A stretch of DNA of 64,000 nucleotides, taken from contig BGKB01000066.1 of the NCBI GenBank assembly GCA_003116975.1, positions 186,001 to 250,000 of the forward strand. Reading direction: 5' to 3'. Numbering within the stretch: position 1 is the first letter of the stretch; each line of letters opens with the position of its first letter. Position numbers and translations under genes: made by a program. A model generated the notes under the pieces. That model was not told the origin of the DNA. It did no database searches and saw only the letters and a list, made by a program, of their open reading frames with translations. This document shows positions 1 to 64,000 of the stretch, one piece after another. The stretch is from Aurantiochytrium sp. KH105. Taxonomy: Eukaryota > Sar > Bigyra > Thraustochytrida > Thraustochytriidae.

Positions 1-1042
1 AAGAGAGCCAGGAATCTAGCACGAGCGCGAAGGGCCCGACTGGAATCGCGCAGATGACACCAACCATGCTGGAGAGATCCTCTCGGAAAATGTGTATGTG
101 TGTCCCAACGCATATTTTTCGTGATGAGCTGCTCGAATGCACTTCGAATGCTAACTTTTGGCACGGCTGGCCTCAGCGCCCTTGAAGGATAAGGGCAACC
201 AGACACGACGCGGGCAGCTGTAACGAATCGCGTCTCGGAGGTAGCGGACGTGAGTGTGTGCGATGCTGGCTCGATGTTGCTCTTCGCGCCGCTGTCAATG
301 TAAGAAGCACCTCTTTCAAAAGCTTCTCGACGCGATTACTGAGACTGTTCAAACGAGAAGGTTGCACGAGCGACAGAAATGAGATCGTACAAAGGTCGGC
401 AACGTCGTACTATGAACAACATCGAGATCAAGGTGGAATCCATACCATGTTTGTCAAGACTTGGTCAACGCTGCTATTAGTCAATAATTGTAAGCCTCGG
501 ATAGCCCCGTTGCATGACAATCATCACGGTCTTTGTAAAAAGGTGGAACAGCAGCTAGGTAGGTAGCAACCGGCGTGAACAAGGAGTGCGCGGGACCTTG
601 GCAATCGAGTCTCCGCCTAAAAGTAATTTTTTTCAAAACCCGATTATTGTCTTTCCAGACAAGATCGAGCCCTCTTTAAAGTTGGACCGAAGACTCCCCG
701 CTCTTTCTTTGAGATCCAAAACCCCATCTCTGCCATTTTTCCACCTGGGTTTGCAAAGTATTGCTTTGCCCTGACAAGGCTTTTCAGGCCTCGTGCATTG
801 CAGTCCTTTACGTTCTTCTCCTTCCCCTACATGTCAAGAAGCCCAGCTACAATTTGATGACAGTTGAACGAATGCATTGTCGAGAGTAAAGAGGTCGAAG
901 TGATTTTAAAGGACTTGCAAATTTATTTTGCCAAAATAAAACGACATTGGAAGAGCATGAATTGATGCGTGGCAGGCCAAGAAAACAAGAAAAAGCGAGA
1001 ATTGATATTTGAGAATGATAAGTCGGGTACGTCTCGGTGAGA
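1..1042. other. Left edge, no gene that can be supported
   Basis: No recognisable protein or RNA is seen on either strand. On the + strand, one frame is open from the window edge to a stop near 184. It encodes about 60 residues, with GC-rich third positions for roughly the first 20 codons and none after, so it could be the tail of a gene starting outside the window. This is weak. The remainder has moderate AT content and probably contains the 3' flank of the minus-strand gene that ends at 1043. Confidence 0.3.
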
Positions 1043-2290
1043 TCAGTCGCGAGCGCACGTGCCATCTGCTTGCTCGGTGTAACCACTGTAGCAGGTGTTG
1101 ACAGTGAAATCGACTCGTTCAGCCATTCGGCCGACGAAGCGGTCATTGATGGGAGAAAGACCAACAACTCCGTTCTTGTAGCCAGGAACTGCCCATCGGT
1201 GCTTGATCTGGATCACGCCGTTCTCATGGATGCGAATGTCGAACTGCACTCTATCGGTATCTTCCTGGTCGTAGTCGATAAGCTGCGAGTAAAAAACGTG
1301 AAAGTAAGAAACGTCTTCCGCAGTCTTTCCTTTGAAGGCTCGGACGCAGCCATGGGGCTTTTTGCTGACGCTGACCGAGCAGTCGGTGGGCTCCCATTTT
1401 GCAAAGTAGCCGCTAATGCGCGGTTGCATGAAGTGCAACCTTGTCAGGTCTGTGCTGTCCTCATCAAGAATGTCACTTTCGCAATCAGCGGCTTTGCGCA
1501 CAAACGAGATGAAGCCTTGCGGGCTCACACAAATGACATGATAGTCTGCAGTGCCATACGTGCGCCCATAAAAGGGAAAGTTGAAACCGATGTCATCAGC
1601 TGTGAGAGCCATTGGCGCTCCGTCAATATTGGCAAAGTGATCCTCCTCGGGGGCGGTGAGGGCTTGATCGTAAGTCTTCGTAACGATGTATTCTTCAGCG
1701 GCTCCAGGCTCTCCCATGGGCGTGAAGGTGAGCGTGGCTTTCTGCTTGCCAAGCAGCATCCGATTTGTGGCATCCTCGGCCCCGCTGTCGAACTCCTCGG
1801 CGAGGAAGTGGCCGGTGATTGCGCACTGGGGCAGCGGAGTCGAACCTTTAAAGACTTCAAAGCCGCACACGCTGCACGAGCCGTCAATCTGGGGCGTGTA
1901 CAGCGGATCGCAGCGCAGCTCGTTGTCACCCGTGCACCAGGGTTGCTTCTTGCCTCCGCACGGGGAGCATTTTGTGCCGTCAGAGAGATTTGGGGCGAGA
2001 CCGCCGTTGCATGGCGCGCCAGTTGTGCAGAGGGGCTGGCCCTTGCCGCCGCAGGATGAGCAGTACCCTTTATTGTATTCGACGGTACGTCCTCGGCAGT
2101 CGAGCGTATTGGGTTCCGGGCAGATGGGCTTGCCGCTTGAGCCGCACGGGGTACACTCGCCGTCGATCACGGTGAGGCCGCCGCGACAGGGGATCTCGGT
2201 GTCGCAGGGCTCTTTGCCTTTGAGACCGCACGCCTCGGTCCGCGCTGCGAGGCAGGCGACAGCGAAGGCGATGAGCACCGTGGTCCGCAT
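1043..2290 (-). CDS. Secreted Cys-repeat protein with nidogen/TEM7-like domain
   Basis: A 415-aa single-exon protein with a signal peptide (about residues 1-20). Next come four tandem Cys-rich modules of about 31 residues, beginning near residues 21, 49, 80 and 111 and each opening with a CGxxGxPxC-like motif (CGLKGKEPC, CGSSGKPIC, CGGKGQPLC, CGGKKQPWC). A partial fifth starts near C142. Residues about 232-398 resemble the extracellular domain of TEM7/PLXDC and nidogen-type proteins: FNFPFYG near 236-242, a VSPQGFISF strand at 255-263, and a VVGLSP strand at 375-380. There is no membrane segment after the signal, so secretion or wall/matrix localisation is inferred. Function is unknown. It lies downstream of, and on the same strand as, the Cache receptor gene. 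ATG at 2290 is the only start that keeps the signal peptide. Confidence 0.8.
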   Translation of the reverse strand: MRTTVLIAFAVACLAARTEACGLKGKEPCDTEIPCRGGLTVIDGECTPCGSSGKPICPEPNTLDCRGRTVEYNKGYCSSCGGKGQPLCTTGAPCNGGLAPNLSDGTKCSPCGGKKQPWCTGDNELRCDPLYTPQIDGSCSVCGFEVFKGSTPLPQCAITGHFLAEEFDSGAEDATNRMLLGKQKATLTFTPMGEPGAAEEYIVTKTYDQALTAPEEDHFANIDGAPMALTADDIGFNFPFYGRTYGTADYHVICVSPQGFISFVRKAADCESDILDEDSTDLTRLHFMQPRISGYFAKWEPTDCSVSVSKKPHGCVRAFKGKTAEDVSYFHVFYSQLIDYDQEDTDRVQFDIRIHENGVIQIKHRWAVPGYKNGVVGLSPINDRFVGRMAERVDFTVNTCYSGYTEQADGTCARD

Positions 2291-3800
2291 TGTTCGTAAC
2301 TTGCTTGCTTACTTGCTTACTCTTCTTTCGCTCCTTCGATGGGGAAGAGGATTGGGGTTTGCTGTCGCCGGCCGCGCCGCAGCCGCCATCGCTGGCGGAA
2401 AATTTGAGGGCAAGAACGACGAGCTGGAAGGTGGCGGTGGGCGAACGTACTGTCAAGTTCGAAGGACGGGCCGTGAGCCGTATCACCAACGCGTGTGCAG
2501 AGCCGGGAGAACGCGCAGCACGCGTGCAGTGCATCGAGCATGCACGTAAAGCAGGGGGTGGGCACCTATGTTCCAGGCTCGCTCTGCAGTACGCGCTCTC
2601 CCGCGCCGCGCTCTCCCGCGCCGCGCTCCCCCGTCCTGTCCTGTCCTGGTCTCCTGCAGCGACGGACGAGGCGAGGCATGGCAACGCGCGCGCGAGGGTG
2701 CCCGCGAGAAAGCCGCACGCAGGGTCCATGAACCCTGACTCACTGTCAACTGCGCAGGCTTGCGCCAGCCGGCGTGAAATCGAGTCTCCTCGCCGGCCTG
2801 CGCCTGCTGCCAGTGATGTTGCACTCTGGCTGCTCAGCTGCCTGCAGCTGCTCCTGTAGGCATGACCAGCTGCGGCGACTGCTCCTGCACAGCTCAGAGT
2901 CCGCGCCGTGCTGTGCTGCGTGGTGCTGAGGCGTGACGTGACAGCCCGTGACGAGCACAGCCGACCGAGACGAGCTACACCGAGACGAGAGGAGATTCCC
3001 GCCCTCCGTCCCGTAATCGTGCCATGTGTTGGCGCGTGCATCGTCGGTGGACACCTCCCTCCCCACAGTCCTACTTGGCTGCACTTTCCTCCCCCACACA
3101 CGCGGCATCAACCAGGGCAAGGCGCGTTGGCCGCGGTTCTCGGAGGCTGAGAGAAAGTCTACTGCGGGGAAGAGGCGGGCCGCTGTGGGGCCTTCACTTC
3201 GACCGCGTCCGGGACACCCCTCTCGCTCGCTCGCTCGCTCGCTCGCTCGCTCGCTCTTTATTGCCTGGGACAAGGCTTCCGAAAGCCTGGACGCGCCGTG
3301 GCCGCAACCAGCATTGGAGGTCACCGGGCAGCGGCCATGGTGGCCGGTGGCCAGCCGAGTTGTCATCATTGGTGGCTGTCCGTGCCGGCTGCCGCACCCG
3401 CCGCTTCGGAGTTGCGTGCCGTGGCGATCTGGATCCCGGATCCTGCACGTCCGGCCCCGGACCCCGGAGCAGCGCAGAAGCGAAAGGCGTCCGCCAGTTT
3501 TGTGGGGGCGTGAGGACATGAGACGAGCGTGTCTACGTTAGTCTTCGGCCGTCGGAACTGGATAGTTCTGGAGAAGATCGGGGAGATGAAGGAAGGGACG
3601 AGATGCGGAGAGGTGGAAGATGCTGCGATACGAGACCAAATGCTGGAGATGGCGCGACACGAGACCGGATGCTGGCGTACACCTTCTGACGCTGCGAGGT
3701 ACTGCCGCGGGCAGGACACAATCAAGACAAAGTCTGCCTTCTGGCTGGCCTTTTTTTTTTTTCTGGTTTTTTCAAATACTATACGCAAAGTAGCTAAGGG
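2291..3800. other. GC-rich intergenic region, no gene
   Basis: About 1.5 kb between the 3' end of the Cache receptor gene and the start of the secreted Cys-repeat gene. Several frames stay open by GC bias, but the translations are Arg/Ala/Ser-rich, overlap one another on both strands and resemble nothing known. It contains a CTCG tetranucleotide run and a T tract near 3750. It presumably carries the promoter of the 1043-2290 gene. Confidence 0.6.
3222..3256. repeat. (CTCG)n microsatellite
   Basis: Perfect tetranucleotide run of about nine units in the intergenic region. Confidence 0.95.
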
Positions 3801-6800
3801 TTAGTACTTTGCGACAGAGTCTGTCGCGCCAAGAGACTCCTGCTTCGTCTCCAGGGCATTGCTCGTCACTTTACTCGACGCCTGAGTCACCGAGGCGACC
3901 TGGGTTCTTGAAACCCCCGCTCGGCTCCTACTCTTTGGCTTGAGGGCGCTCGTGCCAAATCCAGAGCTCTCCGGAGGACCGAATATGCAAAAGTATACCT
4001 TGGGGCAGAAAATGAGAGCGCACGTCGAAAAGTCGTTAAGGAAGATCGCGATGGCACGAATAAACATCGAGGTCTGCTCATCGTTCGCAGTCAGCTTGAT
4101 GACAGGCAAGGCGAGGACCAAGATCTGAAGGTTACTCACCATGGCCAAGCTCAAATACTTTGCCTCTGCAAACACTCCATTCACCTTGCGACATTGGTAG
4201 CTCAGAACCGCTCCGTACATGAGTAGACTCAAGTGGTATGCTGCCATAAACCAAACAAATATGCTAGAGCGGGGACTTTCGCAGGCACCGTTGAGTGGAT
4301 CATCAGAAGGACGGACAAACTGAAGCGGGTCCGTGAGCGTCCAGGCCAACAGTCCAATCGCCTCGATAGCCACCAGGAAAATGAGCACTTGCACTGCAGT
4401 TTTCAGCGAGACCCCCCGCGCTTTCTTCATCCTTGCTGCGCTGCGAAAGACTTTGACCACGCGTCGGAGCTTGACAATCATTGTCGAAAATGTGATTGCA
4501 AAGCCAATGCCATAGAACCAAGGTTGAGCCATGCAAGCCCAATTGGCAAGATCATTCTTTCCTTCGCCTGCAGCAGGACCGACACTGTCGTCTACAGCCA
4601 TGACAAAGTTGGTAATGGAGGACGTCATCGTACCGAATCCCACTAGGATGAGCAGCACAGGCTGTGAAGCTCTCACGATTGCATTGTTGCGCATTGCGAT
4701 TGTCCAGACAATACAGCCCAAGGCAAACACACTGTTCATTCCTCCAAGAACCCGGGCAATCAGTTTGATACTGCTTACTCCTGCCTTGTCTTCGTCCACC
4801 TCGCACGTCATTGTTAGATTTCGCGTCAACGTTGGTGCGCACGTCTCGTTGGACGCATCTGCGTACACGGCCGTGTAGTAAAACCCGCATTCGCAACGCG
4901 CAGGAAGCCCATCGCTGCTGTCTTCCTCCGTGCAGTACCCGTTTGCTGGACATCCATCACTGCACAATGTAGGCGCCGGGGCGTCAATGTACATTGTCAT
5001 GACATAATACCACGTCACGCCGCCGTCCGCGGCGGAGACCTGCCTTGCAGCCTGAACAGACACAATTTTGTCCACACTTGAGCCAAACGCATCGTTCCAC
5101 GAGACACTGAAGGTGCCGCCACCGAGCTTGAAGGCATTGTAAACAACATTTGCTTCAAAGCTGTCACCGAGCGAAGTGACGGACTCAGTTTGCTGCAGAA
5201 AGTCAACGTACGGCTGAGGGTCCGACATATTCCACCCTTGATGCGCCGTGACGTCTCCGTGCGCTACAATATTGAGATTCTCATCGAGAATTATCGGATA
5301 AAAGTCTGGCCCAACTGTCACGTTGCCAGCATTGATCTCCACAAGAATAGCACTCACCTCGGCATCCGAACCTGCGAGTTGAATATCTGTGACGATCTCA
5401 CCAATCAACGCCTGACTGTTGATTTCGGAGCATGGCGCCGAGTACATAGAGGAACAAGCCTCTGTCACTGGTGCGCGCTCTCGTCGATAGCCGAGAACCA
5501 GGTAGTATTCATTATCGTCCGTGACGAGCTTTTGGACGAATGCCGCAAAAGGACTAAAGTTGTCTTCTCCAGCCAGCTCGAGCCAACCGCCGCCCAAGTC
5601 GGCCAAATCCTTTAGCATGGCGTCCGCGGTTGATACTTCCCCAATGTGACGTACGGAGAAGGCCGCTGCAGCGTCTGCACCCACAAGACTGACGTCGACT
5701 GTGTCGGCCATAACATTTCTTGTAGCATAGTCAACGATGAGGACGCCGAAGCCCCCAGGCATGATGTACTCCTCGGAGTTAGCATCGTTGATTCCGACAA
5801 AAAGACCATCCTCCTCACTCCGAGTGAGAATGTCGACTTGAGCATGAGCCGCGAGTGTGAGAACATTACTCATGGCGCATGGTTCGCTGTACTCGACCGA
5901 GCATGTGCCGCACAATGCGGCCTCCGCGGCTGGGTCACGAATGTGGTTGAAACCTGCGCCAACATAGTAATCGTTTCCAAAGCGCCGGAGACCTGCGACG
6001 TAGCTAACTTTCTCTTGTGCTGTCGCTGTGGACGAAACAGCCCAGTCGTAGCTGGCCCATCCACCACCTGACAGAGCCTCGGCAACAAAGTGCTCGTGCA
6101 GCCTCGTGCCGTTCTGTTTGCTGACATCCGGAACGATTGACAGAGAGATGTCAAATAGTGTTTTCCCAATCCAGTCGCTACGCTTGTGAGCAAAAGCCCC
6201 AGTCGTGAAGTTCTCGCCAAACCCATACGCAAAGACATACCAGCCTCCCTCCTGATAGGTCGTGTCCGTCGAGAAGGTAATGTCATTCCAGGTCTCGCGC
6301 AGCTCGGCAGGTGTATCGGCTGTCATTGCGCTATATAGCGCCGCGCCAACGAGAGACTGAGCAGTAACGATGTTACAGAGCCTATTGACTGTGGTCGGGC
6401 AAGTCTCAACGGGTGGCCGAGGCAAATGACGATGCGCGAAACCCGCAACGATGACGTATGAGTGCCCGATCACATCGATGCGATTGGCGTACCCGAGAAA
6501 GGAGACAGGTTCGCCGTCAAAGTCTTCGGACACAAAGTTGAACCTGAACCATCCATCGCTGTCTTCTGCAGACGCAAGAAGAACTTCTTCAGAGAGACCA
6601 TCTTGAGTGGTGTTCACGCCGAGAGACAGGGCCATTTCCTCGAGTGTCAGGTTGCTAAATCCCACGGCATCGCGACCATTGGCGATGCAGCGCATGGAGT
6701 CTGCGTCGAAAATGTACGGAACAAAACCGTAGGCGTCCTTGATGTTAAACTCTTGGGCGTTGATCTGATCCAATATGGCTTGTATCTGTTCTTCGTTCGC

Positions 6801-7040
6801 TTGCGCGGATAGGAGCTTCGACGTGGTCAGAACAAGACGAAGCACATTGTTAAAGGAACAAGGAGCCGCATAGTCAGCGGAGCAGGCAGGAAAAGCAGTC
6901 ACCGTCGTGTTCAAAATCTCGTCCTCCGAAGTCAGAAATCGATCGTGGAAACGCGGCGGTCTTCCCAAGGCTGGCGTTATACATTGCAAGAGCAAAAGTG
7001 CGCATGCAAGCTGAAGCGCACAGCTTCGAAACGTCGTCAT
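3801..7040 (-). CDS. Multi-Cache class C G-protein-coupled receptor
   Basis: 1079 aa, single exon. Signal peptide at about 1-26. Four repeated ligand-binding-like modules follow at roughly 53-205, 214-370, 377-523 and 529-686. Each starts with a Cys pair (as in CSADYAAPC, CSVEYSEPC) and carries single-Cache features: a short (I/L)-rich helix, a WIGKTLFDI-like strand, GGGW, and a closing YYVGAGF-type strand. A Cys-rich EGF-like linker occupies about 693-746. Seven hydrophobic helices lie at about 765-783, 794-815, 836-856, 882-902, 927-948, 962-983 and 991-1012. Class C hallmarks are a Cys at the top of TM3 (C836), a Cys in loop 2 (C920), and FCPKVY at the end of TM7, matching the FxPKxY motif of metabotropic glutamate receptors. 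The tail is short, Ser/Thr/Lys-rich and cytosolic. Class C receptors normally use a Venus flytrap domain. Here Cache modules replace it, as in GPR158/GPR179. The ligand is unknown. Confidence 0.85.
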   Translation of the reverse strand: MTTFRSCALQLACALLLLQCITPALGRPPRFHDRFLTSEDEILNTTVTAFPACSADYAAPCSFNNVLRLVLTTSKLLSAQANEEQIQAILDQINAQEFNIKDAYGFVPYIFDADSMRCIANGRDAVGFSNLTLEEMALSLGVNTTQDGLSEEVLLASAEDSDGWFRFNFVSEDFDGEPVSFLGYANRIDVIGHSYVIVAGFAHRHLPRPPVETCPTTVNRLCNIVTAQSLVGAALYSAMTADTPAELRETWNDITFSTDTTYQEGGWYVFAYGFGENFTTGAFAHKRSDWIGKTLFDISLSIVPDVSKQNGTRLHEHFVAEALSGGGWASYDWAVSSTATAQEKVSYVAGLRRFGNDYYVGAGFNHIRDPAAEAALCGTCSVEYSEPCAMSNVLTLAAHAQVDILTRSEEDGLFVGINDANSEEYIMPGGFGVLIVDYATRNVMADTVDVSLVGADAAAAFSVRHIGEVSTADAMLKDLADLGGGWLELAGEDNFSPFAAFVQKLVTDDNEYYLVLGYRRERAPVTEACSSMYSAPCSEINSQALIGEIVTDIQLAGSDAEVSAILVEINAGNVTVGPDFYPIILDENLNIVAHGDVTAHQGWNMSDPQPYVDFLQQTESVTSLGDSFEANVVYNAFKLGGGTFSVSWNDAFGSSVDKIVSVQAARQVSAADGGVTWYYVMTMYIDAPAPTLCSDGCPANGYCTEEDSSDGLPARCECGFYYTAVYADASNETCAPTLTRNLTMTCEVDEDKAGVSSIKLIARVLGGMNSVFALGCIVWTIAMRNNAIVRASQPVLLILVGFGTMTSSITNFVMAVDDSVGPAAGEGKNDLANWACMAQPWFYGIGFAITFSTMIVKLRRVVKVFRSAARMKKARGVSLKTAVQVLIFLVAIEAIGLLAWTLTDPLQFVRPSDDPLNGACESPRSSIFVWFMAAYHLSLLMYGAVLSYQCRKVNGVFAEAKYLSLAMVSNLQILVLALPVIKLTANDEQTSMFIRAIAIFLNDFSTCALIFCPKVYFCIFGPPESSGFGTSALKPKSRSRAGVSRTQVASVTQASSKVTSNALETKQESLGATDSVAKY

Positions 7041-8809
7041 TGGCTAGTGCTCCTCCACCTTCTCACCAATGGTGCAGCAGTCTTGCGCGGTTTCGGTTTT
7101 GGCTTCGTCTGAATGCTACGAGCGAAGCCTTTCGCAAAAGCACTGGAGCAGCTTGCGTCGTTGCGGAAACATCGGGTGGCTCCTCAGCGCGATCGCCGGA
7201 CCGCGAATTCCTCGTCTTTGCGGGAAGCGAACTAGCGGAACGGCACGTGGAGGACGCGGCGTCCGAAGCTGTGGCCGCGCCCCGCAGAAAGGATTTTCTT
7301 TTGCGGCCGCAAACACCTATCGAGCGTTTCTGTCATTTGTCATTTGACATTAGAGAATGGCGGAGCGGTCCGGCGGGCCATGAAACGTGCGGCGTTTGTG
7401 GTAGTGAAAGTAGGTGAGTTGAGGAAGTTGGTACCGCCGAACGCACGACTTAACGTGGTCAACCTAATCTTAACGGATCCCCGGCAGCCTCCGTCCGTGC
7501 CTTTGCAAATACCGAAAGATCGTTTAAGTCTAGACAGCTATTCTCGCGCTTAGGGTGGGTTGCTCACATACCGCGAATTGTGGCGGTTGCAAAATTTCAA
7601 TGCGAGGCGCCAGAAATGGCGAGGGCCTTGGCTCATTCCCGCAAAAATGGCGATCGCCACGACACGGCCCTGCACCCTGAAGCTGCAGCGGGTCCAGGAC
7701 TTGGCTCTTACATTCGCGGCCCACTGGAGTGACAAAGCCGCGCGCTCTCAAACGGATGTGCGTTGCAGACATGCAGAGTGAGCCCTAGGTTCTCTTGTTA
7801 CTGTATCATATTGCAGCGATTGCTCCGATGCATAAGTATTTCGGATTGGTTGGTTATAAACATGTACCAGGATTGGATTGAAGGCGCGACTTGGCACCGG
7901 GTTTTTAATAAAATAAATAGGCGAGCGAAACCGACACGTTTCCTTTGCTATAGGCATCTATGACTAGATTTTAAACCTTGCTTGTTGCAACACGACATTT
8001 TCTTCCTAAACTTCCAATTTTTTTTTTCTCTCGCCTGGCTGGCGACTCCTTTTTCGGAAATCACGGACGGTCTGCGCTGCCGCTTGCCCCCTACATACAG
8101 CTAGCAGCAGTCACCGGACAAGCCAAGCCGCGGAAGGTCCGAAAGGTCTGTGCTGACGTTGCGATGGTGATGACGACGCGCTCGCTCTGGGGCATTGGCC
8201 TTCTGCGCAACCAGCCGTGGGACTCATAAGTGATGTCCCGTCACCGAAGGACCCCTAGGTTGAAACGGTCAAATGGAGCGCCAAGTCGAGAGCGCTCGGC
8301 GTGTGCTTCTTCTGCCTGCCTGCCTTCGAGCCTTCGTGCGTGCGTGCGACAGGAATGTTGTCTGTTTAAGCTGAGTATAAGTCAAGCAGTCAGTCGGCCA
8401 AGCAGTCAAGCAGGTCAAGCCAGCCCGCGCAAAAGCGAGCGCGAAACCGCGTGGTCGGCGAACGAGGCTGCGCGGGCACAGCGAGTGCAGCACGCGCAAA
8501 AGAGAGAGAGAAAAGGAAAGGGAGACTTGTCCTTTGGCCAGATTTGATTTGCTCTGGCTTCGGCAAAGGCGGGTGGGCGGACCTCTAGCGGGCGATCTAG
8601 CTCTGCTCTGCTCTCCTCTGCTCTGCTCTGCTCTGCTCTGCTCTGCGCGGCGTAGCGTGACGTGGAGAGGACGCGCATTGGTTAATCGCGTTTGTAACGA
8701 GTACAACTAGCGTGCAGAGCATTGACGCCCAGAAAAAGGACGGCGACAAGGTGCATAAATATTTTTTGCAAGCTCAAACGCAAAGTCGAAGTTTGCGACG
8801 ATCGCAAGA
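7041..8809. other. Divergent intergenic region between Cache receptor and IFT140
   Basis: About 1.77 kb with no supported gene; it should contain both promoters. An inverted CCAAT box (ATTGG near 8680) lies about 130 bp before the IFT140 start. A CTCTG pentanucleotide run is the only obvious repeat. Confidence 0.6.
8601..8646. repeat. (CTCTG)n pentanucleotide repeat
   Basis: About nine CTCTG units with one interruption, about 165 bp upstream of the IFT140 start codon, within its likely promoter or 5' UTR. Confidence 0.95.
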
Positions 8810-11800
8810 ATGTCACTGTACATAGACTTTCCTGTCGCGGCGCCAGCCGTCGTGCATGAAGATGAGGCCACGGAAGGTAAGGAAGATGGCCAAGGAAAGA
8901 CTTTCGATGCAATTACGACGGCCTGGTGCAAATCAGAAAGCATCCTGGCCATTGCAGGCCGAGGCCGCGGCGTTTGGTTTGCCAACGACGAGGGAGAACT
9001 CGTACAGGGTGCAGACCTCGTGCGGAGCAGTCGCAACAGCGATGCTTGCGTTTTGGATTGGCGCGTACGCAGCAAAGTTCTAGCTACTGGCTGGGACGAT
9101 GGTGCCATCACGCTGTGGAACGTCAAAGACCGCATCCTCAAGGAAGATACATCGGTGCACGCCACGGCCGTCACTGTGACATCGTGGAGCCCTGAAGGCT
9201 CACGACTTTTGACTGCAGACAAACACGGATTGATGGCACTTTGGCGTACCGATCACCGCGGTCGCCTCGCGGTAGTCTGCAAAAAGGACCTCGGGAGTGG
9301 CGAGGACATTACCTGCTGCTGCTGGATGCTCACTCCGGAGTACCGCGAAGCCCAGCGCGAGCTCGCTACTCCGCCACAGCAAGTCTTTCTCGGCACTAAA
9401 TTTGGCAATGTATACCTTGTCAATCTCAAAGGTGAGCTTCTCTGCGCTGCACGCCTCGATGCTGGCCTTCGCAGTATGAACTGGTTCGAGGAAGAGCAAA
9501 AGCTCGTTGTGGTTACGGAGGACGCTTCGCTCATTCAGCTCAAGCCAGAAAATGCGTGCACCGAGTTGCAGGTGGCTTCCAAGTCAAAGCTCTCACTGAG
9601 CGCCTCGGCTGCGATTAGCGGCATCACAGAAGCCCAATGGACCTGCCCAGGCCTCTTGGCGACTTGTGCCACAGAACCGCACATTCGTCTGTGGGATCTT
9701 GCGAACGATTCGAGCTACTCTTTGCCGCTGCCTGTCGTCGCTGGTGACACGGACGCCCCAGGGAGCCCGCGTCCTGAGGACCTTGCCACGCACATTTCTT
9801 TCAATGCAAAAACGCGCATTCTGGCTGCAAGCACACGCCAAGGCCGTCTCGCGCTGTGGCGCTTTGTCGGTGAAGCTGCGACGCCAATTTTCGAGCATGC
9901 AAGTGATGGAAATGACGCAGCTGACGAAAAGGAAAACATCCACTCTTCGACAACAAAGTCCTCTGAGGCCCTTGCGACGCGATTCCACTTTCCCGAGACA
10001 AATCGCTCGAGTTGGGAAGCCGTGGCAACGCTGAGTGCCGTGTCTGCACCGGTCTTGTCCATTGGTTGGGGGCTCCGTCAGGGCTGTCTCGCGGTCATTA
10101 TGAAGGATCGCGTGAGTATCATGAATGAAACAGTGCTGCACCGTGCTCTGCGCTGCGATGTGGCGGCCTTGCAGCTTTCAGCGCAGCGCCTTCTGGTGCA
10201 GCGTGGCGCATCGCACCGCATGGAGACGCATGTAGGTCTACGCATCAAGGGTCTCGACGTGAACGATTCACATGCTCTCGTGTGGTCACAACGTAAAGCA
10301 GAGGTGTACGCGTTTCAGGACAATCGCATGGACCGCATCGCAAGCTTTACCACGCGCGCCGAGGCCATGGCTCTCTACGGAGAAACTATCTTGCAGACTG
10401 AGGGTAGCCACCTTTCCGTGTGCAACCTGCAAGGCGTTTCGCGCGCCGAGGTCTCTTTTTCGGAGCATGAAGGCGAACCTCGCTTCATGCACATTAACGG
10501 CAAATATCTTGCTGTCGCCACGCACAAAGGCATGTTGAAAGTTCTCGATGTCTCGCGTCGGGAGCCGCGCCCAGTCGGTGGGGGCGCTTGGTTCGTTTCG
10601 TCGGCGCGTTCCAAGGGCGGCAAGCCTTTGGGCAAGCAGGTTCCAATTGGCGAGATTCGGTCCATCCGCTGCAATGCTGACGGTACCCGCGTCAGCGTGC
10701 TCTGCGATATCGTGCGAGGCCAGCATCTCCGCGAGCCCGACACGCGCATCCACGTGTGGAACCTTAACAGGGACGAGTTCCAGGCGTACGAGTTTGGCCC
10801 CACTAGATACCCTGTGTCCCATTTTTGGGACGGCCAAGAGCCCAAGCTTCTCGCCTGCGAGGCCAAGCGTCTGCGCAAGAGCGTCAACTCTTTTGAGGAG
10901 GCATCGGATGCCAAGGTCAAGTCCTCAAAGGAGCTCAAAGGCAGCCGTCTACGCATTGTCGGTGATGAGGACGAGGACTTGGGTGACTTGCGTCGCGGGA
11001 ATAGCAGCGCTAGCCGGAGCAGCAATGGGCCCAGTGGTGCTGGTGGCAATGCAGGTGTGGATGACGTGGCGGCGGCGGCGGCAGCGGACGAAGAAAAGAA
11101 TCGGCTGCAAAAGATGAGAACCGCGCTTCGGGCTCGCAATGGCAGCGCTGAAATTGCCGAGGTCGAGGTGGTCACCCTTTTTGCAACAGAGGAACGTGTC
11201 GGCGTCATGATGCAGGACGCCTTCCCACTCGATGGCAATCTCGAGGCGCTTCTCGGCATGCGCGTTCCTCGGCTCTTCTTTATCAGCAAACCGAGCGAGA
11301 ACGGTGGCGTTCCACGCCTCAAGGGTCGCACGATGCGCGACTTTGTCGGTCTCGACCAGCGTGTGGACGATGAGACGAAGCGCGCTCTCATCGACTTTAG
11401 CTACTATCTCACCATTGGCAACATGGACGAGGCCTACCGCGCCGTCAAGCTCATTGATAACGTTTCGGTGTGGGAGAACATGGCGCACATGTGCGTTAAG
11501 ACGCGGCGTCTCGACGTTGCTGAAATGTGCATGGGCAACATGGGTCACGTGCGAGGTGCGCAAGCACTGCGCGAGAGCAAGCGTGAGCCTGAGGTCGAGG
11601 CGCGCATTGCCACCGTCGCAATTCAGCTCGGTCTTCTCGAGGACGCTGAAAGGCTCTACATTGAGTGCGGGCGGTATGACCTACTCAATAAGATGCTTCG
11701 GCACAGCGGCCAGTGGACTAAATCGCTCGAAGTCGCCAACAGCTTCGATCGCATTCATCTCCGCGAGTCCCACTTTGAGTATGGTCGTCATCTCGAAAGC

Positions 11801-13663
11801 ATGGGCGACTTCAAGGCTGCTATTGCCAATTACGAGGCTTCGGGAACGCACCGCAAACAGGTTCCACGCATGCTCTTTGAAGCGGAGCGTCTTGATGAGC
11901 TCGAATCTTATATTCAAACGCAGTGCGACGAAGAGCTTACAAAATGGTGGGGCCACTACTGCGAGAGCCTTGGCGAGTACGACCGCTCGATTCGTGTCTA
12001 CCAGCGTGCATCCGACGACCTTTCCCTTGTACGGGTGCACTGCGTCATGGAGAACTTCAAGGCTGCCGCTGAGATCGCGCTCAACAGCACCAATCTTGCG
12101 GCCTCGTACCACCTCGCGCGCCAATGCGAGCAGCGCGGGGAGATCAATGAGGCAATTCAGTTTTACTCTCGCGCGGGGCGTTACAACCATGCTGTGCGCC
12201 TCGCCAAGGAGCGCGGACTCAATGCGGACATTGTTAACCTGGCCTTGCGCGCCTCGAAGACCACAATGGTGGAGGCCGCGCGATACCTTGAGGCCAAGGG
12301 TTTTAACGAAGATGCTGTGGTCCTGTACCAAAAGGGCGGCAACGTGCCTCGTGCGCTCGATCTCTGTTTTCGCTCGCAGCTCTTTGATCAACTCACGTCT
12401 ATTGCAGACAGCCTGACGCTCCGCAAGCCTTCAGCGCGCCCGGACTCGGGTTCGCGATCGCGCCCTGGGTCCGCAATGCGAAGCCAAAGCATCGACGGGA
12501 GCCAAGGTCTGCATCGCGAGCGGCCCGAGAGCGCCACAAGTCAAAGTCGCGAAGAGTATGAGCAGGACACCACGGAGTCGTCGCCAGAGATCCTCACGCG
12601 CTGCGCCGAGTTTTTCATTGAACATCGCAAGTTTGACAAGGCCGTGCACCTTTACATCACCGCTGGCGACTTTGAGACGGCGATTGAACTTTGTTTTCAC
12701 CAAAAGGTGCACATTTCCGAAGACATGGCCGAGTCCATGACGCTGGACAAGCTGTCGGCTGCTCCAAAGTCAGGTAACAAGAAGCAGACGCCGCGCGAGC
12801 TGGCCCGGATCAAGGAGCACAACGAGCGCCGTCAGCGACTTCTCGAGAGCATTGCCAAGTGCTGCAAGAAGCAAGGCTCGTATCATCTTGCCACGAAAAA
12901 GTACACGCAAGCTGGAGATCGCCTCCGCGCGATGAAGTGCTTGCTACGCTCCGGTAATACAGAGAAGATCATTCTGTATGCAAGTGTGTCCCGCAACCGC
13001 GAGATTTACATTCTCGCCGCCAACTATCTGCAGAATCTCGACTGGCGCAACGATGCGGAGATCATGAAAGCTATCATCAGCTACTACTCCAAGGCCAAAG
13101 CATACCAGCAGCTCGCCGGATTCTACGAAGCTTGTGCTCAAATGGAAGTTGACGAGTACCGTGACTACGACAAGTCTCTTGGCGCACTCAAGGAGGCTGT
13201 CAAAGCCCTCGGCAAGGAGAGGGATGGCGAGTTGAAGGAGGAAATGCTTGCCTCTCTGCAGCAACGTGTTTCCCTTGTAGAGCGTTTTGTACACGCGCGT
13301 ACGCTCGTCGTGAGCGACCCTGATGAGGCTGATCGCATTTGCAACGCGCTCTTGGCTCATCCAGAGGTCAACACAGCTGTGCGCGCGGGAGATATTTTCG
13401 CGCTGCTCGTCGAGTTTCATGTTGGGAACCGCGACTTTGACGACGCGCATCGCCTCATCGAGAACATGAAGGCACGTAACATTGCGGTGGCGCCGTACAT
13501 TGAGGCGCCTCTTCTGGACCAGATTGCTCGAGCTGTTGGCGTTGACTCCCTCATTGACGACGATGGACCGCGTGTTGGCAAGGGAAGTGCAGGTCTCGGT
13601 GTTGACTCGGGCGACGAGATTGACGACGAGATTGAGGAGGACCTGGATTGGGGTCATAAGTGA
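8810..13663 (+). CDS. IFT140: Intraflagellar transport protein 140 (IFT-A subunit)
   Basis: 1617 aa in one exon. IFT140 is a core subunit of IFT complex A, which drives retrograde transport and import of membrane proteins into cilia. The start (MSLYIDFPV) parallels the human MALYYDHQI start. Residues about 1-690 form the paired WD40 propellers, and about 850-1560 the TPR-like superhelix. Highly conserved blocks include MRDFVGL, VWENMAHMCVKTRRLDVAEMC, GSYHLATKKYTQAG and EIYILAANYLQ-LDWR. The protein ends in an acidic tail, as in the animal homologue. Two lineage-specific insertions are visible: about 80 residues, Ser/Gly/Ala-rich, at about 695-775, and a Ser/Arg-rich stretch at about 1204-1262 within the TPR region. 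Its presence implies a flagellated stage. Its 3' end faces MTD1 across 446 bp. Confidence 0.97.
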   Translation: MSLYIDFPVAAPAVVHEDEATEGKEDGQGKTFDAITTAWCKSESILAIAGRGRGVWFANDEGELVQGADLVRSSRNSDACVLDWRVRSKVLATGWDDGAITLWNVKDRILKEDTSVHATAVTVTSWSPEGSRLLTADKHGLMALWRTDHRGRLAVVCKKDLGSGEDITCCCWMLTPEYREAQRELATPPQQVFLGTKFGNVYLVNLKGELLCAARLDAGLRSMNWFEEEQKLVVVTEDASLIQLKPENACTELQVASKSKLSLSASAAISGITEAQWTCPGLLATCATEPHIRLWDLANDSSYSLPLPVVAGDTDAPGSPRPEDLATHISFNAKTRILAASTRQGRLALWRFVGEAATPIFEHASDGNDAADEKENIHSSTTKSSEALATRFHFPETNRSSWEAVATLSAVSAPVLSIGWGLRQGCLAVIMKDRVSIMNETVLHRALRCDVAALQLSAQRLLVQRGASHRMETHVGLRIKGLDVNDSHALVWSQRKAEVYAFQDNRMDRIASFTTRAEAMALYGETILQTEGSHLSVCNLQGVSRAEVSFSEHEGEPRFMHINGKYLAVATHKGMLKVLDVSRREPRPVGGGAWFVSSARSKGGKPLGKQVPIGEIRSIRCNADGTRVSVLCDIVRGQHLREPDTRIHVWNLNRDEFQAYEFGPTRYPVSHFWDGQEPKLLACEAKRLRKSVNSFEEASDAKVKSSKELKGSRLRIVGDEDEDLGDLRRGNSSASRSSNGPSGAGGNAGVDDVAAAAAADEEKNRLQKMRTALRARNGSAEIAEVEVVTLFATEERVGVMMQDAFPLDGNLEALLGMRVPRLFFISKPSENGGVPRLKGRTMRDFVGLDQRVDDETKRALIDFSYYLTIGNMDEAYRAVKLIDNVSVWENMAHMCVKTRRLDVAEMCMGNMGHVRGAQALRESKREPEVEARIATVAIQLGLLEDAERLYIECGRYDLLNKMLRHSGQWTKSLEVANSFDRIHLRESHFEYGRHLESMGDFKAAIANYEASGTHRKQVPRMLFEAERLDELESYIQTQCDEELTKWWGHYCESLGEYDRSIRVYQRASDDLSLVRVHCVMENFKAAAEIALNSTNLAASYHLARQCEQRGEINEAIQFYSRAGRYNHAVRLAKERGLNADIVNLALRASKTTMVEAARYLEAKGFNEDAVVLYQKGGNVPRALDLCFRSQLFDQLTSIADSLTLRKPSARPDSGSRSRPGSAMRSQSIDGSQGLHRERPESATSQSREEYEQDTTESSPEILTRCAEFFIEHRKFDKAVHLYITAGDFETAIELCFHQKVHISEDMAESMTLDKLSAAPKSGNKKQTPRELARIKEHNERRQRLLESIAKCCKKQGSYHLATKKYTQAGDRLRAMKCLLRSGNTEKIILYASVSRNREIYILAANYLQNLDWRNDAEIMKAIISYYSKAKAYQQLAGFYEACAQMEVDEYRDYDKSLGALKEAVKALGKERDGELKEEMLASLQQRVSLVERFVHARTLVVSDPDEADRICNALLAHPEVNTAVRAGDIFALLVEFHVGNRDFDDAHRLIENMKARNIAVAPYIEAPLLDQIARAVGVDSLIDDDGPRVGKGSAGLGVDSGDEIDDEIEEDLDWGHK

Positions 13664-14109
13664 ACGGACAAAATGTAGCAGCTGCACGATCGCCCGCGCC
13701 TGTTTCCCCCCCTTCCTGCGCATCCCGTATGCAGACGTGCGCGCATAAGTCGATAAAACTTGCATTCACATGAGCTTACGTTCACGTGTATTTTGCCACT
13801 CTCTTCGTATCTTCACGTTCCTTTGTTGGTCGGTTGTTTTTCTTCCATCACTCAATTCGTGCAGCAACAGGTTGAACGTGTCATTTTGGAAAAAAAAAAA
13901 AAAGTATGTTGGACGAGTCGGTCAAAAAGGCGAACCCGGGCAAAACGGATGGAAAGAAAGGACAAGATCTCACATCATAGTGGGATTGAATTGAGTTGAT
14001 TTGATTTGCTTGGTGTGATTTGATTTGGATTGGTTTGGTTTGATTGGATTGGTCTGGGTAGAGGATAAGGAGAGAGAAATTCGAGCAAGTTCGTCGACGA
14101 CGTGAAAAT
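13664..14109. other. Convergent 3' intergenic region
   Basis: Lies between the ends of IFT140 (+) and MTD1 (-). It contains an A tract near 13889-13903 and the TTGAT-type repeat, and nothing coding. It should hold the 3' UTRs and polyadenylation sites of both genes. Confidence 0.6.
13983..14054. repeat. Degenerate TTGAT/TTGGT pentamer repeat
   Basis: About 14 imperfect five-base units of TTGAT, TTTGG and TTGGA type, lying in the short space between two convergent 3' ends. Confidence 0.85.
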
Positions 14110-15285
14110 CTAGACGTTGACGACACGGCCTCCAGCCTCGACAACCTTGACGTTGGAGTCCGGAAGGTGGAAGTTGTTGATGAGACGGATCAAGTTGCGC
14201 TCGAGCATGGCCACAGTGACCTTGCCGACCAGTGGCACGTAACGCACGCCGGAGATCTGAAGAAGTGCCTCCTCGTCAACATTTTTGAAGTGAGAGACGT
14301 TGAGAACCACCGTGCCTGGCTGGACCCACTCGGAGGGAAGCTTGTAGTTCTCGGAGGGCACACCGGTGACAATGACTCGCGACTTTTTGCAGGCCTCCTC
14401 GACGGTCACTTCGGTGGGCAGCATCTTGGCCCGGCGCATGAGATAGATGGAGTCGATGTCGACGCTGTAGACGTCGGCGCCATCGTTGGCAAGCATGGCA
14501 CCGAGAGGGCGACCAACGATCTCGCTGCGGTTGATAATGGTCACCGTCTGCCCAGACATGCGGTCACCCAGAGGGAGGGTCTCGTCGTAGACCTTGAGGT
14601 ATTCGAGAATCTTGACGAGCGCGAGCGGGGTGCAGGGCAGGAGGCACTTCTTGTCCGATGGCTCCCCGGAGATCATGGGCAGCTGTCGTACGTTATGGTA
14701 CAGGTTGTGCCGGTACGTGAAGCAAAGACCCTCGACGTCTTTCTCGACGGCCACGAGGTCGCGCAGGTGGTCGTCCATGCGTCCGCCGTAGAACGATGGG
14801 ACGGCGCCGAAGCAAGGGTAGTAGATCATGATGCCGTGCACCTTGGGGTCCTCGTTGGCTTCCTGAACCTTGGCCTCGAGGTCGAGCGGCTTGCATTCGC
14901 GCAGCTCGAACTCGATGCCGTCCTTGCGGCAGGACTTGCCAGTCCACTCGGCGTACCGCTTGCTGGCCACATCCTCACTGGCAAGGAAGCCCACCAGCAG
15001 CGGCTTGACCTCCGCAGGCATGGCCTGCACGAGCCGCTGCGTCTCCTGGCGGAACGGCTCGGCGACCTCGGTCGCGTTGACCTTGCGGGCCGCGTCGTCT
15101 CCGGTCGAGGCCATCTTGCTCGGTTCGCCTTGGCTCGGCCCGGCTGCTCTGCTGCCGCCGCCGCCGCCGCTGCTGCTCGCCTGCCGCCGGGGCCTGGGTC
15201 CGCGCCGCGCGTCGCGTCTGCTCGCCAAGTTCCCGCGCAGGGCGCTCCGCGTCCACCGCACGCAAGCAGGTCTGCAGGCGAGCAT
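14110..15285 (-). CDS. MTD1: NAD-dependent methylenetetrahydrofolate dehydrogenase (MTD1 type)
   Basis: 391 aa from the first in-frame ATG. It oxidises 5,10-methylene-THF to 5,10-methenyl-THF with NAD+ in one-carbon metabolism. The match to yeast Mtd1 is close across the whole catalytic part: LLVGFLAS, DVEGLCFTYRHNLYHNVR, LLPCTPLALVKILEYLKVY, INRSEIVGRPLGAMLANDGA, VIVTGVPSENYK and LVGKVTVAMLERN. This is the monofunctional Mtd1 clade, not the FolD-type dehydrogenase/cyclohydrolase. Homology begins only near residue 66. A second ATG at 15114 (residue 58, MASTGDD) would give a 334-aa cytosolic-length enzyme. The 57 extra residues are Arg/Ser-rich with almost no acids, like a mitochondrial presequence. 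A CTAACTAAC element followed by AAAAGCAG at about 15322-15349, read on this strand, looks like the end of a 5' UTR intron and would favour use of the upstream ATG. Confidence 0.95.
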   Translation of the reverse strand: MLACRPACVRWTRSALRGNLASRRDARRGPRPRRQASSSGGGGGSRAAGPSQGEPSKMASTGDDAARKVNATEVAEPFRQETQRLVQAMPAEVKPLLVGFLASEDVASKRYAEWTGKSCRKDGIEFELRECKPLDLEAKVQEANEDPKVHGIMIYYPCFGAVPSFYGGRMDDHLRDLVAVEKDVEGLCFTYRHNLYHNVRQLPMISGEPSDKKCLLPCTPLALVKILEYLKVYDETLPLGDRMSGQTVTIINRSEIVGRPLGAMLANDGADVYSVDIDSIYLMRRAKMLPTEVTVEEACKKSRVIVTGVPSENYKLPSEWVQPGTVVLNVSHFKNVDEEALLQISGVRYVPLVGKVTVAMLERNLIRLINNFHLPDSNVKVVEAGGRVVNV

Positions 15286-15712
15286 GCAGGCGCCGCGAAC
15301 CGGTAATGGATGGAACGCGCTCCTGCTTTTTAACAGTAAGTTAGTTAGAGCGCCGCAGCGCGCTACAGCTACTGCTACAGCTAGCCAGCCAGGCTCTCTC
15401 CTTCACGTGTCAAGCCCGCGCGGCTCGCGCTAGCTAGCTGGCAAGTAAGCCCTCTCTCTCCCCGCCTCCCCTTCCCTCCTTCCTGCAGTGCAGCTGCCGC
15501 CTCCCCTGCATCCTCCACGCGCGAGCACGCACCGCGAGCGAGCTTGCCAGCGAGCTAGCGAGCTAGCGAGCTCCGCGAGGCAGCTGTGCTGCAGAGGGAG
15601 AGGGATGACGCTGCCGCGCCTCGATGACGCCGCTCGCGAGAGGCAGAGGCAGCGGCAGAAGTGGCCGCGTCGTGGGTCGATTCCGCGCGGTCGTTTGAGG
15701 CCACTCGTCCAC

Positions 15713-15758
15713 CCATTCATTCGATCATTCATTCATTCATTCATTCATTTATTTATTG
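15713..15758. repeat. (ATTC)n microsatellite
   Basis: About ten ATTC units grading into ATTT. A second, looser ATTC-rich patch follows at about 15810-15880. Confidence 0.9.
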
Positions 15759-16729
15759 GTAGGCCTACGTCTGTCACATTGTGGGCTCATGCGGTGCACG
15801 AGAGCTTTCACTCATCCATTCATTCGTCCTTTCATTCGTTCATTGATCCATGCTATCCATGCTCGCGTTCATTCATTTTTTTTTTGCGGCCACGCTCGTC
15901 CCACCCGTTCGCGCGTCCCGGCGCGTTCTGGCAACGGGCAGCAGGCAGCTCGCGCAAGTCCGCGGGCCCGCCGCTGCCGAGAACCGCGCCGCGAGCCCAA
16001 TTCCGGGCAGGAACCGGGCGGAGCGGAGCCCAGCACAGCCAGGTATCCCAGGCCTAGCAGCAGTGCAGGCACCGGCGAGGCTCGTAACGTAACGCGCACG
16101 GTGCGCCCGAGAGCGCTCTTGGCCGCAAGCGGACGGCGCTGCTGGCGAGGCCGGGAGAGAAGAGGAGCTGGCTGTGCGGCTGGGCAAGCGAGCTCGCGCC
16201 GCAGCCGCCTGGGCCGCGCGTCGCGGTCGCCGTCGGCAACAACTTGCAGTTGACTGTGCATGCATCTTGCGCGATGGAAGCGGGTTTGAGGAAGCAAGCA
16301 GGAATGACTGGCCGCGAGCGGAGCGAGACGTCTGAGGCGCCTCCGCTCCAGGATTGGATAGGACACAGTGTGCAGTGGCAGCGGCGATGGCAGCGATGAC
16401 AGCGATAGTAGCAGCTGCAGCAGCGATAGCAGCTGCAGCAGCAACCGCAGCAGGTGGTGGGTGTGGTAGAAGGCATCGAGGAGGCGTCTCGCGACTGCGA
16501 GCTACTCTTTATTAGGCCTAGTAACAGTAAGGGGGAGGCAAAAAAAAACTCACACGTCGTGCCCTCGCTCGCCCTCGAAGACCCGCGGGTGAGGACAGGA
16601 CATTCATAGGCTTGATATGAATTTTGAAAAGCAAGAAACGAGCCCGCCCTCAAGATCTGCCTGCCTGTTCGATTGCTCGGGCGTGAGTGCAAAAGGTGCA
16701 AAGAAGATTTCGTACCAACCAAGACAAGA

Positions 16730-16817
16730 GTCATCGTTGATGAAACCGAAAAAGCGGTTTCACTCTAGGGACGATTTTCAACCGTTAAACTAGTCGTCCC
16801 AAGTCAAATGATGAGAC
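16730..16817. other. Inverted-repeat segment able to fold as a three-way junction
   Basis: Two hairpins sit inside a closing stem. Hairpin A has an 8-bp perfect stem, TGAAACCG (16741-16748) with CGGTTTCA (16755-16762), and a six-base loop. Hairpin B has a 7-bp perfect stem, GGGACGA (16768-16774) with TCGTCCC (16794-16800), and a 19-base loop. The flanks GTCATCGTTGA (16730-16740) and TCAAATGATGAGAC (16804-16817) can pair in 11 positions with two small bulges. It contains UGAUGA at the first junction but lacks the GAAA element of a hammerhead ribozyme. It could be a structured RNA, a short inverted-repeat element or chance. It lies 280 bp upstream of the EF-hand start. Confidence 0.4.
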
Positions 16818-16939
16818 ACGGACCTTTGGCGCTCGAGTCTGGCAGGTTGAGCACGAGAGCTTGAAGCAAGGCCAACGGTCTTCTATTATAATCTCTCTCG
16901 GGTTTGCCAGTGGCTGGAAGAGGATAAGGCAGCCTGAAG

Positions 16940-16980
16940 GCAGGGCAAGGCAAGGCAAGGCAAGGCACGGCGAGGCGAAG
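16940..16980. repeat. (AAGGC)n pentamer repeat
   Basis: About eight units of AAGGC with three variants, roughly 120 bp before the EF-hand gene start. Confidence 0.9.
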
Positions 16981-17095
16981 GACTCCTCCGCCTGCTCCTT
17001 CTCCTTCGAAGGAAAGAGAGAAAGAAAGAATTAAAGCGGAGAAGAACAGACGCGGACGGCGCGTCTACGACGCGACACGACGCGGTGGGGAGAGA

Positions 17096-17560
17096 ATGTC
17101 GATCAACGTGCACGAGGTGCTGACGGAGGAGGAGATCGAGGACTGCCACAAGGCCTTCATTCAGTTCGACGCAGACGGAAGCGGCACCATCGAGTCATGG
17201 GAGCTCAAAGGCATCCTCGAGGCCTTGGGCCAAAAGCCGAGCGACCAGGAAATCCTACACATGATCAGCGAGGTCGATGACAATGACTCGAACAGTATCG
17301 AGTTTAGCGAGTTCCTCATCGTCATGGCTCGCCAAAAGCTAGAAAACAACGACACCGGCAAAGAACGCGACATCTTTGACGCATGGGTCGCCGTCGGAGG
17401 TGGTGCCGACCTGAGTGGGTTCGTTGACGCAGAAAAGCTCATCAAAATCATCAAGCATGACTTTTGCCTCAATATTGACATCGAAACCATGATCAAAGAG
17501 ATGGACACCTCTGGTGACGGACGCGTTGACTACGAAGAGTTCGTGGCCCTATTCAAGTAG
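17096..17560 (+). CDS. Calmodulin-like EF-hand protein
   Basis: 154 aa, single exon, with four EF-hand positions. Loop 1 (DADGSGTIESWE) and loop 4 (DTSGDGRVDYEE) have canonical acidic ligands at positions 1 and 12. Loop 2 (DDNDSNSIEFSE) is probably functional. The third site (around VGGGADLSGFVDAEK) is degenerate and unlikely to bind calcium. The length and the EVDDND...FSEFL segment fit the calmodulin/troponin C/centrin superfamily, but it is not calmodulin itself. The rewritten third hand reminds me of small axonemal calcium sensors such as outer-arm dynein or docking-complex light chains. That is an impression, not a demonstrated assignment. Its 3' end faces midasin across 201 bp. Confidence 0.9.
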   Translation: MSINVHEVLTEEEIEDCHKAFIQFDADGSGTIESWELKGILEALGQKPSDQEILHMISEVDDNDSNSIEFSEFLIVMARQKLENNDTGKERDIFDAWVAVGGGADLSGFVDAEKLIKIIKHDFCLNIDIETMIKEMDTSGDGRVDYEEFVALFK

Positions 17561-17761
17561 ATGTAAAGCCACCTTTGTCACACAAAACCTGCCGAGGCTG
17601 ACCTAGACAATACACAAATCATCATGTTATTCGCTGTTCTGCTAATTAAAGTATACGCGCAACGTCGCGCTATCCATGGTCCTGGTGAATCAAACCAGGC
17701 TACCACCATGCTGTCGTCGAATAGAGCATTCAAAAGGATCGCTCGCATCCACACCTCGCAA

Positions 17762-20700
17762 CTACTCGCGGCTGCTCAAAAGCTCAAACCACTGGCGAAG
17801 TCCGTCGGCAAGAACCTCAGGCAGCGACTCCATATCCTTGAGAATCACATAAAGGGGAAACGGGTAGTCATCCAGGTAATTGCTCATTTTGACCTTGCCC
17901 TTGACGAAGCTCGCCTGACGCGTCGTCAGAATGCTTTCTTGGCCAGCAAACTCAACGATCACAAGAACAATCAGCACGCGTTGCGCCATCGCCTCGCGAA
18001 CCATGCGCTTGACTCGCTCGCGAGCTGCCGAGTCGAAACGACCATCAGAGATGAAAAACGCAAGCTGACGGAACTCTGTCGTTTGCCCTGACGCTGAGGC
18101 ATGAACTGCACCAAGGTCGTCCCGCGCGCGCTCGAACCGACGCAAAATTACCTGCAGACCTTCTTCGATCGAAGTCTTTTCCTGGTCGAATCTCACCTGC
18201 GAAACAATCGAAGCTCCGCTGTTGTCTGAAAAGGGTTGCGACAAATCATGGACCATGTCGACGCCGTCTCCAAAGCTCACAACGCCGACCTGGCCGACCT
18301 CAAGCTTGGTCAAGGCCTTGCTAATCGTCACCAAAGCCGTCAATGCTAGATCTCCGCACATGGCCATGGACTTGGAGTCATCAATCGCCAAGAGGACCTG
18401 GTACTCGCGCTTGCTTGGCTTGGTTCTCCGGAGCCAGATCTTATCCTTGCGAAATTGACTCGCAATGTACGGGATCACGCGGCGCATATTGATTCGCTTG
18501 CCGGTTCGGTAGTCACCACGAAGCTTCGAAGCCAGTGTTGGCTCCAGCAAAAGTCGGAGTTGCTCGCAAAGCCGCTGCGAGCTTTCATTCGTGTCGCCTG
18601 CCAGACGGCCCCAGCGCTCGCGATCAGCTTCGGACAGCTCCTCAAGCTTCACCGCCCTGCCAAAGGCATCCTCGTCATCCTCTGCGGCATTGTAATCTTT
18701 GCGTCGGGCGTCCGCCAGTGCGCCGCGCGCCTCCGCAACCTGCGCAGGAAGGTCCTTGTCGGTTTCGATTACGTGTCCTTGGTCGTCCTCATCCGCTTCG
18801 TTGTCCTTTTCGTCGTCAGAATGCGCGTCCTGTTCGCCGTCGCGGGCTTTCTCGTCGTTCTCTTCCGTCTCTCCATCGACCTCGAGACCGGTGCGCTGCC
18901 GCTTCTTGCGTGGTTTCGACGAATGCGCCTCGTTATCGTCCTTGGCGTCGTCGTTGCCGTCTGCGTCCTCGTCCTCCTCGTCCTCATCGGTCATCTTGCG
19001 CTTGCCTTCGCCTTGGTTTTCGCGCTCATCGTTTTCGTCCTCCATGGCATCCTCGCCAGTCTTTCCTTCGTCTTCCTTTGCGTCCTGACCCTCGTCTTCA
19101 TCTTCAGGAGGGAGACCTGCTTCATCGGTGGTATCCTGAGCAGAGGGCGCAAGAACTTGTGTCGTGGCTTCGGCTTTCGAGTCTGAAAACTCGTACGCGC
19201 GATCATCCGCATCAGCATCTTGTTCCTTGCCATTTTCCTCATCTTGCTGGTTGGCATCGTCCAAAGCCGCGTCGCTGTCTTCGCCATCGTCCTTGTCATT
19301 TTCATCCTTGCCTTCGTCGGCGAGCATCGAAAGACGTCTGTGCCAATGCTCCAATGCACTGCCAGCGTCTCGCCATGGATTCGGTCGCTCGCGCGCCTGT
19401 TGCTGGTCCTTGTGTTGATCTTGGTCCTGGCCTTCGTCTCCGTCGCGATCTTCGTCAAGCTGTGACTCGTCCTTGACCCAATCCTCGCGAGACGCATCTC
19501 CTTCGTCCTGAGGTTTGCCGCGGCTCGAACTTTGCTGTCCGGGGTCCTTCTCCTTCGATTCGGACTCGTCTTGGTCCTCGGCATCCTCTGCGTGCTGAGC
19601 CGCAGATTGAGCCGCATCTTGCTTGTCCTGATCGGCCTCATCGTCATTCTCGCCAGCCTTCGGAGCGTCTGTGCCAAACGCCCGGTCCTCCATCTTATCG
19701 TCCTCGTCTTCAGCGGCTTGTTCGGGGAGTTGCACGGGCTTTTCGCTCGGGTCTTCGTCCTCCTTTTCCTCGTCCTTGTCCTCCTCATCACCCTTGTCGC
19801 CTTCATCGTCGTCGGCTTCCTCTTTGCCTTGATTCTCTGTGCGATCCTGATCCGCCTGCTCGCGATCATTCTCCTCCGCATCGTTGTGGCCGGCATCATC
19901 ATCCTTGGCCTCAGCGTCTGCCTCGGCGTCCTCCTCCTCCTCCTCCTCCTTGTCTTCGCCATCTTCGTCGGCACCATCGCTAAGTGCGCCGTCAACATCC
20001 ATTGCGCCATCCTCGCCTTCGTCTGCGCCTGCTTCTTCCTCGTCCTCGTCTTCGTCAATTTGCATGTCCTCGGGAAGATCTTCGACCTCATCGTTGCGAT
20101 CGTCCGGCAAGACTTGCTCCTCTGCATCTTCGCCAGTAACGTCTTCATCTTCGTCCTGCGCGACATCCATGTTGCGCTCCTCGACATTGTCGGCTTCGTC
20201 GACACGCTCAGGACCCTCGGCCTCGTCCTCGTCCTTGTCGCCCTTGGGATCCTGCTTGTTACGATCCTGCGAATCGTCGGGCTTTTCCTTTGGTTCTTGC
20301 TTGTCCTGGTCATCCTCTTCATCTTCTTCTTTCGCGCGAAGCTCGTCATTGCCATCGTCGCCTTGCATGGGAGCGTCCTTCTCGAAGCTTTCCGGCTCAT
20401 CATCCTTGCCTTCGTCCTCGCTGTCTTCGTCGTCCTCGTTCCACAGCTTTTCGTCGACGACATGCTCGTCCTCGCGGTCGAGATCGCCCATTTCTCGGTC
20501 AAGCTCTTCTTCGTCGTCCTCGTTGTTCTCTTCTTGATCCTCCTTTTGCTCGGGATCTTCCACATCAAAGATATCGCCTTCAAATTCGTTCTCCATCTCC
20601 ATGCCATCGTCGCCCTTGCGCTCGTCGGGCTTTTCGTCCTCCTTTTTGTCCTGGTCGCCGTCCTCTTGCTCCTTCTTTTGGCCCAAAAGCTGCTCTTCGT

Positions 20701-23700
20701 CCTCGATCTCGTCGGTGACGTCTTCACGGCCCTTGCCTTCGCCCATGCCGGTGCCCTCTCCTTCACCAAAAGCTTCGGCGTCTTCACCTTCGCCTTCTTC
20801 CTCCTCGTCAGGCGGCTTGCAAAACCCATTGCTTGCAAGGCTTCGGAATACGCGAAGCATGAGAAACTCGAAGCGCCCCAAGTGTGCAAGAAACTCCACG
20901 CTCTGCACTTCCAGAGCTCGCACCGTAGCCTCCACCTGGGCCACAAAGTTCGACGCAAGATCCACGAGCGCGCGAAGTCCGCGTGACGAGCGCTCGTCGA
21001 GCCCACCGTCGCAGAGGGCAGTCAAGCAGTCGCGAGACGCTGCGCCAACCATTGTTGCCAGCTGCGTGACTCTTGTGCTCTTGAGTAAAGCCAGCTGCCG
21101 CTGGTGCTGTGCCACAATTCCGGAGGCTTGCGATTCATCCGACGTTTCTGTAAACGGAAGCAGCTCCGATCGCACATCCTGCATGATCACGAGAGCCAAC
21201 TCGACAACCTCGTCGACGGATGCTGGCGCGGTCTGCTGAGACTGCTGAGACTGCCGCGAGGCCTTTTCCTTGTCGTCTTCCTGTGACTTGGCCGCTCGGT
21301 GCGCTTGTCCTTGCTCGTGTGTCGATGCCAGCGACGAGGCAGACAAGATGCTTGCGCCAAAGTCGTCGCCCGTCGCCACGAGTTCGCGAACGTGAGCAAC
21401 AACCTCGCGAAGGACTTGGGATGGAAGCCCGACGTGCTCGAGACCACCAGCAAGATCCGAAATGGCGCTTTGCACATCCCGCAGAACCTCTGGCAGCTCT
21501 TCCAGATGCTTGGTCTCATCGTGCGTAAGGCACAAATGGCCGAGACCGGGGCTCACGAGCGCCTGTGCCCGTGCCACACGGTCCGCAAGCGTACGGACAG
21601 CCACAGCACCATCGCCCTCAGCATGACTGCGGAGGTCGCTCAGTGTGGATAGCTTGCCAAGCATCGAGGAGGCGCCTCGTGCGCGAAGATATGCACTCAC
21701 TTCGTCTGCACCTGGTTGCGCCGCCAAGACCCGGAGGAAGTCTGCCAGTTCTACTACGTTGCCTTGCAAGGCCTGAAGCATTTCCACAAGCCGCACATGG
21801 AGCTCGACACCTGCTTCGTCGAGCCTGGCGCTGCTCTGCGCAACACGCGCGAGATCAGCAGCAGCTTGCCGCAACGCCAGCCGCCCGTCCACGTGCAAAG
21901 CCAGCGCCTCACGCTGGTCAACCATGATTTCCATGGCATGCTCACAAAAGCGAAGACCACGTTGCATTTGCATACGCGGAAGATCTGCCGAAAGCGCGCC
22001 CGAGACAATGTTAACACGGAGACGCTGGAGCTGCGCGAGGTCCTTGTAAAAGTCACGGTCCGATCGAGCAAAGAGCGCCGTGGCGGACGACGGCATGCCG
22101 ATTTTCTCCAAATCCTGCACCACGATGGGGCGCATCGAAAAGAGCTTCAGAGAGGTGCCACTGTTCTTTTGCTCGTCCTCGCCGATAGCGGCAAACAGCA
22201 TGGCATTATCAGCGCGTGCCTGTGAGAGACCTTCCTCACGAAGCGCGCGAAAGAAGTCGACCACCGCACGCTGCTTGGCACTTTGGGGGGCCTTGCCGGT
22301 TCGTAGGCTCTTGATGCGATCAATGACGGCCTCATTCATAGCGGCTGCGCGCGTTAGATCCTGTCGCCAAGCCTCGCTTGAAAGCGCACGTGCCACGACC
22401 TTGCGCGCGATCGTCTCCGTTTTAGTGGTCAGCTTGGGCAAGCGCAGCCCATAGCCACCCGGCGTGTCCATAAATGAGCTCGACACGTTCTCGCCGAGAG
22501 CCTCAGAGGGACTTGCCTTCACGCTTGCAAGAGACAGCTTGCCGACCGCAGGAAGGCGGGCCGTGTCAATGTCGTCCATCTCAACGAGGATTGCCTCGCC
22601 TTCGCCCGAACGGGGTTCCGTTCGCTTACCGACGCGACTGTCAAGCACGTGCTCAATCGTTTGGTAAGCAGGTTGCGCGAGAATCTCGTCGACGTCACCA
22701 GAGAGCTTGTGCAAAAGACGATGCGTCTTCTCTGCGCTTACCTTGAGCGCATAGTAGTTGCGGTCATCCCACTTGGCCAGCTTGACTTGATCTTTGAGCT
22801 TCTGCTTGATCGGCACGCGCTGGCGATCTGCCGTGGCACGAATGTCCGCAATCCACTGCGCATAGTATCGCTCAAGATGCCAAAATTGGTGCTCCATTAC
22901 CGTCAACGTCTCGTCCGCAGAACCAGCGTCTCCGTCAGCTTCGCGTGCTTCGCGTTTGCGCCGCAAAAGCTCGCCCAATGCCCCAAGCATACGAAGCCGC
23001 GTTTCAAAGCAACCAAGCGTGGCAGTGCGAGCGAATTGGTCCATCGTCGAGAACAACACATCCGCAACTTCGGCGCTTTCTAGTTCACCAGTGACGAGTG
23101 AGTACGTCTCGTAGAACCACAGCTTGGCCTCGTCCTGAGACGCACGCGCGCGTTGCTCCAGCAGATAGGGCCAAGAGCGGAGCTCGAGCTTACGCCAACG
23201 AACCACAAGTCGTACAAAAGGTGCCGTAAAGCCACGAATGCTCACGTCCTTGTGCGCTACCATCTCCCAGTCGTTGGCGATGCGCAAAAGGGTTTCAATA
23301 CCTACCAGTGCGCGCATTAGCGGGCACGTCAGCGGCAGTTCGCGGAGCCGCATCGTCAACTTGGCAAGCTGCAGCAGGGGCGCATTATCCGGCCAGCTGG
23401 CGAGGAGCTCGTCCAGCTTTGCAGAAAGTTGAATGAGCGGTACCTCCAACAACGCGACCTCCTCCACAAAGCTGTCTTGGTTCAGGTTCTTCTTGACCGG
23501 TACCACCTCGCCAAGATCGACTGTGACATCCTGAGGCTCGTCTGCCAATGGCGCGAGTTTTACGCGACGCTGGCAGTCCTGGGTGCCGAGTGCCAGAGCC
23601 AGCACATGGGCACCAAGGATTCCTCCACGACTTTCATCGACGCCAAGTTCCAGAGGATCCGCAAAGATACCGGCAGCATGGTAGCCAACACCAAGATATG

Positions 23701-26700
23701 CCTCTGCGACGCGAAGCAGAGGCTGAGGCGCAGTCGTACCGCGATTACGCATCGACGAACCCATCAAGAGTAAAGATACCACGCGATCGACGATGGCCAC
23801 ATACGATTTGTGGTCCAAGCCTTCGAGCCTTGCCGCACTATTTTCGTCATCGCCGTCCGCATTCTCGCCCTCCACGTCACTCCCATTTCCGTCATTGCCC
23901 ATGTCCTGGTCATCTCCGACAGCCAACTCATCGAGGTCCTCCAAGACCTTTTTGGCTACGCGATCAAACTCCTCATGAAAGTCGGGAAACATCTCGCGAA
24001 AGGAGGCCTCTTCCTGCGCCTTGATTGCTTCTGGCGTACCAGCAGCAAGATGCTCGCGAGTTTTGTACTTGAAAGTTTGGTTTGCCTCCTCCTCGCGCAC
24101 TTTGCGTTCGCGCTTTTCCGTGAGAAACTCTTCCGTAAAGGCTGCGAGAATATTAGAGAGCGTGCTCCATGCGTCGGATGCGCCGAGTTTTGGCTCATTC
24201 TCCCCGCCGCGGTTCTTGCGGTTCTGCGACTGACGCGCTTGCAGCAGCGTTGAGGCGCGCGCAAAGACTGCCTCCAACATGCGGGTCCACGTGCGTTTGC
24301 TGACCATATCGCGCGTCTCCACGAGTGTGGACTGAAGTGCGTCGAGAGGGTCCCCAAAACGAGTGTCTGCAATTCCAACCGCTGTTGATGGGAAAGCGCC
24401 AAGCACACGACGAACTTCGCTGAGCTTTTCTGCGCGACGCGCGGCTTCGGAGCCACGTCGAGCCTCGACACCAAGAACCCGCAAACCGTGCTGCAGACGA
24501 CGAAGCGAGACCTGCACGGGCCTGACGACATCTTCGTAGCCCTGGAAATCGCGATCCAGGCTCGCGCAGAGCTGACGACACGCTTCCAACAACATATCTT
24601 CCTGCATATCGGCATCCTGAGCGCGCATTTGTACTGCGCGGACAATACCAAGAACACGGTCAACCGCGCCAATTGAGGTGTTGAACTCAAAGACTGCCGC
24701 ATGCAAAGCTGGGAAGCCTGCCTCACCGCTCGACGGTCGATGGACAACTTGCTCATGGAGCTGAACAATCTCTTCTTGCAAGGCCCCATTGCGAGCCAAC
24801 AAGCCTTCATGCGCATGAGCCAGAGGTCCAAAGGCACGGCCTGTGACGCAGTCATTTTCGCGACGGACTTCGAGCTCGCGCGCGATCTCCCGGCGCGCGC
24901 CTTCAGCACGAAGAAGACGTACTTGCGGCTTGAGGCATGGATCGACAGCAGAGTTCGGCGAGAGCACGTGAAGTCGGAAAAGAGCTAGCATCGTCGAGGC
25001 AAGCGCAATGTCTTGTCGCGCAACGCCCGAGCGAAGCGTTGAGAGCGCCGATCGAAGCGTGCAGTCCACGAGATGAGAACCAAGAGCCCCAAGCTTCTCG
25101 TCCAAGACATCAAGCAGAGCGCCAAAAACGGCCTCGGCATCGTCTGCAAAGCTTTTACCGAGGATTCGCGACTCCAGCAAGTCAAGCGATGCCGAGAAAG
25201 AGCAAATGACGCGCAGCGTCGAGAGGAGCTCTCGCGCGAAGAGGCGCCGTTCATCACCGAGAACCTCTGCCACCTCGGACTGGCGAGCGGCAGAATTACC
25301 ATTAGACTTCTCACTCTTCTCTGCGAAAGTCGTCTCGCTGAGGAGATGTGCAAATAGAATCTGAAGCTGTCCCAAGCGCATCGCACGATCGCGGATGGAG
25401 ACGGTTTCCCCAAACGGCGTCGTCGACCGGTCTCGAGGCTGATTTCTGTCCATACCGACACCGCTTCCGCGCACGACGCGAAAGATGACGAGACTTGCCA
25501 CATCCTGGACCAGACGGGGCACGCCCGCGCTTAGAGTGTCGGCAAAGACGTCGATCTCCACAAAGGGGGTCCACGCCTTTCTCTTGAACATAAACTTTGC
25601 AAGGTCCTCGCGAATGTGTGCACTGGCGTCTGCATCGATGCTCTCTCTCGAATTGAAGGTGGCTCCGGAAATGGCCTCGTACAGACCATGCAGGAGGTCA
25701 AGCTCGAGGTTTTCGCACGGAGCCCCCGCGTCACGACGCAGGGCAAGCTCCTTGAAAGGCACAATCAAATGCGGTGGGAGCGACGAAGCCTCGAGGGCGT
25801 ACCCGAGAATGTCCTCCGCAGATTGCACGTCAAACGCGCCCGGCGTGCCATCCTCGTTGCGAGAAAAGGCTTCTGCGCACAAACGGAGCAGCGCACGGCA
25901 CGCCCAGGCGTCCATCAAAGGTTGGAGCTGAACAAAGCCCCAACCCCGACTGGCTTCCGGAGCCTGTCCATGGAGCGACTTGCTCAGCTCAGGATCGGCG
26001 AGCTGACTCATGTCCTCTGCGGACATCAATGACCAGGTGTCCACTGCGCCCAGCATCTTATACTCTGTGTTCGCCCGTTGCACCAAGGTCTGCTTGCCCT
26101 CGAGCGTGCGAGAGATGCGCTGCACGATGCCATCTACAGCTGCGGCACTCTCCTCGAGCGCATCCGAACTGGAAGCTCGTTGTGCGTTTGCCCAGCGAAT
26201 CGCACACGCCGCATCTACGAGCGTGTGTCGCTGGGCCGCAGTCATGAGCAGTGCCAGGTGACCAGACTCGAGCGCATCCCGGAACGAAGTTGCCGCGTCC
26301 TGGAGCCAACTGCGCCTCGAGAGATCCACAACCTTGACAAGAGACTCAAAGAGGTCCGCTGACCTCATGGGTCGTGGCTGACCACACTGTCTCCAGAGAT
26401 CCCGGGCCAAGCGCACCTCATCCTGAGCACCATTTTGACCCCTCCCGTTCGTTGTCGTGCCGCAAAAAGCCACGAAGCAGTTGCTGCTGCGCACACCAAG
26501 AGCCCGATCCGTTCGTTTGAAAGCATGTTCCAAGTCCTGTGCGGCCCTGCGGACCATCTCATCTTCCTTCAGTCCTTCGCGCACAAGCTTGCTTGCTTTC
26601 GCTGCAGCTCGAGCCTCCAAGGAGACTTTACCCACAGCGTGTTGAAGCGGCGATGCGTCCTTTGAGGTCCACTCGACATGGACTTGACAGAGAATCCGCA

Positions 26701-29700
26701 TCATATTAGCATGAATTTCCACCACACCACGAAGTTGCATCAAAAGCGCATCGCGTACGTCGGCATCGACACGATCACACTGGCCAAGCAACGACGTGGA
26801 AGCCGCTTGCACAAATTTCTCGAGTGAGCGCAAAAGAACAGGGAGAACGGCCGCGCCGGGGACGCGCAAGTCCGCCTTAGACAGCTTGCCGCGATCGCAG
26901 AGCTCGACAGCGTCAAGCAAAGACTGAACATTTTCCATGATTGCACTTCCGGCCCCATCTCCAGAGCCGAGCTTTGGCAATTTTGCTTCCGCAATGTGAG
27001 AACGAATCCACAAGGAGACAAGTAAACGAACAATGTGTCCTTGCGCCACAGCCGGCTCATCGACGAGGCAAGCATCAAACGTCTGAGGTTCAAGAACGGA
27101 GGGCATCGAAGTCTCCTTTTCCATGGATGCAACGAGGTTGTTGTACCTTTCTTGCACCGCCACGACCAAATCGCTTGCCTCTTGACTTGTGGCTTGCGCA
27201 AAAGCTGTGCGGAGACTCCAGTCCGAAGATGAAGCCGCGTGAATAAAGTGCGCAATTGCAGCACGCGCCGCGCTCGCCTTACTCTTATCATCGTTTGACT
27301 CCACAGTCCGAGTTTCCGACGCGGGCGTCGCATATTGTAACGTTTGCGCAAGCGCGGCGCCGGACTGGAGTACCCCGAGGAGACGGGCGTCGCCATCGCC
27401 CAGAATGGGAGCGCACGCCCACGGAAAGCGACTTGTATTGAGTGCAAGTGTGGAGTCCGTAATGTTACCGGCGGCTCGCGCAACTGTTGCGTCCCAGGGC
27501 ATTGCCACATCGAAGCATGCCTCGAAGCTGAGTCGGAGTGCCTCGTCAGGTCGCGATCCGCAGACCGAGAAACTGTCAAAGGTACGGTACATCTTGGCCC
27601 AACGTACAAGCGAACTCGGCGTCGCCACTTCAGTGCATGCACGTTCAGAGCTCTCTGCAAGGACCGAAAAGGCACCTAGCATGCACATGGCCGCCTGCGT
27701 TGAAATTCCGAGATGCGCCAGTGCGCGCTCGGCATCTCCAGACGCGAGCGTGGCCCCCCATGAAGGTGATAGGAGCGCAATTTCTACACAGCGATTTCGC
27801 ATGGCACGCGACACCTCGCCAAAGGCCGGATCAGCTACAAGAAAGATCCGAAAATCCTTGTGAGGACGGATGATACGCGGCTTGCCGTTCACCATACCGC
27901 ACTCGTTGATCATGAGCTCGCCACCCATCTCCAGCACCGGATTAAGACGATCTAACACTGTGGGATTGCACAGGTTTGCGTTGTTCAGAACCACCCAGTC
28001 ACCTCGCTCCATTGCGCGGACCAAGGTGCCGTCAACCCATTCAAAGGCTCCTAACAAAGAACCTGATTTGGACGCCGCCAGCTCGGCCTCCCATTCCGTT
28101 TTCAAGCGGGAAAGATCCGAGCGGTAGACCTCCAAGTGAAGAGGTTCCAGACCATACGGATTGGACTCGTCTACAACTTCGCCGAGGTCAGCAAACATAG
28201 CGTCAAGCTCTGCGCGAGGGAGAAGCTCGGGGCCATGAACGAGCAAATGGCGATGGGCCTCAAGTGTCTCTGCGCGCTGCAACGCATCTGCATTCATGCT
28301 TTCATCCCCGAGGACCACAAGATGGCGAAGAGTGTTGCAGCACACTGCCGTCAACCCAGTGCGAAGTTCGCGGACCTTTCGGTCGAGATCGACCTGCTCA
28401 AAGCACCCCAAGAGTTCTGTAGAGTCGGTGGAGCTTGTCACGGCAAACTCGTGCAATCGACGTCCGCAAAGTTGGGCGAAGGCACGAAGGATTGCCGTCT
28501 TGCCGGTCCCGCTTGCTCCGAGCAAGAGCACAGGCCACTGTTTGTCAACGCAATGCGCAATATGCTCGACCGTGGGCAGCGCGCTGCGAGGGATGAACCC
28601 TGTCGGCAGCTCTGCCTCGTCACAAGCGGTGCGCTGGTTGCTCGTGTACGGAGATCGCGCTACCCTTGCGGCGCCTACAGAAAGACTTGTTCGTGACGTC
28701 CGCAGCTCGATACGGCGCTGAGACCATGCAGCGCCAAAATGCTCTGCAAATGCCGCGCGCATCTTTTCGCGATCCTCCTCAGTGCGGAGACGATCAAAGT
28801 ACACGAGGCCAGCGTGACGAACAATCGCTGCCTCCATGTCGACTGCGCCGGCGCACAGTTCGCACAAGCGAAAAATGTCACGAAGATTAAACTCCCACGG
28901 TGCACCTGCGCGCGCATATTTCATCGTCTTGATGGTGTCATGCACAATGGAGCTATTGAAGGCAATGAGGCGGTCCGCAAGCGCACGATCCATCTCTGGG
29001 TACATTTTGGACACAATAAATCCGTAATCCTCGTCGGTGAGCTGCTGCACAAAGACCTTGGTGAATCGGTTCAAAAAACTCTTGGGCAGACCCTTTCTTC
29101 CGCCGCCTTGCTGCACCGGGTTCTGTGCCGCGAACACCCGAAAGGATGGCGGGCAATGAAAAGACTGGTTTAGCTCTGGCACGTACACAGTGCCTCGGTG
29201 ATCGAGACATGCGTTGAGGCCTTCGAGTACCGACTGGGATGCCAGATTCAATTCATCGAGCAGGACCCAGTCTCCTGCCTTGAGAGCAGCGAGGAAAACG
29301 CCATCGCTCCAGGTAAATTTCGCTCCCGAGGAGACCTTGTCCGCGACAGCACCTTCCTCGGTCGAGTTGGCCGCAGCGGGAATATCAGACCCAATTAGAT
29401 CAGCAAAATCTGTCTGCTCCGAAAGGTTGATGCGTACGAGGCGATGACCCGATCGTTTCGCAAGAGAGTCAATGAGACTGGTCTTACCAACGCCAGGGCT
29501 ACCCTCCAATAGGATGGGGCGCTCCAGCTGCATGGCGCGAAGAACTCGTGCAAGGTTTTCCGAGGTCGTCGGCGCATCAAGGGCGTACCCTACGCCGTCG
29601 GAGCCAGACAGAGTGTCACCCACAGGGCCACGCGAGATATAAAAGGGATGCAAACCAAAACGCGAGTCCAAATCTTCCTCGGTTCTCATGTGCACGACGG

Positions 29701-32700
29701 CTTCATCGGACACAGCGCCACTAACGCTCATTTCCCCAGAAGGGCCCAATTTGCGCATCATGGGAGCGTCACGGGTTTTCTCCACGAAAAAGCTTCGAAG
29801 CAAGAGATCATCCTTCTCGCGCACCGCAACCTGGGTGTCCAGAGGCACGAGTTCAAGGAGAAACGCGCATGACTTTGCACGAAGGCTACGGCAGCTTTCC
29901 TCGGAAACGCCCGAGCCCAGACCAAGACCATCGAGGAGGACGAGGCCCGCGCCATGAAGAAACGACGTCCATGGCTCAATGTTTGCAGTTTGTGTGACGT
30001 GCACCATGAAAGCGGCCCAGGAAATGAGATCACGAAGGGTGAGCTGAATGAGCGCGTGGTCATTCTGTGCGGGCCCATTAAACCACGTGTAAAAAGTAGC
30101 GAGGGCCTGCGCGAGAGCAGAGCGGGCCTCTGCATCCTTCATTCCCGCCGACGCTGCAACCACGTTCAGATGCCGCTGCAAAATGAGAACAAGGTCGGCC
30201 TCGTCATGCACGGGTGGGATCCAAATTTCTGTGAAGCGATTCCGAAGCGCGGGTGAAAGTTCGCGCTTGCCGTAATCACCACCCGGGTTCATTGTGGCCA
30301 AAATGCGAAAGGTATCGTGTGCGATGATCTCCTCTACTTGATCGCCGCCCCGCTCAGCAAGAAAGAGCGTGCGGGAAGGCTCGAGAACACTATTGAGTCG
30401 CTCGAGCACGGCATCCTCGGCCAGCGAAAGTTCGTCGAGCAAGAACATGTCGCCCTTTCGCATGGAGTCAATCAATGGACCGTCCTGCCATTCAAAAAGG
30501 GCTCTGTAGCGCCGCACGAGTGAAATGATCTCTTGAAGAGCAGCCCGGGAGTCCTCGGATGCATCTGCCAAAGAGTTCACCCGAGACGTCGCGCGAGACT
30601 CGAGCTCATCAAGGCTCGCGCACGAGTCGCGATCCCAGCCATGTGCTGACGCGAGCTCCCAAGCACGCGTTTGGAGCTGGTTCTTGTTGCGCATCGGCCG
30701 CAGACTACCGAGAATATCAGCCGTGTCGGTGTTTTGGTGACAATTGAGAATTTGCAGAGCCAGATCCGCCTCGATGGCAAGCATCTGGCACACGGTGGTT
30801 TTGCCGCATCCTGTTTCGCCAATGAGAAGAGCGGGCTCCTTCACCTCGAGGCAGCGTCGCACAAGGGCGTAGGTTCGCCGCATGGCGCGCGTTGGGACAA
30901 CCTTGCTCACGCCCTCGGCCTGTGCGCGTTCTCCGGAACAACCTGCAAATGCTGTGCCTTCCCCAGCAGGGTACAAGAGGGCATCCGTGAGTTGTGTCTT
31001 GCAGCGCTTTTCAATCACGCCCTGCACGATTCTCTTGTCAGCATCCGACCGGACGCGGTCACCGAGAAGACGAAAACCCTCGACGGCAAGTTCCTCGTAA
31101 GTCGTTGGATTCCGATTAGCCCAACGCAAAAGGTCACGCGGGGTAATGAAGCCTTCCTTGCCAGCAAAAAGTTTACTCTGCTGACGGTGCATTTGCAAGT
31201 CCGTCATCACATTGACCAAGACTTTGCAGAAAGTCGGCGCGAGCGCGCAGCGTTTGTTCAAGATCGTCTCCAGCTCCTTTGTCGGGATCTCGCCCACATG
31301 CAGCTCGAGAAAACGGTTCCTAAACGCGCGCGAAAGCATCTTGCGGCCGCCGTAGAGACCCGGCGGGTTCTGCGTCGCGAAAAGCATAAAGTTCGGATGC
31401 GGCTTGACGACTTCTTGGGTTTCTGGAATAAATACCTCGCGGTTGTCGTCCAGAAGACGATTCAAAGCCTCGAGGACTTCGGAAGGCGCAAGGTTCAGCT
31501 CGTCGAGCACAATCCAATAGCCATTCCGCACGGCCTCCACCAGGGCACCCTCGCGAAAGACGAGGTTGCCCCTCTCGTCGCTCACGTAGGAACCCATGTA
31601 CTCCTGCAGGTCGGTATGTTCGTGATTATTAATACGAACACACTTGTAGCCTGCCTTCGCCGCCAGGTAGGACACCATGGTGGTTTTGCCGCTACTTGTG
31701 GGTCCTTGAAGCAACACGGGATACTTTTGCGCTGCGATCGCTCGCGCAAGCGCCTGAATATTGCGCAAGACAAGGGGTGTCTCCACAAAGGAGGAAATAA
31801 GGTTCGAAGCCGCCCGGTCCTCGGCCGCTGCCTCGAGCTTGAGGGCTTCTGCCGCTGGGCTGGACTCGGGCATTGCGTCTGCGGCTGGACGGGTCAAGCG
31901 CGGGCCCTTGAGAAGCCAGAACTTGTCACAGAGAATGTAGTTGTCGCGCGTGCTCTTCGTTCCTGGGCAACGAGGGGCGCTCTCCAAGGCCTTGGCACTA
32001 ACATCAGCAACAAAGGTCTTCTTCAGCAGTTTGGACATGGCCTTGAGCGACTTCTCGTTGAGAAGAGTCGCAAAGGTCATGACGAAGCTCTCGTATAGCG
32101 CACGTGCAAGGCCAAAGCCTTTGGTGAGAAGAACTCTCGTCGTGAGCAGGGCGCGGCACAAGGTCCGCAGACTGTACCTTGGCGGCTGATTGGCACCATC
32201 CAGCAAGGTCTGCTCGTTTGCACGCTTGCGCGCCGTAAGGTAAAGGTCGACAATTTCATGCACGGGCGGATTGGGAATGTCGTCCAAATAGAGCCCGACG
32301 ACGAGCTGAAGATCGGCAGCATCTTCGACCTCGTCGACGAAAAGCTCGGTAAAGCGGCTCCGCAACGCCGGTGGAAGGTCACGCTTGCCCACGTCGGTGG
32401 CTGGATTCATTGCTGCAAAGATGCGAAAGTCTGGATGGCGCTCCACGCGCTCCAGATCGCCTCTTTCCGTGAGGGACAGCGTGCCGTCTTCGTCATCGAG
32501 AAGAGCACTCAAACGCTCGAGCGTCTCGCCGCTTGCGAGGTTGATCTCATCGAGGAGTACCCAATCTCCGGCCCTAATGGCCTTGACAAGTGCACCTTCC
32601 TCAAAAGAGAAGGCGAAGCTGTTTTCAACACGTTTACGCTGTCGCTCAAAGCGATATGCTTCGGCACGAAAGTCCTCCCAGATTGCCTCGCGTTCAGCGA

Positions 32701-35009
32701 GCTCGCGAGCATCCATCTCAAGATCGTCGCCGCTTGCCTCTGCGTCATCGGCTTCGTTGCTACCCTCATTGCTACGACCGCGACGACGGCGTTTTCGCGG
32801 TGCCTCGTCGTCTGCCTCCAAGGCTTTGCGCTGCTTGGTCCACTTGGCATCGGCCATCTTGCATGCCGCGACGCAGGCCTTGCTCAACTTTTTCCAGTTC
32901 GACTTGGCAACAGCGTCTTCGACAGCTTGCAGAAATCGCTGATTGGCGCTCTCGGCAAAGGTTTCGCAGAAGAGTTGCGTGAAGCGCGCGTAAAGAGGCA
33001 TGGCAACGTGTCGCAACTGTACAGGCTTGAAGCCACCAAGGAGCTCGGTTGTGTCGCTCTGCACGTGCATGTTCTGCACAACGAGCTTCTTGCCGAGCAG
33101 GCGCGCCAAATGCTGAACCATGGACGTTTTTCCTGCACCTGTCTCGCCAACAAGCAAAACGGGTTCGTTCATTTGAACGCTGCAAGCAATTTGCTCGAGA
33201 AGGCGCATGCTTACGCCAGTAGCAGCAACGCGGCCGGGGCGTTGGGCATCTTCCCGCGCGGACATGAGCAGTCGTGCGCGTCCGACACGCAGAGAAGGGT
33301 CGGATCGCCCCCGAGGTACAACCTCTGGCTTGTAAGAGCGAATACGGTGAAGAAGACGTTCTTTGGGAAGGTGCCAGATCGCGGCCAGCCACTGAGCCAT
33401 GGCAATGCGGGACTCGACGCTTGGCATGGCTGCAACAAAGCAGTCCATTGCCTCTATGAGAAGGTCTTCGCGCTCCTGCTCGGTGAGAAAGATGCCCCCG
33501 CCGCTCTTAGATGCGCGTTCGCGAGCATGAAGTTTGACGAGTGCCCCAATGCGTCGAAGCCACTTGAAAAGGTCGCGCTCTGACATGGTGCGACCAGGAA
33601 TGACACGTTTAGGGTCCACAGGAAGAGGCATAATCTCGTCCTGGTCGTCTTCATCCTCTGGTGTTTCGATCTCCATCTTGTTTTCAGATTCCTCTTTACC
33701 GATTTTAGAAGAGGAGTCGACTTTGCCATCGCGGAGCTTTCCCGATCCAGCGTCTTGAACAATACACTGAAAGGTACGGAGAATCAGGGCGAGCAACGAT
33801 GGGCTCAAGTCCGCATAGAGCTCCTTCGCAACCGCGAGAAGCTCCTTGGGTGGCAGCGGACGGACGTGGACCGAGGTCCACAATCGCTCAAGGAGTGGCG
33901 GGCCCCGAACAGCCGATCGCCTCGTGGCCAAAAGCTGGAATCCCGGGCCTGCTGCAATGACTTGGTCCCGGTTGGGAAGAAGCAGCTGGCGCGACTCAAA
34001 CAGAGGAATAAGGGCCGCTAAGACTTCAAAGGGCGCACGGTCGATATCTTCAATGAAAACCCAGCAGCCATTAAGCACGGCCTGGGTCAGCGCACCGGGC
34101 TGCCAGCGGAACTCTCCAGGCACGTCAGTGCAAACATAGGTACCAAGGAGCGTCTTACTGTCCATTTGGTCGTCAAGTTGTAATTCCACCAAGGTAGACT
34201 CCTTGCCATGCATGCGCGCAAGTTCTTGCACGAGAAGTGATTTTCCTGCACCGCTTCGTCCCTCAAGAAGAACAGGGGCTCCGTTGCGGAGTGCAACCAT
34301 GGCCGCACGGAGATTGCTCTCTGTGGTGGCAGAACGCACGGCCCTTGCCGAGCCATCCTTGGCCCAATGGCGCTCGATCGCCTCAGAAATGCTATTGTTG
34401 CCAGGAGTCTCGTTCGAGACATTCATTGCGACGTTTGCGTCGACCTCGCTTGTTTGATGCTCTTGGTACTGGAGCAGGAGGTGTTCCAGGTCCCGCTGAA
34501 TGCGGACAGGAGGAGGCGCGAGCGCGGCGGCATCTCGCGCAGCGGAGGTCGCTTTTTGCAATTTTGCTCCATGAGCGCCAAGAGGAAGACCAAGAAGCTC
34601 GCGCACGGCCCTGGATGCGTGGGCGCGCACGAGATCATTCTGGTCGAGCACAAGGGCGTAGAGCGGTTCCCAAGATCGCGACGCCACAAAAGCGGCGCCC
34701 GCGGCACTCGTAAAGAGGAGTTCGCAAGCCCTGCACACCGCAACTCGATCCTGCGCGTTCTCTGCTGCGGCTAGCACATCAAGGTGGCCAAGGTCCTCGC
34801 CCGTGACAAGGTCCAGCGCGACTGGCACGCATGCATCGTTCACGCGAACGGCCTCGGCGACGGCCGCGAGGACCTCGACGATTTTCTTCCTGCAGGCTCG
34901 CTCGCCCTTGCGCCGGACCTGTTTCCCCAGGCTTTCGACCGCGGCGCGGATTTCCTTCTCGAGTCCAACGTCGCCGCTCGCCTCGCCGAGCGCGCCCGCC
35001 TCATCTCGC

Positions 35010-35053
<44 letters not shown>

Positions 35054-35110
35054 CGCGGCTGCCGCGGTGGGCTCCCCCGCGCGGGTCTCCGCCGCGCGGC
35101 GCTTGCCCAT
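17762..35110 (-). CDS. MDN1: Midasin (Rea1/Mdn1), dynein-like AAA+ ribosome maturation ATPase
   Basis: 5782 aa in one uninterrupted exon. Midasin remodels pre-60S particles by pulling off Ytm1- and Rsa4-type assembly factors. Six AAA+ modules are recognised by Walker A motifs near residues 287 (GRSGAGKS), 653 (GETGAGKT), 1137 (GPTSSGKT), 1432 (GETGCGKT), 1870 (GSPGVGKT) and 2198 (GASGTGKT). Walker B motifs follow (for example LLDEINLASG, VLDELNLAPS). In AAA6 the Walker B Asp is Asn (VVLNNANLC). A long helical linker runs to about 4770, then an Asp/Glu/Lys-rich region to about 5470, and a C-terminal VWA/MIDAS domain with DDSKS near 5577 and a later SDG. The start is the ATG at 35110 (MGKRRAAETR). 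The frame stays open upstream but has no further ATG. An Ala tract of about 20 follows the start. Slightly longer than yeast (4910) and human (5596) proteins. Confidence 0.98.
35013..35062. repeat. (GGC)n run encoding the midasin poly-Ala tract
   Basis: Nearly perfect GGC trinucleotide run. On the minus strand it reads as about 20 consecutive Ala codons close to the midasin N-terminus, so its length is probably polymorphic. Confidence 0.95.
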
Positions 35111-35115
35111 CTCTC

Positions 35116-35188
35116 CCGCTGGCCCGCTGGCCCGCTGGCGCGCTGGCTCGCTGGCTCGCTGGCCCTCTGGCCCGCTGGCTCGGCACGC
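35116..35188. repeat. CGCTGGC(C/T)-type tandem repeat
   Basis: About nine imperfect eight-base units immediately 5' of the MDN1 start codon, probably in its 5' UTR. Confidence 0.9.
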
Positions 35189-35314
35189 TCTCCGCGCCCG
35201 GACGCCGTTCTGCCCTCGCGCCCGCGCGCCGCGGCTCCCGCGCTCGGCGCCCCGCTCGGCGCTGCGCTTGGTGCTCTGGTCCACTCATCCTCGCGGGCGC
35301 CCCGCCCAGAATCG

Positions 35315-35352
35315 GCGCAACCCCTTTTCGCGCTGCGCAACCCCTTTTCGCG
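35315..35352. repeat. Direct repeat of an 18-bp promoter element
   Basis: Two identical 18-base copies, spaced 20 bases start to start, in the MDN1/PWP1 intergenic region. Each includes CCCCTTTTCGCG. Confidence 0.9.
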
Positions 35353-35538
35353 GCGAGCGAGTGGCGGAGGCCGGCCGCGGCCGCCAGACCCGAGTCGGAG
35401 ACCGCGCCGCGCCGCGCAGCGCAGCGCAGTGCAGCGCAGTGCAGGGTCGCAGCCGCAGCCGCAGCCGCGGACGGAGGGCGCGCGCGCGCGTGCGAGGCTT
35501 CTTTCGCTTGCAGGGCCGGGAGGTCCCCCCTGGAGACG

Positions 35539-37302
35539 ATGATCTCGTCGCTCAGCTGGGTGCCGCGAGGCGCGGCGAAGCAGCGCCCCGACAGGTACGA
35601 GCTGTCGGCGGAGGAGATCGAGCACATTCGCAAGGCACAGGCGCAGGAAGAGGGCCAGGACAATGCCCAGGAACAGAATGAGCAGGAAGCCAAGGAGTCC
35701 AAGAGCAAAAAGTCCGACAAGGACCGCCACGGCCTTCCCGCGGAGCTCCGCATGGATGACTACGGCGAGGAGGAGGACGCCCTCAACTGGCAGGCTGCGC
35801 AGGACGATGACGAGGACCTCGACGATGACGACGACGACGAGGCCATCGCCACGAGCCATATGGAAGACGTGGTGGAGAAGGCCGCCGGCGAGGAAAGCGA
35901 CGGCGACGATGACGACGACGAAAATGACGAGGATGATGATGACGACGACGCCGCGATTGAGGACCAAGATGGAGAAGATGACGGTGCCGAGATGAGCGAT
36001 GGAGATGATGACGACGACGATGACGACAACAATGATGATTCAGATGATGGCCTCGATTCGGACGTGGAGGACATGATGATCAAGGGCTCGGATCGGGTCA
36101 TCGTTGTCGCCAACACGGATGAAGAGTACAGCAACCTCGAAGTGTATCTCTACGACGATGAGGAGGGGAGCATGTATGTGCACCACGACATCCCCATGCC
36201 GGCCTTTCCGCTGAGCACAACGTGGATCGGGTGTGGAGCCGAGGTCTTTGGTGAAGATGCCGTCTCCAATGGATCTCGCAGCATGATCGGTGTCGGTACC
36301 TTTAAGCCGGTGATCGAGGTCTGGAACTTGGACGTATTGGATGCTCTCGAGCCAACGATCGAGCTCGGTAAGATCGCTGGTGACGAAGGCCGATGCGCAG
36401 TGAGCACTGGCGCCCCGCACACGGACGCTGTCATGGGTCTCGACTGGAATCGCGCGCACCCTGCCCTACTCGCAAGTTCGTCTGCAGACAAGACAATCAA
36501 ACTTTGGGACATGAGCAAGAACGCCTGTGTCCACACGTACACGCATCACAAAGACAAGGTGCAGTCAGTTGCCTGGAACCCGGTGGAATCGAGTGTCCTT
36601 CTCGCGGGTTCGTTCGACCAGACGCTTTCTGTCTTTGACGCGAATGCCGGCCCAGGAGCCCAGGTCCTGTCCATGAAGCTTGCCGCTGACGTCGAAAGCT
36701 GCATTTGGAATACACACAGGCCTGAGCAGGTTCTGGCTTGCACGGAAGACGGCAAGGTCACTTGCTTTGATGTACGCAATGCCGCGGCCGGCCCTCTGTA
36801 CAGCTTTCAGGCGCATGTACGCAAGCCTTGCTCTGCGATCTCTGTGTCGCCGCTCGTGCGCGGTCTTTTGGCCACCTGCTCAGTCGACAAGTCTGTCAAA
36901 CTCTGGGATCTCGAGGCCCTCCCCGGTCCACGCTGTGTCGGTCAAAAGACCATGAGCGTCGGCCCGCTCTTTGATGTGGCTTTTGACCCGGACTCGCCCT
37001 TTATGCTTGCTGCGGCAGGTCAAGGCCCGCTGGCGCTGTGGGAGGTTGATGAGGACGAGAACGACTTGCAAAAGATCTTCAAATCACGCATTTTGGGCGG
37101 CAACGGTGCCTCTACTCCTTCCGACGCTGCCGACGGCGCCGCCACGGCTGCTGCCATCTCTTCTGCTGCAAGTGGAGGCGACCTTGCCGCGGGAGACAGT
37201 CCTGCTGCCGAGAGCATGGACACGAGCCTCACGGGCGCGTCCAAGAAGTCATCCAAAGCCAAGGGCAAAAACAAGAAGAACAAGAACAAGAAGAAGGCGT
37301 AA
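35539..37302 (+). CDS. PWP1: PWP1 family WD40 ribosome biogenesis protein
   Basis: 587 aa, single exon. PWP1 acts in nucleolar pre-rRNA/60S assembly and rDNA chromatin regulation. The start MISSLSWVPRGAAKQ matches the conserved PWP1 opening (xVAWVRCGVAKExPD), which fixes the ATG at 35539 although the frame is open upstream. Residues about 65-190 are a very long Asp/Glu stretch. The conserved block then follows: SDRVIVVANTDEEYSNLEVYLYD, YVHHDIPMPAFPL, VGTFKPVIEVWNLDVLDALEP. WD40 repeats occupy about 290-510 (HTDAVMGLDWN, LASSSADKTIKLWDM, LATCSVDKSVKLWDL). The C-terminus is a Lys/Asn-rich basic tail. The acidic region is longer than in the human protein. Divergent from MDN1. Confidence 0.97.
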   Translation: MISSLSWVPRGAAKQRPDRYELSAEEIEHIRKAQAQEEGQDNAQEQNEQEAKESKSKKSDKDRHGLPAELRMDDYGEEEDALNWQAAQDDDEDLDDDDDDEAIATSHMEDVVEKAAGEESDGDDDDDENDEDDDDDDAAIEDQDGEDDGAEMSDGDDDDDDDDNNDDSDDGLDSDVEDMMIKGSDRVIVVANTDEEYSNLEVYLYDDEEGSMYVHHDIPMPAFPLSTTWIGCGAEVFGEDAVSNGSRSMIGVGTFKPVIEVWNLDVLDALEPTIELGKIAGDEGRCAVSTGAPHTDAVMGLDWNRAHPALLASSSADKTIKLWDMSKNACVHTYTHHKDKVQSVAWNPVESSVLLAGSFDQTLSVFDANAGPGAQVLSMKLAADVESCIWNTHRPEQVLACTEDGKVTCFDVRNAAAGPLYSFQAHVRKPCSAISVSPLVRGLLATCSVDKSVKLWDLEALPGPRCVGQKTMSVGPLFDVAFDPDSPFMLAAAGQGPLALWEVDEDENDLQKIFKSRILGGNGASTPSDAADGAATAAAISSAASGGDLAAGDSPAAESMDTSLTGASKKSSKAKGKNKKNKNKKKA

Positions 37303-37751
37303 GTGACCACCGCTGTGCGGCCCACGTCTATGATTCGGCTCCCTTTTTGTTGTTATGGCGCGAAGATGCGCATGGATTAACAGTGGTGCCCATAAGCTTA
37401 ACCGTAATATGATCTATCTAGGCTTTGCCCTTTTCAGCCAGCCAGGCGGGATGAAGACATTGAAAGAGAGAAACAAAGAGAGAGTAAAAGGGTGCAGGTA
37501 TAGCTTGGTTCACCTCTTGGTTTCTTTGCTTGTTTACAGGAGACAACGTAGGCGCGCGCGCGCGCGGGAGGGGGGGCACGTGAACGGATCTTCTTGTGGC
37601 GCAGGTAACCCAGGTCGTCCGGCAGAGCATATGCGTGTGATTAACACCTTTGATTCACTTACTTGTTCATTTGTTTGTTTGCTTTGTTTGTCTGGCCAAG
37701 TTTGCTAGCGGACTGGCTCGCAGTGTGCCTCCAAACATATGTATTTATATT
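37303..37751. other. Convergent 3' region, PWP1 / sulfotransferase
   Basis: 449 bp with no coding signal. It includes a GC dinucleotide run at about 37551-37566 and should hold both 3' UTRs. Confidence 0.6.
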
Positions 37752-39089
37752 TCAAAGGGAGCTCGAGAAGGCATTGCAGGATGCAAGCGGCTGCGTCCAC
37801 TGCGAAGCGTACATACTTTTCGCAGCCTGATAAATGCGTATGTCATCCTGGAGGCGCTTGCGCAGGTCGGCCATGATCGCCTCGTCTTTCAGCTGTGTCT
37901 CGATTCGCTCATCATAGACGGCAGCGTTGGCAATACGGTGTTTCTCGCGAACTTCGCGCAATGCATCTACATACGCTGGACCTAGCTCTTGCTCGAGTCG
38001 TGCGATCCCGTCAGCCAGGTCCTCCAAAAGTAGAAATCGCATGCAAGGGTGGCCAAGGTTGTGAATTGCAGCTTCCGCGCCGCAGCCTGTGTCGCAGCCC
38101 CGCGTGAGACGCCAGAGCAAAAAGTGTGGCTCTCCGAGGCCCTCCTCAAAGAATTCCCAAATATTCAATGGACAAAAACCTTGCTTGCGCCATTCAGGCC
38201 GCCACTTTTTTCGATTCTCGGCGCCTTGAATACACACGTAATTGTAATTGCTTATAGCTCTCTCCAAGGGATCGCGCAAAATCACCAAATATATGCAAGG
38301 TCGTTCGGGGAAGTGATCGCAGAGCCCCAGCGCCATGCTACCCCATACCGCTCGAAGAGGGCAGCCACTTGCACGATTTGCTTCTTCGAGAGAGTCCATT
38401 TGCAATTCATGCTGTGGCTTGCCGCAGCGAATATACACCGGCTCGTCCCACGATCTTGGGTTGCCTTCATCGTTATGGTGGCTCTGGGTCTGTGCAAGAG
38501 CACCTGCACCCGTTGGCACGGCCCATGGCTCGCCTAGTGCGGGCCAACCTTGAAAAGTTCCTAGTCCTGCGCCGTCCCAGTGCTGCGAAGCCAGCGTCGG
38601 GAAAATCACGTCTTTCTTTATCGTTGACCCTCCAGCTTTGTTGATGTGAATGAAAGCGACAAGAAGATGATTCGCAATTGTTTCCTTGTTTAGCGCCTGG
38701 CTTGTAGGCGGCAGCGCGTACGTGACCGAGTTTGCCCCGTCCATTTCGGACCGACAATTACACTGTCGAATGTCTTGGCGTTTGCTCGGCGCATAGCACG
38801 GGTCCTTATTTAGCACATTGATCGCAGACGTCTCCCGGCACGATGTCAATGCTACTGTTGCCCCCGACGTCGTCTTTGCAGTCGTCGTTGTCGGCTCCTC
38901 TGCGCTGCGCGTCCTCACAACTTGGAGAAAGTCTGGAGTCGTCGCCGCATCCATCATCCAAAAGCCTCTTTCCCTCAAGACGGTCCACTGCGTCAGCGCA
39001 AGAACTGTCAGTCCCGCCAGCGCTGCAAGCAAAGTGACCTTGCGCGCGCCGCGGCCCGGCGCCGGCGCCGGCGCCGAGGTGTCGTCCAT
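37752..39089 (-). CDS. Golgi-type membrane sulfotransferase
   Basis: 445 aa starting at the first true ATG (39089); the frame extends upstream without an ATG. Topology is type II: a short cytosolic basic segment, one membrane anchor at about 17-34, a Thr/Ser-rich stem, then a lumenal catalytic domain. PAPS-binding motifs are visible. The 5'-phosphosulfate loop is HINKAGGSTI at about 147-157, and the 3'-phosphate motif is VILRDPLERAISNY at about 269-282. Many Cys residues suggest disulfides. Fold and motifs fit the carbohydrate/heparan-sulfate 2-O or galactose-3-O sulfotransferase superfamily, which transfers sulfate from PAPS to glycans. The acceptor cannot be told. Many marine protists make sulfated extracellular polysaccharides, so a wall or mucilage glycan is plausible. 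Confidence 0.85.
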   Translation of the reverse strand: MDDTSAPAPAPGRGARKVTLLAALAGLTVLALTQWTVLRERGFWMMDAATTPDFLQVVRTRSAEEPTTTTAKTTSGATVALTSCRETSAINVLNKDPCYAPSKRQDIRQCNCRSEMDGANSVTYALPPTSQALNKETIANHLLVAFIHINKAGGSTIKKDVIFPTLASQHWDGAGLGTFQGWPALGEPWAVPTGAGALAQTQSHHNDEGNPRSWDEPVYIRCGKPQHELQMDSLEEANRASGCPLRAVWGSMALGLCDHFPERPCIYLVILRDPLERAISNYNYVCIQGAENRKKWRPEWRKQGFCPLNIWEFFEEGLGEPHFLLWRLTRGCDTGCGAEAAIHNLGHPCMRFLLLEDLADGIARLEQELGPAYVDALREVREKHRIANAAVYDERIETQLKDEAIMADLRKRLQDDIRIYQAAKSMYASQWTQPLASCNAFSSSL

Positions 39090-39374
39090 CGCCCAAGCCA
39101 GCAGCCGCGATCGAGGTTTGCGTCTCGGAGACAGCAAAGTGAACCAGCTGGCTGGCCGAACGTGAGCCAGCCCGTGGGGCCTACTGGTGGTTGACTTCGC
39201 GGCTCCAGGGGTGGGTTACGTGATCTTGGCCGCCGCAGCGGACAGTGATCAGAGAGATCATACTGCAAAAAGCCAAGCAAGATACACGGCGGCACTCGTG
39301 TGTAGTAGTAGTATCTTGAAAAGCAAGAGTCGGCGAAAACGCTTTCGTCAAGGCTAGGAATGAGTTTGGATTTT

Positions 39375-41072
39375 TTAGGTGCGAATCGTGAACTGGCGAA
39401 CCATGTGGAGCGCAACTTCGGGCTGGTCAAGAGGGACCATGTGGCCAGCCTCGTGAAGCTGGAGAAAGCTAAAGGCGCCCGCGGTAGCCTGCTCGCGGTG
39501 CGAGCGAAGCTTGCCGACACTCTTGCCCTCGAACGTGTAATCCTCATCAGCAGCGTTGGCAAACTCGTCTTTGCCGGGCCAGTCCATCTTGACAGCCCAA
39601 GCCTTGTTGCCAATCCAGTTGCAAATGTAGTCACAGTCACCGACGTAGAGCATGACGTCGATGCCGTCCTCGAGGAGCTCAGGAATGAGATAGTCGACAT
39701 TGCGCATCTCCTGGCCCGCAAACTCAAGCGCCGTAGTGCGGTCACACTCGGTCCATGCCTTGTCGACTCCCAAGATTTCCTGAACATCGTCTCGGTTGAG
39801 AAAATCTGATACCACAGTGAAGTTGTAGCAGAGGCCCGGGACCTCGCACTCGATCCGCATGTCGTACTGGTTGTAGCCGGTGGCCGCGTACGGCAACATC
39901 AAGCCCATCGTCCAAGCCTGCTGCGCGGCCTGGCACACGGGAAAGGTGCCGATCATGTTACAAGCCTTGGTGGCAGCATACGCGACGGGGGTCGCCACAT
40001 TCTTGAGCAGGAGGTACTCCGCCTTGCTAATGCGGGACGGCGCAGTACCGCTGTTGTAGGCCATGTCCGCGTACCAGCGGACCTGTTCTTCGGGGTTGGT
40101 GAGTCCATTTCCAATTGCGACACCCTTGAGCTTGATGGGTTTCTCGCCGTCGATGAGAGCCTTGTTGGCCTCGTTCACAGCGGTTGCCGTGTGCGGGGCC
40201 CACTTGCCACCATAGCTTTCAGCAAAGATGAAAAAGTCGCGGTCAATGAAGCTGTCAAACTTTTCGAAAAAGACGCGGAGGAAGCTGTTGAGGTCCTTGC
40301 CCACAGTCTTTTCCGAGAAATCAGGCGTACCGTAGGACCAGCCGGTGCCGGGGGGACTGTCAACAAAGATGACGGAGGCGTTGGAATTCCACGAGTACGG
40401 GTTCAGTTCGGTTCCGGAGCCATCACTCTTGACCTTGCAGGGGCCGTTCTCAAGAAAGAGAGCCAGAGAAGACGAGCATCCAGGTCCGCCCGTGAGCCAG
40501 AGGATGACCGGGTCGTTGGCCGGGTCGTTGCGGCTCTCAAAGAACCAGAAAAAGTAGTGCTTGTTCGCATCCTTGAGGCGAAAGTAGCCCGTCGCCTGCC
40601 TGACGTTGGGATCGCAAAAGTTCTCCTCACCGTCGTCGGCCACAAGGGACGCGTTCAGCAACTTGCGCTCCATGCGTGCACCACCAGCCCGCAGGCCCAT
40701 CGAGGCTGCCATCTTCGACTCGGCAGATGCGGCGACGGATTCCCAAGCACCGGTATCGCGCTTGATATCAAGGAACCCATCGTGCTTGGAGACTGCGTGC
40801 GCAGCTGCATTCTTGCTATCGCACTGGAAGACGCCGGGCGGCACCATCTTCGCCTGGTCCAACGTGAGGCATTCGGACGGAATCGCCTGTGCCTTGCACC
40901 AAACACAGGCGTCGTCTTTGTTGCACGAGTTCTCATCCTTGTGCTTGCCGATGCAGTCCTCATCCTTGAAGATTTCGGCGATGGACTTGGGCACAGCAGC
41001 CTCCGTCTGCGCCGCGCCGGCGAGCGCCACAGCGGTGCCCACAACGGCGCAGATCTTGAGCGTTAGCTTCAT
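39375..41072 (-). CDS. Serine carboxypeptidase (peptidase family S10)
   Basis: 565 aa. Signal peptide at about 1-25. A Cys-rich segment follows at about 40-84 (six Cys), ahead of the catalytic domain. Family S10 features: WLTGGPGCSSSLALF at about 192-206, VDSPPGTGWSYG at 237-248, catalytic Ser286 in AESYGGKW, Asp481 in GDCDYICNW, and His544 in HEAGHMVP. These match the carboxypeptidase Y triad. It removes C-terminal residues in the vacuole or lysosome, or outside the cell. There is no ER-retention signal or membrane anchor. The short Cys-rich N-terminal module, in place of a typical long CPY pro-region, is unusual. Same strand as the sulfotransferase, 285 bp upstream of it. Confidence 0.95.
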   Translation of the reverse strand: MKLTLKICAVVGTAVALAGAAQTEAAVPKSIAEIFKDEDCIGKHKDENSCNKDDACVWCKAQAIPSECLTLDQAKMVPPGVFQCDSKNAAAHAVSKHDGFLDIKRDTGAWESVAASAESKMAASMGLRAGGARMERKLLNASLVADDGEENFCDPNVRQATGYFRLKDANKHYFFWFFESRNDPANDPVILWLTGGPGCSSSLALFLENGPCKVKSDGSGTELNPYSWNSNASVIFVDSPPGTGWSYGTPDFSEKTVGKDLNSFLRVFFEKFDSFIDRDFFIFAESYGGKWAPHTATAVNEANKALIDGEKPIKLKGVAIGNGLTNPEEQVRWYADMAYNSGTAPSRISKAEYLLLKNVATPVAYAATKACNMIGTFPVCQAAQQAWTMGLMLPYAATGYNQYDMRIECEVPGLCYNFTVVSDFLNRDDVQEILGVDKAWTECDRTTALEFAGQEMRNVDYLIPELLEDGIDVMLYVGDCDYICNWIGNKAWAVKMDWPGKDEFANAADEDYTFEGKSVGKLRSHREQATAGAFSFLQLHEAGHMVPLDQPEVALHMVRQFTIRT

Positions 41073-42270
41073 GTTCCTGGTTCGCTACGACGACCTATTT
41101 ATGGGTTTCTGCCGTACGAGCTCTTTCCTCGCGTCGGTTCTTTCCACGACCAGCGGGCCTCTCGCCGCCCCAGTCGGCCACTCTCCGTCCCGTCTCGGCA
41201 CTCCCCGTCGCGGTCGGCACTCTCGCGCTCGTTTGGATTTTGCTGCTCGCTTCTTGCTGTTGTTGGGTGCAAAAGATCGCGAGGCTGACGAGGGCCAAAA
41301 AAGGATTCCGGCGCCAAGACGCGCCGAAAGACCGGTTCTCAGTTCCTCGGGTTCTCAGGCTTGCGCGATCGCGCATAGTCAGCCGCGACTTGCTCTGCTC
41401 CACCGCATCGTCGAACACGAGCGCCTTGAAGAAACCCGGGAGCCGAAACTTGATGGCGCTGCAGCTGACCGCAAACTTTCATAAATCGCTGCCGCCAGTT
41501 CGAATCACTGGGTATCGATCGCTCCGAGCGCGGCCAGCAGCTTGGGAGTTGGGAATTCTTCGTCGAGCGCATCCGCATTCGGCAGAGAGAGACTCCATGC
41601 AAGTTGCGGTGAATGGAGATGTATATACCGTCATTTGCGCGGCACAGCGCCAGTCGAAACGCTATGGTGACGGATGAAGGTGCTCGAAAAGACCACCGTG
41701 ATGCGCCCGGCCATCTCTCGGGCCTCTCTCGCGACGCAACAACGGTTGAAGCGTGCTCGGCGTCCATTTGGAGATGACTACAGCAAGCAGTCGCCGCCGC
41801 GCAGCATGCCGTCGAAGCTGCGTCCGGAAACGCTCTCGCAAGGAAAAAAAAGGAGGAGACCGAGGCCTTGGCGATGACCAAGAAGAATGTGATGAGACGC
41901 GGAGGCTTTAAAAAAAAGCTTGGTTGGTGTAATGTAGGGGGAAAATACACGAAGCAGTCAATTTTGTTGCTACGCAAGCACGAAAAGGTGTTCGCATTGC
42001 ATTGCATTGGCGTAAAGACTTTCTTGCCGGCTGAAAACACGGATGACAACTTCGCTGCTGTCAGATTCGATTTCAGCTCGGAAGAGAGACAGATCAAAAA
42101 GTAATTCTTTGCTTGTTCTTTTCATTGTTTGATTGTTTGAGGTTTTACAACTGCCCGGGACAAAATGGGTGGATAGAGCACGCAGACAGCAAATTATGGA
42201 GACTAGGCCTACAGCAACGAAAAAACAATTGACTTGCGTGATATAGTGACACAAATGACGTGCTCGCCCT
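41073..42270. other. Intergenic region, no supported gene
   Basis: About 1.2 kb between the carboxypeptidase start and the CFAP251 stop. A 250-codon open frame on the minus strand (41339-42097) begins at an ATG but shows no domain, is Ser/Cys/Phe-rich and overlaps frames on the other strand. I do not call it. The carboxypeptidase promoter should lie here. Confidence 0.5.
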
Positions 42271-45200
42271 TTAGCCAGCAAGGGGCTGCAGTCCAAGGAC
42301 ATCAGCACAAAAGGACTCGGCGGCGATTTTGGTGGTCGGTTTGAGAGCATCAACTGCAGTGCGGCCCATGAGCATCACCAAGCAACTCTGTAGCTCTGTC
42401 GGAGGAAGACTTTCGGCCTGCTCACCCAAAAATGCCTGCAGTGCGGACCAATTGAGGGGCGTTTGCAGTCCCGAATGGTTGAGCTCTGTCGTAAAAGCAG
42501 ATAGGGCACTGATTGCAGAGCTAATTTCATCGAGCGTGACGCCCGAGACGGGGCGGTGATTAATATAGAGCCGCACGAGGTCTTCGAGATTAATTGTGTC
42601 CCGCGTGCGTGCTGTGGAAGCAAAGTCAGCGTACCGAACCTCGACGCACATGTCCTCAATCTGCTTTTCACTGGGGTAAAAACTGAGTGCTCGCATCAAA
42701 CTGGGAATCTCGCGCAAGGGGACACGACCTTCGGCGCGTCGAGGAGAGGTTGTCTCTTCTCCTTGGCACCGAATTTGCGCATAGAAGAAAAAGTCGACAA
42801 TGTCCTCGAAAATGGCGCTTCGTGTCGCTTCCTGTTCATCCATCTCGGCAACTTTTGGGTCGAGAAGGGGCATGTACGGCAAGAGAGAGGCCGGTACGCC
42901 CGGGATTGGGGCCACGGCAACGGAAACTGCAGCTAAATCAAGCGCTGGCGTGTTGACCGTCCACAGATTGAAGGTCATGTCCGGCCCACCGGCCGTGATG
43001 AGATATTTGCCATCAAAAGAAGTTGCGAAACCGGAAATGGGACCGGGGTGTGCAATGAGACCCATCATCTTGAAAGGGTTTCCGTCCAGCGGAGTTTTCA
43101 CGAGACCAATCACCTTTTCTGCTGTTGCGTAGGCAATGTAGTCGCCTCTCGTGGAGGAGCCCTTGCCCAGTCCATCTCCGGCCCCTCCTCCATTACTGCT
43201 TGCGAGGAACTGCATGCAGGAGATGGGTCCTCCGAAAGTCGGCCCGAGCGTTGTCTTACGGCAACTCTTGTTGTTGGCGTTAAAGACCTTGAACTTGAAG
43301 TCCGTGTTGCAGGTGATGATAGTGTCCTCGCGGTCGTCACGAGTGGCGGTCTGTGCGATGCAAAAGGTGGGCTCGCTCGTCCCGTGCTCGATATAGACTG
43401 GCTCGGCCGCAAGTTTGATGCCATCCACTACAGAGCTTTGGTCGAGGTCATACTCGACAAGCGTGCCATCCCGCGCCGTGGAGAAGAATCTGTTCGCGCC
43501 TTCCGCAGAAAGACCAAAAGTAAGACATGTCACGGGCGCTGTGTGGCTGATGTAGCGTCCAAGATACGTCCATCCATTGCGAGGTTCGCTACCATCACCG
43601 GGCTCGAGACCAGGCCCTGCTTCACCGCGTCGTTTCCCTCGATCCACTTTCATATGGTCCACGCTGGTGAATCCCTGGCCGTTTGCGCTCACTACGTCAC
43701 TTGCGACGAAGCGGTAGAGGCCGACAGCGTGCTGTGTGTCGGCCACACCGAGAAAGCGTCCATCGAGGGAGAATCGTAGCGTGACAATGCCTGTCCCAGG
43801 ACGAATCTGGAAGCAGGCAACCTCGGCAAGGTCGTGCTTGCTGGCCCAGCGCAAGAGACGAACCATGCCGTTCTCGAAGCCCACAGCCAAGAGTGCTCCA
43901 TCAGGGGAAAACGCTAGGCAGCTCGGAACGTCGTCAGGGTGCAGGACCTTGACAACCTCTAACCTGCGGTCCTCGTACTCCCAACCTTGCAAAACGCCAT
44001 TTCGTGAGACGGCCACAACGTAGGGCTCCATGGGATGTGTGCAAACGGACGCAAGAGCTCCATCAAAGCCTTGCAAAAGTAAAGTCCCATGGCGATGATC
44101 CGAGGACGCCTCTTCGAAGATCGCGGCATCGACACCAACGAGAAGAGCCCGCGTCGTGCCGACAACAAAGTCAGGAATGCCATGCTTGATGCTCTTGCGT
44201 CTCGAGTTTGGCGGGGCAATGGGCGCGTCGCCGGCCGCTTGGGCAGAACTGAGGGATGCCGATGCAGCATGCGCAGCCTCATTGACAGGGACATCGACGT
44301 AGTGGACTTGGGATGTATTGGCAAAAGAGACGCTGTTGATGGGGCCGGCCTCCAGATCCTCGTACCAAGCGACAATGCGAAAGTCCATGTCGTAGAACCG
44401 CACACTCTCATCTGTGCCGCATACAACGAGAAGATCGTCGCACATGGTCATAAAAGGAATTCCACCGGAGCGGTTGAGCTTGACGACCTTGACGGCAATG
44501 CGCGCAGGCATGTCAGAGAGTGTTGTGGTCTTGGTTTCCATGGTCGCTTCATCAAGGAAGGCATCTGCTGCGGCAACAGCAGCTGCAGCCTCCGCTGTTG
44601 CCGCAGCTGCCCCGCCGGCTGGGATCGAGGACGTCGAGACGACTTCCCAAAGTACGAGATTGCCCTCTTCCGTGCCCGAGACGGCCCTTGCAGGTGCACC
44701 CGTCTGCGCATTTGCAGGGGAGAGGAAGATGGTATGGGCGAAGTGGCCAATCTTGGTGCCAAAGTCGGCGGCGTCCATTGGAGGTGGTGTGCGACACTCG
44801 AGCTTGTGCGCAGCCCAGGACCAGAACGTGACGCGCTGAGGCGCAGTCGTGACGAATTCGTGCACGTTGGCGCCACTAAACTGAATGCTCGTGTACGCAA
44901 AAAGATCGCGCGGGGAGTTTGCAGCGAGTTCCTTTGTCTCATCTTCCTCGACATCAGAGGATGTAGATGACGGGCTCGGTGATGGCAGAGGTTTGTCTTT
45001 GGCTGCTGCTCGAGGGCATGCGCGCGTGTACAGTGCGCCGTCATGGTCGACTGTCCACTCCCAAACAGAGACTTCTTGACCCTGCTCAGAGCTACCAAGC
45101 GATGCGATGAGCATGGCGTCTGGGGAGATGTCAATGCCCACCACTCCGTTCTGGTGAGGATTGAAGATGGTCTTGATCGGGGTTCCTGAGTACGAGTCCC

Positions 45201-45831
45201 ATACAACAATCATCGAATCAGCCCCGGCATCTGCAGTGACGATCCACCGTTTGTCTGCGCTCACGGCGCAGGCTGTGATTGGATTGCAATGACCTTGCAA
45301 GAGCGTTTGCCGCCGGTGCACATAATCATAGAGGACTCCGGTATGCGCGCACAAGTAGAAGACCACCTAAGTATTTGAAGCGAAGAAGAGAAGGAAGCGC
45401 ATGCGATGCGAAGCGAATGTTGAGTTCATCTCTTGTCAGTGCGCGCGTTCGTGCGTGTGATCTTTAAAATTGTCGGGGCGACCATGAATTCGATATGCAT
45501 CGCTAACTTACGTTTCTGTTGTCATCTGAGAGGTTGTGTACGCTACCTCGGACATCTTTATTGCAGCCAAAGCTCCATTTGAGGGCCTGAAGATGTCAAG
45601 ATGGCGTTTCGATTGCGAGCAGGCAAGGTTTGATTTCAAACGTCAGAGTTGGTTAGTTTGATCTCGATCTTCGCGTGAATTTGGTTCGATCGTCGTTATC
45701 TCCCTATTGAGATGGCAATGGCATTTTTCCTTTTGCAAACGTACGAGTGCTTGTCCAAGCTGGTCGGCGCGGTCATCTTGACCGCTGCTCTTTTCTTCAG
45801 GCGCTCCTCTTTCATCAGCAGGTCCTGCCAT
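42271..45831 (-). CDS. CFAP251: Cilia- and flagella-associated protein 251 (WDR66), three exons
   Basis: CFAP251 is part of the calmodulin- and spoke-associated complex at the base of radial spoke 3. The large exon (45366-42271) encodes WD40 repeats and an EF-hand-like C-terminus. It matches family blocks VFYLCAHTGVLYDY, LLQGHCNPITACAVS, RWIVTADAGADSMIVVWDS, GPTFGGPISCMQ and MRALSFYPSEKQIEDMC. It has no ATG at its 5' end and is preceded directly by CTTAG. Reading upstream I find exon 2 (45586-45512: ALKWSFGCNKDVRG then SVHNLSDDNRN), flanked by CTTCAG and GTAAGT. Exon 1 (45831-45745) starts MAGPADERGAP and ends before GTACGT. Both introns are phase 0, giving 1085 aa. The joined sequence restores the family's WSFG-NKDV-G-VHNL segment before FYLCAHT. 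The N-terminus is much shorter and less acidic than in human WDR66. Confidence 0.93.
45367..45511 (-). other. CFAP251: CFAP251 intron 2 (145 bp)
   Basis: Donor AAC|GTAAGT, acceptor TACTTAG|GTG with a CT-rich tract before it. Phase 0. A TAG in the tract closes the downstream frame, so the intron is required for a full-length product. Confidence 0.88.
45587..45744 (-). other. CFAP251: CFAP251 intron 1 (158 bp)
   Basis: Donor CTC|GTACGT, acceptor CATCTTCAG|GCC. Candidate branch sites CTAAC and CTGAC lie within it. Phase 0. In-frame TGA immediately before the acceptor supports splicing. Confidence 0.8.
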
Positions 45832-46667
45832 GGTTGTTGTTGCCGCTACTATTGCTACAACACGCTTGCTTGCGCGATGAACCAACGACCAGAAGGACAG
45901 AGTATGGGTTTGCTTTCGTATGACTTTCTACAATCTCGTTTGCTCCAAATTCCTCGCTCTCTCAATCGCCCGATCGATCGTCCACCACGTTGATAGAAGT
46001 CTCTCTCTCTCTCGAGCGAGGGAGCGAGCGATCGCTCGAACGATCTATCGACTGATCCGAGCCGGGCCCGCCCACGCTCAAGAGCAGGCAGCGCCAGAGC
46101 GGTCCTGCTGCTGCACAGCCTCCGTGCTCTCTTTTTCCCTTTCCCCTTCACATAACTTACCGCTCTCAGCCGTCGCGCACACCTCTCGCAAACTGCGTTC
46201 CGCAACGGATCCCCTTCCACTGGCCCTGTCAGCTCCCCTTCCCTCCACTGACTTCGATTCCTCTCGAGCTAGTTTTCCCGTTTGTGCCTTTTTTTTCCAC
46301 CTACCCATGGGTATTATGAACTCATTTCTTTTTGATTCCATGACTCGGATAAACTACTTCCCGCGTCGACACCACTACCACCCCTTCCACTCGGCGAAAC
46401 TCGTTGCGTGGTCGTGCACAATCCACCTTAAGCTAACCCCCTATATGCAGAGCATACACCCCAAATTAAGGCGGATGTCGCGCGCGCGATTCGTGGTCAG
46501 GGTGGCGGGGAACAGGGGGAACGCGGGGAGCGGGCGCGGGGAACGGCGGGAAAGGCGCGAATCGAGGAGGGAGAGAGAGAGAGAGAGAGGGAGGAGAGGG
46601 AGGGAAGAGGGAGGAGTGGATGGAGAGGAGGGAGCGCCAGATCGGCAACAAGAGCAGAGCAGCAGCA

Positions 46668-46700
<33 letters not shown>

Positions 46701-46705
46701 GGAAG
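45832..46705. other. Divergent region between CFAP251 and uS11
   Basis: About 870 bp, presumably holding both promoters. It contains a GA run at about 46569-46600 and a CAG run ending five bases before the uS11 start. No other coding signal. Confidence 0.6.
46656..46700 (+). repeat. (GCA)n run in the uS11 5' UTR
   Basis: About 14 GCA/CAG units with small interruptions, abutting the uS11 start codon (ATG at 46706). It would lie in the 5' UTR unless a 5' intron ends there. Confidence 0.9.
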
Positions 46706-47161
46706 ATGACCACCATCAAGAAGAAGGGCGCGGCCGTGGAGGAGAAGACGACCCTCGGCCCCAACCGCCGCGAGGACGAGCACCTCTTCGCCGTGGCGCA
46801 CATCTTCGCCAGCTTCAACGACACCTTCGTCCATGTGACTGATATCTCCGGCCGCGAGACCCTCGTCCGCGTGACCGGTGGCATGAAGGTCAAGGCCGAT
46901 CGCGACGAGTCGTCGCCGTACGCCGCCATGCTTGCGGCCCAGGACGTCGCCGCGCGTCTCAAGGAGCTCGGCGTCACCGCCCTCCACATCAAGCTGCGCG
47001 CCACCGGTGGCAGCAAGACCAAGACCCCCGGCCCCGGCGCCCAGTCGGCCATGCGCGCTCTTGCCCGCGCTGGCATGACCATCGGCCGCATTGAGGACGT
47101 CACGCCCATCCCCCATGACAGCACTCGCCGCAAGGGTGGTAAGCGTGGTCGCCGCCTGTAA
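46706..47161 (+). CDS. RPS14: 40S ribosomal protein uS11 (RPS14)
   Basis: 151 aa, the same length as human RPS14. A structural component of the 40S platform near the mRNA exit site. Conserved blocks: [81 protein letters not shown] and the universal basic tail [14 protein letters not shown]. The frame is open far upstream, but homology begins at MTTIKKKG, so the ATG at 46706 is the start. Third positions are almost all G or C, as expected for a highly expressed gene, and more biased than the neighbours. Confidence 0.98.
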
Positions 47162-48043
47162 GTTCCGTCTTTTATGCGGACTTGCTTGCTTGGCTTTCGG
47201 TGCTAGGGACGGCCCGCGGGATGCAAGACAGTGAGCCGACGACCGGCGTCTCATCATTGCTGCGGATGCATCTCTATTGCGCAAGATGCTCTGTGGTTTG
47301 AGAGGTCATTTCTGGGTCATTTTCTCGTTGTCAATGCATGTCCGAGCCGTAACTCTCTCTTTTTGCTGCTCAACGCTCCTTTTAGTGTCTGGCTTTCGGG
47401 GCCCCGCCGACACGCCGTCGCGCAGGGGTGGCCGCCATGGACGAGGTTCCTCCTCTTTTCCACTTCCTACCCTCTTTTCTTCTTTTTCATCTGATGGGAT
47501 GAAATTGAGGGTGGGTGGAGAGGGAGAACTTTTTTCTGGCGCCCAGCCTCTGCCGGGCCCCATCTACATCCTATAAACCAATAAGTTTTACCTTTGGTTT
47601 TGCGCACTACGTATCACCCCATTTATTCTTGAAAAGTCGGCTTTTGATGACGAGGACCTGGCTGGGTAGGCAGGCCACGCGTTCTTGGGCCCTATAAGAC
47701 CATCCTTGATAGTTTTTCTCGATCGAGCTTGCCGGATTGACATGCATGCCTCTCAAAAAAAGCGTGCGACTGGTATGTCATGCGTGCGCGCACGAGACAT
47801 TTGTCTAGGGGTGAGCTCTTTAATTTGTTCGAACCTTGCGAGCTCGTTGGAAGCAGCACGACATGTCAAAGCAAACAAAGCATCGAACGCGGGTCCATGA
47901 GAAAAGTCCGGCTTGTAGTAGACAAGGAAAGAAACCTGTTATTTCGAAGCGCATACATCCCATTTGTATCAATCGCACTCTACGCGATCCTTCTCTTGGG
48001 AGGAGGTAAAAAAGTGACGTGGATTAAAATTACAAGAAAGAAT
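47162..48043. other. Convergent 3' region, uS11 / polycystin
   Basis: About 880 bp, lower in GC than the rest, with no supported gene. Open frames are short and unrelated to known proteins. Confidence 0.6.
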
Positions 48044-51043
48044 TCAGTCATCGCGAGGGACGCGCGGAGAACGCAAGAGATTTATACTTTGGCGAATGCT
48101 TTCAATGTCGGCAAGCATCCTGTTCTGATTCTCATGGAAATTACGAAAATCATGCAGTAGAATCTCGAGAGAAAATTTGCTGGAGTCCTCGAGCTTGCGA
48201 AGACGCTCTGTCATGGCGTGAATCTCTGCAACGTCGGTCTTTGCGTCCTGCCACTGAGCGATATTAATGCGGCGGCGACGCCCTTCGGCAGCGGCAATGT
48301 CCGCTGCTGATGGCTTTTCGAGCGCCTTTGCGTTCGAGCGCAAGATGCTCTGCATTTCGTGGCGGAGCTTGACATTGGCATAGTATACGTTGCCCGAACC
48401 AACGAGAGACATGATGTCGAGGACCATTTTATCGGGCACAGCAACTCGCTTGCCGCTGGGCTTGGTGCCGATGACGGCAGCGATTTCGCTAAAGGACACA
48501 AACACCTTGTTGACATTTTCAGGGCGAACTGCAAACATTTGCAAGCGGTAGAGCGCGTTGTTTTCCCCGATGAAGCGACTTGGCAGCTGGGCAAGGTCCG
48601 GAGGCGTCTCCAAGGATCTTTCAGAGAGGCTACAGAATTGCCGCGCTCGCCGGAAGCCACGTACGACGGAACGTCCAGCGTTCTGCACGCTGACACGTAG
48701 ACCGGTAGCCCACGCGTGAAAACGGCGGACGACGGGTGAGGGCCCAACACCAGCTTGTTCGTCAGGAAGCCTTGCGTAAGAATCAAGGATCTTGTCGAGT
48801 CGTGTCGTAAATTCTTGGCCTTTGTCGTCGTCTTGGTCTCGGCCATCAAAATCTTGGTCGCCACCATACGCATTGTTGTCACGCTGTTGCGCAAGGGCCG
48901 GAGGGTATGATGCATAAGATGGCGGCCTTGAAGCATTCGCAGTGTTTTCCCGCAGGCGTGCGAGGACAGCCTCGGCTTTGGACGCTCGCGCGTCAGCAAT
49001 GGCCTGTTCAGAGCGCTGACGATGGTGAGCGTCGGTGAAGACAATGGAGAAATAGAATGCGGAAATTGCAAGAGCCGCAAAGGGAATGACGACAAAAAAC
49101 TCAAAGAGCCACAAATACACAAAGAAGCGGACGGTGGTGTCGGTGGCAGCCTCGCTGGGGGTCCCGGTAAGGTGCTGGCCCTGCATCAACGCGGTCCACG
49201 CAGAACTGCCCGAATCAATGTGCATTGTCAGTATCGCCAGGATCGCATTGTAGAAGCTATTGAACTGCTCGTAGCGATGATGCAGCACGATAAGGTTCAC
49301 CATCGCAAAGACGACCCAGAGCATCATGAGGATGATGAGCGCTGGGGTGTAGTAGAAAAACCCGCTTACGATGGCTGTCCAGGTTTGACTGAGAGCGGGG
49401 ACGAGCGAAATGTACTTCATGATACGAAGCATGATGCAAAGGAGTAAGAGGGCCATCATTTGCTTGATGCGATTGAAATTGATTCCAAAACTCTCGCTCT
49501 CGCATTCGGAAGGCCCTGCCTCACTGCTGCTAAAGTCGAAGTCGTTGCTTTGAATACCTGTTTGAAGGAGAACAAGGAAGAAACAGTAGAGTGCAAGGAG
49601 CACAAAGTCGACCGCATCCCACCATGATCGATATTTGCGATAGTGCGCAATACGCGTGGACCGCGAGCGGATGGCGCAGCAGGCGCGCGCAAGGGGGAAA
49701 AGCGTGCCGAATCCAATGTAAGCAATGGCGAGGACGAGAACTACCGCGACAAATGTCGCCACGGCGTTGAGGTCCCCATTTTGTGTGGCAACATCTCCAA
49801 GTTGCGCTAGTGCGAGGACTTGTTGAGATGATTTGGCCACGCCACTAAGACTGATTTGAAACGATAATCGTGCAACGAACATGGCCTTTGCCGGCTCGTT
49901 GACTGTGACTACGGCGGTGGACAATGTCCTGGTGTTGCCATCCACCCATGCAAACTCGTACGCGTCGCTCTCCGCGGTGGACTCATTGAGAAAGTTTACC
50001 TGCATGGTGTATTGAAGGTCTTGAATGCGCTCAACGAATGAGTCATTCGAGAGGCTGGTATTGAGTGTATTCATGTGCCAGTCACGAGTGCCAATGAAGC
50101 ACCCTGACTGAGAGCCGTAGGGAATGGCGAGACAGCGATCAAAGGAAGCCAAGGCCGAGGTGCTTGCGATGCTTTCCGTCCACAGGCGATTCAACAAATT
50201 ATCGTCGGGGCCGTCGTCGCCATCATTGAAGCCTGCAAAGCAGAGCGTGTCTGACGAAGGGTGTAACTCGACGCTGGACACGAACCAGTCAATGTCGGTG
50301 GCATCCTCTGCATCGAATTCGACGAGCAGACCAGAGTCTGCGGGGCTCACCATGCTTCGTTTCTGCGCTTGGTTTGACACATCATGGCATACGCCAAGCG
50401 CTGATCCTGGTTGGCAGAGGCGCAGCGAGAGAATGTCAGCGTGGTAAGCAAAGTATTCTTGGAGCGAGTCCACATCGTAGGGGCGAATTTGTTGTTTGTA
50501 CTCTGTAGACAGCTCGTGAACCGTCTTGACTTCTGCGGCAGGGCAGCTCGTGTCCTGAAGAAAGCGCTCATGAAAAGGACTTGTGCGGTTTCCCGAGATG
50601 TCAGCGTCGGTGTTGACGATTTGCGTGGCAGCAATCTGATCGAACAAGATGTATGAGTGGGAGAAAAAGGCGGTGGAGGACAAGCTCAGGTGGATTTGCG
50701 CTCCCGTGTAGAGGAGCGCAGAGTCGGCCCTGCCAAATGCCCAGAATGCAAAAATGAGCAGCACGATTATCCAGACAATGTAAAACAGGATGCCTCGCTG
50801 AAGACGGGCCCGCTGTACTTTGACATCGAAGTTTTCGAGCAGGAGATCAAGAGGGACGCAGCAGTTCTGCCGTTTCCATACATGACGCGGCGGTAGACTT
50901 GTGCCCTTGTTTGTCGTGCGCCAAGTGTATTGGTCCGCGTCCGTGTTTGAGAAGTCAGCCTCGTTGCCAAGGACTGTAGCTTTGTCCTCCGCGCTTGCTG
51001 TGCTTGTGCTCGACACGGCCTCCAAGTCCACCATCTGGAGCAT
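48044..51043 (-). CDS. Polycystin/TRPP-family cation channel, divergent
   Basis: 999 aa from the first ATG (51043); the frame is open about 90 bp further without an ATG. Layout is polycystin-like: TM1 at about 83-104, and a large lumenal/extracellular domain at about 105-425 with several N-glycosylation sequons and paired Cys. TM2 to TM5 lie near 428-454, 476-496, 527-545 and 559-586. A pore-helix candidate (FNSFYNAILAILTMHIDSG) is at about 594-612, and TM6 at about 640-668. The LRIMKYISLVPALSQTWTAI segment is characteristic of the PKD channel domain. The LGD selectivity-filter motif of PKD2 is absent. The C-terminal 330 residues are cytosolic, charged and helical, with a possible coiled coil at the end. 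Likely a membrane cation channel, perhaps ciliary; localisation is inferred only from the family. Confidence 0.85.
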   Translation of the reverse strand: MLQMVDLEAVSSTSTASAEDKATVLGNEADFSNTDADQYTWRTTNKGTSLPPRHVWKRQNCCVPLDLLLENFDVKVQRARLQRGILFYIVWIIVLLIFAFWAFGRADSALLYTGAQIHLSLSSTAFFSHSYILFDQIAATQIVNTDADISGNRTSPFHERFLQDTSCPAAEVKTVHELSTEYKQQIRPYDVDSLQEYFAYHADILSLRLCQPGSALGVCHDVSNQAQKRSMVSPADSGLLVEFDAEDATDIDWFVSSVELHPSSDTLCFAGFNDGDDGPDDNLLNRLWTESIASTSALASFDRCLAIPYGSQSGCFIGTRDWHMNTLNTSLSNDSFVERIQDLQYTMQVNFLNESTAESDAYEFAWVDGNTRTLSTAVVTVNEPAKAMFVARLSFQISLSGVAKSSQQVLALAQLGDVATQNGDLNAVATFVAVVLVLAIAYIGFGTLFPLARACCAIRSRSTRIAHYRKYRSWWDAVDFVLLALYCFFLVLLQTGIQSNDFDFSSSEAGPSECESESFGINFNRIKQMMALLLLCIMLRIMKYISLVPALSQTWTAIVSGFFYYTPALIILMMLWVVFAMVNLIVLHHRYEQFNSFYNAILAILTMHIDSGSSAWTALMQGQHLTGTPSEAATDTTVRFFVYLWLFEFFVVIPFAALAISAFYFSIVFTDAHHRQRSEQAIADARASKAEAVLARLRENTANASRPPSYASYPPALAQQRDNNAYGGDQDFDGRDQDDDKGQEFTTRLDKILDSYARLPDEQAGVGPSPVVRRFHAWATGLRVSVQNAGRSVVRGFRRARQFCSLSERSLETPPDLAQLPSRFIGENNALYRLQMFAVRPENVNKVFVSFSEIAAVIGTKPSGKRVAVPDKMVLDIMSLVGSGNVYYANVKLRHEMQSILRSNAKALEKPSAADIAAAEGRRRRINIAQWQDAKTDVAEIHAMTERLRKLEDSSKFSLEILLHDFRNFHENQNRMLADIESIRQSINLLRSPRVPRDD

Positions 51044-52762
51044 CTCTTCGTGGGATCTTATCTTCTTCACGAGAGGATCTCTGGCGGGGCGGGAGCGCCG
51101 AGACTGGCTGGTGGGCGCGATTCGCTGTGGCGCACACGGGGCTCAGTTGTTGTGTGGCGCGCCGCGCGCCCCCCAAGCGGCGCGCGAGCCCGAGCGTCTG
51201 GTAAGTTCTTCAAGTAGTAGAACCTGGAATCCTTTATTTGTCGATGAAAGAATCGAAAAATTGTCGTGGTACTAGTAGGCCAAGTAGGCCTAGACCTAGG
51301 GCACATGTTTATGAGCCTGCTACTCAGCTGTCACGATAAGAAGAAATAGTGCACATTTTCAACTTGGCCTATATCTGTAAACGGTTGCTTGCTTTGGATA
51401 AAAAAAGAGCACGATGTCGGTAAAGAAAATTTGGAGAGAATTTTTTGCGAACAACAACGGCGAACATCAGCAAAAAGGCAACCAACCTTGACCTTTCTTA
51501 TTATCCAACAGTATGCTGGCCTCTTGAAGTCAAAATCGAACGACATGAGCTTGCATTTGATGCGCTTGACTTTTGAGTCTCGATCTGACCGATTTCTTTT
51601 CATTTATTCAGCCGACCCGCACGTCCGCCCGCCCGCCCGCCAGCCCAAAATCTCCCATGGTCGATAAGCAAACATCATTTGCGAAACAAGAAGATCCTGC
51701 TGCGCGCTCCCACATGTCCATTTGTTCGCCTCCTCTGTGACCTTGCGCGTGCGCACGCGTCTGTGCGCTTTGTTGCGTGTCACTCTTTTTGATGCGTCTC
51801 TTGCCATTCGCATTTGACGTGCGTCGATCTGTTCAAGCCCTAGCCTAGGCCTACTTCATTTTTGGGATAATAAAAGCAAAGACCGTGGCCTAGCACGACG
51901 CCGGGCCATGCGCCGAGAAGATCTCCGTGGCCATGTGCGTGATGCGCGTCACACACGCCTCTATGCAGCGCTGCGCGCAAGCGCGCTTCACGCTCTCCAC
52001 GCGTACACTTCCGCGTGGCGCCCACCCACGACGTTCCCTGATCACAGGGTTTTCGCAGTTTGCGACAACGGAGCTTGCGTCGATCGCAGGTTTTCTTTTC
52101 GCCAGCTGCATCGATCACAGGCTGCGTCCGCCATTCCGAGCATCGCGATGCCTTTGCCGCGCGCGCGGCCAAATCTTGACGACGATATCGACTGCAAGCA
52201 AGAAGGAAAGAAAGAAACCTAATCCTCATCATGTTCGCCTTTCTCCTTCAAACTTGGCTCGCACCCATCATTCATGAGCACGGCATGTAAGCGCAGCAAG
52301 AAGTACGGCCCGGCCCACCTTGCAGCCGCGGGCGTCCACGCTGGCGGCTCTTCGTGCTCGTGCTCGTGCCCGTGCTCGTGCCAGTCATGGTCGCAGTCGC
52401 AGTCGCGCGCGCGGGCCGACGGCCTTGCTTTACCGCCGGGGAGGCACCGATAACAGGGCTTCCAGGCGCCCCGCCACTGAGCACCGGCGCGGCACTTTGC
52501 TTCTCGCGCTCTTGCTGTCGCGGCCGGCAGCGGCGCTTGCATTGCTCGCGCTGCATTCCGCACCTGCGCGCTCGTGTCGCGCGGACGCTCGCCGTCGTGT
52601 CGCGCGCGGCGGAGAGAGAGGATCACGCAGCCGCGCGCGCGGGCGGCACGGCAGCTGCTGCTGCCGGGCGCGAAAGACCGTCATTAGCGGCGCCTCGCGC
52701 GATCCGACCAGCGCGTCGCGCAGGGCGACTCGGCCGCGGCTGGCTGCTGATGATGGTGGCGA

Positions 52763-52782
52763 GGATGGATGGATGGATGGAT
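52763..52782. repeat. (ATGG)n microsatellite
   Basis: Five ATGG units in the gene-free block. Confidence 0.9.
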
Positions 52783-52978
52783 ACATGATGGTGATGAGGA
52801 TGAGTTGCGTCTCGGTGATGATGGCCATCGCGATCGCGACGATGACCGCGATGCATCGAACGTCGTGATAATGCTGATCTTTTTGGAATGCCGCGAAGTG
52901 ACGAGCGTGTGCGCCAGAAAAGGGAAAAAGTAAAAGAAAGTGACACAGAACAAAGAGAACGCGCCAGACGCTCCGAAG

Positions 52979-53046
52979 GTTCCTAGACTTTTGTGGGCTT
53001 GCCAAGCCGTGGCTCCCGGTTTGTTCCTAGACTTTTGTGGGGCTTG
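52979..53046. repeat. Local duplication of a 19-bp segment
   Basis: GTTCCTAGACTTTTGTGGG occurs at 52979 and again at 53023, each followed by a GCTTG element. The spacing is 44 bp. Confidence 0.85.
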
Positions 53047-56000
53047 GCCTCAAGGTTTCATCTTCGCACGCGCGTCATAATGCGCCAGAGAAACAAGCCA
53101 CGGGCCTGGCCGGTCGGCAGGCTGCCGCGCAGGGATCCCCGATCGTGCATGCGCAGCTGCAGCTGGTTCCCTGCAACCGTGCTTGCGCTTGGCCCTGGCG
53201 TCTCGCGGTCTCAAGCTGGAGTAGGTGGGTGCGCTGGCTAACGGCCACTGTCCGCGCAGGCCCAATCGCTCGCATTCTTTGCTTACAGGACCTCCTCCTC
53301 CAAAGTCCAGGCCTGGATTTCCATTCACATTCGTCCGCAAGTGATGGACCGACCGATCCTGGCCGGCCCTGGACATGTCCAGCCCGTCCGCGCCCGCCGA
53401 GCCTGGGTTCAGAAGCGGCCAACTGGCTTGCTGTTTGATCGGCCGCAGCCGCTCGCCATCGCTGGTCGCTGGCACCGTCGCCTGGACTCGCCAGAAGGAG
53501 GAGGTATGAGCAACAACTTGAACTCGAGAATCGATCAAGAGATTGGCGATCTTCTTTTATTTCGTTGTTATTATTTATTATTATGTTATTATTATTATAT
53601 CATCTCGCCTCGGTCTTTCAGCCGTGCGGCCAACCGACTGGCCGCACCCACGGCCGCTCGAGTCACACCTACGCGTTTTTACCAGTTTCCCCGGCCGCTC
53701 CCCCCGCGTCCCCGCGAGCACCCTGGCTAATGGGTTCACCTGTTTCACATCCATCGTCGCAAAATGCGATGCGATGATGCCGGCGAGCCACAGCCAGCAG
53801 CAGCAGCAGTGGCAGGAGGCAAGAAAGATACTTTTCAAACTTCATTCTTTTACTTTTCGATGCTTTCAACTTCTGTTTCTCTTTTCTTTTCTTTTTTTCT
53901 TTCTATAGGACTATCCTATGCAAAAATATAAGTACAAATTCTTTTTTTGTTTCAAGTTTACTTTTTCTTGTCTGTTGAAAGAATCATCTGGCTGGAGAAC
54001 ACTTTTCCTTTTTACAAGCTCACTCTGCGGTCCGTGCCGCTGCACGCAGCTGCAGGCTGCAACTGCTCGATGGCCGCGACAGTTGCCCGAAGCGATCCTT
54101 GTGCGCACGGCGGTCCGATCGGCCACGCTGCAGCCTCTGCCCCCCCTCTCCCCCCGCGCGCCGACGCGTCGCGCAACGTGGCGTTCGCCTTACGGGCTCT
54201 CCTCGGCCTTCCCCGCATTATCAAGATCAGCAGCAGCTGCTAACTTGCTCGCCCAACGAGGATGAATTGCGGCCGTGCCGCCTGCTCCGCTGCCTCCCTG
54301 CGCCCCTCCTCCTTCCCCCTCCGCCCGCACCGTTTCGTCCAGCGTGCCCAGCTGGCCTGCGCGGGGCACGAGGCGCCAGGCGGGCCGTGCGGCCGCGAGA
54401 GCCGGAACCGGAGCTCGCGGGGCGCGCGGCGGAGGTGCGAGCCCGAATTGAAAGACCGCCTGCGGCCCGCAGAAGTGTGCATGGTCAACAGCTGCGGGAA
54501 ACACCTCCGGCGTAGCCTAGCCTAGCTGCAGCTGAGCGAATGGCGACTGGACGGCCAGCGGCGGAGGCCGTTGCCATCGCCCATCACCGTTGCGCTGCCA
54601 TGTCCGTTCGGGCGCTTCGCCTTTACCTTCGAGGCACGCGTAAACGTCATGCTTCTTCTGACGTGGAGCCAGCCTCCTGGCGGGCGGAAAGTCTCCGCGC
54701 GGCAGCGGCTGCTGCGTGAATGATTGATGGATGCTAGTTGCCTCTGCAGGCAGCCCTCGTAGGCCACGCGGTGCACCGTTGCACCAGACTCGCCGGATAA
54801 AAGAGAAAAGCCGGCTTGTCTGGCCCTGGGTCCGCTCGTCAGTCAGCCGCGATGTTTGACGTGCATTGCGCGCGGTGGCAGCAGCCAAGCTGCTGCAAAA
54901 GCCAGGTGGAGGTGGCCAGGAACGATGAAAGCCGCCGCAGCGCTTTATTCCGCCGTCTCCGGCTCCTCGGCCGTACTGCTAGATCGGGAAGCAAGCAAGG
55001 CAAGTAAGCGACCGTTGGTGGGGGTCGCTCGCCCTGCCTCTGCTGCTGAAAGAAAACCGCGGAGTGCGGCCGTCGGGCTGCACCATGTGCAGCACCAAGA
55101 GCAGCACCAAGCTGCACCACGAGCAGGAGAGAATGCTGGTGCTCTTTCTGCCTGCCGTGCCGAGAGAAACTTTTTGGTGATTGTCCTCGTCTTGTATTGT
55201 CTTATCCTGTCCAATTTGTGCAAAGTTGGCCTCACCGCAGTTGTTGTGCATACTCGTGCAGCGTCGGGGCTGCGCACGCGCTGTGCGTCGAGGGAGCGAA
55301 CAGCTCGGAAGAGCAATCGCGCGAGCAGCGCACGCTGGAGCAGATATGCATGGCAAGTAAAAAGGCGCAGGACCGACCAGCGCAAAGTCTCGCATGGAGC
55401 GGACCCACTTCCGAGGGTTCACTCTTTCTTGTGGGTGAGGCGGGCTGCAGACGATTGATCGACGGCTCGATTGTTTGAGTCTGCCCGCACAGCTCACGCC
55501 GCGGCAGGTGAATGGGACGAATGAAAAAATGCGCTTGCACAACTGGGACGGGGCCACTTTAGTTTTTGCAACCGATCTGCGCAGTCTCGTTTGCAGAGGG
55601 TAAGAACACATGAGGGGGTCCTTTTTCTGATTCGAAGCGGCGGTCCCAAAACGCCAGCTTTGTCGATCGATGGCGTCTTTCTTTCCTTTCTTCCTTTTGC
55701 CTGCTGCGGCAGACCGCGGGCAGCTGACTCGCCCGCCGTTGAAGATTGATGGACTCGTCGTACATCCTCGGCGATCGCGCAGCCTACAGCAGCAGATAGG
55801 GCAGGGCAGGGCAAGGCAGGATGGGGCAGGACAACCTGTAGGCAGGGCAAGCTGAGGCGCCTCCCACGGTAGACTATTTAGTGGCACGAAATCCATGCGT
55901 CCCTTTCCTAATTTTTGGGCAACTGACTTTTTCCTTTTTCGAGAATTTTGATAAGACAGCCACTGCCACCTCTGTCCACGAAGGGCTGTAGCTATAGAAT

Positions 56001-56706
56001 CTTTTGAGGGGACTTGCCTTTCGTTTCAAACAACTTCGCTTGTTGCTGTTGCACCCATCTTGAGCTTGAGGTAATTAGCACTCTGTGCTTCCATGCTACG
56101 GACTCACTTTCACCCAGCGCTCGCGGGTTGGACGGCTCGACTGTAGCGCTGGTGTAAGCTTGGCATGCCTGTAGCACTATCTCCGCTTCCGTTCCTGGCT
56201 TATCCTCTTTCACTGTCCGCTCTAGAGAATCCGTGTGTCCCATACCCTCCGTGCCGGTCAGGTGCCCTTGGCGGCAGAAAGACAACAAGATAAGGTAAAT
56301 GAAATGGGAAGGCGTTCCTGCTCCCACGTCGATCAGTCACACTGTCAGTGAATCAGTCAGTCGGTCAGTTTCTAACAGTAAAAGTCGGCTATCGATACAG
56401 CCAACACAAGCAAGCAGCCTGGACGCCGGGCATCTCGCTTCAACTGGCCGCGGTGCGGTTCCTTGAAAACTTGCTCGTAAAAAGGATCAATCTTGCCCAA
56501 CGATTGGCTTGATTGTCAGTCAGGCGCGTGAGGTTCGCCACGATAGCGGAAGCGAGCGCGCTCCCTCTCCTCTCATCTCCCCTGCCAATGCAGCTCGCAC
56601 TGCCGCTACTTATACCGCATGACGCGACACGCGCGCCGTTCTTGCCGCGGCGTCAGCCTCAGGGGCATCGTGAAAGACTCGCCTCATAGGTTTCTTATTG
56701 TTAGGC

Positions 56707-56787
56707 AAGGAGAGAAAGAAAAAGAAACAGAGAAAGAGAGAGAGAAAGAAAGAAAGAAGAAAGAAAGAAAGAAAGAAAAAAGGAAAG
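56707..56787. repeat. Purine-rich GAAA/GAGA tract
   Basis: About 80 bases almost entirely A and G, dominated by AAAG and AGAG units. Confidence 0.9.
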
Positions 56788-57613
56788 ATCTTTCATTCAT
56801 CGCTGGCCTTTTCCACCTCCGCATCGCGGCTGGGCGGGGCCACTCTTATGTTAGTGGCCAGTGTTGTTTGTCGCTGTCGCCCACTTTAACGCGCGCGAAC
56901 GCCGTGAGGCTCGGATATCTTGGTCGAAAATAGAGCTCAGAGCCTTGCTGGGCCTAGGGCTCGACCCGTGGCTTGTTAAAGCGCGGGGGAAGCGACGGCT
57001 TCAAGGCGCTGGCGCACGCTCGGGGTGGGTCCATTCGTTTATTTTTCCGTGGCAAAAGTCTGGCATCAATCGGTAGGAAGGGCCGCACAGGCATAAGCAG
57101 CGCTACCACTTGGTCCCGGGGAAGTAGGCGAGAGGAGCCGGGAAACCGGCCCCGCGGGGCGCAGCCAGCCACCACCACTGCCGCCCGTGAAATCCGTTCA
57201 TTCATCCGTCATCCACCCGATCTGGGACGAAAGCAACAGCAGCCAGACCGCCAGTCGGCCGATCAATCGATCGATCAATCGATCGTTCGATCGGGCGGCC
57301 TGTCGGCCGCCTCCGCTCCAGCCTCGGAACATTGATTTCTTCTACAAGCAGCAGCCACAGCAGCTGCAGGTATCTTGAAAATCAGCTAGCGATCCGGCCA
57401 ACCAGGTGCCCCGGAGCAGGCCTGGCCCTGATGCGCCTGGCCTCGTCCCTCCCTTTCTGCCCTCGAGAGCGGGCAGTCTGCAGCAGCGGCCGCAGCCACG
57501 CACGCCGCCACTCGCTTCGCGCTTCGCGCACGTGGCGGCGCCACTGGGACGCGCGTCCCAGTCGGGGCGGCCGTTAGAAAGCTGGGGGACCGGGCCCAAG
57601 GGCAACGTTAGGT

Positions 57614-57704
57614 GAAACCCTACCCACGACTCGTGACCTAACTGCCCGAGTCTTTCAAGTCGGCAGATTTTCCCACAGCGTGCGGAATATGAACGTAGGG
57701 TTTC
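57614..57704. repeat. 10-bp perfect inverted repeat with nested pairs
   Basis: GAAACCCTAC (57614-57623) and GTAGGGTTTC (57695-57704) are exact inverse copies, 71 bases apart. A GACTCG...CGAGTC pair lies between them. It could form a cruciform or an RNA stem, or be chance. Confidence 0.5.
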
Positions 57705-58130
57705 GAGTTTCGGCCAAGGTGAAGGAAAGGTTAGCGCGGGGGACACACTGGCGGAGACTGCCTCTACATTCACTGCATCACGTAGCTGGGGAGAAAGCAG
57801 TGGAGAAGGTCTGCTTAAGGCGCAGTGGAGTAGGTTACGCATGTGGGGCTTGTGGGGTAAAAAACTTGGATGGAAAGGTTGGCGGGTAGTCAGTGCTCCA
57901 GAGGAGCTCGAGGCGAGGAAAAGAGTGGGGGGGCTTGGCTTAGTAGGCCGCGAAGAAAAGTGCATGGCATGTGGGAGGGGAGCTCGACAACTGCTCCTTT
58001 CGAGTTGATCGACCCGATCGAGTTTCGATCTCGCGGCCTTGGCCATGCACAAGGTACTCTACGGCGTCGTTTGGCTGCGAGACACAACAGCTTCGCAAGG
58101 CCTCGGCATTTCTTTCGCACAAGGTCCAAC

Positions 58131-58223
58131 GCGTCGCGTTGCGTCGCGTCGCGTCGCGTCGCATCGCATCGCATCGCATCGCATCGCATCGCGTCGCATC
58201 GCATCGCATCGCATCGCGTCGCA
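58131..58223. repeat. GCGTC/GCATC pentamer array
   Basis: About 18 five-base units. The first block is mainly GCGTC, then GCATC, with GCGTC variants interspersed in regular order. This suggests expansion of higher-order units. Confidence 0.95.
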
Positions 58224-58833
58224 GGCACCCCCGCGACGAATTGTGTGTGGCGTGCTTCATTCAGCCTCCGAGCGAGGAGGCTCGCGGCCAGGACATCCAC
58301 CAGGCCAGCAGCGTGGCCTTCCTTCCTTTCACAGTCTTGAAGTAAGAGCCTGCGAAAAGGATAAACCGTCTAGGCCTCCCTGGCAGCAGCGATGACGCTG
58401 ATTCTAGACTGCCAGCGACGGCTTTGCTGGCTGGAGAGCACAAAGCCGCCCTTCCGGAAACGCTGCGTCGCGTCAGTGGCGCCGCCTGGGGCCGACCCTG
58501 GCTGGTGCCGAGCCTGGAAGCTGCTACTGCTACTGACGGCGATCATTTACAGTAAGCGCAGCGGCCACTGCTGCTGCTGCTAGTTATCTTCGAACCTCGA
58601 CCAGATTCTGAGCCCTGGAAATCGTCCCGGTGTCCCGGAGCTGGCTATTTGTTTCATGGATGAGGGTGGAGACGAGATGCAATCGTGTCTTGCGCGTCTG
58701 TCTGTAAAAAGTTTGCAGTGCGCGCGATGAAAAACAGTGTCAGTTGGTTGGTGGCCTGGCACGGGGGCAGAAAGTGAAAAGGAGGCGCAGTGCAAGCAAG
58801 CAAGCCAGCAAGCAAATCAATCGCCGCCAATGA

Positions 58834-58872
58834 GATGGATGGATTGATGGATGGATGGATGGATGGATGGAT
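58834..58872. repeat. (ATGG)n microsatellite
   Basis: About nine ATGG units with one variant. Confidence 0.9.
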
Positions 58873-59436
58873 CCAAGACGAACGATCTCTCGTCGGTAGC
58901 CACGAGCGAGAGTCAGTCAGACAATCAGCCGCCGACAGGGGAGGGAGACGCTCCAAGAACAAATGACGGCCGCAGAGAAAAGAGGTTTGGGAAAGAGGAA
59001 GGACAGGGAGGGGGGGGGGGGATACACACTGCACGAGTCACACGGCCTCCTCCTCCTCTTCTTACGCAGCCCGAACGAGACCGGGAAATGATGGGACCGG
59101 TGTCGCGTGTCCCTAATAAAGCAAAGGTCAGGACAAAACAAGACAAGACAAGGAAGGATAGGGCTGCTATCTTTCGCGCCCTCACTCTCGTTCGGTCCCT
59201 CCGGCCTCGCCTGCATTGCGCTGCGCTGCTTAGCCATCGGTCGATCTACCTGCCGAGGCCCACATCGCTTGTGTTCCCTAGCTGCCCTGCTTCGTCTGGC
59301 ATTGCGGCTGCTTTGCTTTCCGGAAACTAGGTCATTGGCAGCAACTGCAACAACCATGGCAATTAAGCGGCAAGTGGCGGCCGAAAGGAGGGACTCGAAG
59401 ACGGCCGAAAAGATCCAATGAAAGTGACACCGCCTG

Positions 59437-59496
59437 CCTTCGCCTTCGCCTTCGCCTTCGCCTTCGCATTCATTCATTCATTCGTTCGTTCGTTCA
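59437..59496. repeat. CTTCGC hexamer run then ATTC/GTTC run
   Basis: Five CTTCGC units pass directly into ATTC units and then GTTC units, a compound microsatellite. Confidence 0.9.
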
Positions 59497-59575
59497 CTCG
59501 ATCGTTTGTTCCTCTGGCGCTGCTCAGATTGTTGACGGGCGACGACCGCCACGCCACGTCTCTTTTCGGGTGGCC

Positions 59576-59600
59576 GCTCGCTCGCTCGCTCGCTCGCTCG
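59576..59600. repeat. (CTCG)n microsatellite
   Basis: About six CTCG units, the same motif as the run near 3222. Confidence 0.9.
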
Positions 59601-59660
59601 GAGGGGGGGCCGAAAGCATGTGAGCTGTTATGCCCGGCCATGATGATGACTGAGGTCTCT

Positions 59661-59708
59661 GGCATGGCATGGCATGGTATACGGCATCATGGCATGGCAT
59701 GGCATGGA
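59661..59708. repeat. GGCAT pentamer repeat
   Basis: Two blocks of GGCAT units separated by a short variant stretch. Confidence 0.9.
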
Positions 59709-60016
59709 AGGCTCGATCAATCGGCCGGCCAGGCCGAGACGGCGGTCGTGGTGCTGCCGCCCGGGTCGACTCGGTTCGGCTCGAATCGACGGACCGAGCG
59801 GGGGCGGCAGGTGCCTCTTCAAGGGGGGCGGGCGGGCGTGGCGGGTGCGCAGTAGTAGCCCCTCCCTTCGGAGAGCAGCAGCAGCAGCGGCAGCAGCGAT
59901 AGAGGCGGCAGCGGTAGAGGCAATACATTGGTCAGGCAGGCAGCCGGTCGTTGAAGAGAGAGGGGGGGAGCCGTGCGCTAGGCGTCTTCTAACCAATACT
60001 ATATGGTTTGCAAGCC

Positions 60017-60163
60017 CCTCGTCTTTCTTTCTCGTTTTCAATTTCTTTTTCGATTTCTTTTTCAATTTTCTTTTTCGATTTCTTTTTCGATTTCGATTTC
60101 TTTTTCTTTTTCTTTTTCTTTTTATTTTTCATTCTTTTTCTTTTTCTTTTTATTTTCTTTTTT
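60017..60163. repeat. Polypyrimidine tract, TTTTTC/TTTCGA type
   Basis: About 147 bases of mostly T and C with scattered GA dinucleotides. Partner of the purine tract at 60308-60437. Confidence 0.9.
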
Positions 60164-60307
60164 GATCATGCAGGAGGAGGGCTTTACCGCCGCTTGCGGG
60201 GGCCACCGCGGCAGCGCGACATGCGCGGGCGCGGGAGCGCGCTCGCTTTGTTTGCCAGGCTTGCGTGCAAGCGCGGGGTGGGCGCGGGCAGAGATCGAGC
60301 GTGCGGC

Positions 60308-60366
60308 GGCGAGGCCGCAAGAAAGAAAGAAAGAACGAAATAGATGAAGATTGAAAAGAAAGGCAA

Positions 60367-60398
<32 letters not shown>

Positions 60399-60437
60399 AA
60401 AGAAGAAAGAAAAAAGGAAAGAACTTGAAAAGAAAAA
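60308..60437. repeat. Polypurine tract, GAAA type
   Basis: About 130 bases of mostly A and G, dominated by GAAA. It is opposite in polarity to the pyrimidine tract 145 bp to its left. Confidence 0.9.
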
Positions 60438-61255
60438 GCAAAGGCGAGCAAAGGCGAGCAAAGGAGTGAAAGGGGAGAAAGGCGAGAGAGGGAGCAGGCG
60501 GCCGCCACGCAAATCCAGAACCCAGGCAGCCAACTGCCACGAGGCCAAGCGGCGCGGCGGCTCACGGAGCCCGCGCAGCCCAGGCCAGGCCAGGCGGCAC
60601 GGCGGAGCGCGGTGGAGCTCGAGCCCGCCCGAGTGGCCGACGCCCCCGCCCCGCCAGCGCGCCGTGCCCCGGCGCGAGCCAGGCGAGCCCGGCGAGCCCT
60701 GGTAAGCAGGCACGCGCCAGCTTACATTGCACTTCATATATATTGACTGCCGCGCCCGCCGCCCGGCTCGCGCAGCGCCGCGCAGCGCAGCCCGGCCCGG
60801 GCAGCCCGCGCGCCGGAGCGCAAGACAGGCAGCCTCGCGCCGCCGCCGTCTATCCTGGTTGCGCCCTGCGTCTGAACAGACGCGCGAGCCGACCGACCGG
60901 CCGACGCGTGCGCGAGCTCGCATCGCCTCGCCTTCGTCGCCATCTATCCAGCCATCCAGCCGTCCAGCCCTCAAGCCCCGACTCGACCGGCGCTCCTCGC
61001 TCGACGCCAGCGCTCGCGGCCGCGCCTCGGCTGCGTCGCCGCGCGCTGGCCCGTTGCCCTCCCTTGCCTCACCTCGCCCGCTGCGCCGCGCCGCGCTGCG
61101 CTGTGCTGCGCTGCTGCCGAGAGCGAGGCGGAGACGGGAACAAGTGGCAGTTGACGGACGGACGCGGGGTCACGCGCGCCCGCCGCCCCTTCTCCGATCG
61201 ATCGACGAGGCCGCTGCTCTCTCTCCCTGCGCAGCCTTGCACCGCGTCTCGCTCC

Positions 61256-61282
61256 GTCGCGTCGCGTCGCGTCGCGTCGCGT
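61256..61282. repeat. (GTCGC)n pentamer repeat
   Basis: Five GTCGC units, the same motif family as the 58131-58223 array, about 200 bp before the cyclin start. Confidence 0.9.
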
Positions 61283-61487
61283 GGCCAAGGCCGTCCGCGG
61301 CAGCCAGCTCTGTCTGCGTCGCGCGGGATCCGAGCGATCGGCTGCTCGATTTCGATCTTCTTTCTTTCTCTCTCTCTCTCTGTCCTTCTTTCTTCTCTCT
61401 TGGGCAGCGCCGCCTTTTTGGGGTCCCGCGCGATCTGGCAGAGGCGGGCTCCGCTAACTACCTGCGCGAGCCGCCACCAATCACGCT

Positions 61488-63146
61488 ATGGATCGAGCGC
61501 GCGCGACGCGCGACGAGCCCATGCTGGGCGTGGAGAGCGAGGCCGCCCACGCGTGGGCGGCCGCGCCGGCCGGCGGCCTCCATGAGGAGGCGCGGCAGCA
61601 GGAGGCGCGGCAGCAGCAGCACGAGCAGAGATACGAGCCGCAGCCGCCGCGGTCTTTGCAGGCGGAGCAGGACAAGTACCGGCACTATCAACAGCAACAA
61701 GCCGCCTTGGACGCGCGCGTGTCGCACGATTCCTTGGGCGCGGACTGGCCCCGCGAGAGCGACCAGTCGGACGAGGTCTGCCGCCTTTCGCAGGCTGAAC
61801 TGAGCGAGAGAATTCAAATTATGATCGAGACCGAAGGCGACTGCCTGCCCCGACCCGACTACATCGAAGAGGTGCAAAAGGACGGCATGCGCGTCATCTG
61901 GAGGTCCAAGGTCGCCTCCTGGCTCCTTGAATTCGAAGAGGAGTACGGCATCTCTCAGGAAACCATCGCTGTGGCCGTCAACTACATGGACAGGTACCTG
62001 AGCGAGATCTCCACCAAGCGCAGCATCCTGCAGCTCCTGGCCATGGGGTCCATCTTTGTAGCAACAAAGCTGCACGAGACCTTTCCCATTGGCATGCACG
62101 AGCTCCGCGATCTCGCAGACGGCACCTATCTTGAGTCGGACATAAAGCTGATGGAACTCGAGCTCCTCCGGGTGATCCAGTGGAAGCTCACTCCCGTGAC
62201 TCCTCAGTCGTTCATGGCGCACATTATTCAATTTATCCCTTGCCCCGAGACCCGTCGCGTCCTGCACGAGGAGGCAGTCACCTTTCTCGACGTGGTCATC
62301 CCGGAGTACGAATTCTTGCACTTTACGCCCAGTGTCATTGGCACTGCGGCTGTGCTTTGCGCCTTTTCCACAACCAATGTGCATGATGACATGGCGCGCG
62401 CGTGGGCCGCATCAGTCTCTTGCTTTGGTCTTCTTAACTCGCCCGCGGTGCAAGCCTGCCAGACGCGCATGCTTGAAATCTTTGACAGCATGATGTCCAC
62501 GCAGCAGAACCAGCCGGGACCCCAGCTCAACTCGGACGTCGTCGAGGCCTCGTCCGCCATGGATCTCGCCGCCGCGGAGACCGTCTGCGCTGACCGCGCA
62601 GAGCAGGTCGTCTCCCCCGTCGGCGTCGAGCAGCTGGCCTTCGAGGAATCTCGCCGAGTTCCCCTTCAATTCGACAGAAGTGGGCGCAAAGCGCCCGGTC
62701 CCATGCACCTTAACAGGGGCAGTGACCACAATTACGGCGACGACGGCGATGACGAAATGTATTCTTCATCGCACGCCTTCGACCACCGTTGCCATCATGA
62801 CCCATCGCTCCCGGGCGGCTATCCTCCTCACCATTTAGAGGCCATGGACGCCGACGAGGACGAGGCCCCGCCCGGAGCTGTGGTGTTCATGGATCACGAC
62901 CTGATGCGGAGCAAATCAGACTCGGACGCTTTGCATGCGCTCGCGCGAAACTTTGATTTCTCCCATCCTGGCGATCTCGCCAGGTCCCAGCAAGCTTCCC
63001 CTGTCCCTGTCGGTCTTTGCGGATCCGCAGGCGTACATCCCCTCTCGCACAGCGTCAGCCTCGACACGCAGGCTCACGATGCTGCAGTCTCGCTGGATCT
63101 GGACTTGCCCAACCGTCTGCAACGCAGCCGCTCGGCTACGAGGTGA
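61488..63146 (+). CDS. Cyclin, D-type-like
   Basis: 552 aa, single exon. The N-terminal 95 residues are Gln/Glu/Ala-rich and disordered. The cyclin N-terminal box lies at about 110-235: MRVIWRSKVASWLLEFEEEYG, with the CDK-contacting Lys at about 141, then VAVNYMDRYLSEI, LQLLAMGSIFVATKLHET and LELLRVIQWKLTPVTPQSF. A cyclin C-terminal box follows at about 237-345. The spacing and the YMDRYLS...KRSxLQLL pattern fit D-type cyclins, which activate CDK4/6-like kinases at G1. No LxCxE retinoblastoma-binding motif is seen. The long C-terminal tail has His/Asp-rich patches and Ser-Asp sites and is probably regulatory. The upstream frame is open, but the sequence there is GC-rich noise, so the ATG at 61488 is used. 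Confidence 0.92.
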   Translation: MDRARATRDEPMLGVESEAAHAWAAAPAGGLHEEARQQEARQQQHEQRYEPQPPRSLQAEQDKYRHYQQQQAALDARVSHDSLGADWPRESDQSDEVCRLSQAELSERIQIMIETEGDCLPRPDYIEEVQKDGMRVIWRSKVASWLLEFEEEYGISQETIAVAVNYMDRYLSEISTKRSILQLLAMGSIFVATKLHETFPIGMHELRDLADGTYLESDIKLMELELLRVIQWKLTPVTPQSFMAHIIQFIPCPETRRVLHEEAVTFLDVVIPEYEFLHFTPSVIGTAAVLCAFSTTNVHDDMARAWAASVSCFGLLNSPAVQACQTRMLEIFDSMMSTQQNQPGPQLNSDVVEASSAMDLAAAETVCADRAEQVVSPVGVEQLAFEESRRVPLQFDRSGRKAPGPMHLNRGSDHNYGDDGDDEMYSSSHAFDHRCHHDPSLPGGYPPHHLEAMDADEDEAPPGAVVFMDHDLMRSKSDSDALHALARNFDFSHPGDLARSQQASPVPVGLCGSAGVHPLSHSVSLDTQAHDAAVSLDLDLPNRLQRSRSATR

Positions 63147-63671
63147 TTGATACCTTTTGTTTTCTTTTCTTTTTTCTCGTTTGAAAACTCACCAAATGAG
63201 CGACCTAGCGAGCAAGCCAATGGTTCATCCCTTGGCTTGTTGTTGACTTGGGCTGGCAGCGTTTATATTTCGACGCTTATCATGTTTACACATCTTTTTT
63301 GCACATCTCTTTGCTTCTCTTGTTGTTGTTGTTGATGTTTGTTGTTGGGTCTTGTCTTCCCGTTGTCTACCGTTGTTTTACTTGCTTCATGTTATTGGCA
63401 CAACTTCTGTTCTTTTGCCAGCCATCAAGTCGCCCTCTCTGTTGTTCTTTATGCAGCACACAAACGTGCATGCTACGACAAACTCGACTCGACCAAGCAT
63501 GGTTGCAATCGTGAATGGCTCAAAGATCTTCTTTCTTTATTTTCCTTGATGCATGAATGAATGAATGAATGAATGTGTTTGGATGGATAATACGAGCAAA
63601 TCCGTTCCGTTTGCTTGCTTTTGTTATTGAAGATGCTGCAAAAAAGCTGCCTCGAAGCTCGCATACAAGCA
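63147..63671. other. Cyclin 3' region
   Basis: T-rich flank likely carrying the cyclin 3' UTR, with TTG trinucleotides near 63320 and GAATGAAT units at 63551-63572. No gene seen. Confidence 0.6.
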
Positions 63672-64000
63672 TCACGTTCTGTTTCCAAAATTGAATGGTA
63701 ATGGCGGAGAAGATGCTCGATAGGTAGAAAACAGTGTTTTGTTTACAAGCCTTTGAGAGGGCTTGCAGACTCTTGCTGGCGCCAATGAGGTGGCCACGAA
63801 TTCTGGACCGACTCGCGCTGGCACATTCGAGAATAGTAGTCGTTTAGTCGCGGAAACCTGAGACGCAAAAAACAAAAACAAAAACAAAGACACAAGAAAA
63901 AAACAGCAAGCAACGATAGAATGGAGTCAGTCTCTCTGCGCGTACCAATTCCTTGCTCCATCTCCAAATGTAGCAATGATCCAACTCGTCCCTTGCTACC
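63672..64000 (-). CDS. Possible 3' end of a spliced gene running off the window
   Basis: On the minus strand, the last 55 bases of the window read as an exon ending GAATTG|GTACGC. An 88-bp segment follows, with a very strong pyrimidine tract ending CGTCTCAG (63858). One frame is open across the join in phase 0: an 18-residue exon (VARDELDHCYIWRWSKEL) joined to a 61-residue terminal exon (starting VSATKRLLFSNVPARVG) with stop at 63672. A second frame across the same splice would end after a few residues (GFRD). No domain is recognisable, so both the frame and the gene call are tentative. Confidence 0.35.

Follow-up and report, generated by a model that had tools for sequence, protein, structure and literature searches.

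The animal receptors GPR158 (mGlyR) and GPR179 carry a class C 7TM domain together with a Cache-type head and a Cys-rich linker, and have no Venus flytrap (PMC8611064 and PMC12716839, in their available sections). Cache itself is a sensor domain familiar above all from the chemotaxis receptors of bacteria. The predicted product of the gene analysed here is likewise built in this way, as a member of the glutamate/GABA-receptor family. This gene is located in a 64,000-nucleotide stretch of DNA from Aurantiochytrium sp. KH105 (referred to as the window).

Among eukaryotes, several Cache-type units within one ectodomain are found in alpha2delta and CACHD1, in which a VWA domain is present as well. 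Diatoms belong to the stramenopiles. In 2012, the class C receptor TP_7830 of the diatom Thalassiosira pseudonana was described as carrying Cache_1 in a paper that places it, in the part available, under Alveolata, and that also describes PBP_like_2 and OpuAC heads on class C receptors of fungi (PMC3251606); our comparison with TP_7830 uses this published description only. For the non-metazoan GPCRs screened in an eLife survey of 2025, the available sections report neither Cache nor Cache combined with EGF; they add that the Cache + EGF combination has yet to be identified in any non-metazoan GPCR, and take the animal head combinations to be a stem-metazoan invention (PMC12716839). Cache is also unmentioned in the available text of a survey of social amoebae (PMC10445921), and class C domains were reported to be enriched in thraustochytrids (PMC6050695, available sections). 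Within the literature that we searched, which omits most subscription journals, tandem Cache units on a class C receptor were not found outside animals.

Layout of the receptor gene and its paralogs

The features of the receptor are collected in Table 1. An in-frame TAG is located two codons 5′ of the receptor ATG. The order of four Cache-type modules, Cys-rich linker and 7TM domain that a preliminary description had given was borne out, and the hydrophobic N-terminus, which is helical in an AF2 model, resembles a signal peptide by eye. Among the paralogs described below, dN of the C-terminal tail amounts to 1.08–1.40, versus 0.27–0.49 for the full length.

Table 1. Coordinates of the receptor features and of other frames in the window
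Feature	Position in window	Strand	Remarks
Receptor gene	3801..7040	(-)	One open frame, 1079 aa + stop
Signal-peptide-like hydrophobic N-terminus, residues 1-26	6963..7040	(-)	By eye; helix 3-25 in AF2 model
Module 1, residues 50-213, predicted Cache fold	6402..6893	(-)	
Module 2, residues 214-376, predicted sCache_2 domain	5913..6401	(-)	
Module 3, residues 377-528, Cache-like	5457..5912	(-)	
Module 4, residues 529-692, Cache-like	4965..5456	(-)	
Cys-rich linker, residues 693-746	4803..4964	(-)	Seven Cys invariant in 8/8; EGF-like by pattern only
Class C 7TM, residues 757-1022	3975..4772	(-)	Pfam 7tm_3 E 4.9e-40
Short variable C-terminal tail, residues 1023-1079	3804..3974	(-)	
IFT140 (flagellar transport protein)	8810..13663	(+)	Adjoins receptor gene
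Midasin-like frame, 5782 residues	17762..35110	(-)	One half with midasin lids and nine AAA_5 stretches; other half with a VWA match below threshold
Frame of 999 residues	48044..51043	(-)	Sub-threshold polycystin-channel hint only (9.8 bits, E 0.67)

Searching the genome (76 Mb, 367 contigs) revealed eight full-length copies of the receptor gene, the window gene included, all of which are open and which correspond to four paralogs in two copies each. The allele-like copy of the window gene (L002) encodes a protein 97% identical to the window protein, while the further pairs share about 64–65%, 51% and 49–50% identity with it. On contig C66, a tandem array within 16 kb holds three of the four paralogs in the same orientation (at 177462, 181938 and, for the window gene, 189804). 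Because contig C42 repeats this order and the copies come in pairs, the paired copies are probably haplotypes. Across the four allele-like pairs, full-length dN/dS was 0.15 (window gene versus L002), 0.17, 0.21 and 0.10, and these genes are therefore kept. Between the window protein and the other paralogs, identity amounts to 41–70% per module and 63–68% in the 7TM; module identity thus lies mostly below 7TM identity, as would be expected if the ligands change while the output stays constant.

The genome contains 69 places above the 7tm_3 cut-off, or about half as many genes if the contigs are paired. Of these places, 52 were retrieved, and 48 of the proteins were scanned for head domains with Pfam as one set (E 0.01). 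At least four kinds of head are present, with ANF_receptor in 19 proteins, PBP_like_2 in 8, OpuAC in 5 and sCache_2 in 4. For G-alpha, 27 of 46 genomic matches were over the cut-off.

Some further observations concern individual sequences and the neighbourhood of the gene. In the L005/L006 pair, dN/dS of module 1 was 0.77 (12 of 161 residues changed, and thus small numbers) versus 0.04 for the 7TM. The class C proteins L049 and L050 end, at the limit of the retrieved DNA, in similar Trp-containing sequences that by eye resemble the beginning of a WW-type domain. Since IFT140 adjoins the receptor gene, the organism probably has a flagellum.

Relationships among the four modules

When split at the conserved Cys residues, the ectodomain of the window protein yields modules of 152–164 residues. 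The first Cys common to the repeats corresponds to C53, C214, C380 and C529; a second Cys follows in every repeat, and module 3 has an additional Cys (C377) ahead of C380. Across 25 aligned modules both of these Cys columns are invariant, and Asn, Gly and Tyr recur in at least 90%.

In HMM cross-searches, the module 1 profile recovered modules 3 (E 3.4e-7) and 4 (E 1.4e-7) of L003, the module 3 profile recovered module 1 of the same protein (E 1.8e-11), and the module 2 profile recovered module 4 of L008 (E 1.6e-7). The best match of a module profile in the other 40 class C proteins was L014, with an E-value of 0.039. Moreover, hhalign aligned modules 1 and 3 (E 9.3e-12), 1 and 4 (E 1e-9), 2 and 4 (E 4.5e-6), 2 and 3 (E 1.7e-5) and 1 and 2 (E 1.6e-4), as well as modules 3 and 4 across 21 columns only (E 3.4e-4). 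At the level of sequence, these cross-matches and alignments show that the four modules are mutually homologous members of one family, in agreement with the four Cys-started repeats noticed earlier, which the invariant Cys columns bear out as well.

Evidence for a Cache fold

With the whole protein as query, Pfam sCache_2 matched residues 305–372 of module 2 with 26.7 bits (cut-off 25), and module 2 searched alone scored just below this cut-off (23.2 bits). A dCache_2 match at residues 301–365 was under its own cut-off (22.3 versus 26.5 bits), and modules 1, 3 and 4 of the window protein gave no Cache match in Pfam. A six-frame sCache_2 search of the organism's own genome yielded no place at E ≤ 0.001, and the Cache signal in the sequence is therefore faint. 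When module 2 was compared to plasmids by tblastn, 19 of the 25 rows listed (125 records) were annotated as 'cache domain-containing protein' and another was MctS, although many of these rows are near-copies and each listed E-value is at least 0.7. The corresponding searches with modules 1, 3 and 4 returned 2, 4 and 2 records, respectively, with zero annotated as Cache. Comparison to a profile of 11 bacterial Cache domains, with 60 shuffles per module, also speaks for Cache, but module 1 scored 19.4, which is below the maximum of 20.3 reached by its shuffles.

Sequence searches of the PDB with the module 2 profile returned only 4k08 (E 1.1), which PMC4822843 (available sections) includes among the sCache_2 structures, while the profile of the pooled modules returned RsgI and HP0420-type chains (E 0.17–0.19). 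Neither a search of viral contigs with the whole protein nor a search of prokaryotic genome contigs with a module 2 alignment gave a confirmed relative, and a near donor of the modules was therefore not found in those contigs.

The AF2 model was built from eight sequences and is of low overall quality (mean pLDDT 48.7, pTM 0.42), with the linker and 7TM mostly below 50. Ten-residue blocks with a pLDDT of at least 60 made up 12 of 14 in module 1, 4 of 16 in module 2, 7 of 14 in module 3 and 8 of 16 in module 4. The modelled order of elements is near-identical across the four modules, apart from one early strand missing in module 2, and a long N-terminal helix opens each of them. The structural matches with the highest Z were single-Cache chemoreceptor domains, and the top matches are ligand-binding sensory domains; the best match of module 3 carries no Cache label, and GPR158 was absent among the best 50 structural matches listed. 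As judged from the model, module 1 is a Cache fold with a long N-terminal helix, and module 2 is Cache by both its sCache_2 match and its predicted fold. The single-Cache assignment of the preliminary description thus held through sequence for module 2 and through structure for module 1, whereas modules 3 and 4 are better called Cache-like, by their kinship with modules 1 and 2 and by weaker matches.

The Cys-rich linker and the class C 7TM domain

Pfam returned no family at E ≤ 10 for the linker of the window protein, and an EB module below cut-off (E 0.052) for that of the L007 copy. In the model the linker has a pLDDT below 50, and its EGF label is a reading of the Cys spacing; its seven Cys are invariant across all eight copies.

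In the 7TM, Pfam 7tm_3 matched residues 764–1014 with 138.2 bits (cut-off 33.5), and FCPKVY is located at residues 1011–1016. Residues C836, K857, C920 and E959 are each present in all 48 aligned class C proteins. We take C836/C920 to be the TM3–ECL2 disulfide and K857/E959 to be the K3.50–E6.35 switch pair, which acts as an ionic lock in mGluR and GABA-B. Since W486 is also invariant in this 48-protein alignment, even though the heads in it are not homologous, invariance was trusted only within the 7TM. The earlier class C assignment from the TM3/ECL2 Cys pair and FCPKVY is confirmed by the 7tm_3 match and the 48/48 Cys.

When run against PDB sequences, the Cache-receptor 7TM profile scored 71.7 bits with GABA-B1, 69.6 with GABA-B2, 46.5 with mGluR7, 36.7 with GPR179, 32.6 with CaSR and 29.1 with GPR156, and GPR158 was not among the best 60 of its 86 matches. 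Among the best 60 matches listed for two control profiles, GABA-B, GPR179 and GPR158 obtained 104.7, 31.1 and 26.2 bits for the in-genome flytrap group, and 108.7, 38.3 and 38.1 bits for the in-genome PBP_like_2 group. GABA-B was thus the best match for all three profiles, while the share of the best GABA-B score that was reached by GPR179 was 0.51 for the Cache profile versus 0.30 (flytrap) and 0.35 (PBP_like_2). In bits, the Cache-receptor 7TM has no special likeness to GPR158/179, but this test is weak, and the higher GPR179 share would be compatible with kinship.

Two 7TM trees were made from 24 and 16 in-genome receptors, respectively, plus three GABA-B fragments, and without GPR158/179 and mGluR. 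The second tree omits long-branched, OpuAC and near-duplicate rows, and contains L009 as a flytrap receptor labelled by eye, although Pfam found no ANF_receptor in it. In both of them the Cache receptors cluster as a single clade (100/100), which falls within a group of 15 or 13 in-genome rows that also contains flytrap and PBP_like_2 receptors (99/98, 99/96), and the attachment of the GABA-B rows differs between both trees.

Proposed mode of action and alternative readings

We consider it likely that the window gene encodes a plasma-membrane class C GPCR in which the Venus flytrap has been exchanged for four single-Cache modules that form a small-molecule-sensing rod and each begin with a pair of Cys, and that this head was captured independently of GPR158. 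The ligand may be an amino acid, carboxylate or amine, as in bacterial Cache sensors, and would occupy at least one of the module pockets, with module 2 as the best-kept candidate. Within a putative receptor dimer, the ensuing shape change could then reach the 7TM via the Cys-rich linker, a relay that has been proposed for the linker of GPR158 as well (PMC8611064, available sections). Opening of the class C K–E ionic lock (K857/E959) would in turn activate a heterotrimeric G protein, if signalling runs in this direction, and the receptor may serve in nutrient sensing. Probably, a local flytrap- or PBP-type class C receptor acquired the Cache head, followed by duplication to four genes, after which the heads would have diverged more than the 7TM.

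It is possible, albeit tentative, that the four modules have separate specificities, so that one receptor reads a metabolite blend and diverging heads on a constant 7TM build a chemosensory repertoire. If so, tandem duplication and head divergence would create a repertoire in a protist as in bacterial chemoreceptors, and Cache would have been joined to class C receptors on two or more occasions in eukaryotic evolution. The preliminary description had suggested that four modules could give multiligand or avidity sensing, for instance of nutrients during zoospore chemotaxis. That the tandem rod is mainly structural or adhesive (binding a protein partner or mediating cell-surface contact), without a small-molecule ligand, seems rather unlikely to us. 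The best 50 Foldseek rows do include calcium-channel complexes with gabapentin or dihydropyridines, in which the matched chain is presumably alpha2delta, and the Cachd1-FZD5 complex, although these alignments of ca. 650–690 columns have a TM-score of only ca. 0.1. The Pfam results also put modules 1, 3 and 4 far from Cache sequence; however, ligand-binding sensory domains as top structural matches and 7TM switch residues conserved in 48 of 48 proteins argue against this reading. PAS-repeat proteins (phytochromes, DosP) lead the Foldseek rows with low TM-score, module 4 alone best matches a PAS-like domain, and the GPR158 head was itself initially named PAS (PMC8611064, available sections). Nevertheless, we regard it as highly improbable that the modules have a PAS-like or other alpha/beta fold and are not true Cache domains, given that the long helix starting every module is described as a Cache trait that has never been seen in PAS (PMC4822843, available sections), and that the highest Z and the Pfam/profile matches point to single-Cache chemoreceptor domains and sCache_2.

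With regard to the origin of the head, the preliminary description had left a choice between an ancient relative of GPR158 and convergent capture, of which the latter is favoured. If animals and this protist had both retained a Cache + EGF class C receptor from an early eukaryote, this would explain why Cache is followed by a Cys-rich linker and a class C 7TM in both, and the elevated GPR179 share agrees with it. In absolute bits, however, GPR179 does no better with the Cache profile (36.7) than with the PBP_like_2 control (38.3), weak as this test is, and GPR158 is among the best 60 matches for both controls but not for the Cache profile. Moreover, the Cache clade is nested among in-genome receptors bearing flytrap and PBP heads, the linker lacks an EGF match in Pfam, and the available sections of the eLife survey confine Cache + EGF to metazoans (PMC12716839). 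Shared descent is therefore unlikely, and independent capture of Cache is the likelier origin.

Comparison with known receptors

A Cache head on a class C GPCR outside animals has a precedent in the diatom receptor of 2012. TP_7830 resembles the window receptor in this respect, but has one Cache_1 annotation versus four modules here. What does appear to be new is the combination of four tandem Cache units and a Cys-rich linker in such a receptor. The fungal and in-genome PBP_like_2/OpuAC receptors likewise bear a bacterial-type head on a class C 7TM, but of the periplasmic-binding-protein type instead of Cache. Bacterial sCache_2 chemoreceptors and kinases (4k08, TlpB 3ub6, MctS) share the predicted fold and the module 2 stretch GGGW/GGG...K..Y...G.G, but contain one module with a kinase or chemotaxis output, as opposed to four modules on a GPCR. 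Alpha2delta and CACHD1, which were matched by Foldseek with a TM-score of ca. 0.1, differ from the window receptor in having no 7TM.

Together with the diatom precedent, this family shows Cache heads on class C 7TMs outside animals, in tandem, and beside flytrap and PBP heads in one genome. It offers a natural series in which to examine how sensor folds of different kinds switch a single 7TM. Compared to GPR158/179, the window receptor has four modules instead of one Cache, a linker that is EGF-like by Cys pattern, and a tail of only 57 residues, and the PDB profile scores do not demonstrate 7TM kinship between them. These Cache receptors could also serve as a comparator for the glycine receptor GPR158.
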